The translations under genes were made by a program, and so were the position numbers. A stretch of 52,124 nucleotides of DNA from an uncultured Erysipelotrichaceae bacterium. GTDB lineage: Bacteria; Bacillota_I; Bacilli_A; Erysipelotrichales; Erysipelotrichaceae. The notes below the pieces were generated by a model. The model was given only the letters and a program-made list of their open reading frames with translations, did not search any database and was not told the DNA's origin. Positions 1 to 52,124 of the stretch are shown piece by piece. The stretch covers positions 1 to 52,124 of the forward strand of contig CASEPS010000007.1 of assembly GCA_949289855.1 (NCBI GenBank). The letters are read 5' to 3'. The stretch's first letter is position 1; each line of letters starts with the position of its first letter.

Positions 1-16
1 CCCTGACAGGCAAAAA

Positions 17-54
17 TTAAAAAAAAGATACCCCATCATGAAAGATGAAGTATC
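17..54 (-). terminator. Rho-independent terminator of the parE-to-nth operon
   Basis: On the minus strand a hairpin with outer arms GATAC/GTATC and inner arms CATC/GATG is followed directly by a run of at least eight T. It lies about 60 bases past the nth stop and closes the long minus-strand operon. Confidence 0.8.
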
Positions 55-117
55 GTGAGAAGCTCAGCTTGTCAAGCCGCTTAATTTACCGGCATTGAGT
101 ATAATCTGACGTCGTTT

Positions 118-756
118 TCATTTTGCTTTGCCTTTGAGATATTTACAGATCGAAGTAAATGGACAACCCTCACACTTTGGGTTGCGGGCATTGCATCTGT
201 ATCTGCCAAAGAAGATCATCTGATGATGTCCTTTAATCCATCTGTCTCTTGGTATTTTCCTCTTCAGTTTTGTTTCTACTTCAAGCAGTGAATCATCCGG
301 TTTGGCTAGTCCTAACCTTCTTGAAATACGGCTGACATGGGTATCTACCGCAAGTGATGGAACGCCAAAACATTCCGCAAGAATAACATTGGCACACTTC
401 CTGCCTACCCCTGGCAATGTGACGAGTTTCTGCATTGTGTCTGGTACTTCACCACTGAAGTTTTCTACCATACCTTTTGCCATTGCCTGAATGGAGCGGG
501 CTTTGTTGCGGTAAAGACCAAGTGTGCGGATGCAGTCTTCAATGTCATGAATATCCCCTGCCGCAAGGCTATAGGCATCAGGATATTTGGCAAACAAAGC
601 TGGTGTGACCCTGTTAACAGACGCATCTGTTGTCTGGGCTGAAAGAACTACCGCAACTGCCATTTCGTAATTGTTGCGGTGATCAAGTTCACAATGGGCG
701 TCTGGAAACATCTCTTCCAGGTGATCCATGATTTCTACTGGTGTCATATGTTCCAT
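118..756 (-). CDS. nth: Endonuclease III (DNA glycosylase/AP lyase)
   Basis: Base-excision repair enzyme that removes oxidised pyrimidines and nicks the abasic site. The 212-residue length matches the family. A helix-hairpin-helix (LPGVGRKCANVI) carries the catalytic Lys120, and AVDTHVSR carries the catalytic Asp138. The C-terminal [4Fe-4S] ligands are Cys188, 195, 198 and 204 with the canonical C-x6-C-x2-C-x5-C spacing. The ATG shares one base with the dnaD stop (TGATG). An in-frame ATG three codons in is an alternative start. The dnaD-nth pairing is the same as in Bacillus. It is the last gene of the operon. Confidence 0.97.
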   Translation of the reverse strand: MEHMTPVEIMDHLEEMFPDAHCELDHRNNYEMAVAVVLSAQTTDASVNRVTPALFAKYPDAYSLAAGDIHDIEDCIRTLGLYRNKARSIQAMAKGMVENFSGEVPDTMQKLVTLPGVGRKCANVILAECFGVPSLAVDTHVSRISRRLGLAKPDDSLLEVETKLKRKIPRDRWIKGHHQMIFFGRYRCNARNPKCEGCPFTSICKYLKGKAK

Positions 757-1295
757 CAGCGGTTGATCGTCCTTTCTATTGACTCAGCTGTCACATGCCT
801 CTGTTTCCAATCAGAAAGAATTCTGTCAATGTAAACAAAATTCAATTTGTTCTTGGAACTGGCTGTACGTAAAGCATAGAGGATGACCTTTTTATCCATT
901 GTACGGTTCCAGTCGCTGATCATTTCCATTTCCTTCTGGCTTAGCGTTCTGCCAAATTCAGTTTCAAAGACATCAAACAATGAAGAATCCATCACTGTGG
1001 AAACATGGGCTACATCAATTTTGAAAAGGTTGCTGAGGTCCCATTTCACGATTCCTCTTTCGGCATGTATGTTGACATATTTCTTGGCACATAACAGGGA
1101 TACCGTACGGTCAACTTCTTCCTCTGTACGGCCTGTTTTCATGGCAAGAGAAGCTAATGTTATCTCTATGCCATGTTCATTCATAAAATCAATCAGTAAG
1201 ACGATCACTGCTTCCTCAGCATCAAGGCCAAGATATTCAAGATGATCCAGAATCCAGTCCCGATGATTGACAAATCGTTGTTCATACCATTGCAT
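756..1295 (-). CDS. dnaD: DnaD-like replication initiation protein
   Basis: 179-residue protein with an N-terminal winged-helix segment (about residues 10-85) and a C-terminal DnaD/DnaB_2-type helical domain (about 100-170). The EFGRTLSQKEMEMISDW and YALRTASSKNKLNFVYIDRILSDW stretches are typical of the latter family. DnaD helps load the replicative helicase at oriC and during restart. The ATG has a GGAG site 8 bases upstream. It follows rsfS by 40 bases and overlaps nth by one base. It is shorter than B. subtilis DnaD (about 230 residues), mainly at the C-terminus. Confidence 0.88.
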   Translation of the reverse strand: MQWYEQRFVNHRDWILDHLEYLGLDAEEAVIVLLIDFMNEHGIEITLASLAMKTGRTEEEVDRTVSLLCAKKYVNIHAERGIVKWDLSNLFKIDVAHVSTVMDSSLFDVFETEFGRTLSQKEMEMISDWNRTMDKKVILYALRTASSKNKLNFVYIDRILSDWKQRHVTAESIERTINR

Positions 1296-1335
1296 ACTTC
1301 ATTCTCCGTTAACGCAATTTAAAAAAGGCAGTGCC

Positions 1336-1674
1336 TCAGCCTTCATATACAGACTGTGGCTGATCTGCCCAGAGTGCTTCAAGACGATATTGCTTGCGTG
1401 TCTCTTCGGTGAAGATGTGCACCACAACTTCACCAAGATCCACCAATACCCAAGTGCTGCCATCCGTGCCTTCCTTTGTGCGCACATTGTAGCCATTCTT
1501 CTCTGCTTCCTGTTCTACATAGTCACAAAGTGAAGCAGCCTGCCTAACATTGTTTGCTGTGCAGATCACAAAGTAATCTGTATATGGATTGACTGCCTGC
1601 ATATCGATGATAACGATATCTCTGGCAAGTTTATCACTGAGTGTCTTTGTCGTAATATCCAATAGTTCAGACAT
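1336..1674 (-). CDS. rsfS: Ribosomal silencing factor RsfS
   Basis: RsfS (YqeL/Iojap) binds large-subunit protein uL14 and blocks subunit joining when nutrients are scarce. From the chosen ATG the protein is 112 residues. The DIVIIDMQAVNPYTDYFVICTA and STWVLVDLGEVVVHIF segments are diagnostic (each quoted to no more than its core: NPYTDYFVI, DLGEVVVHIF). The start at 1674 is picked over one 16 codons upstream because a strong GGAGG lies 7 bases before it. It overlaps the yqeK stop by 8 bases, so translation is probably coupled. Confidence 0.95.
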   Translation of the reverse strand: MSELLDITTKTLSDKLARDIVIIDMQAVNPYTDYFVICTANNVRQAASLCDYVEQEAEKNGYNVRTKEGTDGSTWVLVDLGEVVVHIFTEETRKQYRLEALWADQPQSVYEG

Positions 1675-2482
1675 GTTTACCCTCCGTTTCCAGTATATAT
1701 GCCTTTGATTCTTCCAGAACAAGCTCTGCAGCTTTCTTTAAATCCCGCATTGCCAGTTCTGTTTCATAACTTACATCATAGTCTCTTGTCGGTTCAATTT
1801 TATCCGCAATATAGAGTATCCTGTCAAGATCTGTCTTTCCATCTCCCAATGTATGATGTTCAATTGCCTTGAGTATATCTTCATCCACTGGTCCAAGATG
1901 ACTCCTGATCCATACACAGGCTGTATAGGAATGCCATACCTTGTTACTGATGGAAAGCCATTCCGGTTTATCCCTCTTTATGATCGCCTCTGCTTCTTTA
2001 TCTGGCATGGCCTTTGTCACATCATGCAGAATACCTGCCTTCCATGCTTTCTTTTCATCGAGATGATGGGCATGGGCAAGCATCACTGCCATCTTTGCAA
2101 CAGAAAGTGAATGCAGAAAACGCTTAGGTTTGCATTGTGCACGGGCAACTTCTTCAAAGTAATACCCCTCTTCAAGCAGGATTCTTCTCACCTGTTTTGG
2201 CACAAGAAAGAAATCACCACTTCTTACACGCTCTTCCTCATCTTCCGCATCATCCATGCAATACACCTGATCTTCCCGATTGATAGAGGTCGTTGTTTCA
2301 AGGTGTCCATATGGCATGATAGCGGCTTTTAATAGCTTTGTTCTCTGTGTGACAGAAAGAACCCCTTTCCCCCATGGCAACAGATATACCGTACTGATAT
2401 CCTTCTTCTTCAAAAGAGAGCGGGCATATTCAATCTCTTTTGTTGTAACCGGGTCAAAGGGAGCGACAAGTACCGTTTTCAT
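1667..2482 (-). CDS. yqeK: YqeK-type HD phosphohydrolase with degenerate NadD-like N-terminus
   Basis: The C-terminal domain (about residues 118-260) is a YqeK HD hydrolase, a family that cleaves Ap4A symmetrically. The metal-site residues H124, H153-D154, H184, H209-H210 and D227 are visible. The first ~110 residues look like a shortened NadD adenylyltransferase. MKTVLVAPFDPVTT stands where NadD has GGSFDPxHxGH, and FFLVPKQVRRILLEEGYY matches the NadD C-terminal end. The (H/T)xGH motif is missing, so adenylyltransferase activity is unlikely. B. subtilis has separate nadD and yqeK here. The gene overlaps yhbY by 4 bases (ATGA) and rsfS by 8. Confidence 0.88.
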   Translation of the reverse strand: MKTVLVAPFDPVTTKEIEYARSLLKKKDISTVYLLPWGKGVLSVTQRTKLLKAAIMPYGHLETTTSINREDQVYCMDDAEDEEERVRSGDFFLVPKQVRRILLEEGYYFEEVARAQCKPKRFLHSLSVAKMAVMLAHAHHLDEKKAWKAGILHDVTKAMPDKEAEAIIKRDKPEWLSISNKVWHSYTACVWIRSHLGPVDEDILKAIEHHTLGDGKTDLDRILYIADKIEPTRDYDVSYETELAMRDLKKAAELVLEESKAYILETEGKHV

Positions 2483-2769
2483 GGCAGAAGAATCTTTGGT
2501 TCTTTGCCCTTTTTATACAGAATGATCGTTCTGCCAATAATCTGCACTACCTCACTTTTTGACAGTCTTGCAAGATCAAAAGCAAGTTCTTTGAGATCAT
2601 CTGTCGGTGCTGTTTTCAATACACTGAGCTTGACAAGTCCCCTTGCTTTCAGGGCATCCATTAGCGTATTGACCAATGCATCACTGATGCCATCTTTTCC
2701 GATCTGGAAGATTGCCCTTTCGCTTTGTGCCAAAGAGCGAAGATATGATTTCTGTTTATTCGTCAACAT
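2479..2769 (-). CDS. yhbY: YhbY-family RNA-binding protein (CRM domain)
   Basis: Small protein of 96 residues, essentially one CRM domain. The N-terminal LTNKQKSYLRSLAQ, the central GKDGISDALVNTLMDAL and the C-terminal SEVVQIIGRTIILYKK are characteristic. YhbY/YqeI associates with pre-50S ribosomes. The start at 2769 leaves one base after the yqeH stop. Ten further codons lie upstream in frame but overlap yqeH and lack support. The family sits at the same place in the B. subtilis yqe cluster. Confidence 0.93.
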   Translation of the reverse strand: MLTNKQKSYLRSLAQSERAIFQIGKDGISDALVNTLMDALKARGLVKLSVLKTAPTDDLKELAFDLARLSKSEVVQIIGRTIILYKKGKEPKILLP

Positions 2770-2770
2770 A

Positions 2771-3820
2771 TTACAGCATCGCCTTTCTAAATGTAACATT
2801 CACTGCTTTTGGGGCATAGACACGAATGGAAGACATCTTGCCACTCACACATACCCAGCCAAGTCCTTCAATGACAACATCCATTTTATCTTCTGTTTTG
2901 CGTATTGAAGAAGTCACAAAATCATCATGCAATGGGGTTGGCACCAGCAGTTTCCCATAGTGCTTTTTCCAGAATTCATCCGCATTTTCCACTTTGCCGC
3001 GATGAATGGACAACCTGTCACAAACATAGAATACCGCACTTGCATGGTCACAACCAATCACATCCACCCTGGCAAGTCCACCAATCGTAAAGGACTGATC
3101 CCCTCTTACCTGATAGACAAGTGGTTTGATTGTCTTATAAGGCACAATGGTTTTGAGATCTTCTTCCCGTATGTCCATTAACATGGAACCGCTGATTTCA
3201 ATACCTGGTGTATCAATGTACTGAATGCCATCAATATCCAATGGATTGAAATCAAGTGTCGTGCCAGGATAACGTGAAGAAGTCAATTCACTCTTCTGCA
3301 TCAGCTTATTCAGCAATGTGCTCTTGCCGGCATTTGCCCTGCCCATGACCACTACAGGTCTGTTATGACCATACATGTCCACGGCTTCCTTCACTTCTTC
3401 CATGCCCATTGTCTCATAACTGCTTGTGATGATGAGATTACGGATGGAAATACCAAGTTCTTTGAGTCTTCCAAAGACAAACCGGGCAATTTTTTCAGGA
3501 CTCAGCGTCTCGGGTAGGATGTCGCGCTTTGTGGCGACCATGATGATATCCTTGCCAGAAAGCTTTCTGGATAATCCTGGTATCATACTGGCCTCAAAGT
3601 CAAAGAGATCCACTACCCAGAGAACAAGACAATCCATTGCATCAATTCTCTGCAATACACTATCCGGATCAATACCGGTTTTCATAGAAATAGTCAGATC
3701 ATCATAATGCATGAGCCTGAAACACCGCTGGCAGTAATCGCTGCCCTTTTTTGGTGTATAGCCGGGAAGTTTTGGATGGTTATATTGCAGCTGTATACCA
3801 CAACCTTTACAGTTTGCCAT
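2771..3820 (-). CDS. yqeH: Circularly permuted ribosome-assembly GTPase YqeH
   Basis: 349-residue GTPase needed for 30S maturation. An N-terminal zinc finger (CKGCG...CQRC) is followed by permuted G motifs in the order G4 (TKRD), G1 (GRANAGKST) and G3 (DTPG). That order is the hallmark of the YqeH/YlqF/YjeQ class. The ATG at 3820 has AAAGG upstream and overlaps yqeG by 14 bases. An upstream in-frame ATG at 3844 would add eight unconserved residues. The family and neighbours agree with B. subtilis, except that aroE is absent between yqeH and yhbY. Confidence 0.96.
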   Translation of the reverse strand: MANCKGCGIQLQYNHPKLPGYTPKKGSDYCQRCFRLMHYDDLTISMKTGIDPDSVLQRIDAMDCLVLWVVDLFDFEASMIPGLSRKLSGKDIIMVATKRDILPETLSPEKIARFVFGRLKELGISIRNLIITSSYETMGMEEVKEAVDMYGHNRPVVVMGRANAGKSTLLNKLMQKSELTSSRYPGTTLDFNPLDIDGIQYIDTPGIEISGSMLMDIREEDLKTIVPYKTIKPLVYQVRGDQSFTIGGLARVDVIGCDHASAVFYVCDRLSIHRGKVENADEFWKKHYGKLLVPTPLHDDFVTSSIRKTEDKMDVVIEGLGWVCVSGKMSSIRVYAPKAVNVTFRKAML

Positions 3821-4328
3821 AATACGCACCTTTCTCTGGTACACCCTTAAACAACCGCAACGTATCTGATATCAGGCGCACACCTTTACCAAATATGTTG
3901 TTCTGGTCTGTCAGAGGATCAACCAGTATTGACATTATACCCATAATCCGTCCGCCGGCAATGTCTGTAAATATCTGATCTCCGATTACTGCAGTATGCT
4001 CTGGAGAAACACCATACCTTGCCAATACCTTTTTATAACCGAAAGGAAGTGGCTTGAGACTGAAGGAAAAGAAATCGATATGCAATTGCATACATCTTTT
4101 CTCCGTAATAGAAGAAACATTATTCGACATCACAACAGGAGTAATACCAGCTTTGCGGATACTGTTTACATAGTCTTTGACCCTGTCTGGTATTTCTATG
4201 CTGCGGGCATTGATCAATGTATTATCCATATCCAGGATTAAAAGCCTGATGCCATGATGCCGCAAGCGGCGTGGATCAATCGAGAAGATATCCGGATAGT
4301 AATAATCTGGGTGGAATATATTCTTCAT
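3807..4328 (-). CDS. yqeG: YqeG-family HAD phosphatase
   Basis: 173-residue HAD-superfamily IIIA phosphatase. Motif I is DMDNTLI near residue 34, motif II is the Ser in VVMSNN, and the acidic motif is GDQIFTDIAGG. The substrate is unknown in this family. It starts 4 bases inside the parC stop (ATGA) and overlaps yqeH by 14 bases. It therefore links the topoisomerase IV genes to the ribosome-assembly cluster in one transcript. Confidence 0.93.
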   Translation of the reverse strand: MKNIFHPDYYYPDIFSIDPRRLRHHGIRLLILDMDNTLINARSIEIPDRVKDYVNSIRKAGITPVVMSNNVSSITEKRCMQLHIDFFSFSLKPLPFGYKKVLARYGVSPEHTAVIGDQIFTDIAGGRIMGIMSILVDPLTDQNNIFGKGVRLISDTLRLFKGVPEKGAYYGKL

Positions 4329-6829
4329 CCTTCTTCTCCATCAAACAAACTGATTTTCTCATAATCATCATGCATTTCATCCTGACTGCCAACAGGATAG
4401 TCGATAATCCGGCATTCTTCAATGCCTGGAATCATAAACCAGCCATCCTGTAATGACAATACATCGGTAAACCCGCTTTCCCTTGGCTTGAGCGGAATGT
4501 CCACTGCCCTGATGGTATGCAATGTATCATCCATAAAGGAAAGCTCACTGCCCGCATCCATACATTGTGCCTTGTAAAGCACACTAGGGTTGGCCTTGAG
4601 CCTGCGACAGATCATCACACCCTTGGCTGGACGGGCAGCACCTGCTACATCCGCTGTTTTGATGCGTTTGACAAGTCCTTTGTCACTGATGAATACAGTA
4701 TTCTGTGCCCCGCCATGGATTACTGCACCACAGGCAGTCATATCCCCTTTGGCAAAGTTCATTGCCTTAACACCTTTGGACTTCACACCATTGCTTGGAA
4801 TCTGCTCAACCGGGAAACGATACGCAAAACCATCTTTGGATACGAGCATCACTTCATCTGTCTCATAGACACAGAAAGCATTTAACAATTCACCAGAGAC
4901 AATATTCATCGCCGGTACAACTTTGTTATTTCTTTCAATCCTGAAGGCGGAAACCGGTGTCTTTTTGATATATCCGGTTGAGGCAAGTGTCACAATGGAC
5001 GCATATGTATGGAAGTCTTTGACAAGAATTGCCGCAACAATCTTGTCATCCCCATCAATACGCATCACTTTATTCAGATGCATACCGACATCCTTCCACT
5101 TGCTTTCTTCGATCTGCCATACCGGAAGACATGCATAGTTGCCCTTTGTGGTAAATAACAACAATGTATCGAGGGTATCACATTCCAGTGTACCAATCAG
5201 ACTGTCGCCTTCCTTAAGACCTGTCATCTGTCCACTGGACGCATTATAAGAACGCAATGAGACGCGTTTGACATAACTGTCACGGGAAACGGTAACCATG
5301 ACACGTTCATTGGAAATCATGGAAGAACGGTCAATGACAATATCGGAAACCTCTGCTTCAATAGCGGTGCGTCTGTCATCACCGTAGTCCTTTTTGACCT
5401 GGCGCAGTTCTTTTGTAATCACTGACTTGAGCACATTCTCATTTTCAATGATTGCCTTTGTATCTTCTATGCGGCTGACAAGCTCCGCAAACTCACTTCT
5501 CAGCTGCACAATATCCGTATTGCTCAAACGATACAGGCGCAATGAAACAATCGCTTCAGACTGCGGTTCATCAAACCCAAACGCATCCTGCAGATTCTTC
5601 TTCGCATCGCCCTTGTCTTTGGAAGCACGGATGATACGGATAACTTCATCGAGAATAGAAACAGCCTTCATGAGACCTTCAATCACATGACACCGCTTCT
5701 CCATCTTGTCCAGTTCATATTGCGAACGCCGCAACACCACTTCCTTACGAAAATCAATGAAAGCATCCAGCAGTCCTAACAGTCCTACCTGTACCGGACG
5801 CTTATTGATGATTGCAACATTGTTATAGCTGTAATACACCTGCAGGTCCGTATTCTTATAGAAGTAGTTGAGAATCATTTGGGCATCCGCGTCTTTGCGC
5901 ACATCCACAACAATGCGCATACCATTGCGGTCAGATTCATCACGCACATCGAGAATGCCATCAATCTCTTTGGAAACACGAATTTCATCCATCTTTCGCA
6001 CAAGCTGTGCCTTGATGACTTCATATGGAATTTCTGTCACCACAATCTGCTGGCATGTCTTTTCTTCTACAATTTCACACTTTGAACGGACAACAATTCT
6101 TCCCTTGCCTGTTGTAAAAGCATCTTTGATACCCTTGGCACCCTGCACGATACCACCGGTAGGAAAGTCAGGTCCTGGCATGATTTCCATCACTTCATCC
6201 AGGGAACAGGATGGATTCTGTAAACGGTATATGGTTGCGTCCACCACTTCTTTAAGATTATGGGGTGGCATGTTGGTCGCATAACCCGCCGCAATACCCG
6301 TTGCGCCATTGACAAGCATAACCGGAAAAGGAACCGGCAGTACCGTCGGCTCATTTTCGGTATCATCAAAGTTAGGTGCCATTTCCACCGTATTCTTGTC
6401 AAGGTCATCTTCCATAACCTGGGTAACACGCGCAAGTCTGACTTCCGTATATCGCATTGCCGCAGCCGGGTCATCATCGATGGAACCGTTATTACCATGC
6501 ATATCAATCAGTGGCAATCTGACCTTCCAGTCCTGTGACATGCGCACCATCGCATCATAAACAGAAGAGTCACCATGCGGATGGTAGTTACCGATGACAA
6601 GACCTACTGTCTTGGCTGATTTACGATATGGATGGTCCCATGTATTCCCATCGTGGTACATCGCAAACAGAATTCTTCTCTGTACCGGTTTTAAACCATC
6701 GCGCGCATCCGGCAATGCTCGTTCCTGAATAATATATTTGGCATATCTGCCAAACCCGCTGCCCATGATATCCTCAAGGCGCTCGGGTACATATTTTGTA
6801 TGATCTTCAATCTTTGTCTTCTTAGCCAT
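4325..6829 (-). CDS. parC: DNA topoisomerase IV subunit A
   Basis: 834-residue type IIA topoisomerase A subunit that decatenates daughter chromosomes. The breakage-reunion domain includes the catalytic Tyr127 in AAAMRYTEVRL. The quinolone region HPHGDSSVYDA has the usual Ser and Asp, so no classical resistance change is seen. ParC rather than GyrA is indicated by HGNNGSIDDD, the IIRASKDKGDAKKNL helix, the degenerate C-terminal beta-pinwheel without a clear GyrA box, and the plsY-parE-parC gene order. It shares one base with the parE stop (TGATG). Confidence 0.95.
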   Translation of the reverse strand: MAKKTKIEDHTKYVPERLEDIMGSGFGRYAKYIIQERALPDARDGLKPVQRRILFAMYHDGNTWDHPYRKSAKTVGLVIGNYHPHGDSSVYDAMVRMSQDWKVRLPLIDMHGNNGSIDDDPAAAMRYTEVRLARVTQVMEDDLDKNTVEMAPNFDDTENEPTVLPVPFPVMLVNGATGIAAGYATNMPPHNLKEVVDATIYRLQNPSCSLDEVMEIMPGPDFPTGGIVQGAKGIKDAFTTGKGRIVVRSKCEIVEEKTCQQIVVTEIPYEVIKAQLVRKMDEIRVSKEIDGILDVRDESDRNGMRIVVDVRKDADAQMILNYFYKNTDLQVYYSYNNVAIINKRPVQVGLLGLLDAFIDFRKEVVLRRSQYELDKMEKRCHVIEGLMKAVSILDEVIRIIRASKDKGDAKKNLQDAFGFDEPQSEAIVSLRLYRLSNTDIVQLRSEFAELVSRIEDTKAIIENENVLKSVITKELRQVKKDYGDDRRTAIEAEVSDIVIDRSSMISNERVMVTVSRDSYVKRVSLRSYNASSGQMTGLKEGDSLIGTLECDTLDTLLLFTTKGNYACLPVWQIEESKWKDVGMHLNKVMRIDGDDKIVAAILVKDFHTYASIVTLASTGYIKKTPVSAFRIERNNKVVPAMNIVSGELLNAFCVYETDEVMLVSKDGFAYRFPVEQIPSNGVKSKGVKAMNFAKGDMTACGAVIHGGAQNTVFISDKGLVKRIKTADVAGAARPAKGVMICRRLKANPSVLYKAQCMDAGSELSFMDDTLHTIRAVDIPLKPRESGFTDVLSLQDGWFMIPGIEECRIIDYPVGSQDEMHDDYEKISLFDGEEG

Positions 6830-8748
6830 CAGCCCTCCACCTTGAAGCTGTCTTCCAGCGTAAATGAAATATTGTCTTCAATCCATTTTCTGCGCTTTTC
6901 TGCCTTATCTCCCATCAGGACAGAAACACGCTTATCTGCCATGGAATTATCATCAATGCCAACCCGGATCAGGGTCCTGTGCGCAGGGTCCATTGTCGTC
7001 TCCCAAAGCTGGGTCGCATTCATTTCACCAAGACCCTTGTAGCGCTGTATCTCACACTTGCCATACTTCTTCTTCAACACTTCCAATTCTTCATCCGTAT
7101 AGCAATACTCACTGGTCTTCCCCTTGGTGACCTTGTAAAGCGGTGGCAGGGCAATATAGACCATGCCATGTTCCACCAATGGCCGCATATAGCGGTAAAA
7201 GAATGTTAGTAAGAGAATCTGGATATGGGAACCATCATCATCCGCATCGGTCATGATGATGATCTTGTTGTAATTGCTTTCTTCATAATCAAAGTCAGCA
7301 CCTACACCTGCTCCAAGTGTATAGATGAGCGTATTGAGCTCTTCATTCTTCTCAATGTCAGACATGGTGCACTTCTCTGTGTTCAATACCTTACCGCGCA
7401 GTGGCAGGATTGCCTGATAGCGGGAATCTCTGCCCTGCTTGGCTGAACCACCCGCAGAGTCACCCTCGACAAGAAACAGTTCCTTGATGCTTGCATCACG
7501 GGTCTGGGCAGGCGCAAGCTTGCCAGAAAGTACCTTTTCAGTTCTGCTTCCCTTTTTGCCCTTACGCGCTTCTTCACGTGCCTTGCGGGCAGCTTCACGC
7601 GCCTGGGAAGCCTTCATCATCTTGTGCACAAGTGTATCTGACTGGCTCTTGTTCTCTTCCAGCCAGAAAGCAAGCTTCTCTGCCACAACCGCATCTACTG
7701 CAGGCTTGGCCTGTGGCGTACCGAGTCTGCCCTTTGTCTGTCCTTCAAATTGCAGCAGTTCTTCCGGTACAGAAACATTGAGAATGGTTGTAAGACCTTC
7801 CCTGATATCCTGTCCTTCCAGATTCTTGTCCTTTTCCTTCAAAAGCCCATATTTGCGGGCATAGTCATTGACTGCCTTTGTAAAAGCACTCTTGAAGCCC
7901 ACTTCATGTGTACCACCATCCGGTGTGCGCACAAGGTTGACAAAGGAATATGTATTTTCCTGGTAGCCATCGTTGTACTGGAAGGCACATTCCACATGAA
8001 TGCCCTGGTTATCACCCGTAAACTTCACCGGTTTCATGAGAACCTGCTTGTCTTCATGCAGGTAATCAAGGAAGGCAGTCAGACCATCTTCATAACAGAA
8101 GGATTCTATTCTTGGTTCCTTGTCACGATTATCTTTGACTTCAATGGTAATACCGGAAAGCAGGAAAGCCTCTTCCCTTGCCCTTTCTGCCACAACATCA
8201 AAGCGGAAGTCCGTTGTCTGGAAGATAGCAGGATCCGGTTTAAAACGGACGGTTGAACCCGTCTTGTTTGTCTTGCCAAGGTGTTCGAGCTTGCCTACCA
8301 CACTGCCACCTTTTTCAAAGTGCATGCGCACAAGCTCACCATCATGGGCAACTTCTACGGTCAGCCATTCACTCAATGCATTGACAACAGAAGCACCAAC
8401 ACCATGCAGACCACCGGCTGTCTTGTAACCACCCTGGCTGGTGAACTTGCCACCGGCATGAAGCACAGTGAAAATTACCTGCAGGGTATTCATTCCTGAG
8501 GCATGTCTGCCAATCGGCATACCGCGGCCTTCGTCTTTGACAATACAGCTGCCATCACTTTCCAATGAAATGGAAATCTTTTTACCATAGCCGTTCAATG
8601 CTTCATCGACCGCATTGTCCACAATTTCCCAGATCAGATGGTGAAGACCATGGGCATCGGTAGATCCGATGTACATACCTGGTCGTTTTCTGACCGCTTC
8701 AAGGCCTTCTAATATCTGAATACTGCTGTCATCATATTTCTGTGCCAT
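6829..8748 (-). CDS. parE: DNA topoisomerase IV subunit B
   Basis: 639-residue ATPase subunit. The GHKL ATP site shows EIVDNAVDEAL and KDEGRGMP. The TOPRIM domain has EGDSAGGSAKQGRD and the metal-binding DADDDGSH. The C-terminal RYKGLGEM motif follows. It is ParE rather than GyrB by its partner parC and the divergent plsY, the arrangement known from Bacillus and Streptococcus. A GGAG site lies 6-8 bases before the ATG. It begins 27 bases after the ABC exporter gene and may be cotranscribed with it. Confidence 0.95.
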   Translation of the reverse strand: MAQKYDDSSIQILEGLEAVRKRPGMYIGSTDAHGLHHLIWEIVDNAVDEALNGYGKKISISLESDGSCIVKDEGRGMPIGRHASGMNTLQVIFTVLHAGGKFTSQGGYKTAGGLHGVGASVVNALSEWLTVEVAHDGELVRMHFEKGGSVVGKLEHLGKTNKTGSTVRFKPDPAIFQTTDFRFDVVAERAREEAFLLSGITIEVKDNRDKEPRIESFCYEDGLTAFLDYLHEDKQVLMKPVKFTGDNQGIHVECAFQYNDGYQENTYSFVNLVRTPDGGTHEVGFKSAFTKAVNDYARKYGLLKEKDKNLEGQDIREGLTTILNVSVPEELLQFEGQTKGRLGTPQAKPAVDAVVAEKLAFWLEENKSQSDTLVHKMMKASQAREAARKAREEARKGKKGSRTEKVLSGKLAPAQTRDASIKELFLVEGDSAGGSAKQGRDSRYQAILPLRGKVLNTEKCTMSDIEKNEELNTLIYTLGAGVGADFDYEESNYNKIIIMTDADDDGSHIQILLLTFFYRYMRPLVEHGMVYIALPPLYKVTKGKTSEYCYTDEELEVLKKKYGKCEIQRYKGLGEMNATQLWETTMDPAHRTLIRVGIDDNSMADKRVSVLMGDKAEKRRKWIEDNISFTLEDSFKVEG

Positions 8749-8775
8749 TACTTACTCCATTTTCTAACAGGAAAT

Positions 8776-10500
8776 TCACTGTTTCGCAAACTGGTACTGA
8801 TAGAGGCGGTAATACTCACCTTTTGCCTGTAACAGTTCTTCACTGCTTCCCTGTTCAAGAATTCCCTTATCGGAAATCACAATAATCTTGTCCGCATTGC
8901 GGATGGTGGAAAGACGATGGGCAACAACAAGTACCGTACGTCCTTCTGAAAGCTTGTCCAGAGACTTCTGTATCTGCATTTCTGTCGCATTATCCAATGC
9001 GCTGGTTGCTTCATCAAGAATCAATATTTCCGGATTTTTCAAAAATACCCGGGCAATGGAAATACGCTGTCTTTGTCCACCGGACAAACGCATGCCACGC
9101 TCACCGACATTTGTATTATAGCCATCCGGAAGGGTCATGATGTAATCATGAATTTCCGCCTTCTTTGCGGCTTCAATCACTTCTTCATCGGTTGCTTCAG
9201 GGCATCCATAGGCAATATTATCACGGATGGACCCTGTAAACAGGAAAACATCCTGGGCAACACTGCCTATATTTCTTCTGAGTGACTCACGTGTCATATG
9301 GCGGATGTCCTTGCCATCGATAGAGATTGTACCACTATCCACTTCATAAAACCGTGGTATGAGGTTACAGATCGTTGTCTTGCCACCACCACTTGGTCCA
9401 ACAAGCGCAACCGTAGTGCCTTTGTCGATATGCAAAGACATATCCGATATAACATCTTTGTTATGTTCATCATCTCCATAATGGAATGTCACATGGGAGA
9501 AATCAATCTCACCATGCAATCTGCCAGCATCCACCGCACCTTCTTCATCCTGTTCTTCAGGCAGATCGATGAGTTCACAATACCGCTTGAAACCAGACAT
9601 GCCTTCCGCAATCTGTTCATAGGTATCCACAAACTTCTTGATCGGTGTAATGAATGTAGAAATGTAAAGAATATAGGCAACAAAGTCACCGCTGTTGATT
9701 TCTCCGGTGATGAAGAAATAGCCGCCAAAGCCAATGACCACAAGATACATAAGGTCAGTAAAGAAATTCATTCCGGAATTGAACAGGGACAGGTATTTAT
9801 AGGATACCTTGCGGGCTTCCTTATATTCTTCATTCGCGACATCAAATTTGGCAAACTCCGTATCTGTTGCATTATATGCCTTTGTGATGCGCACACCGGC
9901 AATACTTGTTTCTACCTTGGCATTGACTTCACCAATCTTCACCCGGTTATCCGCAAAAGCATCGATCTGCTTCTTGCGGATGGCAACTGAAAACAAGCCA
10001 GCCAGTGGAAGACAGACAAAGATGATGACCGTCAGCTTGAGATTGATGGTAGAAAGCATGATGAAGGAAACAATCAGGGTCACAAAGACGATGAATATGT
10101 TTTCCGGACCATGGTGTGCCATCTCACTGATTTCCTGCAGGTCATTGACAATACGGGACATGATAGAACCTGTCTTGTTGGCATCAAAGAACGATACCGG
10201 CAGTTTCTCGACATGACGGAACAGTTCACTGCGCATATCCGCCTGGATTCTGACACCACAGATATGTCCCCAGTAATTGATAAACAGGTTCAACAACAAC
10301 TTAATCACATAAATCACCGCGAGACCTATACAGAGTCTTAACATCATCTGATAGTTTCTGTCAGGTACATAGACATTGATCATTGTTCTTACAAACATCG
10401 GCATGAACTGGTCTGCCATACCGACAAAAAACGCTGCCGCAAGGTCCAATAAGAACAAAGTCATATGCGGTCTGTAATATTTCGCTATTCTTTTCAACAT
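8776..10500 (-). CDS. ABC exporter, fused membrane and ATPase domains
   Basis: 574-residue half-transporter. Six membrane helices occupy about the first 310 residues. The C-terminal ATPase has Walker A GPSGGGKTT, signature LSGGQRQR, Walker B ILILDEATS and the H-loop AHRLSTI. The family exports lipids, drugs or peptides, and the substrate cannot be told here. The start at 10500 (MLKRIAKYYRP) is preferred over one 18 codons upstream because GGGAGAAG precedes it. With no partner half-transporter adjacent, it probably works as a homodimer. Confidence 0.92.
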   Translation of the reverse strand: MLKRIAKYYRPHMTLFLLDLAAAFFVGMADQFMPMFVRTMINVYVPDRNYQMMLRLCIGLAVIYVIKLLLNLFINYWGHICGVRIQADMRSELFRHVEKLPVSFFDANKTGSIMSRIVNDLQEISEMAHHGPENIFIVFVTLIVSFIMLSTINLKLTVIIFVCLPLAGLFSVAIRKKQIDAFADNRVKIGEVNAKVETSIAGVRITKAYNATDTEFAKFDVANEEYKEARKVSYKYLSLFNSGMNFFTDLMYLVVIGFGGYFFITGEINSGDFVAYILYISTFITPIKKFVDTYEQIAEGMSGFKRYCELIDLPEEQDEEGAVDAGRLHGEIDFSHVTFHYGDDEHNKDVISDMSLHIDKGTTVALVGPSGGGKTTICNLIPRFYEVDSGTISIDGKDIRHMTRESLRRNIGSVAQDVFLFTGSIRDNIAYGCPEATDEEVIEAAKKAEIHDYIMTLPDGYNTNVGERGMRLSGGQRQRISIARVFLKNPEILILDEATSALDNATEMQIQKSLDKLSEGRTVLVVAHRLSTIRNADKIIVISDKGILEQGSSEELLQAKGEYYRLYQYQFAKQ

Positions 10501-10572
10501 AATCTTCTCCCAAACCTTTGATATATTACCACAAAAAACTGATAACACCCTCATCCGGTCAGACCATGATTA

Positions 10573-10581
10573 TGCTAAAAT
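10573..10581 (+). promoter_or_regulatory. Extended -10 promoter of plsY
   Basis: TGCTAAAAT is an extended -10 element (TGN plus TAAAAT). It would start transcription near 10588 and leave a short leader containing the GGAGGT ribosome site of plsY. No good -35 is visible. Confidence 0.5.
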
Positions 10582-10601
10582 ACCGTACGGAGGTCAAGTT
10601 T

Positions 10602-11210
10602 ATGTTGAATCTGATTCTGGTTATCCTCATCAGTTACCTGTTTGGCTCTGTTCCATGGGGACTGGTGATCGGTATAGTTTTCTATCACAAAGATATCCGT
10701 AAGGAAGGCAGTGGTAATATTGGTGGCACAAATGCCGGAAGAGTTCTTGGCAAACCTGCCGCTATTACGGTTACCCTGCTCGATGCCATCAAGGCATTCC
10801 TTTCCATGACTGTGGCATACTTCATAGCACCGGATGCCATCATCTATGCAGGTCTTGCCTGTGCAATTGGTCACTGCTTCCCAATCTTTGCCGGTTTCAA
10901 AGGAGGCAAAGCAGTCGCGACAGCCTATGGCTTCTTCCTTGGCATCAGCCTGTATATCACACATGCATGGTTCTGGAACTTCTTCTGGCCAATTATCCTC
11001 TTCTTTGGCATTCTTTACCTCACAAAGATGGTATCTGTTTCTTCCATCTCTGCGGTAAGCATTGAAGCCATCACGAGCATCTTCGTCAACCATAACATGC
11101 ATCTTTCCATTGCACTGATTCTTCTGGCTGTCTTTATCACGTATCGTCATAAAGCCAACCTGATCCGTGTCAAAAATGGAACGGAGAACAAAATCAAATG
11201 GATGGGATGA
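10602..11210 (+). CDS. plsY: Acyl-phosphate:glycerol-3-phosphate acyltransferase PlsY
   Basis: Integral membrane enzyme that makes lysophosphatidate from acyl-phosphate, the first step of phospholipid synthesis. It has 202 residues and about five membrane spans. The three PlsY motifs are visible as GSVPWG, GSGNIGGTNAGR (glycerol-3-phosphate loop) and GHCFPIFAGFKGGKAVAT. The start at 10602 is fixed by GGAGGT 7 bases upstream. A longer frame from 10518 lacks a ribosome site. plsY divergent from parE/parC is a conserved arrangement. Its end overlaps the esterase start. Confidence 0.96.
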   Translation: MLNLILVILISYLFGSVPWGLVIGIVFYHKDIRKEGSGNIGGTNAGRVLGKPAAITVTLLDAIKAFLSMTVAYFIAPDAIIYAGLACAIGHCFPIFAGFKGGKAVATAYGFFLGISLYITHAWFWNFFWPIILFFGILYLTKMVSVSSISAVSIEAITSIFVNHNMHLSIALILLAVFITYRHKANLIRVKNGTENKIKWMG

Positions 11211-11998
11211 CAAAAGGCAAAGTCATAGAATTCACATTGCCCATTGAACCACTCAGTTCAAAACCAAGAACCATCTGGGTATATCTGCCTGCAAATTATG
11301 AAACAAGCAATGAAACATATCCGGTTCTCTATATGTTCGATGGACATAACCTCTTCTTTGAGGAACTCTCGTATGCTGGAACAACATGGGGTATGAAAGA
11401 CTACCTTGACACAACCGGCACAAAGCTCATTGTGGTCGGACAAAACTGCAACCATGATGGACAGGAAAGAGAAAGTGAATACTGCCCTTTTACACCTGTC
11501 AAAGTTAAAGGATGGGAAAGCACCGTAAAGAAAGGTGACATCACAGCAGACTGGTTTGTCAACACACTCAAACCTTATTGTGAGAAACACTTCCGCGTCA
11601 GCACAAAACGTGAAGACATCGGTATTGGTGGTTCCTCTATGGGCGGACTCATGGGAGATTACATGGCCGCAAAATACAGCGATGTCATCGGTAACTTTGC
11701 CTGCCTTTCCCCGGCAACTGAGTTTGCGCCAAAGAGATGTCTGTCTTTCATCAAAAAGCAGCACATTCACCCCAACACAAGAATCTATCGCAGCTTTGGC
11801 AGTGAAGAACTCAGAGGCAGACGAAAAGAAATGAAGGCTATTGAACTTCTGTTACAAATATCCAACGCCTTCATCGATAAAGGATGTATTGTGCATACTA
11901 AGCTTCATGTAGGAGAACAGCACAATGAAGCAGCTTGGGCAAAACTCGTACCAGAGTTCATCCCCTTCCTGTTCCCCAACATCAGCCACATCCAATAG
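11207..11998 (+). CDS. Putative esterase (Esterase D/enterochelin esterase-like fold)
   Basis: 263-residue alpha/beta hydrolase of the PF00756 type. The YPVLYMFDGHNLF strand-loop and the nucleophile elbow GGSSMGGLM are clear. An acid residue and a histidine (GEQHNEAAW) follow. No signal peptide, so it is cytoplasmic, and the substrate is unknown. The ATG at 11207 overlaps the plsY stop (ATGA). An ATG at 11198 three codons earlier is equally possible, since GGAG lies 11 bases before it. It is the last gene before a strong terminator that includes its stop codon. Confidence 0.85.
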   Translation: MTKGKVIEFTLPIEPLSSKPRTIWVYLPANYETSNETYPVLYMFDGHNLFFEELSYAGTTWGMKDYLDTTGTKLIVVGQNCNHDGQERESEYCPFTPVKVKGWESTVKKGDITADWFVNTLKPYCEKHFRVSTKREDIGIGGSSMGGLMGDYMAAKYSDVIGNFACLSPATEFAPKRCLSFIKKQHIHPNTRIYRSFGSEELRGRRKEMKAIELLLQISNAFIDKGCIVHTKLHVGEQHNEAAWAKLVPEFIPFLFPNISHIQ

Positions 11999-12011
11999 GA
12001 TGTGGTTTTTT
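11986..12011 (+). terminator. Terminator of plsY-esterase
   Basis: Perfect 8-bp stem CCACATCC/GGATGTGG with loop AATA, followed by TTTTTT. The esterase stop codon lies in the loop and the start of the 3' arm. Confidence 0.92.
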
Positions 12012-12057
12012 ACATGAAAAGGCAGAGAGGATATTCCTCTCTGTCCGACTCATTTCT

Positions 12058-13962
12058 TTATTTTGCAAGCTGACGCTTTCTGATGAGCACTGCTCCAATT
12101 GCACATATGATAATTGTTGCAAGATATGGTGCTGGTGAATTCCATATACCAGTTTCTGGACCTGGTGATGACTGTGCGACAGACATATCATGGTCCGCAA
12201 AGACAATGACATAGTTGGACGCATGACTGAATGTGAGATTCAACATGCCATTATTATCAATCTTTCCCGCATCCACAAAATCTAATCCACCTTGTGCATT
12301 GTAATAATACAGGTTGCCATACTGCCCAGCTTTATCAGAGCCCACACTGATTGTCAGTATTGCCTTGAAACCAAAGTCTCCACTGAATAATGGAAGCTCT
12401 ATCTGCATTGTTTCATTTTCACCCGCAACATTCTTCACCACATCAGCTGGAATTCCTGTTGTATGTGGTTCTACATAAAGGTTAACATCCTTATATTGAT
12501 CTGTAGTGATGTCTTTGCCATTGATTGTCCAGTAATATGGACCCATGCCGTTCAAAACAACATTGATGTTCTTATCCTTTACGGCTGAAAGCATTTCTGC
12601 AGTAACTGTGGTATATCCGTGCATGTCAACATTCACAGCAGCTCCATCCTGCGCATTGTTGATGACATTGACAGCTTCATCACTGACTTCCTCCAATGTT
12701 TTGGCTGGTTCTTCGGGTTTTTCTGGTTCCGGCGTTGTTTCAGGATCTGCAGATGGTTCTGGTGTGACTTCTGGTTCTACAGAAGGTGTTGGTTCTGGTG
12801 TAACAGGCACATCAGCCAATTCACCAAATCCATAGTAATCATAAGCAGTATTTGCTTCTACTGTAATCGTGTCACCTTCTGGAAGATTTCTCCATGTGAT
12901 CGATTCATATTCCGGGAATGTCTTATTGACATTGACAACCTCGCCTGGTTCAACTACTTCACAATAGAAGTTTTCCGGATCATCAAAAGTACCTAAAGCT
13001 GTACCATAGTAATACCTTGGGTCTACATGATGACGTATAATACTGTTTTCATATACTGCCGCAAGATTTAAGAAGCTTCCATTTTGCACCTCATAGGTTG
13101 GTGTAATCTGATATCCGTGATAATCCCATTTGGAAAAACGGAGTCCTGGATAAGATACAGGAATATCCGCATCTGTCATCTGGCTGAGAAAATCATTGAA
13201 GATATCTTCATATGTTGTTCCTGCAGGGACAATTACACTTGATTCTATAGCATCTTCCATCCCTGTTTCTCCGATATAATACTTCGTCACTTCAACCATC
13301 AAGCCTTCTTCATATTGCGCGTCATAGGTAAGAGTATTATAGTCTGTAGTCCTTAACACTACATCATCATCGGGATTATTAGGCCAGGGCTCCCATCCAC
13401 TGAACGTATAATCTGTAGTCATATCATCTGGTAGATATTGCTGGAAATATGCATTTGCTTCACCATATGTCGCTCCCTCATCAAAAAAGCCGACAGCAGT
13501 ATCTTCGATAACTATACCTTCTGAATTGATATAAGAAATATGTCCCACAGATACAGCTTTATCATAATCCGCATAAATCATTTGAATTATACCTGCCGCA
13601 TAATCATCATATGTATGAAATACCGTATCTTCTGTAATCGGATTACCCATTAAATCCTTCCATCCCGTCTGTGTTACACCTGGTGCAGGTGAAGTATATT
13701 CAGGCAACGAAATGCCGAGATCTTTCATTGTTACATACTCTTGTGGATCATAGAAAGTATATTCCACTATTTCATATTCATTTTCATTCGTCACATAGTA
13801 AATATAGATATCAAATATATGGTCTGGATAATCGATTTCTTCGTCCTGAGAAGCCGTTGTCTGCTCTTCTGCCCATAACATCATTGGTTGGAAACAACTC
13901 AATGCCAGTAATCCGGCAGCCATAAGAGAAGCAGCCTTTTTGAATAATGTCCCTATTTTCAT
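12058..13962 (-). CDS. Secreted wall-anchored surface protein with Pro/Glu-rich spacer
   Basis: 634 residues. An N-terminal signal peptide (KK, then a hydrophobic run ending near LWAEE) is followed by about 350 residues rich in Tyr and Asp. These contain repeated beta-grasp-like modules (FSGWEPW, RFSKWDYHG, GWKDLMG), reminiscent of InlB B-repeats or MucBP domains. A Pro/Glu/Thr spacer (about residues 395-435) follows, then another globular region. The C-terminus has PGPETG, a membrane helix and an RKRQ tail, so it looks like a sortase substrate with a non-standard motif (PETG without the leading Leu). GGGAGGAAG precedes the ATG. The function is unknown; adhesion is an inference. Confidence 0.85.
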   Translation of the reverse strand: MKIGTLFKKAASLMAAGLLALSCFQPMMLWAEEQTTASQDEEIDYPDHIFDIYIYYVTNENEYEIVEYTFYDPQEYVTMKDLGISLPEYTSPAPGVTQTGWKDLMGNPITEDTVFHTYDDYAAGIIQMIYADYDKAVSVGHISYINSEGIVIEDTAVGFFDEGATYGEANAYFQQYLPDDMTTDYTFSGWEPWPNNPDDDVVLRTTDYNTLTYDAQYEEGLMVEVTKYYIGETGMEDAIESSVIVPAGTTYEDIFNDFLSQMTDADIPVSYPGLRFSKWDYHGYQITPTYEVQNGSFLNLAAVYENSIIRHHVDPRYYYGTALGTFDDPENFYCEVVEPGEVVNVNKTFPEYESITWRNLPEGDTITVEANTAYDYYGFGELADVPVTPEPTPSVEPEVTPEPSADPETTPEPEKPEEPAKTLEEVSDEAVNVINNAQDGAAVNVDMHGYTTVTAEMLSAVKDKNINVVLNGMGPYYWTINGKDITTDQYKDVNLYVEPHTTGIPADVVKNVAGENETMQIELPLFSGDFGFKAILTISVGSDKAGQYGNLYYYNAQGGLDFVDAGKIDNNGMLNLTFSHASNYVIVFADHDMSVAQSSPGPETGIWNSPAPYLATIIICAIGAVLIRKRQLAK

Positions 13963-14062
13963 ATCTTCCTCCCATTATTCTTCCTTTGTTCAAAATTGTA
14001 ACCGCATACAAAGACAAGGATAAACAACATATGTTAACAAACAAAAAGAAAGTGTAAAAAAA

Positions 14063-14698
14063 TCAGAAAATCAGTACACCAGCCATCAATAACACCTGTG
14101 CAGGTACATAGAGTTCCATGACACCATGAATATCCGGATTCATGAATTTCTCTATAGCAACCAATGTATCACTTGCCACAAAGAGTAAAGATCCACTCCA
14201 GATGAGAAGCCAGGAAAGAAAGTGAACGTTCTGATACAAAAGACCAGCAGCACAGCTCATGGAAAGGATGACAAAGAGATACACGATGACTGGTATCTGG
14301 AATATATGTGGTACATGCGGAACTATCCTTTTGTACAATATCCAGCCATAGATACCATACAGAACAACCGCACAAATTGTTGTGAAAGAAAATGTCGGGA
14401 GATAGAAAGAGAAAAACAATACGAGATAAACAACATGTCCTGCAAGGAATGATAATAGTCCTGCTAAAAGAAAGCTGTCTTTCTTTGACAATAGAAGTAC
14501 ATCTCCTGCCCAACCAAGCAGTAAAGCAATGATTTCAAGAATATGAATCTGTTTGTGCATAGTATATGAAAGCCAAAGATATAAAAGAATGATACAAGGC
14601 AACAATAGTGGTTTGGTATAACGTTTATGCCCATTGTATTTGGCATAGAGGTCAAAGAACCACAAAAGCAATAGTGCAATGCTGAGGATAATTGTCAT
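14063..14698 (-). CDS. YhhN/TMEM86-family membrane protein (lysoplasmalogenase-like)
   Basis: 211-residue protein with about seven to eight hydrophobic segments. The ALLLGWAGDVLLL and FLAGHVVYLVLF segments are the hallmark of the YhhN/TMEM86 family. Some members hydrolyse the vinyl-ether bond of lysoplasmalogens. Plasmalogens occur in many anaerobic Bacillota, which makes that role possible here. GAGG lies upstream of the ATG. The surface-protein gene follows 100 bases downstream on the same strand and probably has its own promoter. Confidence 0.8.
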   Translation of the reverse strand: MTIILSIALLLLWFFDLYAKYNGHKRYTKPLLLPCIILLYLWLSYTMHKQIHILEIIALLLGWAGDVLLLSKKDSFLLAGLLSFLAGHVVYLVLFFSFYLPTFSFTTICAVVLYGIYGWILYKRIVPHVPHIFQIPVIVYLFVILSMSCAAGLLYQNVHFLSWLLIWSGSLLFVASDTLVAIEKFMNPDIHGVMELYVPAQVLLMAGVLIF

Positions 14699-14749
14699 AA
14701 GCAGCCTCTTTCTATGTTTATCTTACGGGACATTTTCTGCTTCTACAAT

Positions 14750-14780
14750 AGAAAAGAGCCGCCATGTTTCAGGCGACTCA
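14750..14780 (-). terminator. Terminator after the M18 aminopeptidase gene
   Basis: On the minus strand GAGTCGCC and GGCGGCTC pair (one G-U) around an 8-base loop and are followed by TTTTCT. It lies just past the aminopeptidase stop. Confidence 0.8.
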
Positions 14781-14786
14781 TCTGAT

Positions 14787-16151
14787 TTAGTCCATATCTT
14801 TGAGGAATGCTCTATAGGCAAGATAGCCTTCATAGACATCTGCCTTGGAAACTACTTCACATGGAGAATGCATGTTCTGTACAGCAATACCTGCATCAAT
14901 CACATCCATGTTCATATTGGCAAGGATGTAGGCAATTGTGCCTCCTCCGCCTTTGTCGACAGAACCAAGCTCACATGTCTGGAAGGCAACATTGTTATCA
15001 TCCATAACACGTCTTACTTTGGCAAAGTATTCCGCATTGGCATCGTTGCAGCCATTCTTTCCACGAGAACCGGTATATTTGTTATAGCAGATACCACATC
15101 CCATAAATGCCGCATTCTTCATGTCAAAGACACTTTCATATAATGGATCTACTGCAGCAGAAACATCACTGGAAAGCATTCTGGAATTACGCATGCAGTG
15201 GTTGTAATCAGAAATCTTTACAGCCCCCTGCTTTTCGAGCAGTTCTTCCACACCCTGTCCAAAGAAAGCAGATTCCATACCTGTATTACCAACAGAACCA
15301 ATTTCTTCCTTGTCGACAAGAATGCAGCAGGCAGTTCTTTCTACTTCCTGCATGTCAAAGATAGCACGCATAGAAGTATAGGCACAGACTCTGTCATCAT
15401 GGCCATAGCCCATGATCATACTTCTGTCGAGTCCAAAGTCTCTTGCTTCTCCTGCCGGAACCACTTCGAGTTCAGCACTCAGGAAATCATCTTCTTCCAT
15501 ATCATACTTTTCTTTCAAAAGATCCAATACATATTTCTTGACCGGATCCTTTTCGGTATTCTTTGATGGAATTGAGCCAACAAGCAGGTCAAGGTCTTCA
15601 CCTTCCACAACTGTAGCAGCGGACTTCTTCATCTGATCCGCAGAAAGATGGACAAGAATTTCGGTAATACCGACAACAGGATCTGTTGGATCTTCACCAA
15701 TGACAACATTGATAACTGTGCCATCTTTCTTGCATACAACACCATGCAGTGCCATAGCTCTTGTTGTCCACTGGTACTTCTTGATGCCTCCATAGTAATG
15801 TGTATCAAGGAGGGCAAGACCATCTTTTTCATACAATGGCTTCTGCTTGATATCAAGACGTGGAGAATCAATATGTGCACCAAGCACATTCATACCTTCT
15901 GTTAATGGCTTTTTACCAATGACAAAGAGAACAATATTCTTGCCACGGTTAATGGCATATACCTTGTCACCAGGCTTTACTTCACTGACTTCATCAATAT
16001 TGACGAAACCATTTGCCTTTGCGAGCTTTTCACTTTCGCTAGTGAATTCGCGTTCTGTCTTGGCAAGAGACAGAAACTTACGGTAATCCTCGTTGAATGC
16101 ATAAAGCGCATTCAGCTGTTCACCTTCATACTTTTCCCAGACTGTTTTCAT
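14787..16151 (-). CDS. M18-family aminopeptidase (aspartyl aminopeptidase type)
   Basis: 454-residue cytoplasmic dizinc aminopeptidase that removes N-terminal residues, typically acidic ones. Metal and catalytic motifs are GAHIDSPRLD, VDKEEIGSVGNTGMES (catalytic Glu pair), GYGHDDRVCAY and the C-terminal QNMHSPCE His. AAGGAGGT sits 7 bases before the ATG. The gene begins 26 bases inside the end of hflX, so the two are cotranscribed. Confidence 0.94.
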   Translation of the reverse strand: MKTVWEKYEGEQLNALYAFNEDYRKFLSLAKTEREFTSESEKLAKANGFVNIDEVSEVKPGDKVYAINRGKNIVLFVIGKKPLTEGMNVLGAHIDSPRLDIKQKPLYEKDGLALLDTHYYGGIKKYQWTTRAMALHGVVCKKDGTVINVVIGEDPTDPVVGITEILVHLSADQMKKSAATVVEGEDLDLLVGSIPSKNTEKDPVKKYVLDLLKEKYDMEEDDFLSAELEVVPAGEARDFGLDRSMIMGYGHDDRVCAYTSMRAIFDMQEVERTACCILVDKEEIGSVGNTGMESAFFGQGVEELLEKQGAVKISDYNHCMRNSRMLSSDVSAAVDPLYESVFDMKNAAFMGCGICYNKYTGSRGKNGCNDANAEYFAKVRRVMDDNNVAFQTCELGSVDKGGGGTIAYILANMNMDVIDAGIAVQNMHSPCEVVSKADVYEGYLAYRAFLKDMD

Positions 16152-17397
16152 CTAAACCTCCTTCAATTCTGACATGTCTGAATATATCGAGATACTTCTT
16201 TTCACCTGCCATATGCACAAGCATACCATCTTCCTTATGCCCAAGCACATCGCAATGCAAAACAGATTTGTATCTTTCAAAATCATTCAATCTGTTATAT
16301 GGCACCAAATACAAGCCGCTATCCTCTTTGGGGTACAACAGGGAAAGAATCTTCTCTGCTGCATCCTGCATACCTTCTCCTGTCCGACAGCTCACCACAA
16401 GACCTGCATTCTGTTTCCTTTCTTCTTTGACAAGGTCTGCCTTATTGAAAACACGCAATAACGGAATATGGTCTGCCCCGATTTCTTTGAGGGTATCCAT
16501 AGTCACCGCTATCTTTTCTTCATAGTCCGCATCACTATAATCGACCACATGGACAAGAATGTCTGCTTCCCTTGCTGAATCAAGTGTGCTCTTGAACGCA
16601 TCAATGAGTTCATGGGGAAGATCAGACACAAAACCAACGGTATCATAGAGGAAGAAAGACTGCCTGTTGACCGTAATCTTTCGTACACTTGTATCCAGTG
16701 TTGCAAACAGCATATCTTCTTCTCTTGTGAGTGAACCCTGAGACGCAAACTTCTTTACAAAACAATTCAACAAGGAACTCTTTCCGGCATTGGTATACCC
16801 AACCAGGGCAACCCGCTTGAACAGCGTCTTGGAACGGCGGTGTTCATCCATGCCTCGCTGTCCATCAAGTTTTTCCAATTCTTTCTTCAAGGCAGATATC
16901 CGTCTGCTGTAGCGCCGTTCAATGACCGCTGAACGCATTTCCCCAGCACCGCGGTTATTAAACGAAGAACGGGCATGTTCACTGTCTTCCTTTTTGTCAT
17001 TTAAAAGTCTTGGCAGATCGTATTTCAGCCTTGCCATCTCTGTCTGCAGCATCGCATTCTTTGTTCTTGCCCTTCTGGAAAAGATTTCAAGAATCAAAGA
17101 GGTGCGGTCAATCACATCCACCCCACAGATATCTGCTATGCGCTCCGCTGCCTGTACACTGATGCGGTTGAGAAACACAACCCCATCCGCACCGGTTTCC
17201 TGTACCATAGATGCAAGTTCCTGCAGCTTGCCACGGCGGAAGGCAGTATGAGGATCCATGGAATCGGATTGCTGGGTGCATTGTCCACAAACAGTCATAT
17301 TACACGCTTCCATCAATTGCCGGCATTCCTCCATGGCGGACACAAAACTGCTTCTAGTTTTCTTCAGGGAAATCCCTGCCAGTATCGCATTTCTCAT
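16126..17397 (-). CDS. hflX: Ribosome-splitting GTPase HflX
   Basis: 423 residues. An N-terminal HflX domain (about 1-185) has the glycine-rich loop as NNRGAGEMR. A coiled linker then leads to the GTPase domain with G1 GYTNAGKSS, G3 DTVGF and G4 NKAD. HflX splits stalled 70S ribosomes after heat or antibiotic stress. The start overlaps the preceding acetyltransferase by 4 bases (ATGA), and the end overlaps the aminopeptidase gene. Confidence 0.95.
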   Translation of the reverse strand: MRNAILAGISLKKTRSSFVSAMEECRQLMEACNMTVCGQCTQQSDSMDPHTAFRRGKLQELASMVQETGADGVVFLNRISVQAAERIADICGVDVIDRTSLILEIFSRRARTKNAMLQTEMARLKYDLPRLLNDKKEDSEHARSSFNNRGAGEMRSAVIERRYSRRISALKKELEKLDGQRGMDEHRRSKTLFKRVALVGYTNAGKSSLLNCFVKKFASQGSLTREEDMLFATLDTSVRKITVNRQSFFLYDTVGFVSDLPHELIDAFKSTLDSAREADILVHVVDYSDADYEEKIAVTMDTLKEIGADHIPLLRVFNKADLVKEERKQNAGLVVSCRTGEGMQDAAEKILSLLYPKEDSGLYLVPYNRLNDFERYKSVLHCDVLGHKEDGMLVHMAGEKKYLDIFRHVRIEGGLDENSLGKV

Positions 17398-17921
17398 AGA
17401 AACAGGTTTACAGGCTCCTCTGGTGTATCACATGGTTCATGCAATGTCTTTTCATAACAGGCAACACCAAGCCACTTTGAAAACTTATAACCACATTTTT
17501 CCAATAAACCATATCGTTTGAATCCCATCTTCTCATGCAGGTACATACTCGCCACATTGTCAGAAGTCACAATGGAAATCGCTTTATGGTAACCATCTTT
17601 CTTCGCCAGCATCAGAATCTCTTCCATCAGCTTTGTACCATAGCCTTTGCCCCTTTCCGTGTGACTCATATAAATCGAAACATCGCAGGTAAAGCGGTAT
17701 GCCTCTCTTTCATGATACGCATCAAGGTAGGCATAGCCTTTAACCTCCCCATCTTCTGCAAGAACAATCCATGGATACTTCTTTGTGATGCGCTTTACCC
17801 TTTCACCAAATTCTTCCAGTGAAAGTTCTTTTGTTTCAAAGGTTGCCGTGCTGTTAGCAATATACCAGTTATACAAAGCAAGGCAGACTGGAATGTCTTC
17901 TTCTTTGAGCATCCTTATCAT
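17394..17921 (-). CDS. GNAT acetyltransferase, phosphinothricin/methionine-sulfoximine acetyltransferase type
   Basis: 175 residues. The beginning IRMLKEEDIPVCLALYNWYI, the FETKE segment and the acetyl-CoA loop ERGKGYGTKLME match the Pat/MnaT branch of GNAT. That branch acetylates the amino group of amino-acid analogues such as methionine sulfone. The real substrate is not known. It is embedded between amidohydrolase and hflX with 4-base overlaps on both sides. Confidence 0.85.
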   Translation of the reverse strand: MIRMLKEEDIPVCLALYNWYIANSTATFETKELSLEEFGERVKRITKKYPWIVLAEDGEVKGYAYLDAYHEREAYRFTCDVSIYMSHTERGKGYGTKLMEEILMLAKKDGYHKAISIVTSDNVASMYLHEKMGFKRYGLLEKCGYKFSKWLGVACYEKTLHEPCDTPEEPVNLFL

Positions 17922-19474
17922 CGTTCGTACACAATCTTTCCATCCGCAACAGTCAACATGACCTTTGTCTTTGTAATATCCTCAGCAGGAATTTGCAGAA
18001 TATTCTGATCCAGGACAACAAAGTCCGCAAAGTTTCCTTCTGCAAGCTTTCCACATGATTCAAGACCAAGAATTTCTGCACTTCTTTCTGTATACGAAAG
18101 CAAAGCTTCTTCTGCAGTAAGAGCTTCTTCCTTGTTCAAAGAAGCACCATCTGCAGCAGTTCTTGTTACCGCAAGCTGTATACCCTTCAATACATCTGGT
18201 ACCGTAACCGGAGCATCACTGCCATTACCACATCTGTTTCCTGTATACAGGGAATGGAATGGATAACAGGTTGCAGCTAGATGCTTTGATACGCGACGAG
18301 ACAGAATGGAAGCATCATCTTCAATAAACAATGACTGGAAATAGCAGTCAAGGTTCATTTCCCGTACCTTTTCGATCTGATCGGCATGCATGATCTGACA
18401 ATGCACAATGCCATCATGTAATGGATTACCAGGATACATTTCTTCTTTCAACACACGTAACACCTGATCAAGAGCTCCGTCCCCAATGCAATGGACAATC
18501 ACACCCATATTGAAGCGGTTTGCCATCTGTACAAGAAGTGTCATATCTTCATCTGAATATAACAGTTCACCCTTTTCATCTTCACTGCCAATATACGGTA
18601 CACGCATGGCAGCCGTCTTTGCGCCAAGCGAACCATCTGCGATCAGTTTCAAAGGACCAATCACAAAGTGGTCATTGCCTACACCCTGTGTATAGCCTTC
18701 ATCCAGAAATTCTGCATAATTCTTTGCACTGGTAAATTCACATTGTTCGACAATGCGCAAACGCAGCCTTTCCTGGTAGGAAAGCTGTTCATACGCAGTC
18801 AATACCGGTTTATAGTCACCACAGACAGACAAGAAGTCATCTGAACCAACAGAAGTAATACCGAACTTTGCACAATAGTCTTCCGCAAGCAGAATCATAT
18901 CCTTGATTTCTTCTACATCCGGTTCAGGTATCTTATGCTGTACATAGTCCACAGCCTTTTCATAGACCATGCCCTTTGCATAATCAATTCTGCCACCTTC
19001 AATAACCGTATCTTCTCTAATACCGGCTTTTTCCAAAGCAACCGTATTGAGACATGACGCATGTCCACAAACCCTGCGTAAAACAATGGGCTGTGTTGCA
19101 GAAAGAGAGTCAAGGAAGGCACGGTCGATGTCACCACCTGTGATTGTGGTTTCATCATATCCTCTTCCCACAATCCACTTTGTGCTGCCTTCCACACATT
19201 TTTCGGCAATTCTTCTTCTCACTTCTTCTATTGTATGCACACCAAGAAGCTGCACATTGTTGAGATAATAGCCAAGTTCCAGTAAATGCATATGGCTGTC
19301 CACAAAACCAGGCACCACAAAGAGACCACCAATATCTACAACCTCATCTGTTTCTTCGAGCTTATCTTTTATTTCTTCATCTGTTCCAATCTGCACAATC
19401 CGTCCATCTTCAATAAGCATAGCGGATGAACCAGGATGTCCATATAGTTCACAATTGATATATCCTTTTCGCAT
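17918..19474 (-). CDS. YtcJ-like metal-dependent amidohydrolase
   Basis: 518-residue amidohydrolase-3 family enzyme. The metal motif is VDSHMHL near residue 58. Further ligands are expected in VHCIGDGALDQ and HCQIMHADQI, and the final GSDAPV carries the catalytic Asp. Family members hydrolyse cyclic amides or N-acyl compounds, and the substrate cannot be predicted. AAGGAG sits before the ATG. It heads a four-gene overlapping run (amidohydrolase, GNAT, hflX, aminopeptidase). Confidence 0.9.
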   Translation of the reverse strand: MRKGYINCELYGHPGSSAMLIEDGRIVQIGTDEEIKDKLEETDEVVDIGGLFVVPGFVDSHMHLLELGYYLNNVQLLGVHTIEEVRRRIAEKCVEGSTKWIVGRGYDETTITGGDIDRAFLDSLSATQPIVLRRVCGHASCLNTVALEKAGIREDTVIEGGRIDYAKGMVYEKAVDYVQHKIPEPDVEEIKDMILLAEDYCAKFGITSVGSDDFLSVCGDYKPVLTAYEQLSYQERLRLRIVEQCEFTSAKNYAEFLDEGYTQGVGNDHFVIGPLKLIADGSLGAKTAAMRVPYIGSEDEKGELLYSDEDMTLLVQMANRFNMGVIVHCIGDGALDQVLRVLKEEMYPGNPLHDGIVHCQIMHADQIEKVREMNLDCYFQSLFIEDDASILSRRVSKHLAATCYPFHSLYTGNRCGNGSDAPVTVPDVLKGIQLAVTRTAADGASLNKEEALTAEEALLSYTERSAEILGLESCGKLAEGNFADFVVLDQNILQIPAEDITKTKVMLTVADGKIVYER

Positions 19475-19515
19475 ACAAACTCCTTAAAGCGCAAGAAGAC
19501 TGAACAATGTCAGTC

Positions 19516-20280
19516 TTATAACCATTCTATGCGCGTATCATATTCCTGTTCCATTTCACCAATGGCGTTGATCACATCATTTTTATCATACAGAAGACTT
19601 TGTGATACAACCCACCTTGTCTCTGTTTCATCACGATGGTAAATGATCGCAATCACAAAACCGGTAAATGTATCAAGCGGTTCATCCACACCATAGACAT
19701 AGGCATTCTGCAGATCTTCATCACCTGCCGTGTCACCTTCCACATAACCATAGTTACATGTATAGACAACATCAGGCAGAATCGGATGGAATGAACCATA
19801 TGGGTGATCAATGATAACCGTGACCTTTTTCCCTAATGCTTCTTTGCCACAAATGTATTCCATCAGGGTAAAGCGCATATCACCTGCACTCTGCTCATCA
19901 CCTGTTTTTTCAAATCCAACATGTGTATAAAAGGAGATAGCTGAAGGAAGAGCATTCACCGTAATGCGCTGTATGCCCTTTTCTTTCGCTTTGTCCTTTA
20001 AGGCATTCACAAGCATTGTGCCAATACCTTTATGTCTGTCTTCCTTGCGTACAAACAGCAGGGAAAGATGGGCAGTATCCTCGTCACAGGCAAGTACACC
20101 TTTCAAATCTCCATCATAGACCCCAAACCAGGAAAGTTCTTCCCCATGCAGGGAAAGAAATTCCAGGAATGATTTGGCAGCAGTACGGGACAAGGAAAGA
20201 TTCCCTTCCGCAAAGAAAACTTCTTTAACAAGATTGAGTGCATCATGCACATCATTTCCAATAATGCGTTCTGCTTTCAT
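19516..20280 (-). CDS. GNAT acetyltransferase fused to a pyrophosphatase-like domain
   Basis: 254 residues. Residues ~1-140 form a GNAT domain (RKEDRHKGIGTMLVN acetyl-CoA loop, FYTHVGFEK end). Residues ~150-250 resemble inorganic pyrophosphatase: DHPYGSFHPILPDVVY, then TCNYGYVEGD matching the YPCNYGYI core. The DGDPVD motif is replaced by GDEDLQN, so at least one metal-binding Asp (D70 of E. coli PPase) is Asn here, and ordinary pyrophosphatase activity is doubtful. TGGAGC precedes the ATG, which shares one base with the sseB stop. A TTG one codon upstream is also possible. Confidence 0.78.
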   Translation of the reverse strand: MKAERIIGNDVHDALNLVKEVFFAEGNLSLSRTAAKSFLEFLSLHGEELSWFGVYDGDLKGVLACDEDTAHLSLLFVRKEDRHKGIGTMLVNALKDKAKEKGIQRITVNALPSAISFYTHVGFEKTGDEQSAGDMRFTLMEYICGKEALGKKVTVIIDHPYGSFHPILPDVVYTCNYGYVEGDTAGDEDLQNAYVYGVDEPLDTFTGFVIAIIYHRDETETRWVVSQSLLYDKNDVINAIGEMEQEYDTRIEWL

Positions 20281-21074
20281 CAAAGCTCCAGGTTCCTGTC
20301 ATAGAAGGCAACAGATGCCTTGACGATATCTTTTTCCACCTTTTCGTCATACCACATGCATTCAATTGGTACATCCTTGGAAAGTGGCAATGCGGTTTCC
20401 TGTAATGTATTGAAAATCGCTTCATCCTTTTCATCAGCAGAAACGATGAGTACAAAGGAAATCGCCATACCGGTAAGCTTCTGCTTCAGCCATACCCTGT
20501 CAATACGCTTATCTTCAGCACATACATCATACAAAGCCGTTACCATCTTTGTCGGATAGACACGTGGTTCACTATATGTAACACGGGCAGCTGCGTTATT
20601 TGCCGGAGCTGGTTTCTTTGGTGTGACCTTCAGAAGACCTGCCAGCAACAAGACAAGGTTGCGTGGAATGACAATATTGTCAGAACCCGGGTTGATGATA
20701 ATTCCCTCTGCTTTGTTATTCTTGCCCGCCAGCATCTTGCCAAGATCATTGATTGTGCGCACAAGATCCTTTGGCTGATCTTCTCCAAATGTAATCTTCT
20801 TTGTTTCTTCAAAGTTTGTGAATACAGGGAAGAATGTCTTTCCATCATTTGTATTCAACAGAAAGAACTTCACCTGGTCCGCATGAAGACGCGGCTTGCC
20901 ATCTTTATCCGGTGTAATTTCAAAAGAACATGGTGAAAGCAGTTTTGCCTTCTTCAATTCTTCAGAAAGCTTTGCCTGTTTCTCTGGAGTACTACCCTCC
21001 TTGAGGGCATGAATTGCCTCTTCAAGTTCTTTATTTTCAATCTTTGGCAGAATCACCTTTTTACTATTTGCCAT
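20280..21074 (-). CDS. SseB-family protein
   Basis: 264 residues. An N-terminal charged helix (about 10-45) is followed by an SseB N-terminal domain (FFPVFTNFEETKKI ... GIIINPGSDNIVIPR) and an SseB C-terminal domain (about 160-260). E. coli SseB is linked to serine sensitivity, but the biochemical role is unknown. GAGGT precedes the ATG. It is cotranscribed with the GNAT-pyrophosphatase-like gene through a TGATG junction and divergent from the rhomboid gene. Confidence 0.82.
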   Translation of the reverse strand: MANSKKVILPKIENKELEEAIHALKEGSTPEKQAKLSEELKKAKLLSPCSFEITPDKDGKPRLHADQVKFFLLNTNDGKTFFPVFTNFEETKKITFGEDQPKDLVRTINDLGKMLAGKNNKAEGIIINPGSDNIVIPRNLVLLLAGLLKVTPKKPAPANNAAARVTYSEPRVYPTKMVTALYDVCAEDKRIDRVWLKQKLTGMAISFVLIVSADEKDEAIFNTLQETALPLSKDVPIECMWYDEKVEKDIVKASVAFYDRNLEL

Positions 21075-21144
21075 AACATACCTCTTTTCCCGCCACTAGT
21101 ATACAAATTTTGCGAAAGCAACTCAATGAAGAAACTCCATATAA

Positions 21145-21153
21145 TGCTATAAT
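21145..21153 (+). promoter_or_regulatory. Extended -10 promoter of the rhomboid gene
   Basis: TGCTATAAT is a perfect extended -10 element ending 7 bases before the ATG at 21161. A second TATAAT lies at 21140. Transcription would start at or next to the A of the ATG, and no ribosome-binding site is visible, which fits a leaderless mRNA. Confidence 0.6.
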
Positions 21154-21160
21154 TGATACC

Positions 21161-21712
21161 ATGAAAAAGATCACATTCAATGCCCCGATCGTATTGGGCT
21201 TTACATTTCTCTCACTTGCCGCTCTGGTTTTCAACCTTGTGACAGATGGGTATGCAAACCAGCAGTTTTTCTCTATCTACCAGACATCGTTCACAGACCC
21301 CATGCAATATGTGCGCCTGTTCACCCATGTCTTAGGTCACGCGAGCATCTCCCACTTCACATCCAACATGATTATTTTCCTTCTTGTCGGACCATTGCTT
21401 GAAGAAAAATATGGCAGCACAAGACTATTACAGGTCATTCTTGTGGTTGCCCTTGTGACAGGTGTTGTTCATCTTGTCCTGCCAGGAAACAGTGCATTAC
21501 TAGGTGCCAGTGGCATTGACTTTGCCTTTATCCTGATGGCTAGTGTTACCGGAGACAGAGCTGGTATTCCATTAACGATGATCATCGTTGCCATCATCTA
21601 TATCGGTACAGAAATCTATACCGGTATTTCCTCTTCCGACAGCATTTCCCAGCTCACCCATATCGTTGGTGGCAGTATCGGTGCCTTCTTTGGGCTGGCA
21701 TTGCGAAAGTAA
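21161..21712 (+). CDS. Rhomboid-family intramembrane serine protease
   Basis: 183 residues with about six membrane helices. The catalytic serine is in LLGASGIDF (Ser117) and the histidine in QLTHIVGG (His167). HFTSNMIIFLLVGPLLEE is the conserved helix-2 region. It cleaves membrane proteins inside the bilayer; substrates are unknown. A longer frame to 21110 would need a TTG start. The ATG at 21161 is favoured by the hydrophobic start and the promoter geometry. It is divergent from sseB. Confidence 0.88.
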   Translation: MKKITFNAPIVLGFTFLSLAALVFNLVTDGYANQQFFSIYQTSFTDPMQYVRLFTHVLGHASISHFTSNMIIFLLVGPLLEEKYGSTRLLQVILVVALVTGVVHLVLPGNSALLGASGIDFAFILMASVTGDRAGIPLTMIIVAIIYIGTEIYTGISSSDSISQLTHIVGGSIGAFFGLALRK

Positions 21713-21740
21713 AAAAAAAAAGATCATTTTTTCAGATCTT
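21711..21740 (-). terminator. Terminator of the 91-residue protein gene
   Basis: Minus strand: AAGATC and GATCTT pair around a 9-base loop and are followed by a run of more than ten T. It may also serve the converging rhomboid gene. Confidence 0.8.
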
Positions 21741-21999
21741 CATGAATCTTGTCTCCTTCAAAAAACTGTCCATTGTACAGAACTCTGAACATGATGACAG
21801 AACCAAAGGGAGAATTACGGATGAGCTTCTTCGTATAGCGCAAAAGATCACCATGTGTACCATCATCTTCCACTTCATACTGTACTTCAATCGGACTGAT
21901 TTCCTTGATGAAGGTGTACTTTGGCATTTCATTTTGTGCAAACATCTCCATGATTTCCCTTTTCTGCACAGGCAGTGCTATATTTAATATTGCGGACAT
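21724..21999 (-). CDS. Conserved small protein of unknown function
   Basis: 91 residues, soluble, no signal peptide. It has alternating acidic and basic segments (EVQYEVEDDGTHGDLLRYTKKLIRN is one, of which DDGTHGDLLRYTKK is the core) and looks like a compact alpha/beta fold. GAGGAG lies 11 bases before the ATG, and a strong terminator overlaps the stop. I do not recognise a family. It lies between the rhomboid and htrA genes, divergent from htrA. Confidence 0.7.
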   Translation of the reverse strand: MSAILNIALPVQKREIMEMFAQNEMPKYTFIKEISPIEVQYEVEDDGTHGDLLRYTKKLIRNSPFGSVIMFRVLYNGQFFEGDKIHEDLKK

Positions 22000-22142
22000 A
22001 AGCGATAACTCCTCTGCTAGTAATTATAACGCAAATTTCCGGGCTATCACTGATGTTTCTGTTCCGCTTCATCACTTTGTCACATCTTTTTCACAAACCA
22101 TCGTTAAAGTAATAACTGTTCCTGATAAAGGAGGTAAATCAT

Positions 22143-23336
22143 ATGAGTGAATTCAATACAAACCAGGATGAAAACACATTCAATGCAGAATATACGGAGA
22201 TGCCTTCTCCCCAGAATCCAAAACCAAAGAAGGAAAAGAAACACCACGTCATGCCGGTGGTCATCTCAGCAGCCCTGGTTGGTGCACTGACTGGTGCCGG
22301 TGCAGGTGCTGCGGTCATGTACTTTACCAAAGGTGAAGATCCTGCTGTTGTCTACAAAGCAGCAGACAACACTCATTCCACAGAAACCGTTTCAGAAACC
22401 AACGCCCTTTCTACAACAGACATTGCTGCTAAAGCAGCACCAAGTGTAGTAGAGATTAACATCAGAGGTGTCGCAACAACCTATGGACTGTTTGGTGGTG
22501 TATATGAAACAGAATCTGCTGGTTCTGGTGTCATCATTTCTGAAGATGGTTACATCATCACAAACAACCATGTTGTAGAAGGTGGTACAGAAATCACCGT
22601 AGTCACAAGTGACGGAACTGAGTACAACGCAGAAGTCGTCGGTACAGATGAAAAGAGCGACATTGCCGTGATCAAGGTAGACGCAAGTGGTCTTACTCCT
22701 GCTATCATCGGTAATTCCGACAATGTACAGGCTGGTGACAAGGCAGTTGTCATCGGTAACCCGCTTGGCACATTAGGTGGTACGGTCACAGATGGTATCA
22801 TCTCTGCTGTCAATCGTGAAATTACTATTGACAATGAAACAATGAGTCTTCTGCAGACAAACGCTACCATCAACTCCGGTAACTCCGGTGGTGGTCTGTT
22901 CGATGGTCAGGGCAACCTCATCGGCATTGTCAATGCCAAGGAATCCGGCACAACAAGTTCCGGTACAACCATTGAAGGACTTGGTTTTGCCATTCCGATC
23001 AATGAAGCCATGGATGTTGCTGAACAGCTGATGACATATGGTACAGTCACAAACCGTGCAACACTTGGTGTACATGTCTCTGAAGTCACACAGGATACAC
23101 GTGGTTACAAAGCCGGTCTTTATATCACAGATGTCGTACGTGGAGGTGCTGCTGAAGCTGCAGGACTTCAGGCATATGACCGCATTGTTTCTGTAGATGG
23201 AACTGACATTACAAGTTATGCCGACCTCTCCAGTGTCCTCAACGACAAGCAGGTTGGTGATACCGTAACAGTCATGGTCGAAAGAAATGGTGAAAATGTC
23301 ATGGCTGATGTAACATTGCAGGCATCGAGCAACTAA
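22143..23336 (+). CDS. htrA: HtrA/DegP-type membrane-anchored serine protease
   Basis: 397 residues. A cytoplasmic N-terminal tail of about 35 residues is followed by one membrane anchor (about 37-62), an extracytoplasmic trypsin-like domain and one PDZ domain (about 300-395). The catalytic triad is His143 (TNNHVVEGG), Asp173 (KSDIAVIK) and Ser248 (GNSGGGLF). It degrades or refolds misfolded secreted proteins at the cell surface. AAGGAGG sits 8 bases before the ATG. It ended originally in a terminator now split from its neighbour by an IS. Confidence 0.96.
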   Translation: MSEFNTNQDENTFNAEYTEMPSPQNPKPKKEKKHHVMPVVISAALVGALTGAGAGAAVMYFTKGEDPAVVYKAADNTHSTETVSETNALSTTDIAAKAAPSVVEINIRGVATTYGLFGGVYETESAGSGVIISEDGYIITNNHVVEGGTEITVVTSDGTEYNAEVVGTDEKSDIAVIKVDASGLTPAIIGNSDNVQAGDKAVVIGNPLGTLGGTVTDGIISAVNREITIDNETMSLLQTNATINSGNSGGGLFDGQGNLIGIVNAKESGTTSSGTTIEGLGFAIPINEAMDVAEQLMTYGTVTNRATLGVHVSEVTQDTRGYKAGLYITDVVRGGAAEAAGLQAYDRIVSVDGTDITSYADLSSVLNDKQVGDTVTVMVERNGENVMADVTLQASSN

Positions 23337-23340
23337 GATA

Positions 23341-23368
23341 AACGGGAAGCAAATCTTCCCGTTTTTTT
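23341..23368 (+). terminator. htrA terminator
   Basis: Perfect 9-bp stem AACGGGAAG/CTTCCCGTT with loop CAAAT, then TTTTT. The IS at 23373 inserted immediately beyond it, and its target duplication includes part of the T run. Confidence 0.93.
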
Positions 23369-23372
23369 GTTC
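23365..23372. repeat. 8-bp target-site duplication, left copy
   Basis: TTTTGTTC directly before the left end of the IS. It is identical to 25165-25172 directly after the right end. Confidence 0.9.
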
Positions 23373-23396
23373 GGCACTTTAAAATTTCGTAGGGTT
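23373..23396 (+). repeat. Left terminal inverted repeat of the IS
   Basis: 24 bp beginning GGCACTTTAAAATTTCGTAG. It matches the inverted right end at 20 of 24 positions, and TTTCGTAGGGTT is identical in both. Confidence 0.9.
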
Positions 23397-23418
23397 AGGG
23401 CTACCCTGTAAATTATTT

Positions 23419-23481
23419 TAGGGTCGGTTATGACCCTTCTTTTATTTTGTTTAGGGTCGTTCTCCACTTTTTCTTAGGGTC
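23419..23481 (+). repeat. Subterminal TAGGGTC repeats in the left end of the IS
   Basis: TAGGGTC occurs at 23419-23425, 23452-23458 and 23475-23481, with related TAGGGTT at the tip and an inverted GACCC at 23432. These are likely transposase binding sites upstream of its own gene. Confidence 0.65.
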
Positions 23482-23554
23482 TTTAACTCATAATAAAAAC
23501 CTCCATGTTAATATTGTTCTTGCTGAAGGAAAAATATTAAAAGGAGGTTGTCCA

Positions 23555-24967
23555 ATGTCGGACATTAATCATTTTATCATAGCTTCTTTAAACCTGAAGC
23601 CAGACCAGATCAAATCTCTTGATACTGTCAAAAAAGACGGTACTCTTTTCGTTAAAATCCAGCTTGTCCCTTCTTACCCTGAATGTGACTGGTGCGGTGG
23701 TCCTGTGAAAACAAAAGAATACAAGACTCTTCACATCAGGCATTCTCCTGTTGCCGGTACTCCGTGTACTATCGTATGGAAGAGTACCCGCTATGTCTGT
23801 AAAGATTGTGGAAAGACTTTCTCTGAGCCTAATCCCTTTGGCCCTGATGGATTCAATCAGTCATTTACTGTACTTGAAAGTATCGCAAAAGCTCTTCACA
23901 ATCCCAACAATACTGTCAAGCAGATCGCCTGCGATCACAATGTCTCGCCTACGCTTGTTCAGGCATACGCTGACAGCTTTATTCACGTTCCACGTATTAC
24001 TCTGCCTGTGAATCTCGGAATCGATGAAATACACTCTGATATGGCAAAGTATGGTGGTTCCTATCTCTGCGTCTTCGTTGATAATGAACGACGCTATGTG
24101 GCTGAAATTCTTCCCGACAGATCAATGCGTACTTTGTCCAGATATCTGGATAACATTCCCATGGAAGAACGGAACAGGGTCAGATATGTCACAATAGATA
24201 TGTGGAAGTCTTACAGGGATACAGCTTACAGATACTTCAGAAATGCACGTGTTTCTGTTGATCCTTTCCATGTCATCAAGCATCTGACTGATTGCTTTGA
24301 ATCGCTTCGTAAAAGCATCATGAAGCAGGCACCTGAGGATAGTCCTGTTTATTATCTGCTCAAGCACTGGCATAAACTGCTGCTGTCAGATTATAACCTG
24401 GACAACAAACCAAGATACAACAGCTATTTCAAAAGAAGGATGAATTACAGAGATCTGTATGAAATGATACTTGCCATCAGCCCACAGCTGAGAGAAGCAT
24501 ATGAACTGAAAGAACTATACCGCAGTTTCAACCGCTCTTGTTCATTCGAAAACGCTCCGGCAATGTTTGAAACGGTGCTCCAGGCGTTTGAAGAGTCTGA
24601 TCTGCCTTGCTATGAAGAGTTTGTCAAAACAATCAAAAACTGGAGAACTGAAATCATCAACAGCTTTGAAAGACCCTATGAAAACCGCAAACAAAGTAAT
24701 GCATTATGTGAAAGCTTCAATCAGAAATTGCGGATATTAATCAATGTTTCCTATGGATTCGCAAATTTTGACCGGTTCAGAGCCCGTGCACTTTATTGTC
24801 TAAATGATGCAGTGTTTTACTCCATCACATCCAATCTGAAACGTACTAACAAACGTGAAGGCAGGAAACGTGGACCTTACAAGAAAGTCAGACCTTTACT
24901 TGTCAAAGAACCAGATCCATATGAATTCGATGGACCAGAAGACAGTGAAAAAGTCAGTGATGCGTAA
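23555..24967 (+). CDS. ISL3-family transposase
   Basis: 470 residues. An N-terminal zinc finger (CDWCGG ... CKDCGKTF) is followed by a helix-turn-helix (VKQIACDHNVSPTLVQAYA) and a DDE domain with acidic residues in NLGIDEIHSD, YVTIDMWKSY and ALCESFNQKLR. A basic C-terminal tail (KRTNKREGRKRGPYKK) is present. The ATG at 23555 is set by AAGGAGG 7 bases upstream. The frame is open further upstream without a ribosome site. No frameshift or stop was found, so the enzyme should be functional. Confidence 0.96.
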   Translation: MSDINHFIIASLNLKPDQIKSLDTVKKDGTLFVKIQLVPSYPECDWCGGPVKTKEYKTLHIRHSPVAGTPCTIVWKSTRYVCKDCGKTFSEPNPFGPDGFNQSFTVLESIAKALHNPNNTVKQIACDHNVSPTLVQAYADSFIHVPRITLPVNLGIDEIHSDMAKYGGSYLCVFVDNERRYVAEILPDRSMRTLSRYLDNIPMEERNRVRYVTIDMWKSYRDTAYRYFRNARVSVDPFHVIKHLTDCFESLRKSIMKQAPEDSPVYYLLKHWHKLLLSDYNLDNKPRYNSYFKRRMNYRDLYEMILAISPQLREAYELKELYRSFNRSCSFENAPAMFETVLQAFEESDLPCYEEFVKTIKNWRTEIINSFERPYENRKQSNALCESFNQKLRILINVSYGFANFDRFRARALYCLNDAVFYSITSNLKRTNKREGRKRGPYKKVRPLLVKEPDPYEFDGPEDSEKVSDA

Positions 24968-25050
24968 GCCTGACTCATATACTTCCACGCTCACATAACA
25001 ATACTCACAACTATTTACGCACAATAATAACAATTCCTTCAGCACAAACA

Positions 25051-25105
25051 AAAGGAGATCTGCAGGCTGTTACTGACACCAGTAAACCTTACAAATCTCC
25101 TTTTT
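25051..25105 (+). terminator. Probable transposase terminator inside the IS right end
   Basis: Outer arms AAAGGAGAT/ATCTCCTTT enclose an inner TTACTG/CAGTAA hairpin and are followed by T residues. The loop is long, so the call is moderate. Confidence 0.55.
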
Positions 25106-25140
25106 CAGACCCTACATAACTTTAGAGTGGGTTTTCAGAA

Positions 25141-25164
25141 AACCCTACGAAACTTTAGATTACC
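25141..25164 (-). repeat. Right terminal inverted repeat of the IS
   Basis: Read on the minus strand it starts GGTAATCTAAAGTTTCGTAG and pairs with the left end at 23373-23396. Confidence 0.9.
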
Positions 25165-25172
25165 TTTTGTTC
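25165..25172. repeat. 8-bp target-site duplication, right copy
   Basis: TTTTGTTC, identical to 23365-23372. The last two bases are also part of the TGA stop of the next minus-strand gene. Confidence 0.9.
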
Positions 25173-25389
25173 AGTTATTTGTGTATTTCTTCTTTTCCTT
25201 TTGAAAAACAATATCAGGATTTTTAGCATATGCAGCACGAATATACGGAAGATGTTCTTCATCAAACTGACCAAGCTTTGCGACTACCCTGTGTTTGGGG
25301 TTGCCATTTTGATCACGGAATGATTCGACAAGATCACAAAAGTATGTCTTTTTGGAACCCTTATTGTTCGGAATGACTCTGACAAACAT
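25171..25389 (-). CDS. Small protein resembling the N-terminus of IS1634/IS4-type transposases
   Basis: 72 residues from the ATG at 25389, which has GGAG 9-10 bases upstream. The YFCDLVESFRDQNGNPKHR and AKLGQFDEEHLPYIRAAYAK parts resemble the first domain of IS1634-type transposases (LVESYRDENGK...LG), but no catalytic domain follows. It may be a decayed remnant or a free-standing small DNA-binding domain. The stop overlaps the IS target duplication, so the ISL3 insertion fell exactly at its end without changing the frame. Confidence 0.6.
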   Translation of the reverse strand: MFVRVIPNNKGSKKTYFCDLVESFRDQNGNPKHRVVAKLGQFDEEHLPYIRAAYAKNPDIVFQKEKKKYTNN

Positions 25390-25406
25390 CACAAATCTCC
25401 TTCTGT

Positions 25407-25760
25407 TCACATAGACCGTGAAGCAATAAGCTTTACACCAGTGCCAGCAAGATTCTCCAAAACAACATCACCTTCATGCACTGGTGCTTGTACTTCCACA
25501 TTCCTGACTTCTTCCATCGCAGAAGACATCAGTTCCAGGGGAATTTCCTTTTCACTGATGACGGGCAATACCCTGTGAATTGCGCCATGAATGCGCACTG
25601 TTGTGGTGAGATAGCGCATGGGCTGTATGCATTCCTGTCTTCCATAGGCTTCTCCCTTTGGACAGCGGTTTCCATGAACAGACAAAACAGTACCATCTTC
25701 TATTTCTACAACAAGATGGCAGCCAACCGGACAGTTGACACAAATGAGTTCTTTCTTCAT
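25407..25760 (-). CDS. DUF1667 protein with Cys motif (oxidoreductase partner)
   Basis: 117 residues. The N-terminal CVNCPVGCHLVVE and the NRCPKGEAYGRQE segment give four conserved cysteines likely to bind Fe-S or metal. DUF1667 genes nearly always follow a GlpA-like and a pyridine-nucleotide oxidoreductase gene, exactly as here, so this is probably the third subunit. It overlaps the upstream gene by 4 bases (ATGA). Confidence 0.88.
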   Translation of the reverse strand: MKKELICVNCPVGCHLVVEIEDGTVLSVHGNRCPKGEAYGRQECIQPMRYLTTTVRIHGAIHRVLPVISEKEIPLELMSSAMEEVRNVEVQAPVHEGDVVLENLAGTGVKLIASRSM

Positions 25761-27013
25761 GATTCTTCCTCCATAACCCTGAATGCCAAATCTCCATCCA
25801 GCCCTGCTAATTCTTTTGCCGTAATGATCATCCGTTCCATTTCACTTGGCATCATATTTGTCTTATGGATTGAACGCAGTACTTTGTCACCACATCTGAC
25901 TTGTACAAGTGCCTTTGTGACTGGTTTGCGGATACGGAAGAAGAATTCCACATTCTTCCCGCAGGAAGGATGCACAGATTGCGGGACAACATAACTCACA
26001 TTGTCGCCTGCACAAACACGGATGGTATTTTCCTCTTTCTTTCCATTCTTCAGATATTCCACAACCCCTTCTGCTGCCCGCTTTGCCTGCAAAGAGACAT
26101 AGTCCACAAGGTCATGGACATGAAGACCATTACCTGCCGCAAATATGCCTTCTGCTTCTGTCATATAGTTTTCATCGACATATGGTCCTTTAATAGATGG
26201 ATCAAGAGAAATACCTGCCTGTTCGGCAAGACTGTTTTCCGGAATGAGCCCGGTAGACAACAACAATGTATCAACATCATAGTATTGTTCACTACCAGCA
26301 ATCGGCTTCCTGTTTTCATCCACTTCCATGACTTCAATCTTTTCCAGTCGCTTCTTTCCAAAGACTTTTGTGACCGTATGGGAAAGGTAAAGCGGAATGT
26401 TGAAATCATAGAGACATTGCTGGAGGTTGCGGGGAAGACCACTGGAATATGGCATAATCTCCGCTACGCCAAGTACTTCCGCCCCTTCCAATACCATTCT
26501 TCTTGCCATGATGAGGCCAATGTCACCAGAACCAAGGATCCATACCCGCTTGCCTGGCATGAAGCCTTCGATATTGATGTACCGTTGTGCCTGTCCGGCA
26601 GTATAAATACCAGCTGGACGTGAACCGGCAATTTCTACTGCCCCTCTTGCCCTTTCATAACAGCCAACACAGAGAATGATGGCATCTGCTTCAATGGTTA
26701 CTTCACCTTCCTCACCATTCACATAAGTAACCTGTCTTTCTTTTGTAATACGGGTTACCATCGTATTGAGAAGGATGTCTACATGTAACTGCTCTGCTTT
26801 GCGGATATATCGTTCCGCATAAGCAGGACCGGATAATTGTTCATGGAAGGTCTGTAAGCCAAAACCATTATGAATACACTGTTCAAGAATACCCCCTGCT
26901 TCACCATCTTTTTCCAGGATACAGATGTCTTCTATGCCATGTTCTTTCAGGGTAACAGCAGCAGATAAACCAGCACTGCCACCACCGATGATTACAACCT
27001 GTTTATGTTTCAT
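25757..27013 (-). CDS. FAD-dependent pyridine-nucleotide oxidoreductase (GlpB-like partner)
   Basis: 418 residues. FAD-binding GGGSAGLSAAVTLKEHG sits at the N-terminus, with a second Rossmann motif LGSGDIGLIMARRM near residue 160 and a third FAD contact GIFAAGNGLHVHD near 285. There is no CxxxxC redox disulfide. It is cotranscribed with the upstream GlpA-like and downstream DUF1667 genes through 4-base overlaps. It likely passes electrons from the GlpA-like subunit to NAD(P) or a quinone. Confidence 0.88.
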   Translation of the reverse strand: MKHKQVVIIGGGSAGLSAAVTLKEHGIEDICILEKDGEAGGILEQCIHNGFGLQTFHEQLSGPAYAERYIRKAEQLHVDILLNTMVTRITKERQVTYVNGEEGEVTIEADAIILCVGCYERARGAVEIAGSRPAGIYTAGQAQRYINIEGFMPGKRVWILGSGDIGLIMARRMVLEGAEVLGVAEIMPYSSGLPRNLQQCLYDFNIPLYLSHTVTKVFGKKRLEKIEVMEVDENRKPIAGSEQYYDVDTLLLSTGLIPENSLAEQAGISLDPSIKGPYVDENYMTEAEGIFAAGNGLHVHDLVDYVSLQAKRAAEGVVEYLKNGKKEENTIRVCAGDNVSYVVPQSVHPSCGKNVEFFFRIRKPVTKALVQVRCGDKVLRSIHKTNMMPSEMERMIITAKELAGLDGDLAFRVMEEES

Positions 27014-28437
27014 CTGTTTTCTCCTTTCAATATTTCAGAAGTCCTTCCATCCAGTGTGACTTCTTCCAAAGGAATACCAAGTTCACGGGCAAGAATCTTT
27101 GCGACAAGTGGTTCACAGAAACCACCCTGGCATCTGCCCATACCCGGACGAACTCTTTTCTTGACACCTTTGATACTTCTTGCCCCACATAGCTGGTGAA
27201 TACAATCGACAATTTCGCCTTCTGAAATTACCTCACACCGGCAGATGATCTTTCCATACAATGGATTCTTTTGGATTGCGTCATTTCGCTCTTCTACTGA
27301 AAGTTCATCCATCACAAGTGGTCGTTTGCGTTTCAGAGTAAACGATTCTTTCTTTTGGGATGAAAATGTCTTTAACACAAAGTGTTCCATGACATATTGG
27401 GCTATGGCAGGTGCACTGGCAAGACCTGGTGATTCTATGCACGCAACATCAATGAAATGCTTTGCGTCAGGATATTCCTGAATCACAAAGTCATGCATGG
27501 TAGAAGATGGACGCAGTCCGGCAAAGTTACGGATGACCTTATGAAATGGTACATTTCGCATGGTTTTACCAATACCCGCCTTCACTTCCGATAAGCCTTC
27601 TGTTGTATGGTCTACATCATCTTTGTCACTGCAATAAGCACTATTCGGTCCAATCAATACATTCCCATAGACAGTTGGTACAGCAAGAATACCCTTTCCC
27701 TTGACACCAGGTACCGGGAAAATAATGGAATGTACAAAGTCTGTATTCTGATCGAGTACATAGTATTCGCCTTTTCTTGGCGTAATGTCATAGGGAACAT
27801 CATCCGAAACCATGGAAGCAATTTCCTTTGCATGTGTACCTGCACAACTGATGACCATCTTTGTTTCAAATGTGCCATTGTCTGTTTCTACAACATACAT
27901 GTCATCTTTCTTTACAATGTTTTTCACCGTTGTATCAAGATGGAGTTCTACACCATTGACCATCGCATTTTCCATAGCCGCAATGGCAACTTCCCATGGA
28001 TAGATGACAGCTGTCTCTGGAAAATATAAAAGACTTGTCACATTCTCACTGAGATTCTTCTCGCGCTTATGTGCTTCTTCATAAGACATTTCTTCAACGG
28101 CAATACCACGCCGCAATGCTCTGTCTTTCAATACAACCAGATGTTTTTCTTCCTCTTCTCCACATGCGGCAACATACGAACCAACGACCTTATAAAGACA
28201 ACCAAGGTCATCACACAGTTCTTTATAGATTCTCGCACCCTGCACATTCAGTTCTGCCTTCAGCGTACCATCTTCAGGGTCATAACCGGTATGGACAATG
28301 GCAGAATTTGCCATGGTTGCTCCATCCGCAACATCAGAACATCTTTCGACCACAGCCACCTGCAAATCATAGCAGGATAACTGCCGTGCAATCAGTGTAC
28401 CGGTAATACCAGCACCAATGATAATGACATCATACAT
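27010..28437 (-). CDS. GlpA-like FAD-dependent dehydrogenase with BFD-type [2Fe-2S] domain
   Basis: 475 residues. FAD-binding IIGAGITGTLIARQL leads into a DAO fold (HTGYDPEDGTLKAELN, GLRPSSTMHDFVI). The C-terminal BFD-like domain has CRCEV and CQGGFCEP cysteines. It resembles anaerobic glycerol-3-phosphate dehydrogenase or L-2-hydroxyglutarate oxidase-type enzymes. No glpK or glpF lies nearby, so glycerol use is not proven. The start at 28437 is set by GGGAGG 7 bases upstream; 14 further codons in frame are unlikely. Confidence 0.88.
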   Translation of the reverse strand: MYDVIIIGAGITGTLIARQLSCYDLQVAVVERCSDVADGATMANSAIVHTGYDPEDGTLKAELNVQGARIYKELCDDLGCLYKVVGSYVAACGEEEEKHLVVLKDRALRRGIAVEEMSYEEAHKREKNLSENVTSLLYFPETAVIYPWEVAIAAMENAMVNGVELHLDTTVKNIVKKDDMYVVETDNGTFETKMVISCAGTHAKEIASMVSDDVPYDITPRKGEYYVLDQNTDFVHSIIFPVPGVKGKGILAVPTVYGNVLIGPNSAYCSDKDDVDHTTEGLSEVKAGIGKTMRNVPFHKVIRNFAGLRPSSTMHDFVIQEYPDAKHFIDVACIESPGLASAPAIAQYVMEHFVLKTFSSQKKESFTLKRKRPLVMDELSVEERNDAIQKNPLYGKIICRCEVISEGEIVDCIHQLCGARSIKGVKKRVRPGMGRCQGGFCEPLVAKILARELGIPLEEVTLDGRTSEILKGENR

Positions 28438-28560
28438 GATTAACCTCCCTATAACCGGAATACCCGGAAACAAGACCAATTGAAAACTGTAAATGACTAA
28501 CTATTCTCTACCTGTATTATACGATAAAAACGAAAAATATGCAGAAAAGTACAATGCACA

Positions 28561-28612
28561 ACTTTTTCACAAAAAACCAAAAATTAACTTTTTCACAAAA
28601 AACCAAAAATTA
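28561..28612. repeat. Two perfect tandem copies of a 26-bp A/T-rich unit
   Basis: 28561-28586 and 28587-28612 are identical (unit begins ACTTTTTCACAAAA). Five bases of a third copy follow. The array lies directly upstream of the tRNA-Ser promoter. Confidence 0.9.
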
Positions 28613-28615
28613 ACT

Positions 28616-28643
28616 TTGCATTTTTGAAAGGATGTGCTAATAT
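28616..28643 (+). promoter_or_regulatory. Probable tRNA-Ser promoter
   Basis: TTGCAT, 16-bp spacer, TAATAT with an extended -10 TG two bases before. The predicted start near 28650 is 17 bases upstream of the tRNA. Confidence 0.55.
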
Positions 28644-28666
28644 AAACAAGCGCTGAGTAAAGCAAT

Positions 28667-28757
28667 GCAGGAATACCCAAGTGGTTGAAGGGGCAGGCTT
28701 GGAAAGCTTGTAGATCGGTAACACGGTGCCAGGGTTCAAATCCCTGTTCCTGCGCCA
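28667..28757 (+). tRNA. tRNA-Ser(GGA)
   Basis: 91 bases including an encoded CCA. The acceptor stem GCAGGAA/TTCCTGC with discriminator G, the anticodon loop TTGGAAA (anticodon GGA), a long class II variable arm and the TTCAAAT T-loop are all present. It reads UCC/UCU serine codons. It is monocistronic. Confidence 0.96.
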
Positions 28758-28765
28758 TGTATGTA

Positions 28766-28796
28766 AAAAGCCTTAAAATAAAGGCTTTTTCTTTTT
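28766..28796 (+). terminator. tRNA-Ser terminator
   Basis: Stem AAAAGCCTT/AAGGCTTTT with loop AAAATA, then TTTCTTTTT-like T-rich sequence, 8 bases after the tRNA. Confidence 0.85.
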
Positions 28797-28875
28797 CGTG
28801 ACACCAAAATGGCATCATTTTTAATTTTTACTGTTTGCTGTGGCGAAAATTGTCCGAAAAAAAGAACCCAGAGAC

Positions 28876-28939
28876 TAAAGTGGCACCATAGGGGTGCCAG
28901 CACTGTCAAGGTGCTGTCCTCCTTATGGGTACCACTTTA
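28876..28939. repeat. Long imperfect palindrome (64 bp)
   Basis: Arms of about 28 bases begin TAAAGTGG on each strand and end in AGCAC/GTGCT around the loop TGTCAAG. There are several mismatches and one bulge in the middle. There is no adjacent T-run, so it is a poor terminator. It lies between the tRNA terminator and the stop of the convergent DUF5808 gene. Confidence 0.75.
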
Positions 28940-28955
28940 CGTACATCCCCTATGC

Positions 28956-30296
28956 TTACTGGTTTTGAATTTCCAGATAGATTTGTTCCACTCCTTCTCC
29001 ATCATGTGTTCCAAAGAGATAATACTCTCCTTCACTTGTTTCTATGAGAAGATATGGACCAACCGTTGGATCAAGTATGACTTTCATTTTGTGATACTCA
29101 TCTGAGCCAAATGTTCCTTTACTGAGGTTTTCCATACCTGTGCCGACTTTTCTATGGAAGCCTTCTGGCAATTCATCCAGGATGGATACTTCTTTGATAT
29201 CGTCTATTGCAATTGCATAATCACTCATGCCTGCTTCCGCAGTAACCGTATTGTCCGTTACGGAAAGAACAATTTCCTGTTTCCCCATCTGTTCAAGGAA
29301 GATGCCGGTAAATGGCAATGCTGCTAGTATCAGTACTGTCAATCCTACAATTACCTTGCCAGCAGGATGTGCCAGGTTGAAACTGGAATTTGTACCTATG
29401 CGGGCATTGATGAGCAGACGGGAGTCATCCGGGTTGTAGTAGAGAATACCACCAATCCATTTGTCATCATCGTCCACATACCATGTATGCCCACTGTCTT
29501 TTGTGAGTTGTTCCTGTTGTTTACGTACATTGAGTTCTGTTTTCATTGCCATGACACAAAGGACAACGGTAACAACCACAAAGAGAATCATACCTATGGA
29601 AAACTGCATCATGGATATCCACATGGCAACAGAATACAGTGCACAACTGTATGCGGTTATCAGCCAGAGCTTTCCCCAGTTCTTTCTTCTCATCAGCGTA
29701 AGGGCATTGGTCAGATCTGTATTTTCATCTACCATTTCTGACTTGTACCGGTAAAGGTAACGATACCCTGCCCAGGAAGCTGCTGTCATAACGGTCATCA
29801 CAATCGTTGGCGCAAACAGGCTTTCATCAAAGAATAATGGAATGATGGAAATGACGATTGCCGGCACAAACAACCAAGGTGAAAGATTCTTCTCTTCCGT
29901 AAGATGAGAAATATTCACCTTTGCAACACGTGGCAATCCACTATGCCATCCTTTTTCCTGTTTGATTTTCTTCAACCTTCCATTACATAGCACATAAGGA
30001 ATTTGCGGTACTATGCAGACAAGATCAATCCAGATGAGCCAGATGGTGAAATACGCTGTAAAGTCCTGCACAAGAAATACCGTAAAGGCAAGCAGGAATA
30101 ACAGCAGACACGTGATTCTTTCTTCCTTTTTGAAACGGGCTAGACACAGCTGAACATCCGTGTCCTCACGCGCTTCATAAGGTAAAGTCACACCGATGAC
30201 AATATTCTTCTTGAACTTTGTCTCATTGACATTCATATAATACATCAGTGGTATCAGCCAGATCATACTGGCTGTCAATATCAGTTTTGTGATCAT
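28956..30296 (-). CDS. DUF1648/DUF5808-type membrane protein
   Basis: 446 residues with about nine to ten membrane segments. The PLMYYMNVN start is DUF1648-like. The cytoplasmic DDDDKWIGGILYYNPDDSRLLI motif near residue 300 is typical of DUF5808 (core WIGGILYYNPDD). A C-terminal PH-like segment (YLLIETSEGEYYLFGTHD) follows. Such proteins accompany YtrA-type GntR regulators, as here, where the start overlaps the gntR stop (ATGA). GGGAGG precedes the ATG at 30296. The role is probably in envelope stress or regulation and is not established. Confidence 0.8.
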   Translation of the reverse strand: MITKLILTASMIWLIPLMYYMNVNETKFKKNIVIGVTLPYEAREDTDVQLCLARFKKEERITCLLLFLLAFTVFLVQDFTAYFTIWLIWIDLVCIVPQIPYVLCNGRLKKIKQEKGWHSGLPRVAKVNISHLTEEKNLSPWLFVPAIVISIIPLFFDESLFAPTIVMTVMTAASWAGYRYLYRYKSEMVDENTDLTNALTLMRRKNWGKLWLITAYSCALYSVAMWISMMQFSIGMILFVVVTVVLCVMAMKTELNVRKQQEQLTKDSGHTWYVDDDDKWIGGILYYNPDDSRLLINARIGTNSSFNLAHPAGKVIVGLTVLILAALPFTGIFLEQMGKQEIVLSVTDNTVTAEAGMSDYAIAIDDIKEVSILDELPEGFHRKVGTGMENLSKGTFGSDEYHKMKVILDPTVGPYLLIETSEGEYYLFGTHDGEGVEQIYLEIQNQ

Positions 30297-30655
30297 ATTT
30301 CCTCCCTGTAGAGCTTTGTACAAAGTGCCTGCACTTCTTCTATCGTCTTACCTGATGCTTTTAATTCCAACACAGGCATTCTCAATGCCTGTATGGTCTT
30401 CTCAGAAACTGTCGTATTTGGATTTGCGACCACCGTCCCATTTCTTCTGTCCGTCAGGATATACCCTTCCTGCTTGAGCTGTGTATATGCCTTGGACACC
30501 GTCAACATATTCACACCACTTTCTTCCGCAAGGGCGCGAATAGATGGCAGTCTGTCTCCTTCTTTAAGCTTTCCAGAGGCAATACCAGCTACAATTTCAT
30601 TGCGTATCTGGGTATAAATCGGAATATCACTGCCAAAATCCAATGTCAGAAACAT
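30293..30655 (-). CDS. GntR-family transcription regulator, YtrA subfamily
   Basis: 120 residues. A winged helix-turn-helix (PIYTQIRNEIVAGIASG, LPSIRALAEESGVNMLTVSKAY) and a short C-terminal dimerisation helix instead of a ligand domain define the YtrA subfamily. AAGGAGG lies 9 bases before the ATG at 30655. The frame upstream is open but unsupported. It probably represses its own operon with the DUF5808 membrane protein and may affect the divergent acyltransferase operon. Confidence 0.92.
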   Translation of the reverse strand: MFLTLDFGSDIPIYTQIRNEIVAGIASGKLKEGDRLPSIRALAEESGVNMLTVSKAYTQLKQEGYILTDRRNGTVVANPNTTVSEKTIQALRMPVLELKASGKTIEEVQALCTKLYREEI

Positions 30656-30668
30656 CACTTTGTCCTCC

Positions 30669-30707
30669 TTGTTATACTCATCATAATACACACATAACAA
30701 TTGTCAA
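30669..30707 (-). promoter_or_regulatory. gntR promoter with overlapping dyad (candidate operator)
   Basis: Minus strand TTGACA (30707-30702), 16-bp spacer, TATGAT (30685-30680). The dyad TTGTTAT at 30669-30675 and ATAACAA at 30694-30700 (7-bp perfect arms, 18-bp gap) spans the spacer and -10. It is a good candidate for GntR autoregulation. Confidence 0.65.
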
Positions 30708-30729
30708 GCTGTCTCTACATACATTTTCG

Positions 30730-30738
30730 TGCTAAAGT
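30730..30738 (+). promoter_or_regulatory. Possible extended -10 of the acyltransferase operon
   Basis: TGCTAAAGT ends 7 bases before the ATG at 30746. This is the same geometry as the rhomboid gene. The TTAGG before the ATG is at best a weak ribosome site. Confidence 0.35.
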
Positions 30739-30745
30739 TATTAGG

Positions 30746-32038
30746 ATGAAAAACAGAAGACAAAATCACACGTGGTACAAACTGGACAACGCAGCCATCA
30801 TGATTCCTGCCACTACCCGTGGTGCCTCCACAAGAGTGTTCCGCATTGTTTGTGAATTGAAAGACAGCATCGATCCAGAAATATTACAGGAAGCACTGGA
30901 CAGAACCATCTGGGAATTCCCACACTTCAATGTAGTTCTGCGCAAAGGATTGTTCTGGTACTACCTGGACAGTACAAACCTCATGGCAAAAGTAAGCAAA
31001 GACGCGCTTCCTGCCTGTGCACCATTGTATATACCTGGCAGAAGGACTTTGTTATACAGGGTTGTGTATTTCAACCGCCGCATTTCTCTGGAAATGTATC
31101 ATGTGCTGGCAGATGGTACAGGTGCTTTTGTCTTTTTCAGAAGAATGATTGTCCATTATCTGGAGATGAAGTATGGCATCAGTGTAAATGAAACCATTGA
31201 AAAGAGTTCTCCTGAAGAAAAGACAGATGATGCCTTCCGGCATTTCTATGAAAATGCACAATTTGGCAGACAATTGAAATCACTCAGAAGTATGAAGGCT
31301 TTCCGCATCAAGGGAGAACCGGATGAAAACTTTGAAAACCATCTTGTGGAAGTGCGGGTATCTTCCAAAGCATTCATCTCCCTTGCCCACAACTATCATG
31401 TAACAGCAGGAGAACTTATGTGTGCCATGTATATACAATCACTGATCAAGGAAATGACAGTCCGTGACAGACAAACCCCTGTTGTCATCAGTGTACCTGT
31501 AAACTTAAGACAATACTTTCCAAGTGAAACAACCCGAAACTTCTTCAGTACCATCCGCATTACCTATAATGCGGCAATGTATGATGGAACACTTGAATCC
31601 ATTCTGACGTATGTTCATGAAGGCTTTGGTGAAACATTAGAGAAAGAAAGCATCCAGCAATCCATGAATGCCATGGCAGCCCTTGAATACAATCCTTTGC
31701 TAAGGGCAGTACCACTGCTTCTCAAGGACCCTATCATCGGTTCCTTTGCCCGGGCAGCAGAAAAAGGTATTAGTGGAACAGTATCCAACCTTGGACGCAT
31801 CACAATGCCTGAAGAATGTACACCATATATCGAACGGTTTGCGGCTTATATGTCAAAACCAGACTCACAACTATGTATTTGTTCCTATCAGGATGAAATG
31901 ATCTTTGGCTATTGTGATGGAAGACGTGATCACAATGTCATCCTGCAATTTGTGCGCATACTCATTTCCAATGGACTTGAAGTGACCATCACATCCAATG
32001 ACTACGATAACAGGGAGAGTGACCATGCAGTATTGTAA
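30746..32038 (+). CDS. Condensation/alcohol-acetyltransferase-like acyltransferase
   Basis: 430-residue CoA-dependent acyltransferase fold. The MYHVLADGTGAFVFF motif near residue 118 is the HxxxDG active site, with one His where peptide condensation domains often have two. GTVSNLGRITMP near the C-terminus matches the latch region, and VVISVPVNLRQYF is the NLR strand typical of the alcohol acetyltransferase/PapA5 branch. It heads a three-gene operon with a DUF6320 membrane protein and a NOTUM-like hydrolase. The group probably acylates and deacylates a lipid or glycan, which is an inference. Confidence 0.82.
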   Translation: MKNRRQNHTWYKLDNAAIMIPATTRGASTRVFRIVCELKDSIDPEILQEALDRTIWEFPHFNVVLRKGLFWYYLDSTNLMAKVSKDALPACAPLYIPGRRTLLYRVVYFNRRISLEMYHVLADGTGAFVFFRRMIVHYLEMKYGISVNETIEKSSPEEKTDDAFRHFYENAQFGRQLKSLRSMKAFRIKGEPDENFENHLVEVRVSSKAFISLAHNYHVTAGELMCAMYIQSLIKEMTVRDRQTPVVISVPVNLRQYFPSETTRNFFSTIRITYNAAMYDGTLESILTYVHEGFGETLEKESIQQSMNAMAALEYNPLLRAVPLLLKDPIIGSFARAAEKGISGTVSNLGRITMPEECTPYIERFAAYMSKPDSQLCICSYQDEMIFGYCDGRRDHNVILQFVRILISNGLEVTITSNDYDNRESDHAVL

Positions 32039-32678
32039 GAAATGTAATATCCATATCCGTGGAAACAAAGAGTGCTGTCCACTGTGTCTAGGAGAATTGA
32101 GCGGTACACCTGAAGACAGTGCCTTCCCGGTTCTTGAAGAAAGAAAAGTCAGCCGCTTCTCTTTATGGAAAAGTGCATTGTTTCTCTTCATTACCTTTGA
32201 AATCGTCATGTGTGCCTTATTGTATTTAACAACCTTTTCCTGGATTACCTATGCCATGTTACTGGGGGTATTTGCCATCTTTGATGTGTTGTTAATACTC
32301 TATTACCGCAGGAGTATCATCAAACTTGTGACCTATGAATTTTATGTATGCATGGCTCTGACCTTTTGCATTGCGGCTTTCACAGGACATATCGGTATTG
32401 TGACTGCCTGGGTATTGCCCATCGGCTTTACCCTTCTCATACCAGTCACCCTCCTCATCAACAGGCTCAATCACCTCTACCTCATCGACTATATGATTTA
32501 TCTCATCTTCGATGTACTCATGTCACTATTCCAGATTCTCTTCATCTTTCTGCATCTCAATCCATTCCCCGTCCCGGCAGTCATTTCTGTTTCACTGATG
32601 GCTGTCTTTGCGGCGGCACTCATCATTTTCCGCAGCGATGAATTGCGCAATGCGGGTTCCAAATATCTGCATATCTGA
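32025..32678 (+). CDS. DUF6320-type membrane protein with N-terminal zinc ribbon
   Basis: 217 residues. A short zinc ribbon (CKKCNIHIRG...CCPLC) at residues 4-22 is followed by a proline-containing linker and five to six membrane helices (about 45-210). The ATG at 32025 has GGGAG 8 bases upstream and overlaps the acyltransferase by 14 bases. The combination of ribbon and helices next to a condensation-like acyltransferase is recurrent in Bacillota, so a partner role in envelope acylation is likely. Confidence 0.8.
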   Translation: MQYCKKCNIHIRGNKECCPLCLGELSGTPEDSAFPVLEERKVSRFSLWKSALFLFITFEIVMCALLYLTTFSWITYAMLLGVFAIFDVLLILYYRRSIIKLVTYEFYVCMALTFCIAAFTGHIGIVTAWVLPIGFTLLIPVTLLINRLNHLYLIDYMIYLIFDVLMSLFQILFIFLHLNPFPVPAVISVSLMAVFAAALIIFRSDELRNAGSKYLHI

Positions 32679-32690
32679 CAAAGGAGACAT

Positions 32691-33881
32691 ATGGATAAAC
32701 ACAACATTTTCTCTTTTTCCAAAGAAGAACTATTAGAAAAGTCCAAGGACTTTCTTGAAAATGCGGCTGACAAACTGGATGAAAGGTTCTCAGAACGCAT
32801 TGGCGGTACAAAGTTTGAAGCACCACTACTGGAAGGTGAACCGGAATTGTATACATGGTACAGAATTCATCTGGAAGAAGGTTTATCAGCAGATGGCAGT
32901 GAATACCACATCTATATGCGCAAAGCAGAAAGCAATAAACTATGTATTTTTCTTTCTGGTGGAGGTCTTGCCTGGAATGCCTATACCGCTTCTCATCCGA
33001 TCACAACCGGCGCAATTCTGACATACCGGCCAAATTTCTATTACAGCAATCTTCGTCCGGTAACCGAACTGATGAATATCAATTCCGGCATCATGGAAAA
33101 CACGAAAAGAAACCCTTTCTATGACTATAACTTCATTGTCATCACCTATGCGACTGGTGACTTCCACATTGGCAATCATGACTACCATTACACAGATGAA
33201 GAAGGTAATGAAAAAGTACTGCACTTCCATGGTTATGCCAATTTCAAAGCAGCCATGCACAAGGCAAAGCAATACTTCCCCCATGCAGAAAAACTGTTAT
33301 TTGCCGGAGACTCCGCCGGAGGTTTTGCAGTACCTGCACTTGCGGAAGAAGTAGGAAATGAATGGTATGCGAATTGTGAAGACATCACCCTTTTGAGCGA
33401 TGCCTCCTTACTTGTCTATGACAACTGGCAACATACCATCTGTGACCTCTGGCATGCAAGACCCGAGATGTATGAAAACCTCTCCAGCAACAATCTTCCC
33501 CTTGCCTGGTATAAGAACCTGATGCTGAAATACCCGAAAAGGTTCCGTTATCTCTATTGTGGTTCAACGCATGACTATGTACTTTCTACCTATTACAGTT
33601 CGATTACAGACCATGTCTATAAAACAGATGAAGAAGTACAAAACATCTTCTATGAACAGCTTTCAGAAATGATCTTCACCCTGCTGGAAATCAATCCATC
33701 ATTTACGGTCATGATTCATGACATTCATAACCCTTTGACCCATGGTGGTACCATTCATACCGCAGTACGCAGAAACTGGTTTTATACCCCGGTAGACAAT
33801 ACAACCATAGCCAGATGGTTATCAGAAGCAGTGAATGGAAATGGATTGAATACAGGTCTTGAATTATTGCATCACAAATGA
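32691..33881 (+). CDS. NOTUM/pectinacetylesterase-like alpha/beta hydrolase
   Basis: 396 residues, no signal peptide. The oxyanion loop FLSGGGLAWNAY, the NPFYDYNFIVITYATGD segment, the nucleophile elbow FAGDSAGGFAVP and the C-terminal HDIHNPLTHGG (Asp/His) follow the order of the pectinacetylesterase/NOTUM carboxylesterase family. Those enzymes remove acyl groups from glycans or proteins. AAGGAGA precedes the ATG, 12 bases after the DUF6320 gene. Sitting beside an acyltransferase, it may reverse or trim that modification. Confidence 0.82.
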   Translation: MDKHNIFSFSKEELLEKSKDFLENAADKLDERFSERIGGTKFEAPLLEGEPELYTWYRIHLEEGLSADGSEYHIYMRKAESNKLCIFLSGGGLAWNAYTASHPITTGAILTYRPNFYYSNLRPVTELMNINSGIMENTKRNPFYDYNFIVITYATGDFHIGNHDYHYTDEEGNEKVLHFHGYANFKAAMHKAKQYFPHAEKLLFAGDSAGGFAVPALAEEVGNEWYANCEDITLLSDASLLVYDNWQHTICDLWHARPEMYENLSSNNLPLAWYKNLMLKYPKRFRYLYCGSTHDYVLSTYYSSITDHVYKTDEEVQNIFYEQLSEMIFTLLEINPSFTVMIHDIHNPLTHGGTIHTAVRRNWFYTPVDNTTIARWLSEAVNGNGLNTGLELLHHK

Positions 33882-34085
33882 AAGTATTGATAATTTCAAC
33901 TTTCAAAAGCAGAAATACTATATGCAATACTTGTGATTTTTTTGCTCAGTTTTGCTATAAAAAATAGTGGGATCGTACTGGAGAAACTTGTGAAGCCTTC
34001 CGTCATTTTATTAATGCTTTTTTATGAACAGAGTGAAGCAGAACTAACCCGCGTAAAAACATAACATGACCATTCATACCATGCT

Positions 34086-34406
34086 TTACAAATACAGAAT
34101 AAGGCCAATGACTTCCAACAATGCTAACAGAAAATGCATCACTGCAGATTGTACTTTACGAAGTACGAGTTCAATAATGCCAAAGAGTACAAGCACTGTG
34201 CCATTCATAAAAGCTGACATCAGGATGATTTCTTTTGAACCGGCACATAAACCAAACAAAGCACCGATAAGTAATGCACAAGAACCAGCTGTGTTATACA
34301 TTGCATAGAGCTTTGAACGCTTTCTGCTGCGTATACTCTGCAAAACACCTATTCCTGCTAACAGAATGGTCACAACAACATTGATCAATGGACAGATCAG
34401 ATTCAT
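34086..34406 (-). CDS. Small four-helix membrane protein of unknown function
   Basis: 106 residues, four hydrophobic segments separated by short basic loops (QSIRSRKRSK, RKVQS). No family recognised. It starts 4 bases inside the SDR stop (ATGA), so it belongs to the nucleosidase/radical SAM/SDR operon. No clear terminator was found in the 200 bases beyond it. Confidence 0.7.
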   Translation of the reverse strand: MNLICPLINVVVTILLAGIGVLQSIRSRKRSKLYAMYNTAGSCALLIGALFGLCAGSKEIILMSAFMNGTVLVLFGIIELVLRKVQSAVMHFLLALLEVIGLILYL

Positions 34407-35107
34407 CTTCCTTCCCTCTTCTTTCTCACAATGGAATGATATTGTGGTCTCAGTATCACTTCATTGACACAACCCCCTTGACTGGCATGCAGTATATATT
34501 CTACCGCATCTGCCACATCAGAAACAGATAAAGAATACCCGGTTCTTTCATCTGCCATGAAATCCGCATTACGATAGAGTGCCGTATCTGTCATATCGGG
34601 CAGTATGACTGCCACATTGACACCATGTTTTCTGTTTTCTGCAAACAATGTTCTGCTGAAATGTAAAAGACCAGCTTTTGTTGCGCCATAGACTGCGCCA
34701 TGTGTACTTTCTTTCAGTGCGGTAACAGATGCTATGTTGATGATGGTCCCACCTGTTTTGCGCAATGTCCGGATCAGTTCACCAGAAAGAATCATTGGTA
34801 TTTCAAGGTTTACCCTGACCATTTCCTGTATGTTTTCATAAGACAATGTTTCATGCATGCCATAATAAGCACAGCCGGCATTATTGATGAGAAGGTCCAC
34901 TTCTTTTCTTTGCATGTCCTTTGCAAATGCAAGTAATTGTTTTGTGTTTAAAAGATCAAAAACAACCGGATGAAAATTCTCATTTTCAATGGTTTCCGTA
35001 AATGTTCTGCCCGTTCCATAGACTTCATAACCAAGTTGTAATAACCGTTCACTGATGGCCTTGCCAATACCGCTGGAAGCCCCGGTCACAATTGCACAAT
35101 GACTCAT
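34403..35107 (-). CDS. Short-chain dehydrogenase/reductase
   Basis: 234 residues. The NAD(P) motif TGASSGIGKAI, the NNAG motif at about residue 75, and the catalytic Ser (IASVTAL), Tyr and Lys (YGATKAG) are complete. The residue after the first strand (GTGRT) suggests NADP(H). It overlaps the SPL-like gene by 4 bases and the membrane protein gene by 4. The substrate is unknown. Confidence 0.9.
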   Translation of the reverse strand: MSHCAIVTGASSGIGKAISERLLQLGYEVYGTGRTFTETIENENFHPVVFDLLNTKQLLAFAKDMQRKEVDLLINNAGCAYYGMHETLSYENIQEMVRVNLEIPMILSGELIRTLRKTGGTIINIASVTALKESTHGAVYGATKAGLLHFSRTLFAENRKHGVNVAVILPDMTDTALYRNADFMADERTGYSLSVSDVADAVEYILHASQGGCVNEVILRPQYHSIVRKKREGR

Positions 35108-36123
35108 AATTCCTTCTCCCGATAGATTTTCTTTTCATCAACATATGGCAGTAATGCATTGCATAATGCATCTTCCATTTCCCGAATGATATGACGGGGA
35201 TAGTGTGAATAGCCTTCATCTGTTTCATACGGATATTGCACAACAGCAGCATCCGGAAACCGTTTCCGCATGTTTTTGAGATATTTGTTCGACATCCGGA
35301 ATGTTCCAATACTGATGTCTTTCACCCGGGAAAGATCAATGTGCTGGACAACCGTTTCTGCCATTTCAGTATATAGTTCTTTCGCCCCATTGATATAAAG
35401 CAATGGATCAAAACAAAGCCTTACCGGATAACCATGGTCAATACACCAGTTGATGGCATGGATGCGTTCCAGCAATGCTGGTGTCCCCTTCTCCAGTGTC
35501 TGAATAACAGGATCTGGAGATACTGTATAAGCAAGGATGAAGTTGTCCAATGCTTCAAGCTTATGCAATGTATTCACTGCTGCACACTTTGTGCGAAGTT
35601 CAATGGTGAGGTTCTTTTCAACTCTTGCAAAAGCATGCCACTGCTCTACCTGATGAATGATCGACTCTAATGGCAGCAAATCTGTTTCATAGGCAATACA
35701 GAGATATACCGGATGTTGCTGTAACAGATTTCTGATATCAGAAAAATAGTCTTCAAGATTCACAAAGACAACAATATGGGCTGTTGGATACATGCCCTTC
35801 AGCCAGCAATACGAACAATCGTAAATGCAGTTCAATGCTGTACAGCAATAATAAAAATACTGTTCATCAAAGTTCTGACAAACCGGGGCACCATGGTAAA
35901 TACGGGTACCGTGCTTTGCAGCAATGATCAGTGCCCTGCTGTCCTTTTGCATGCGGTAGTCCTGATGGGTTCTGTCAAAGATATCCTGGTAATGTGCAAC
36001 AGGTATTTTCACTGCCTGAGGAAACCGGTCCACAATGGCTTTGGTGCGGGGATGGTTCCATACCTCTTCTTCAATATAAAGAAAGGAAAACATGTCAGCC
36101 GCATAGTCGTTTCTTAAGCTCAT
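35104..36123 (-). CDS. Spore photoproduct lyase-like radical SAM protein
   Basis: 339 residues. The radical SAM cluster is CIYDCSYCWLKG (C-x3-C-x2-C), preceded by the YFYYCCTALNCIYD context typical of the SPL family. FDPLLYINGAKELY and GTFRMSNKYLKNMRKRFP also match SPL proteins. SPL repairs the thymine dimer of UV-irradiated spore DNA, but many homologues occur in non-spore-formers and their role is unknown. The ATG at 36123 is preferred over one at 36168 because AAGG precedes it. It overlaps the nucleosidase by 29 bases. Confidence 0.85.
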   Translation of the reverse strand: MSLRNDYAADMFSFLYIEEEVWNHPRTKAIVDRFPQAVKIPVAHYQDIFDRTHQDYRMQKDSRALIIAAKHGTRIYHGAPVCQNFDEQYFYYCCTALNCIYDCSYCWLKGMYPTAHIVVFVNLEDYFSDIRNLLQQHPVYLCIAYETDLLPLESIIHQVEQWHAFARVEKNLTIELRTKCAAVNTLHKLEALDNFILAYTVSPDPVIQTLEKGTPALLERIHAINWCIDHGYPVRLCFDPLLYINGAKELYTEMAETVVQHIDLSRVKDISIGTFRMSNKYLKNMRKRFPDAAVVQYPYETDEGYSHYPRHIIREMEDALCNALLPYVDEKKIYREKEL

Positions 36124-36937
36124 AAAGCACCTTCTTTCCTTCTTCCTTATCATGGCATGGCAACACACCTGCTCCTCGTAAACCTTCTACTTCCTTCTTC
36201 CAGTCGACAGAAGACAATTCACACCAGCATATCATCTGCCGGCACTGGTTCTGCATTGTTGCACTTCCACATAACAGCCCGTTCAGCCATTGTGCCTGAG
36301 CATCAAATGTTTTTCCTTCTGGTAACGTAATTCTTTTCTGCATGCGTTCCATATAGAAAACTGCTTCTTCAACACATTGCATGCTGAGATGTTGTAAAAC
36401 ATCTTTTGTGATGACATTGCCTTTGTCACTGACATAGCGTAATACCACAATCTGATGAACATGGCAGAAGAACATGGCGGCTTTAAAGAAAGCAGAAGAT
36501 TCTGTGTCATATAAAAGTGGCAAATGAACACTTTCCTTTGCAAAAGAAAATGGCCATCCTCCTTCATACAGCACATCACCTGTGACAATCATGCAGGAAG
36601 AAGGACTGTCTTTTGTCATCACATCAGGATAGCCAGATTGTCCATTATGCATATCCATGAGTTTTACGCCATTGTAGAGTTTTCCTTCCTCAGCATCCAT
36701 TACACCAGCTGCACTGCCATACAGTACAACAATGTCATTCTGGTTCACATGATGCATGGCAAGCACTGCTCCAACCGCGGCTGCACAAGCTGTTCTGCCT
36801 GTTCCACATATGGTCATAAACCACCTTTCATCATCTCCATAGCACATAAAAGAAGCAGGACAATCCTGTTTTTTCAAATGCAATGCATGAATCAGTGGCA
36901 AAGCTTCCGCATGTAATGGGCAAAACAAATAAATCAT
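36095..36937 (-). CDS. Nucleoside phosphorylase/nucleosidase-family protein
   Basis: 280 residues from the ATG at 36937, which has AGGAG 8 bases upstream (an upstream extension to 37081 lacks support). The CPLHAEALPL start, VLYGSAAGV, the YDTESSAFFKAA motif (catalytic Glu in MTAN enzymes) and RYVSDKGN (catalytic Asp) place it in the PNP/UDP/MTAN superfamily. Next to a radical SAM enzyme it may cleave 5'-deoxyadenosine, the by-product of SAM cleavage, which is an inference. The C-terminal 60 residues are unlike MTAN. Confidence 0.8.
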   Translation of the reverse strand: MIYLFCPLHAEALPLIHALHLKKQDCPASFMCYGDDERWFMTICGTGRTACAAAVGAVLAMHHVNQNDIVVLYGSAAGVMDAEEGKLYNGVKLMDMHNGQSGYPDVMTKDSPSSCMIVTGDVLYEGGWPFSFAKESVHLPLLYDTESSAFFKAAMFFCHVHQIVVLRYVSDKGNVITKDVLQHLSMQCVEEAVFYMERMQKRITLPEGKTFDAQAQWLNGLLCGSATMQNQCRQMICWCELSSVDWKKEVEGLRGAGVLPCHDKEEGKKVLYELKKRLCG

Positions 36938-36969
36938 ACCTTCTCCTGTTCTTCCTATATATTCTACGC

Positions 36970-37280
36970 ATGGAAACAACAAAAGAAAAGTTAAGACAAA
37001 ACATCTTCTTGCAGGAAACAGGAAACTGTGGTTACATATTCTCGCTATGCGAAGAAGAAGATGGAAAGCAGTATTATCCAAACATGGTTCTCCCTTTGAG
37101 GAAAGCCGTTTCTATACCCTGGATGAAGCACTTCGTTGGAGTGAACAGTTACGGTTTGAAGACAACTACCTCATCTCCATTTACAAGGGAAATGAGAAAG
37201 AACCAACCATCCAGTACATCTCTACAAGAGACAACAAAACACTGGATTGTACTACCAATCTATTCAGTGCTTTCAAATAA
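36970..37280 (+). pseudogene. Small conserved-looking gene split by a -1 frameshift
   Basis: The first frame from the ATG at 36970 reads METTKEKLRQNIFLQETGNC... to a DGKQYYP segment. The natural-looking continuation (HGSPFEESRFYTLDEALRW ... NLFSAFK) lies in the next frame and ends at 37280. One extra A in the AAA run at 37080-37082 would give a single protein of about 103 residues. No ribosome site is seen. A TATATT -10 lies 6 bases before the ATG. It could be a recent mutation, a sequencing error, or programmed -1 slippage. Function unknown. Divergent from the nucleosidase operon. Confidence 0.6.
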
Positions 37281-37325
37281 TGCATCATCGTGTTTTTCTA
37301 ATAATCTCTACCATATTGATAATTA

Positions 37326-37970
37326 TTAGTAATTTAGATTATTCCTGTATATTTTGGAAATGCGCAATGCAGTTCCATCCACAAGAATTACATCATTTTT
37401 ATCAACCATTTTGATCTTTGCTTTGTTAATCACATATGACCTGGAAATCCTTACAAAGGCAAATGGTGATATTTCCTGCATCAGATTCTTCAACGTTTTT
37501 CTTTCTTCAATAGAAGTAGAATTCACCAGGTGAATTATCAGTGAATTTTGATATTCAGAAAAATACAAAATATGATCATAACGAATCGATAACCATTGTT
37601 TCTTATGGTGATACATATATCTCGTATTTTTCTCACCAATGACTACTTTCTTCAAGAAGCGTTTCAAATCATTTTCTAATTCATTCATTCTGAGAAAAAA
37701 CAACACTGAATATTCCCATGCCCGATAAACCAGTTCATCGTGATCAGAGAATATTACTATCATGGAATATGGAAACTGATTTTGAATCTGTTGAACAACA
37801 TCAAAATCCTCATTACATGATACATATACAAAATATATACGAAAGTCTTCTCCCGTAAATTTTGTAAAATGGAATAAATCAAATTTGGATAATACCTGAT
37901 CATTCTGAAATAAAAGAGTAATTTCCTGACTATACTCTTCTTTATCACATATAAGCGCTATTCTATTCAT
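37326..37970 (-). CDS. LytTR-family response regulator with degenerate receiver
   Basis: 214 residues. The C-terminal half (about 105-214) is a LytTR DNA-binding domain (ILYFSEYQNSLIIHL, FVRISRSYVINKAKI). The N-terminal half resembles a receiver, but the strand that normally holds the phospho-Asp reads IYFVYVSCNED, without the usual D-x-x-MP, so phosphorylation is doubtful. LytTR proteins bind paired direct repeats and often control peptide secretion. No sensor kinase is adjacent. No clear ribosome site precedes the ATG. Confidence 0.85.
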   Translation of the reverse strand: MNRIALICDKEEYSQEITLLFQNDQVLSKFDLFHFTKFTGEDFRIYFVYVSCNEDFDVVQQIQNQFPYSMIVIFSDHDELVYRAWEYSVLFFLRMNELENDLKRFLKKVVIGEKNTRYMYHHKKQWLSIRYDHILYFSEYQNSLIIHLVNSTSIEERKTLKNLMQEISPFAFVRISRSYVINKAKIKMVDKNDVILVDGTALRISKIYRNNLNY

Positions 37971-38033
37971 TCAATATCAATTGACTTTTCAGAAAAGCCA
38001 TTCCTCCCTACATATCTGTATAAAGGAAATTCA

Positions 38034-38065
38034 TGAATATTTTATTCAACATGTGAATATTTTAT
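38034..38065. promoter_or_regulatory. Direct repeats spaced 20 bp, candidate LytTR site
   Basis: TGAATATTTTAT occurs at 38034-38045 and again at 38054-38065, exactly 20 bp apart, so on the same DNA face. LytTR proteins bind tandem half-sites about two helical turns apart. It lies between the lytTR and xre genes. Confidence 0.5.
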
Positions 38066-38110
38066 GCATCATGCATTTTATTCATTCTTTTGTGAAAATC
38101 CACATTAAAA

Positions 38111-38125
38111 ATGACATATTGTCAT
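38111..38125. promoter_or_regulatory. 15-bp perfect palindrome upstream of xre, candidate operator
   Basis: ATGACA-TAT-TGTCAT lies about 20 bp upstream of a TATAAT box at 38145-38150 that should drive the xre gene at 38176. It is a plausible autoregulatory site for the XRE protein. Confidence 0.55.
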
Positions 38126-38175
38126 CTTTTGCGTATAAATGTACTATAATTTTCATGAAGAAATGAGGCAACCCT

Positions 38176-38688
38176 ATGTCATTTGATAAAACTATCCAAA
38201 ACGCAAGAAGAGCTAAAAATATATCCCAGAGAGCAGCCGCAGATGCTCTGCATATCAGCCAGGCAACCCTTTCCCGTTATGAAAATGGAGATATTATTCC
38301 TGATGAAGACTTTAAAAGGGTTATGCTTACATATTATGGGATTACTGATTCTGAGATAACAGAGGAACCAGAAGAGAACCAAATGATGGAGGAACAAACT
38401 GATTGTCAAAATTCAAATCCTTACACAGATGCCATATTTACACTTATTGAAAAATACAAACATCAGCTATGGACAGTAACAGTTCTGGCACTTATTTTTC
38501 TGTCCCTTTTCCCTACCGGCATGAACCCTGTATTTGCCATACTAGCTACATATATTTCCGTCAAACAAAAATTCCATCCCGTAATCATCATTCTGATTAC
38601 AGGATGGACAATGTTTATATCATTTGGGTTTCTTAATCTAATCTTCGGATTTATATCACCCAGATTATCCATAACTCCACTGAACTGA
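38176..38688 (+). CDS. XRE-family regulator with C-terminal membrane helices
   Basis: 170 residues. A Cro/CI helix-turn-helix occupies residues ~5-60 (SQRAAADALHISQATLSRYENG). An acidic linker (EEPEENQMMEEQ) follows, then two to three membrane helices (about 98-160). GAGG lies 7-9 bases before the ATG. Membrane-bound XRE proteins can sense envelope or peptide signals. It converges on the secreted-protein gene and shares an intergenic region with lytTR. Confidence 0.85.
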   Translation: MSFDKTIQNARRAKNISQRAAADALHISQATLSRYENGDIIPDEDFKRVMLTYYGITDSEITEEPEENQMMEEQTDCQNSNPYTDAIFTLIEKYKHQLWTVTVLALIFLSLFPTGMNPVFAILATYISVKQKFHPVIIILITGWTMFISFGFLNLIFGFISPRLSITPLN

Positions 38689-38692
38689 TGTT

Positions 38693-39172
38693 TTAATCGA
38701 AAGATATAACTATTTCACTATTACTAATTCGTGCTGATAATGTTTTTATGTAATTTACACCAAGGGCAGAACAATTTAATGCATATGTAGCAAGAGTTGA
38801 AGAATTCAGTCTCAATGCAGCATTTTTAATGGTTACACCCCATGCAGTATATTTTCCATTGCTGACCGCAGTAAATCTCTGATTCGACACTGTCACTACA
38901 AACGAAGCTGACAAAAAGAGAGTATCTGCTGAAATCAGCTTATTTCCATTGGTAATTGATTTCTGCTTTCCATCTAATGAAGTCATAGAAATCACAATTG
39001 GATTTCCATTTTCATCATAAATTGTTTCTGACTGGTCACCACCATCAAGATCAAATACAACATATTCTGTTGGATCATTCTCGGTTTCATTATATTCTGC
39101 TTTTACCGGTACAGTACTCAAAAATGCAATAAACATTCCTATTGTAAGCATGATTTTCATTATTCGTTTCAT
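38693..39172 (-). CDS. Small secreted protein (DUF5626-like)
   Basis: 159 residues. A signal peptide (MKRIMKIMLTIGMFIAFLSTVPVKA) with core IMLTIGMFIAFLS is followed by a mature part of about 134 residues. FDLDGGDQSETIYDENGNP resembles the DUF5626 N-terminus (core DGGDQSETIYDENG), and the rest is beta-rich with Ser/Asn/Ala repeats. The ATG at 39172 is chosen because AAGGAG lies 8 bases before it; an ATG at 39178 would be too close. It starts 13 bases after the broken ABC exporter gene, so both were one operon. Export by that transporter is possible but the signal peptide suggests Sec. Confidence 0.75.
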   Translation of the reverse strand: MKRIMKIMLTIGMFIAFLSTVPVKAEYNETENDPTEYVVFDLDGGDQSETIYDENGNPIVISMTSLDGKQKSITNGNKLISADTLFLSASFVVTVSNQRFTAVSNGKYTAWGVTIKNAALRLNSSTLATYALNCSALGVNYIKTLSARISNSEIVISFD

Positions 39173-39185
39173 ATTCATTTCTCCT

Positions 39186-40878
39186 TTATTTTTTAGAAAC
39201 TGTATACAGTGAATAGAAGTACTTCTTTTCATTGTACAATTCATCAAATGTGCCTGTTTCTTCTATTCTTCCATTTCGTAATACAAGCAGCTTATCATAT
39301 TGTTTCAGGATACTTTCATCCAATCTGTGTGTAATCTCTATACATAGTTTATCCTTCAACGAAACAATCTCCTGGTTGATCGCATGTGCTGTCTTTTCAT
39401 CCAGTGCTGATGTGATTTCATCCAGCAATAATACCGGTGATCCTTTGATCAGACTTCTTGCAATGGAAATTCTCTGCTTCTCTCCTCCAGAAAGGTTATT
39501 GCCATTCTCTCCACATACAAAGTCTAATCCCTTGTTCTTTACAAGTTCACTTAATCCTGCTTTCTGAATGGCATCCATCAGCTTTTCTTCTTCTACATCT
39601 TTGAACATTGTAATGTTATCTCTGATACTTGCATCAAACAGGAACACATTCTGATCAATCAGACTCACTTCATCAAACAGGGAATCAGAATTGATGTCCT
39701 TCATCTCAGTTTCATCTACCTTAAGAGAACCATGGTAGTTATCAAATGCACCCATAAGAAGATTCAACATCGTTGACTTTCCTGAACCAGAGTCTCCAAT
39801 GATGGCATACTTCTTCCCTTTTTCAAATGTACAGGAAATATGATGTAATACTTCATTATCTCCATCATATGAGAAGGAAACATTATCAAGAACAATGTTG
39901 TCTGCACTATGAATTTCTACACCATCCTGTGCATCATTGTTTTCACTGACAACATCAATGATCTTGTCAAACAGCTTTCCGGCAGCTTTGAAAGCACCCA
40001 TAAGCTGTGGTACATAAGAAACAGGCTGGAAGATGTAGTTACTCAGGGAAACAACTGCCATTACATCACCAACTGAGCAGTTCCCATTCCATATAAGATA
40101 CCATCCATATAAAATAACCCCATCCTGCATCAAAAACCCAAAGAAATCTCCTGCTGAAGCTAATGCACCTTCACAGAACCTTCTTGCTCTTTTCTTTTCT
40201 TCAACAACTCTGTTTTCAGATGAAAACAGCCTCTTTCCTTCATGCTCCACTTTATAACTTTTAATGATCGAAAAACCAGAAACCAGGTCTTTCACTTTTG
40301 CCATGAAAATCTCATTTTCCGTACTGACATTTTTTTCAAGTACGGCGAGTCTGTTACTCATTTTTGAAGAAACAAGTATTGATATTATGCCAACAATAAT
40401 CAGAAACACTGCAAGACGATATTCACATAAAAGACAGCGATAAACGCAAAAATAAACGCTGTAATATAATAGAGCAAAAGAAATATATTATTCAAAAATT
40501 ATCTTCAATGGATTTTATATCATTGGAAAACAGAGAGAGATATCGTGCCGTATTTTCCTTAGAAAAAGCTCTGAAACTCTTTTTAGTCAACTTGGAATAT
40601 ATAGTATCCTTGAGTTGTCTAATTCCTTTATGAATAAACCTGCTCTTGCAATAGTAGACAGACAGATTGAAAAAAAAACTCAGCAACACCGTCACTTCAC
40701 ATGGTATAACAACACTCCATATTGATTGTTCACCCGGATTAATAATCATATCCAGAATCACACCAAATAAGTAGGAATTAATAACGTACATCAGACTTCT
40801 CAGGAATGTACATATAATTCCACTGATAAATGAAATGTGATTCTTTTCAAAAATGGCATGAATGTATTCTTTTTTCAT
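39186..40878 (-). pseudogene. ABC exporter gene broken by two single-base deletions
   Basis: Read from the ATG at 40878 (strong GGAGGAGG upstream), the first frame runs through four membrane helices to SIEDNF and a TGA. The sequence then continues in the next frame (NNIFLLLYYITAFIFAF...NIVLQCF) and again in a third (VFLIIVGIISILVSS... to the end). Adding one T to the T5 run (plus-strand A run 40494-40498) and one G near 40412 restores a 564-residue exporter. The ATPase half is intact (GDSGSGKST, LSGGEKQR, LLLDEIT). It is probably inactive unless these are sequencing errors. Confidence 0.85.
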
Positions 40879-40976
40879 AAATACCTCCTCCGAAAAAGAA
40901 ACATTTATTGTGCACATACATGACAGACTTCCCGGGTTTTCTCTATCCATGTATTGCGGTTTCTTTTTGCAAATGA

Positions 40977-41006
40977 ATTATATACCTTATCAGCTGATGT
41001 ATTCAA
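40977..41006 (-). promoter_or_regulatory. Promoter of the ABC exporter/secreted protein operon with palindromic spacer
   Basis: Minus strand TTGAAT (41006-41001), 18-bp spacer, TATAAT (40982-40977). The spacer contains the perfect palindrome ATCAGCTGAT (40989-40998), a candidate operator. The leader is about 90 bases long. Confidence 0.55.
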
Positions 41007-41036
41007 GTATTTACATTACATTCATTTTTTTATCGC

Positions 41037-41066
41037 AAAATAAAAGACAGCCATTTCTGACTGTCT
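41037..41066 (-). terminator. Terminator of the butyrate kinase gene
   Basis: Minus strand AGACAG/CTGTCT stem with a further G-C pair inside, followed by TTTATTTT. It starts 5 bases after the buk stop. Confidence 0.8.
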
Positions 41067-41071
41067 GTGTC

Positions 41072-42184
41072 TTAGTCTTTGAAACCATCCCATACTGGCT
41101 TGCCAGTATAAGTCTTTGGTTTTTCTTCACCACGCAGTACACGTAATGCTGAAGATACCATGGATTCATGTTCAAATTCACCAGGATATGCGGTAATTGG
41201 TGCAATCCACTCTGTTCCCTTTTTAATCGTGTCCACAACACCTGGAATACGTAAGAGTCCTCCTGTAAGCAGAATAGCATCTACCTTACCTTCTAATGGT
41301 GCTGCCATCATGCAGATCCACTTGTTACACTGATACAACATGGCATTCCATACACGTTCTGCCATCTTGTCTCCCTTACGGATGCGTCCATAGTAGATTT
41401 CTGCAGAATCAGATGTATTGAACCAGGATGAAAGTCCGCCACCTTGTGAACAGAGTCTTCTGATTTCATCCAGTCCCATGTCATAGAGGTAGTCTCTTAC
41501 ATCGGTAACTGCCATGGAGCCCATACGGGTAGGTGTGAATGGACCTTCACCACCACCTGCATCGTTACCATCAATCATTCTGCCATGTTTGTGGGCAGTG
41601 ATGGAAATACCACCATCGATATGTCCAATGATAAGATTGAGGTCTTCATACTTCTTACCGATAGAAGCCGCATATCTTCTGGCTGTTTCCTTGGCATTGA
41701 GCACATGGGCTGTCGCTCTGCGGTAAACACCTTTGACACCTGTAATTCTTGCTTCATCACAAAGTTCATCCACAACTGGTGGATCAACCATCAAGGCAAT
41801 ACCACCATATCTGTGCTGGAATTCATATGCCATCTGCACACCGAGCATGGAGCTATGGTAGAAGTGACCACGGCAGTCATGGGTGTCTTTAACAAGCTGT
41901 TCATTGATCGTATAGCAGCCACTTTCACAGGCATAACATGGTCCGCCTCTGCCTACAACGGCATCAATGTTGTTGAGGTCAACATTAGCATCTTTCAGAA
42001 ACTGGCGCATGACATGCATACGGTAGTTGAGCTGGTCATTGATTGTCTTATATTTGAGAAGCTCTGAACTGTCATGAAAGACACTTCTCGATAATACGCA
42101 GTTATCGTTTTCAAACAGAGCCACTTTTGTCGAAGTGGATCCAGGATTGATAACAAGTATGTGATAAATCTTTTCGTTTTCCAT
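41072..42184 (-). CDS. buk: Butyrate kinase
   Basis: 370-residue ASKHA acyl kinase that converts butyryl-phosphate and ADP to butyrate and ATP. VINPGSTSTKVALF (phosphate loop), GRGGPCYACESG, IIGHIDGGIS and VDAILLTGGLLR (adenosine site) are the family signatures. The ATG at 42184 has AAGGGG 7 bases upstream; a GTG six codons earlier is less likely. A phosphotransbutyrylase gene, usual partner of buk, is not in the window. It follows a PfkB kinase gene by 49 bases on the same strand. Confidence 0.95.
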   Translation of the reverse strand: MENEKIYHILVINPGSTSTKVALFENDNCVLSRSVFHDSSELLKYKTINDQLNYRMHVMRQFLKDANVDLNNIDAVVGRGGPCYACESGCYTINEQLVKDTHDCRGHFYHSSMLGVQMAYEFQHRYGGIALMVDPPVVDELCDEARITGVKGVYRRATAHVLNAKETARRYAASIGKKYEDLNLIIGHIDGGISITAHKHGRMIDGNDAGGGEGPFTPTRMGSMAVTDVRDYLYDMGLDEIRRLCSQGGGLSSWFNTSDSAEIYYGRIRKGDKMAERVWNAMLYQCNKWICMMAAPLEGKVDAILLTGGLLRIPGVVDTIKKGTEWIAPITAYPGEFEHESMVSSALRVLRGEEKPKTYTGKPVWDGFKD

Positions 42185-42233
42185 AAGGTTCCCCTTTTCC
42201 ACATCGTATTATATGCCTTTTCGAAAAGATTGC

Positions 42234-43166
42234 CTATTGTTTATCTTTGATCTTCAATCCAAATTCATCCGGTAAGAACCGCGGACATACATTTTCCTTT
42301 GTTGCAATAACACTGGACGCAAGTCTTGTACCAATTTCACATGCTTCTTTGAGTGATTTGCCATAAGTAAGACCAATTGTCACACCCGCAAAGAATGCAT
42401 CACCACAACCTGTTGTATCAATAACAGCTGTCTTCTGGGCAGGAATGACACCATAATCATTATCTGACTCAGCATAGACTGCACCTTCTTCGCCAAGGGT
42501 TACCACCATGCGTGGGTAATGGGCAGCTTCTACTTTCTGATCAATAAGATCCGCAAGCTCCCCTGGTGTCATACCGGAATAATCATCTGAGAAAAGGATT
42601 TCCGCTTCTTCTCTGTTACAGACAAGACATGCGGTCTTCTTCATCAGATCTCTTCTTTCTACCGCAATCGACATGTTGGAAACAACCGCATAGACATCTT
42701 TGCCATATTTCTCTGCAAGGGTGAATATCCTGTTCAAAAGATCAGAATCCATGTCAATTTCTACCACAATACTGTCTGCTTCACGGATGATTTCATCGCC
42801 ATGTTCATCCAGTACTTTACCAATTTCAGAAAGATCCGGACGCTGAGAAATCGAACCAATGACATCTCCTTCATTGTTGAAGATGGCAAGCCACTTGCCA
42901 AGTCCTGTTTCTGTTCTGACAATGTACTTTGTATCTACCTTATGCCGGTTCAGCTTATCGATAATCTCTGTGCTAAGACCGCTGTTATCCAATACAGAAA
43001 GATAGGTTGGTCTTAATTCCACATTGGCAATGTCCTCTACCACATTACGGCACACACCACCATGTACCTGAATGACCCTGCCGGCATTTCTGCCGTTCGG
43101 AATATATTGTGCAAAGGGATAGCCTTTGAGATCGATAAATGTTGCGCCAATGACTACAATACCCAT
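42234..43166 (-). CDS. PfkB-family carbohydrate kinase
   Basis: 310-residue ribokinase-fold kinase. The GG motif HGGVCRNVVEDIANVEL and the ATP/anion-hole signature DTTGCGDAFFAGV are complete. The GGVxRNxxE pattern and the overall length resemble pseudouridine kinase (PsuK), so a nucleoside or sugar of that kind is the best guess. No psuG-like glycosidase is adjacent. A TATAAT lies in the leader upstream of a GGAGG ribosome site. Confidence 0.85.
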   Translation of the reverse strand: MGIVVIGATFIDLKGYPFAQYIPNGRNAGRVIQVHGGVCRNVVEDIANVELRPTYLSVLDNSGLSTEIIDKLNRHKVDTKYIVRTETGLGKWLAIFNNEGDVIGSISQRPDLSEIGKVLDEHGDEIIREADSIVVEIDMDSDLLNRIFTLAEKYGKDVYAVVSNMSIAVERRDLMKKTACLVCNREEAEILFSDDYSGMTPGELADLIDQKVEAAHYPRMVVTLGEEGAVYAESDNDYGVIPAQKTAVIDTTGCGDAFFAGVTIGLTYGKSLKEACEIGTRLASSVIATKENVCPRFLPDEFGLKIKDKQ

Positions 43167-43234
43167 ATTTCTCCTCCGGTTTACTCAGTTTTAACATGAT
43201 TATACTGGAAAAGAAACAGCAGACGAATACTTAT

Positions 43235-44008
43235 TTATTCATCTGCTTTGCTTTTCTCCAGTTCTATTCCACATGATGGACAATACGGTGTTTCTTTTTC
43301 ACTTATGGTATGACATACCGGACAGCTGTACACTTCTCCATCCTTCTGCCATTTGAGCAGTCCTCTTTGCCTTGCAAGACATATCTTCCTTTCTTTTTTG
43401 GCACCTTCTTCAATGGTAAAAGAAGGAAGATCATGGCTTATAGCATACCAGTGTTCATAGTCCTGACATGTCCACATCATGCGGTCTGTCTTTTCCTTAT
43501 AGGCATCAAACTCCTGTTGTAATTGTTCAATCTCCTTGTCTTTTTCTTTCAGAAGCGAAAGATCACCAGCATCTTTATACTGTGTCATCTTCCAGTAAAC
43601 ACTGCGCAGAAGACTGTCCTTTAACATATTTCTGTCTTCTTCATCCACATGTTTTTCATGTGCATTGCGCTTTGTGACAAGGTCTTTTCCAACAAGAATA
43701 CCAACATAAGGTGGAATGTACTGGTCAAAATCCACCTGGTGCATATACAGTTTTTCTGAAACAACAAGATAATTATAATCACCATACCAGCTGAGGTGGT
43801 TGTCACTTTTGAGATCTGCTAATGATACTTTAAGTTCATAGCAGCGGAATATACCATCCGCATCCATGGAGAGATAATCCACAATCTCATCCCCATGCCC
43901 TTTGCTTTTAAAGCCGATGGTCACTTCGGTACAGCCATATTCCCGTTTCTTTCTGCTTCTTTCTTCTAATGCCTGTTCAAGGGCAAGTGTTTCTGTTGTC
44001 TTTGCCAT
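43235..44008 (-). CDS. MmcB-like PD-(D/E)xK nuclease with zinc ribbon
   Basis: 257 residues. The N-terminal domain has VDYLSMDADGIFRCYELKVS with Asp44, Glu58 and Lys60 as a D...ExK site (core RCYELKVS), followed by DLKSDNHLSWYGDYNYLVVSEKLY (core WYGDYNYLVV), as in MmcB/DUF6-type DNA-repair proteins. A coiled coil (about 150-195) and a C-terminal zinc ribbon (CPVC...CPSC) follow. It begins 12 bases after a small conserved gene and lacks a Shine-Dalgarno, so it probably relies on coupling or on a leaderless start (TGATATGAT lies 6 bases before the ATG). Confidence 0.75.
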   Translation of the reverse strand: MAKTTETLALEQALEERSRKKREYGCTEVTIGFKSKGHGDEIVDYLSMDADGIFRCYELKVSLADLKSDNHLSWYGDYNYLVVSEKLYMHQVDFDQYIPPYVGILVGKDLVTKRNAHEKHVDEEDRNMLKDSLLRSVYWKMTQYKDAGDLSLLKEKDKEIEQLQQEFDAYKEKTDRMMWTCQDYEHWYAISHDLPSFTIEEGAKKERKICLARQRGLLKWQKDGEVYSCPVCHTISEKETPYCPSCGIELEKSKADE

Positions 44009-44020
44009 GCCAGTATCATA

Positions 44021-44263
44021 TCACGGCTGATGGCTTTCAATGAACCATCTGTCTTTCTCCAGAAACAGGTTTCGTCTTCTTCCCTGGATGATACACCCGT
44101 AGCGAAGACCACAGCCCCCGACAAGCGATGCTCTGCGCTGGATGTCCACAACCTTGTCAATCTTGTAACGGACTCCATTTTCCCATATGACATACAGTGG
44201 TCTTACATCCCCGCTTTTATGCGTCACCGCAATCACATCCACATACCGTTTGTAAAGACTCAT
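44021..44263 (-). CDS. Conserved small protein of the SOS/repressor cassette type
   Basis: 80 residues. YKRYVDVIAVTHKSGDVRPL, the IWENGVRYKIDKVVDIQ strand pair and the RNLFLEKDRWFIE ending match a small basic protein often found beside S24 repressors and Y-family polymerases in Bacillota (from memory of the family; no name). The ATG at 44263 has AGGAGG 8 bases upstream. It is the first gene leftward from the S24 repressor and cotranscribed with the MmcB-like gene. Confidence 0.75.
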   Translation of the reverse strand: MSLYKRYVDVIAVTHKSGDVRPLYVIWENGVRYKIDKVVDIQRRASLVGGCGLRYGCIIQGRRRNLFLEKDRWFIESHQP

Positions 44264-44293
44264 CACCTTCACCTCCTGCTCAACACTACACTG

Positions 44294-44322
44294 ATTATAG
44301 AAAGTGAAGTTGCTTATTTCAA
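44294..44322 (-). promoter_or_regulatory. Strong promoter of the small protein/MmcB-like operon
   Basis: Minus strand TTGAAA (44322-44317), 17-bp spacer, perfect TATAAT (44299-44294). The dyad GTTG-N7-CAAC (44309-44323) overlaps the -35, so repression by the divergent S24 protein is likely. Confidence 0.75.
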
Positions 44323-44351
44323 CTATTCACGCAACAAATGAAACTTTGTTG
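44309..44351. promoter_or_regulatory. Paired operators for the S24 repressor (candidate)
   Basis: Two dyads share the half-site GTTG/CAAC: GTTG-N7-CAAC at 44309-44323, and CAACAAA-N6-TTTGTTG at 44332-44351 with 7-bp perfect arms. The first covers the leftward -35, and the second abuts the rightward -35. This is the layout of a phage-like repressor switch. Confidence 0.6.
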
Positions 44352-44380
44352 TCGACATGATGTGCATGAACAGCTATACT
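44352..44380 (+). promoter_or_regulatory. Promoter of the S24 repressor gene
   Basis: TCGACA, 17-bp spacer, TATACT. The -10 ends 6 bases before the ATG at 44387, so transcription should start at the A of the ATG (leaderless). No ribosome site is visible. Confidence 0.65.
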
Positions 44381-44386
44381 ATATCT

Positions 44387-44980
44387 ATGGAACTGAAGGA
44401 TATTATTCTTGCCTATAAAGAAAAAAGCGGCAAAAGTGATGCGGAAATTGCAAGAGAAGTCGGGGTTGACAGGTCAACTGTGACAAGGTGGTCACGGGGC
44501 ATTGTCAGAAAAGTGTCAAAAGAAGTCATGGAAAGACTATCCACATTGCTCGGCTATAATATTGAACCCCTTCTGAAAGGCATGGACATAACTATGCATA
44601 TGCCGGTACTTGGTTATGTCAAAGGTGGTTACAACCTCTTTGCGGAAGAAAACTACCTCGGTGAAGAAGATGCGACCCTGCGGGAAAAGCGCAATGCGGA
44701 TTACTATCTGAAAGTTGAAGGTAATTCCATGAACGGCATTGGCATCATGGATGGTTCCCTTGTCCTTGTCCAGCAAAGAGACCACCTCGAAAATGGCGAT
44801 ATCGGGGTAGTCATGGTTGGGGATGAGGTGACAGTGAAACGCGTCATTTTCAAAAAGGACATGTTAATTCTTGAGGCTGCCAATCCGGATGTAGAAAACC
44901 GCTATTTTACTGCAAAAGAAGTAAAAGACCTTCCCGTGAAGATCATCGGAAAGGTCATATCCGTCAAAACCTATTTCTGA
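44387..44980 (+). CDS. LexA/CI-like repressor (HTH plus S24 peptidase domain)
   Basis: 197 residues. A Cro/CI helix-turn-helix (DAEIAREVGVDRSTVTRW) lies at residues ~18-35. The S24 self-cleavage domain begins near residue 70 with PVLGYVKGG at the expected cleavage region and has the catalytic Ser114 (EGNSMNG) and Lys151 (VTVKRV). The cleavage site would be Gly-Gly rather than the usual Ala-Gly. It probably represses itself and the divergent nuclease operon and is inactivated after DNA damage. No phage structural genes are in the window. Confidence 0.88.
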   Translation: MELKDIILAYKEKSGKSDAEIAREVGVDRSTVTRWSRGIVRKVSKEVMERLSTLLGYNIEPLLKGMDITMHMPVLGYVKGGYNLFAEENYLGEEDATLREKRNADYYLKVEGNSMNGIGIMDGSLVLVQQRDHLENGDIGVVMVGDEVTVKRVIFKKDMLILEAANPDVENRYFTAKEVKDLPVKIIGKVISVKTYF

Positions 44981-44998
44981 GGCTTATGCCTCAGTTTT
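44977..44998 (+). terminator. Terminator of the S24 repressor gene
   Basis: Perfect 7-bp stem CTGAGGC/GCCTCAG with loop TTAT, followed by TTTT. The repressor stop codon lies in the 5' arm, and the convergent ROK gene ends at 44997. Confidence 0.85.
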
Positions 44999-45899
44999 AT
45001 CTGATTTCGTAGAGATAATGATACAGCGCACCAATCATGTTGGCATCGTTGCCAAATGTGCAGGAAACAACTTCCGGCAGACTCATCGGCAGATAATCGC
45101 TGATCGGATCGTACATGGCATGGAGCTGTTCCTGCAGCTTTTCCATGAGCAATGGCTGCTTGGAAATGCCACCGCCGATCGCAACTTTCTCTACATCGAT
45201 GATTGTCTGCAGGGAAAGAATACCTGTCGCAATCCCCATGCAGTATTCACGGATGGCATTGATTGCATCTTCGTCACCGGAATTTGCCTTGCCAAAAAGG
45301 ATACGTCCATTAAGTTCAGAAGGATCTTTGCCAATCTTTGCAGCATAGAGATTCACAAGATTGCCAACGCCATTCTGGCTTGCCCAGTTCATACCTGTGG
45401 AGTATGGCTTGTCAAGGCGGGAGGAAATACAGGAATACTCACCTGCCGCAAATGTTGAACCACGGTACAATTTACCATCGATAATGACAGCACCACCAAT
45501 ACCTGTACCAAGAGTGATGACCGTTCCATTTCTCACACCACGCATTGAACCCTTCCAGAGTTCTGCAAGGGCTGCTGCCTTGGCATCGTTTTCCGCACAG
45601 AATGGTACCGGAATACGATCTTTCAACAGCCCGGCAAGATCTGTTTCATGGATATATTTGAGTGCTCCACCAGTATAGAAATAACCGGTATGGGCATCAA
45701 TCTTACCCGGTGCGGACATGCAGACTGCTTCAACCTGTCCGGCATATGTGTTGTAAATATCGACCAGTGTGTCTACATACTTTTCAATACCTTCCATCGG
45801 TGTAGGCACTTCAGCCTTGTCGGTGATCTCAGCGTTTTCATTCATCAAAGCATATTTGATATTTGTTCCGCCGACATCAATTGTAAGATAGTTGCTCAT
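44997..45899 (-). CDS. ROK-family sugar kinase (first of a tandem pair by coordinate)
   Basis: 300 residues. The phosphate motif DVGGTNIKYAL, the catalytic ENDAKAAALAE (Asp general base), and the GTGIGGAVIIDGKLYRG and IGGGISKQP adenosine motifs are complete. The ROK zinc motif CxCGxxGCxE is absent, as in beta-glucoside kinase-type members. It overlaps the upstream paralogue by 4 bases and is similar along its whole length. The sugar is unknown. Confidence 0.9.
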   Translation of the reverse strand: MSNYLTIDVGGTNIKYALMNENAEITDKAEVPTPMEGIEKYVDTLVDIYNTYAGQVEAVCMSAPGKIDAHTGYFYTGGALKYIHETDLAGLLKDRIPVPFCAENDAKAAALAELWKGSMRGVRNGTVITLGTGIGGAVIIDGKLYRGSTFAAGEYSCISSRLDKPYSTGMNWASQNGVGNLVNLYAAKIGKDPSELNGRILFGKANSGDEDAINAIREYCMGIATGILSLQTIIDVEKVAIGGGISKQPLLMEKLQEQLHAMYDPISDYLPMSLPEVVSCTFGNDANMIGALYHYLYEIR

Positions 45900-46807
45900 T
45901 TGTCTTTTCCCTCCAGTTCATAAAGATAATGATACAAAGCACCAATCATATTGGCGTCATTGCCAAATGTGCAGGAAACGATTTCCGGACGGCTGACAGG
46001 AGATGGGCTCTTAGCCTCCATGATGTGATCCATTTCCTCATTCATATATTTCATCAGTAATGGCTGTTTGGAAATGCCACCACCGATCGCAACTCTTTCT
46101 ACATCCAGAATTACCTGCAAAGAGAAGATGCCACCCGCCATTCTGTAACAATACTGACGCAGTGCTGCATTGGCTTTTTCCTCTCCATTATTGGCTGCTT
46201 CAAACAGCATTCTGCCATTGACCTTTGTCGGATCAAGGCCTGCCATCTCTGCATATTCAAGGCAAAGAACAGTAACACTGCCAGCACGATACCATGCACT
46301 ATGTGGTTTCAGCGGTTCCATCCAGTCCATACAGATGTTGGAATATTCACCTGACGCAAATGTATTGCCCCGATACAGCTTTCCATCGATGATGATAGCA
46401 CCTCCGATGGCTGTTCCAAGGGTAATGACAGTACCTGTATGAATACCCTTCATCGAACCCTTCCAGAGTTCCGCAAGAGCAGCTGCCTTGGCATCATTTT
46501 CTGCCGCAAATGGAACCGGAATTCTCTCTTTCATCAAAGCGCCAAGGTCTGTTCTGTCCACATATCCCAATGCACCACTGGTAAAGAAGTAACCAGTTTT
46601 GGAATCAATGCGGCCAGGGGCACTCATGACAAATGCCTCCACTTTTCCTTCATACTTTTTGTACAAAGATGTCAGGGTGTCGAGGTATACCTCAAGACCC
46701 TCCATCGGTGTAGGTACTTCCCCCTTTTCAAGGATTTCGGCTTCTTCGCTCATCAAAGCGTACTTGATGGCGGTTCCACCAACATCTACAGTCAGATAGT
46801 TTTTCAT
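45896..46807 (-). CDS. ROK-family sugar kinase (upstream paralogue)
   Basis: 303 residues with DVGGTAIKYAL, ENDAKAAALAELWKGS, GTAIGGAIIIDGKLYRG and IGGGISKQP. It differs from its neighbour mainly at residues ~160-185 (CMDWMEPLKPHSAWYRAG versus the SRLDKPYSTGMNWAS loop), next to the sugar site, so the two may prefer different sugars. It also lacks the ROK zinc motif. AGGAG precedes the ATG. The pair forms a two-gene operon with no transporter or glycosidase beside it. Confidence 0.9.
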   Translation of the reverse strand: MKNYLTVDVGGTAIKYALMSEEAEILEKGEVPTPMEGLEVYLDTLTSLYKKYEGKVEAFVMSAPGRIDSKTGYFFTSGALGYVDRTDLGALMKERIPVPFAAENDAKAAALAELWKGSMKGIHTGTVITLGTAIGGAIIIDGKLYRGNTFASGEYSNICMDWMEPLKPHSAWYRAGSVTVLCLEYAEMAGLDPTKVNGRMLFEAANNGEEKANAALRQYCYRMAGGIFSLQVILDVERVAIGGGISKQPLLMKYMNEEMDHIMEAKSPSPVSRPEIVSCTFGNDANMIGALYHYLYELEGKDK

Positions 46808-46873
46808 GATATTCTCCTAAAATTTATCTGCCTTTATTATATAACGTACTCTGTTGATAAATCGGAACAATTT

Positions 46874-48148
46874 TCAAATCAGATACTTTTTCTGCCACAA
46901 TTTCTTTCCAACGGCATCTCTGAACAGCACAAGCTGCGCATCTTTATCCATTTCTGTATCATTCCGCAGGGTTTTCTGCTGATAAAACTGTCCTAAGCAT
47001 TCAGAAAAGCGGGGAAAAGGAACCATGTAAATATCCCCGTTCCTTGCCAGAACATCATCTATTCCCTTTCCCTGCGACATATCCCATGTCAGTGCTTTGA
47101 TGACATAGTCTTCTTTCAAACGTTCATAGAGCTTCTTTTCCTGCAGAAACACATTCTCATTGAACACAAGGTCACCATCAAAGGCAAGGATGACTGTCTT
47201 TACCTTCTTCAGCTCTTTCAATACAGCAGAAATGCCATTACCTGCACCAATGCCCTGCAGGCTGATGGCAGTACAGCCAAAGTGATCCGCTGCCCGTATC
47301 GCTTTGAAGTGGCCTTCGGTAATGATTATTTCCTTCTCAACTTTATTGCGTATGACATCAATTGGAGAACCAGGTGAGGCTCCACCTTCTAACAGTTCCT
47401 TTGCCTTTGGATTTTCATTGATCCAGGAAGAAGAAAACCAGACATAGCGGGAATCGTATGCACTTTGCAATATATCCCGACGAATCTGAATACCCGCTAT
47501 ATTTCCATCTACTGTATGAATCGGAATACCGATACCTTCAGTAACTGACATATCGATTTTCCCGCTCTTCTTCCACCGGTAAAACCCGGGTATTTCTAAC
47601 AATATGCTTTCCGCAAAACCAGCATCATGTACCGCTTGGCACAAAGCAGGCAGGATGGATCTGTCCGGCATGGAGAAATATCCAAAGCGAACAATTTCCT
47701 CTTCCGTTATGCCACGGTCCAAAAGATAATTGTGATGGGCATCAGAAAGCTTCTTTCCACTTTTCAGCAAAGACATACCTTCGGAGAAGATGGAATAGAT
47801 GACATGGCGGACAGAAAGAGACGCACATGTAGTTTCCGTACGTTTTTCTTTCTGCTGAACAGGTATGGTTCTCTCATGGAGAAAATGTTCACCAAGAAGC
47901 GCAATCGCTTCTTCCCTGTCACAATGCCTTACCTTCATGAAGAGGTCAATACTGTTGCCAAATGCACCGCAGGAGAAGCATTTGAAGCGGTTGTTTAAAG
48001 AAAAGACCTTGAAAGATCCGGGATGATGGTCATCATGAAATGGACATAACCATTTCCTTGGGTTGTCTTCTTCCAATATCCACGCGGCAACCTCCCGAAT
48101 GTCTATTTCTTCCAAAATACGATCTTCAAAAGATTTCTTATTTTTCAT
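46874..48148 (-). CDS. DnaG-like protein with CHC2 zinc finger and TOPRIM domain
   Basis: 424 residues. The CHC2 primase finger (CPFHDDHHPGSF ... CFSCG) is at residues ~35-65, and a TOPRIM domain follows from about residue 260 (IIITEGHFKAIRAAD, LAFDGD). The central region is divergent, and the helicase-binding C-domain of DnaG is missing. Such proteins are common on plasmids, phages and integrated elements, so this is probably a second, element-type primase. The ATG lies inside the third of three 20-bp repeats. A TTG one codon earlier is possible. No good ribosome site. Confidence 0.82.
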   Translation of the reverse strand: MKNKKSFEDRILEEIDIREVAAWILEEDNPRKWLCPFHDDHHPGSFKVFSLNNRFKCFSCGAFGNSIDLFMKVRHCDREEAIALLGEHFLHERTIPVQQKEKRTETTCASLSVRHVIYSIFSEGMSLLKSGKKLSDAHHNYLLDRGITEEEIVRFGYFSMPDRSILPALCQAVHDAGFAESILLEIPGFYRWKKSGKIDMSVTEGIGIPIHTVDGNIAGIQIRRDILQSAYDSRYVWFSSSWINENPKAKELLEGGASPGSPIDVIRNKVEKEIIITEGHFKAIRAADHFGCTAISLQGIGAGNGISAVLKELKKVKTVILAFDGDLVFNENVFLQEKKLYERLKEDYVIKALTWDMSQGKGIDDVLARNGDIYMVPFPRFSECLGQFYQQKTLRNDTEMDKDAQLVLFRDAVGKKLWQKKYLI

Positions 48149-48200
48149 CAAAATCCACTCTTTTTCATCAAAATCAACTCTTTTTCATCAAAATCAACTC
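48141..48200. repeat. Three 20-bp tandem repeats at the start of the primase-like gene
   Basis: Unit TTTTTCATCAAAATCAACTC at 48161-48180 and 48181-48200 is exact, and 48141-48160 has one change (CCACTC). A further TTTT follows. On the minus strand every unit holds TTGATGAAAAA, so the true start codon is one of three copies. The upstream two form mini-frames ATG AAA AAG AGT TGA and a slightly longer one. Confidence 0.9.
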
Positions 48201-48207
48201 TTTTCTG

Positions 48208-48236
48208 TTGACAGAATACAGATTTCTCTGTAAACT
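48208..48236 (+). promoter_or_regulatory. Promoter of the candidate small RNA
   Basis: Perfect -35 TTGACA (48208-48213), 17-bp spacer, TAAACT (48231-48236). No plus-strand coding frame follows before the terminator at 48355. Predicted start is at about 48243. Confidence 0.7.
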
Positions 48237-48243
48237 AAAGGCA

Positions 48244-48259
48244 GTTAGTTAAGACTAAC
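48244..48259. promoter_or_regulatory. 16-bp dyad at the sRNA start, candidate metal-regulator box
   Basis: GTTAGT-TAAG-ACTAAC, perfect 6-bp arms, spanning about +2 to +17. Half-sites of the TTAG/CTAA kind are typical of DtxR/IdeR-family operators (known consensus built on TTAGGTTAG). A near copy is at 51182-51197. Confidence 0.5.
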
Positions 48260-48354
48260 AGTTGTGAGAACATAGAAGCACGCTGTCCTTCTATTCAATC
48301 GATTTCCAAAAAACCGTACTCAGTTCCTTCTTCATGTTCTCATAATACCTTTGC

Positions 48355-48378
48355 AAATCCGGGCAACCGGATTTTTTT
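48355..48378 (+). terminator. Terminator of the candidate small RNA
   Basis: Perfect 8-bp stem AAATCCGG/CCGGATTT with GCAA tetraloop and seven T in the tail. On the minus strand no T-run follows, so it belongs to plus-strand transcription. Confidence 0.9.
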
Positions 48379-48411
48379 CTGCTTCCATCATACCGAAAAA
48401 GGAAGAAGTTT

Positions 48412-50067
48412 TCACGCCTCTTCCTTCGTTCTTTTCAATTTCCGTTTTGCAACTTCAATAATACTTGTATGGAACACTTCATCTGGCAGCTTCAACAAAG
48501 AAGATATGCCAAAGTATGCAGCCATGACCACAATGCCATTCACCCCGAACTTCACAAAAGCAATGAGCTTCGAACCGGATGCCCCGTCAAGTCCTATGAA
48601 GCGAAGACCATAACATACGCCGAACATAACCACAAGGCATAGGGCACTCTTTATCGCAACCATCCAAACCTTTCTGAACTGGATGCCATACTTTTTGTGC
48701 ATCACTTTGAAGCTATGCACAATGATATAAATATTACCAGGTACGATGGATAATACACACCCCGGATAACCGATGAGCCAGATGAGCGGCACCATGATAA
48801 CCCCCTTGATCAATAGATTGACAAGCAGGCATTTCAATGCCTCCTTGCGCATACCTAAAGCCATCAACAGGTTTGTGACTACCGGTGTCATTGTTGCAAG
48901 GAATCCTTCTAAGGCAAGCCAGCGAAGGCAATCAGAAGCAGTTGAAGGATCGGCAGTATAGAAAAGAATATGATAAATATCCGACGCATACAGGAATATG
49001 CAGAAGGAAACAGGCAAGCCGATATACCAGATGATATTCAGGCAGTCCACAACATTGCGTCCGACTTTCTTATAGTCCCCTTCTGTACGGGCTGCGGTGA
49101 TATGCGGAATCAGGGCAGCCGCAAAGCCAGGAGAGAGAATCATCGGAATAGCCGTCATCTTTGTACCGACATAGTTGAAGGCGGAAAGAATGATATTCAT
49201 CTGTTCACTGCTGTAGCCATGGACCTGAAGACCAACCGGCAACAGAATGGAGTTATAAATGTCATCGGAGTAGCCAAATACCGCTACAAGAAGATACGGT
49301 ATGGCAAGGGCAATGAATTCCTTGAAGAGTTTCTTCTTGCGCACTGTCTTTGTTTTCTGATGACGTGCATCATCTTCTATCTCGACATAGTGCTTCTTGT
49401 CGAATCTAACAATCTGCAATATTCCGGCAATTGCCGCTATACTTGTGGATAATACGGCAGTATAGAGAGCGTATTTGCTGTCCAAATGCAGCACATAAAC
49501 AATGAGATATGCCATCGACAAGAGAAAGCCGACACGGAATACCTGTTCAAACACCTGGGAGACTGCATATTCGCCCATTTCTTTGCGTCCCTGCCAAAAG
49601 CCGCGAAAGCTGGATAACAATGGTACAAAGAAGATGGCAAGCGACAAGATGCGCAAGCAGTTGCCCATGACGAACGAACCATCTTGTCCTGCCACCAGTG
49701 TTCCCAAAGGCCATGACAGCACAAACAGGATGACCATGCCAACAAAGCCGGTAAAACCCATCAGAAGATTGGAAAGCTGTTTGATCTTCCGCAGAGCCCT
49801 CGCGTCATTGCGCACGGTATACTTGGCAACAAGTGTAGATACAGCAAAGGGAAAACCAGCTGTGAATACATTGAGAATGTAACTGTAAATACGATATGCT
49901 GTACCGTAGTAGCTCATGTAGGCATCACTGCCAAGAATGGAAGATAATGGAATGGAATAAAAAAGTCCAAGCAGCTTGGCAAAGAAAAGACCAGCAGTGC
50001 CAACAAGACCACTCAGTACAATACTCTTTTTTACCTGTTCTTTTTTCGCTTCTTTTTTCTCACTCAT
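48412..50067 (-). CDS. MurJ/SpoVB-family (YtgP-like) polysaccharide or lipid II flippase
   Basis: 551 residues with about 14 membrane helices. The N-terminal GLVGTAGLFFAKLLGLFYSIPL and YGTAYRIYSYIL segments are typical of the YtgP/SpoVB branch of MOP flippases (core AKLLGLFYSIPL). YtgP homologues move lipid II across the membrane for peptidoglycan synthesis. GAGG lies 6 bases before the ATG. It converges with the candidate sRNA, whose terminator hairpin sits just past its stop. Confidence 0.88.
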   Translation of the reverse strand: MSEKKEAKKEQVKKSIVLSGLVGTAGLFFAKLLGLFYSIPLSSILGSDAYMSYYGTAYRIYSYILNVFTAGFPFAVSTLVAKYTVRNDARALRKIKQLSNLLMGFTGFVGMVILFVLSWPLGTLVAGQDGSFVMGNCLRILSLAIFFVPLLSSFRGFWQGRKEMGEYAVSQVFEQVFRVGFLLSMAYLIVYVLHLDSKYALYTAVLSTSIAAIAGILQIVRFDKKHYVEIEDDARHQKTKTVRKKKLFKEFIALAIPYLLVAVFGYSDDIYNSILLPVGLQVHGYSSEQMNIILSAFNYVGTKMTAIPMILSPGFAAALIPHITAARTEGDYKKVGRNVVDCLNIIWYIGLPVSFCIFLYASDIYHILFYTADPSTASDCLRWLALEGFLATMTPVVTNLLMALGMRKEALKCLLVNLLIKGVIMVPLIWLIGYPGCVLSIVPGNIYIIVHSFKVMHKKYGIQFRKVWMVAIKSALCLVVMFGVCYGLRFIGLDGASGSKLIAFVKFGVNGIVVMAAYFGISSLLKLPDEVFHTSIIEVAKRKLKRTKEEA

Positions 50068-50149
50068 GTAAGCCTCATCAATAAAATCTCAATTATTTTA
50101 CATGATTTCATCCTGTTTTTCCATAAATGCATATGTTGAGCGCTTACTG

Positions 50150-50185
50150 TTAAGAAAAACCTGTATGACCATATGATCATACAGG
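50150..50185 (-). terminator. Terminator of the DUF3793-flavodoxin operon
   Basis: Minus strand CCTGTATGA/TCATACAGG perfect 9-bp stem with an 8-base loop, followed by TTTTTCTT. It is 20 bases past the flavodoxin stop. Confidence 0.88.
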
Positions 50186-50204
50186 CAGTTTTCATACAGA
50201 ACAA

Positions 50205-50627
50205 TCAGACAAGCATTTTTCCAAGGTTTTCACATGAGGCAAGTGCATCCCCATCCGGGTAACCATTGGCGGTGACACCATCATCGACAAGGATTGCGCC
50301 ATCTTCTTTTATTCTTTCTTCAAAGTTGCGCATCCATGTGCCATCACCCCAGCCATAGCTGCCAAACAAGCCAACTTTCTTTCCGGATAACATGCCTTCA
50401 ATCGATGAGAGCATCGGTTCAAACACCGTTTCTTCAAGCACCTCCATTCCCATAGCCGGACACCCCAGGGCAAAGGATGAATATTCACTCATCTTTCCCG
50501 TATCTAATGCATCCGCAGAAATCAGTTCTGCTTCTCCTCCGGCATTTTGCACACCTTGGGCAACAGACTCTGCCATCGCTGCTGTGTTGCCTGTACCACT
50601 CCAATAAATTACTGCTGTTTTACTCAT
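50205..50627 (-). CDS. Flavodoxin
   Basis: 140-residue FMN electron carrier. The FMN phosphate loop WSGTGNTAAMA, the aromatic-containing loop GCPAMGME and the FGSYGWGDGTW loop are all present. Flavodoxin replaces ferredoxin when iron is short. Its place after DUF3793 and next to feoB fits an iron-limitation role. AGGAGG precedes the ATG, and it overlaps DUF3793 by 8 bases. Confidence 0.94.
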   Translation of the reverse strand: MSKTAVIYWSGTGNTAAMAESVAQGVQNAGGEAELISADALDTGKMSEYSSFALGCPAMGMEVLEETVFEPMLSSIEGMLSGKKVGLFGSYGWGDGTWMRNFEERIKEDGAILVDDGVTANGYPDGDALASCENLGKMLV

Positions 50628-51174
50628 TTTTATTTTCCTCCTGAATAAGCTCTTTCAACGTTTTTCCCTGTGCAATCGCACATGCATACTTTTCTGTGCA
50701 ATTCTGATATGCCATAAAAACCCGCTTTGTTTCTTCTACATTGCCATACACTTTCCAAAGTCCTGAGAAAAGACATTTCTTCTTCTCCATAAATCCGATG
50801 ACATCGCATAAGGGATACCCAAGAAACAAACCGATTTCATGGGGAAAGTTATCTTCAGAAAGTCGTTCCAGCAATCTGGAAAGACATTTCTCTACACTGC
50901 CTGTATCATAGCCTAACAATTCAAGCAGGTTACTTGCCTCGTGGCAGGATAAATCCCTTTCCAGCATTGCCCTGCGGTAAATGTAAATTCTTGCGGCTGA
51001 CCGGGTGTAGCCAAGCACAGATGCGTGCATACCACCATGCACAAGAATCGCATTCAGTTCATCAATCTCCTGCATCAGGGATTGCCTACTATTATATTCA
51101 CTCGTAAAAAGACTTCCTGTTTTAATGCCCGAAAGTGTCGGCGCACAATATCTGACGATCGTTTCTTCTGACAT
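50620..51174 (-). CDS. DUF3793 protein, flavodoxin-associated
   Basis: 184 residues. The start VRYCAPTLSGIKTGSLFTSE and the later GLFLGYPLCDVIGFMEKK and GLWKVYGNVEETKRVF are the three DUF3793 signatures (cores APTLSGIKTGSLF, FLGYPLCDV, WKVYGN). The family clusters with flavodoxin and Feo genes, but its function is unknown. No clear ribosome site precedes the ATG. TTAACA-N18-TAACAA with the dyad in the spacer would start transcription at the ATG. Confidence 0.85.
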   Translation of the reverse strand: MSEETIVRYCAPTLSGIKTGSLFTSEYNSRQSLMQEIDELNAILVHGGMHASVLGYTRSAARIYIYRRAMLERDLSCHEASNLLELLGYDTGSVEKCLSRLLERLSEDNFPHEIGLFLGYPLCDVIGFMEKKKCLFSGLWKVYGNVEETKRVFMAYQNCTEKYACAIAQGKTLKELIQEENKNE

Positions 51175-51179
51175 ATTCT

Positions 51180-51209
51180 TTGTTAGTCGCGTCTAACTCA
51201 TTGTGTTAA
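51180..51209 (-). promoter_or_regulatory. DUF3793-flavodoxin promoter region with dyad box
   Basis: The dyad GTTAG-N6-CTAAC (51182-51197) lies 7 bases before the ATG at 51174. It sits between a possible -35 TTAACA (51209-51204) and -10 TAACAA (51185-51180, weak). The arms match those of the sRNA dyad at 48244. A metal-dependent repressor is the likely binder. Confidence 0.5.
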
Positions 51210-51212
51210 GAG

Positions 51213-51232
51213 AAGCAGCCATGAGGCTGCCT
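51213..51232 (-). terminator. Weak terminator of the feo operon
   Basis: Minus strand AGGCAGCC/GGCTGCTT (one G-U) with loop TCAT directly after the HMA gene stop, followed by CTCTT rather than a full T-run. Confidence 0.55.
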
Positions 51233-51234
51233 CA

Positions 51235-51609
51235 TCATTTTCTGATCCAGTCTGTATGTAATACTACATACGGACCAATTTTATTGATGGCGTTTTCCAA
51301 TTCAGATTCATTCACTTTCTCTTTGAGAAGTACTTTTACAACTCCTGTGGAATGATCTGCCTCTGCAAAAACACCATTGAGCTGATTGAGTGCATTGGAT
51401 ACTCTGGTTTCACATCCTTCGCACATCATGCCATCTACCGTAAGTTCAATTTCATAGAGATAATGGCTGCGGTCAGGATCAGACGGCCTGATCCGTCTGA
51501 TCTTTTCACCACCACCTCCACAACATCCTGTTGCGGCTCTTTTGACAGTTGAGCGTATGCCGATAAATACAACGATCACAAGGATGGCAAGGATGACTGC
51601 AGTACCCAT
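51235..51609 (-). CDS. FeoB-associated Cys-rich membrane protein fused to an HMA domain
   Basis: 124 residues. One N-terminal membrane helix (about 3-18) is followed by ATGCCGGGGEK, the Cys/Gly motif of FeoB-associated proteins, and a heavy-metal-associated domain (about 45-118) with the metal motif MMCEGCETRV (CxxC). It may pass Fe(II) or another metal to or from FeoB. GAGG precedes the ATG, which shares one base with the feoB stop (TGATG). The fusion of both parts is unusual. Confidence 0.82.
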   Translation of the reverse strand: MGTAVILAILVIVVFIGIRSTVKRAATGCCGGGGEKIRRIRPSDPDRSHYLYEIELTVDGMMCEGCETRVSNALNQLNGVFAEADHSTGVVKVLLKEKVNESELENAINKIGPYVVLHTDWIRK

Positions 51610-52124
51610 CACTTTGCCTCAGCTGTGACCAGTTTGTCCGCTTCGTGATATGGACGCACAAGCATATAGATGATACCCACAACAAGGGCAATCGCAACAA
51701 TAGTCCATAAATTAAATGTTCCATAGACCACAAGATTGCCGATATTGTAAATAATCAGAGCCACAACATATGCCCATCCGCACTGATAGCCAATCGCAAA
51801 CCATGTCCACTTGGCATTGTTCATTTCCCTGCGGATCGCACCAATTGCCGCAAAGCAAGGCGCACAGAGAAGGTTGAAGGCAAGGAAGGAATAACCAGCA
51901 AGGTAGCTTCCACCAAATGCGGCATTCAGCATATTGAAGATCTGCCAACCATTTTCTGCAACTTCACCAGCACCATATAGGACACCCATTGTAGCGACAA
52001 CATTCTCCTTGGCAATCAGTCCTGTGACAGTTGCCATTGTCGGCTGCCACTCACCCCAGCCAAGTGGAATGAAGATCCATTTGAAAGTATTGCCAATCAC
52101 AGCCAGGATGGAGTCACTCTGTTC
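51609..52124 (-). CDS. feoB: Ferrous iron transporter FeoB, C-terminal part (gene runs off the window)
   Basis: Only the last 171 residues are present, and the reading frame stays open to the window edge. FIPLGWGEWQPTMATVTGLIAKENVVATMGVLYG is the FeoB gate/C-terminal signature (core LTGLIAKENVV-like VTGLIAKENVVATMG), with further membrane helices (AFNLLCAPCFAAIGAI, GWAYVVALIIYNIG). The Cys in LLCAPC is conserved in FeoB. It imports Fe(II) under anaerobic conditions. The G-domain and FeoA lie outside. Confidence 0.95.
   Translation of the reverse strand, partial: EQSDSILAVIGNTFKWIFIPLGWGEWQPTMATVTGLIAKENVVATMGVLYGAGEVAENGWQIFNMLNAAFGGSYLAGYSFLAFNLLCAPCFAAIGAIRREMNNAKWTWFAIGYQCGWAYVVALIIYNIGNLVVYGTFNLWTIVAIALVVGIIYMLVRPYHEADKLVTAEAK

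Follow-up and report, generated by a model that had tools for sequence, protein, structure and literature searches.

A candidate metal-repressed small RNA with predicted iron-sulfur targets in an Erysipelotrichaceae genome and its Solobacterium-like relatives

The window analyzed here, a 52,124-nt stretch of DNA from an uncultured Erysipelotrichaceae bacterium, contains a promoter and an intrinsic terminator that frame about 135 nt in which no start-to-stop frame of at least 15 aa is present (48243-48378). This raises the question of what the unit makes and what its product could be for. A first-pass annotation had proposed a structured small RNA (sRNA) of iron limitation, and that interpretation is supported by the analysis described below. 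Our reading, to which we assign a probability of roughly three in four, is that the plus strand at 48243-48378 encodes a trans-acting, iron-sparing sRNA that is repressed by metal and whose loop would block the ribosome sites of iron-sulfur mRNAs.

The transcription unit and its predicted fold

The promoter, the dyad, the frameless RNA, and the terminator described in the first-pass annotation were all confirmed at the positions listed in Table 1. The promoter matches the consensus at 10 of 12 positions and is the top match within 4.3 kb, where promoter-like matches as a class show no excess (8 versus 8.3 in shuffled sequences). The dyad GTTAGTTAAGACTAAC begins 7 nt past the -10 element and is located at the predicted transcription start. 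Downstream of the terminator there is no plus-strand gene, and the flippase found there is encoded on the other strand. A search of Rfam 15 returned neither a housekeeping RNA nor any other family for the window RNA, also at permissive thresholds, which settles a point that the annotation had raised.

Table 1. Positions of the sRNA locus elements and neighboring features in the window
Feature	Position	Strand	Remarks
Orphan CHC2/DUF3854 primase gene	46874..48151	-	Neighbor, judged to be outside the sRNA system; absent from the RNA-bearing locus of sister genome G033
Promoter	48208..48236	+	-35 TTGACA (48208-48213), N17 spacer, -10 TAAACT (48231-48236)
Predicted small non-coding RNA	48243..48378	+	About 135 nt; fold, no ORF, stand-alone promoter and terminator
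Operator dyad GTTAGTTAAGACTAAC	48244..48259	+	DtxR-like TTAG-N6-CTAA core; doubles as the 5' hairpin of the RNA
Long-range stem, 5' arm	48261..48278	+	Predicted fold
Predicted seed CUGUCCUUCUAUUCAAU	48283..48299	+	Unpaired in the fold save CUG (48283-48285)
Second CU-rich motif UUCCUUCUUC	48324..48333	+	Partly inside the stem
Long-range stem, 3' arm	48327..48346	+	Predicted fold; contains AUGUUCUC (48334-48341)
Intrinsic terminator AAATCCGG-GCAA-CCGGATTT	48355..48378	+	8-bp stem, GCAA loop, T-run
MurJ/polysaccharide flippase gene	48412..50067	-	Syntenic neighbor
DUF3793 gene	50620..51174	-	Pfam PF12672; start at 51174, under the second operator
Second operator dyad GTTAGTCGCGTCTAAC	51182..51197	-	7 nt ahead of the DUF3793-flavodoxin genes

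The predicted fold of the window RNA has an energy of -37.4 kcal/mol, as compared to -20.2 ± 3.0 kcal/mol for dinucleotide shuffles (z = -5.7), and none of 200 shuffles folded as well. In this fold, a long-range stem pairs GUUGUGAGAACAU-AGAAG with CUUC-UUC-AUGUUCUCAUAAU; the stem that had been annotated as 9 bp is present and is predicted to be longer than that. UCCUUC is unpaired in the fold.

The primase gene that precedes the unit is plasmid-like. Among 70 genus genomes, only G082 (L137) besides this one has a close relative of it, and in both genomes the gene has the flippase on one side and a ROK gene on the other. Scans for this primase across viral and genome contigs returned nothing. 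The primase gene has, at its 5' end, a 20-bp unit repeated three times in tandem (48146-48205, minus strand GAGTTGATTTTGATGAAAAA); every copy holds an ATG, and the array could possibly be a variable start region.

The dyad and its copies across the genus

A near-identical dyad had been noted 7 bases ahead of the DUF3793-flavodoxin genes, and we recovered it as the second operator in Table 1. Two exact dyads in the 52-kb window compare with approximately 0.05 expected by arithmetic on ten fixed bases, and when two mismatches are tolerated the window shows no excess (7 versus 13.3). The organism's own genome has five exact GTTAG-N6-CTAAC sites, namely at the sRNA, at the DUF3793-flavodoxin genes (51182), and ahead of an ABC-transporter-like gene, with the other two lying around the gene for a ZIP metal transporter. 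Across six sister genomes, 54 exact dyads were found versus 3 occurrences of a reversed control pattern. These copies are placed just past the -10 elements of feoA/feoB, ZIP, DUF3793 (again with the gene downstream of the dyad), HMA, HypA-like, and other genes, and copies also occur at FeoB-associated genes. Judged by these counts and placements, the dyad is a real, lineage-wide metal operator, and its predicted recurrence at further iron genes was borne out in the organism's own genome and genus-wide. Some species have an unusually large operator regulon that takes in TetR-, ABC-, and hydrolase-like genes; genome G030, for instance, has 22 exact dyads.

The operator core TTAG-N6-CTAA agrees with positions 1 to 14 of the 19-bp DtxR consensus TTAGGTTAG(G/C)CTAACCTAA (PMC1382209), the full 19-mer being without a match. 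The operator looks more like a DtxR-type than a Fur-type site. A DtxR-family repressor gene is found in G082, where it is divergent from feoA with a dyad in between. The organism's own genome encodes one protein matching the DtxR-family model searched (contig C80) and one matching Fur, so that the identity of the repressor is something we infer; it most likely belongs to the DtxR family.

Three further observations were made on feo genes in the same genome. A second feoA-feoB pair is located on contig C10 (L269:3989-6313), which also carries a Fur-family gene (C10:1493), and 13 nt at the feoA start on this contig are perfectly complementary to the sRNA loop (GTTTTTTGGAAAT). On contig C27 (L136, approximately 2500-2700), a feo-type promoter, TTGACA-N17-TAAACT, is accompanied by two dyads, and an IS110-like sequence directly follows its ribosome site and ATG. 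Since the window contig ends within feoB, the window feoB and the C27 promoter may be parts of one broken or misassembled feo operon.

Relatives of the RNA in the Solobacterium lineage

No homologs of the window RNA were found by plain DNA search in 60 relatives, by a single-sequence model (R1) in 70 genomes, or among phages and plasmids. A relative in the sister genome G033 surfaced only via the operator and synteny. The G033 locus has the order feoB-flavodoxin-flippase-RNA-ROK in the same orientation as the window, with protein identities of 59 to 64% for ROK and 69% for the flippase. Its promoter-operator region reads TTGACA-N17-TATATT-N7-GTTAGTTAATGCTAAC and is followed by a structured RNA. 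The two RNA bodies have GTGAG..CATA..AA and TCCTTC-n-ATTCAATC in common; their local alignment score of 37 was equaled by 47 of 2000 shuffles, which is modest by itself. In G033, an insertion sequence with the ends CAATGTCATTAAG and CTTAATGACATTG (C7, L117:2868-4580) lies directly 3' of AAATCCCGGGCAA, at the point that is occupied in the window by AAATCCGGGCAA of the terminator. A strong terminator inside this element (L117:2902-2938) could end the G033 RNA instead.

A search of genus members for the dyad followed by TCCTTC uncovered a family of RNAs in about 20 Solobacterium-like species. The pattern TTGAC[AG]-N17-TANNNT-N7-dyad is exact in all 20 family loci examined, and two loop motifs of the anti-Shine-Dalgarno type, ACUCCUUCA and GUUCUCCU (also given as (G)AUGUUCUCCU), are conserved. 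The annotation had pointed to covariation in relatives as a check, and covariation was found to be strong. With the window RNA left out, the arms of the helix P2 pair with their own partners at a mean of -16.7 kcal/mol versus -8.3 kcal/mol (sd 3.3) when partners are swapped, and none of 20,000 permutations was as good. In the alignment, pairing holds in 88.6% of cells, and covariation scores 0.539 versus 0.148 for shuffles and 0.04 to 0.08 with the partner slid; this alignment is model-fitted and leans towards structure, a bias from which the swap test is free. No relative matched a family in Rfam 15. When about 85,000 species genomes were scanned with a pattern, 24 places came up, 21 of which fall within the lineage: 20 carry Solobacterium or Erysipelotrichaceae names, and one (UBA3826), labeled Lachnospiraceae, is counted in the lineage as near-identical to the member in G028. 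The other three (Leptospiraceae, Pseudomonas, and Treponemataceae) look like chance matches. Most family loci adjoin csoR-copA, which is transcribed divergently, whereas the G033 and window copies are located by the flippase instead. The divergent arrangement in most species (e.g., L177, L186, and L164) suggests cross-talk between iron and copper control.

The place of the window RNA in this family was assessed with a covariance model, R2, built from five other species with the window and G033 excluded. R2 recognized the G033 RNA (E = 0.0014) and did not find the window RNA. The canonical register of P2, a helix directly outside both loop motifs, is absent from the window RNA, in which the corresponding arms reach just -5.7 kcal/mol and a different, longer stem is predicted to close the loop. 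The letters flanking both loop motifs also differ from those of the relatives, and AUGUUCUC, the match to the relatives' second loop motif, is paired in the window RNA. The window does have the family promoter-operator, TTGAC[AG]-N17-TANNNT-N7-GTTAG-N6-CTAAC, and the gene order of the model-recognized G033 locus. By promoter, operator, and position, then, the window RNA is the counterpart of the G033 RNA. Because R2 does not match it, we call it a diverged, syntenic relative of the family rather than a model-supported member.

Predicted targets, alternative readings, and known iron-sparing sRNAs

Predicted targets were sought in about 1.8 of the 2.3 Mb of the organism's own genome, a portion that gave 1540 gene starts. 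With 15 nt (TGAATAGAAGGACAG, 48283-48297), an [FeFe]-hydrogenase gene on contig C17 (PF02906 plus 4Fe-4S domains) has at its ribosome site the longest perfect complementarity to the loop among these starts. The second longest, 14 nt (ATTGAATAGAAGGA, 48286-48299), is at the ribosome site of a gene for a NUBPL/Mrp iron-sulfur carrier ATPase on contig C6 (PF10609). These two matches give in silico substance to the annotation's remark that a CU-rich stretch is complementary to ribosome sites. Two starts with at least 14 nt occurred for 70 of 20,000 dinucleotide-shuffled loops, and two iron-sulfur genes with at least 14 nt for none of 20,000, also when the CU motifs were kept. Genes with an iron-sulfur motif (C..C..C...C or C...C..C; 30 of 1540 genes, by a definition fixed after the first hits had been viewed) are enriched, making up 4 of the top 30 versus 0.9, a count that none of 48 shuffles reached, and 7 of the top 150 versus 3.5. 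According to Pfam, the top 12 include a radical SAM (MiaB-like) protein, an Fe-ADH-like fragment, the hydrogenase, a [2Fe-2S] thioredoxin-like ferredoxin, and NUBPL. In a random comparison, 2 of the 29 genes scanned were iron-sulfur genes, both radical SAM (one further drawn gene was unscanned). The MiaB-like radical SAM gene, which is the top target by energy, was set aside, as the start called for it probably lies too far upstream.

Hybridization energy over all genes is no lower for the loop than for shuffled loops; it is lower for the iron-sulfur subset only. Outside the Shine-Dalgarno core, other species do not conserve the NUBPL pairing, and no co-evolution was detected (p about 0.18 without the window). 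A pattern search with an extended seed for targets of the canonical loop in 12 members returned few, unrelated genes, and several of the matches were the sRNA's own reverse strand. In its own genome, the window RNA presents in silico one feature of the iron-sparing class, an unpaired stretch whose complement is found at ribosome sites of iron-protein mRNAs.

Sequence shows the geometry of promoter and operator, the operator regulon, the complementarities, and, by covariation, the structure of the relatives' RNAs; expression, iron as the signal, the identity of the repressor, and the block of translation are inferred. Our current hypothesis is as follows. When iron is ample, a metal-loaded repressor would occupy the dyad at +1 and block transcription. 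When iron is short, the repressor would leave, and the RNA would be made alongside the iron uptake genes and flavodoxin-type genes that belong to its regulon. The long-range stem would present a single-stranded loop with UCCUUC motifs, which would pair with Shine-Dalgarno regions and block translation of dispensable iron-sulfur enzymes. The best predicted targets in this species are the [FeFe]-hydrogenase and the NUBPL/Mrp iron-sulfur carrier.

Other readings of the locus were weighed against this hypothesis. An sRNA of the same type could answer to manganese or another metal through an MntR-like member of the DtxR family and would then not be iron-sparing. DtxR-family repressors can also sense manganese, the operator is found ahead of ZIP genes too, csoR-copA copper genes adjoin most relatives, and the genome has both a Fur-family and a DtxR-family gene as candidate repressors. 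We consider this reading unlikely. The operators at feoA/feoB, at FeoB-associated genes, and at DUF3793-flavodoxin genes point to iron, and so does the iron-sulfur bias among the predicted targets. A slightly smaller chance is given to a structured RNA of independent origin that has a metal operator and matches its targets by chance. That R2 misses the window RNA and that the canonical helix register is absent would fit such an origin, but the promoter-operator geometry is identical to that of the family, the locus is syntenic with the model-supported member in G033 and has TCCTTC-n-ATTCAATC in common with it, and the target statistics argue against chance.

Two readings without a trans-acting sRNA appear far less probable. 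One is a cis action on the neighboring, mobile-type orphan primase gene, like that of plasmid countertranscripts on rep genes, since the RNA lies on the strand opposite to that gene's upstream region. Control of the primase is very unlikely, because the RNA is present at the corresponding place in G033, where the primase is missing, and the primase is present in G082, where the RNA is missing, and plasmid-type countertranscript control was dropped on this evidence; other relatives adjoin csoR-copA, and the operator ties the RNA to metal genes. The RNA could also be a leader, an attenuator, or the mRNA of a small protein, given its intergenic position and the fact that many structured bacterial RNAs with terminators are leaders. 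This we regard as the most improbable reading, because nothing follows on the plus strand (the flippase being on the other) and no frame is common to the relatives; the window RNA itself lacks a frame of at least 15 aa, and loop lengths vary among relatives by non-multiples of three.

The iron-sparing sRNA that we favor could be taken one step further. In this extension, an undescribed, lineage-wide family of iron-sparing sRNAs has stems that drift freely under compensation, and the loop in the window's branch has been re-aimed, with unusually long perfect seeds of 14 to 15 nt, at hydrogenase and iron-sulfur-carrier mRNAs. We put it forward tentatively, at somewhat less than even confidence. 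If it is true, the family would be a natural series in which to watch sRNA targets change, and iron supply would be linked to hydrogen production in gut anaerobes. With about 20 species and strong covariation, the family is ready for an Rfam-style model and comparative target studies.

To our knowledge, no iron-sparing sRNA is known in the Erysipelotrichales, and a literature search for one in this order found none. With the sRNA described here, anaerobic gut bacteria would gain an independent case, one probably controlled by a repressor of the DtxR type, and with the [FeFe]-hydrogenase among its predicted targets the supply of iron might govern how much hydrogen fermentation releases. The first-pass annotation had drawn a parallel to RyhB and FsrA. 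RyhB of enterobacteria is Fur- and Hfq-dependent, and the likeness to it is in the functional idea of an iron-repressed, iron-sparing sRNA; the predicted pairing mode is closer to that of FsrA and IsrR. As the operator appears to be DtxR-like and not Fur-like, the regulatory parallel is closer to MrsI and IdeR than to RyhB. Known iron-sparing sRNAs come from few well-studied bacteria and have no sequence or synteny in common (PMC9410917). MrsI of Mycobacterium tuberculosis, which has a site for the DtxR-family regulator IdeR in its promoter (PMC8628891), differs in being actinobacterial, with a six-nt seed, other targets, and no recognized sequence relation. FsrA of Bacillus subtilis is an iron-repressed sRNA of the Bacillota that places a C-rich motif on Shine-Dalgarno sequences and lowers iron-containing enzymes (PMC9410917). 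The predicted pairing of the loop with Shine-Dalgarno regions resembles that of FsrA, but FsrA is under Fur and its structure differs. IsrR, an iron-sparing sRNA found throughout the genus Staphylococcus, has operator boxes at its promoter, and several of its C-rich regions are unpaired and directed at the ribosome sites of iron-sulfur mRNAs (PMC9410917). Its two boxes are Fur boxes. The sequences of its stems H1 and H2 are conserved and covary little, in contrast to P2 of the new family, which covaries strongly. No family in Rfam 15 matched the window RNA or its relatives, which gives no sign of homology to FsrA, IsrR, MrsI, or RyhB, the sequence comparison with IsrR being through Rfam only. 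Taken together, the best reading of these comparisons is that the sRNA would work like FsrA and IsrR but is unrelated to them.
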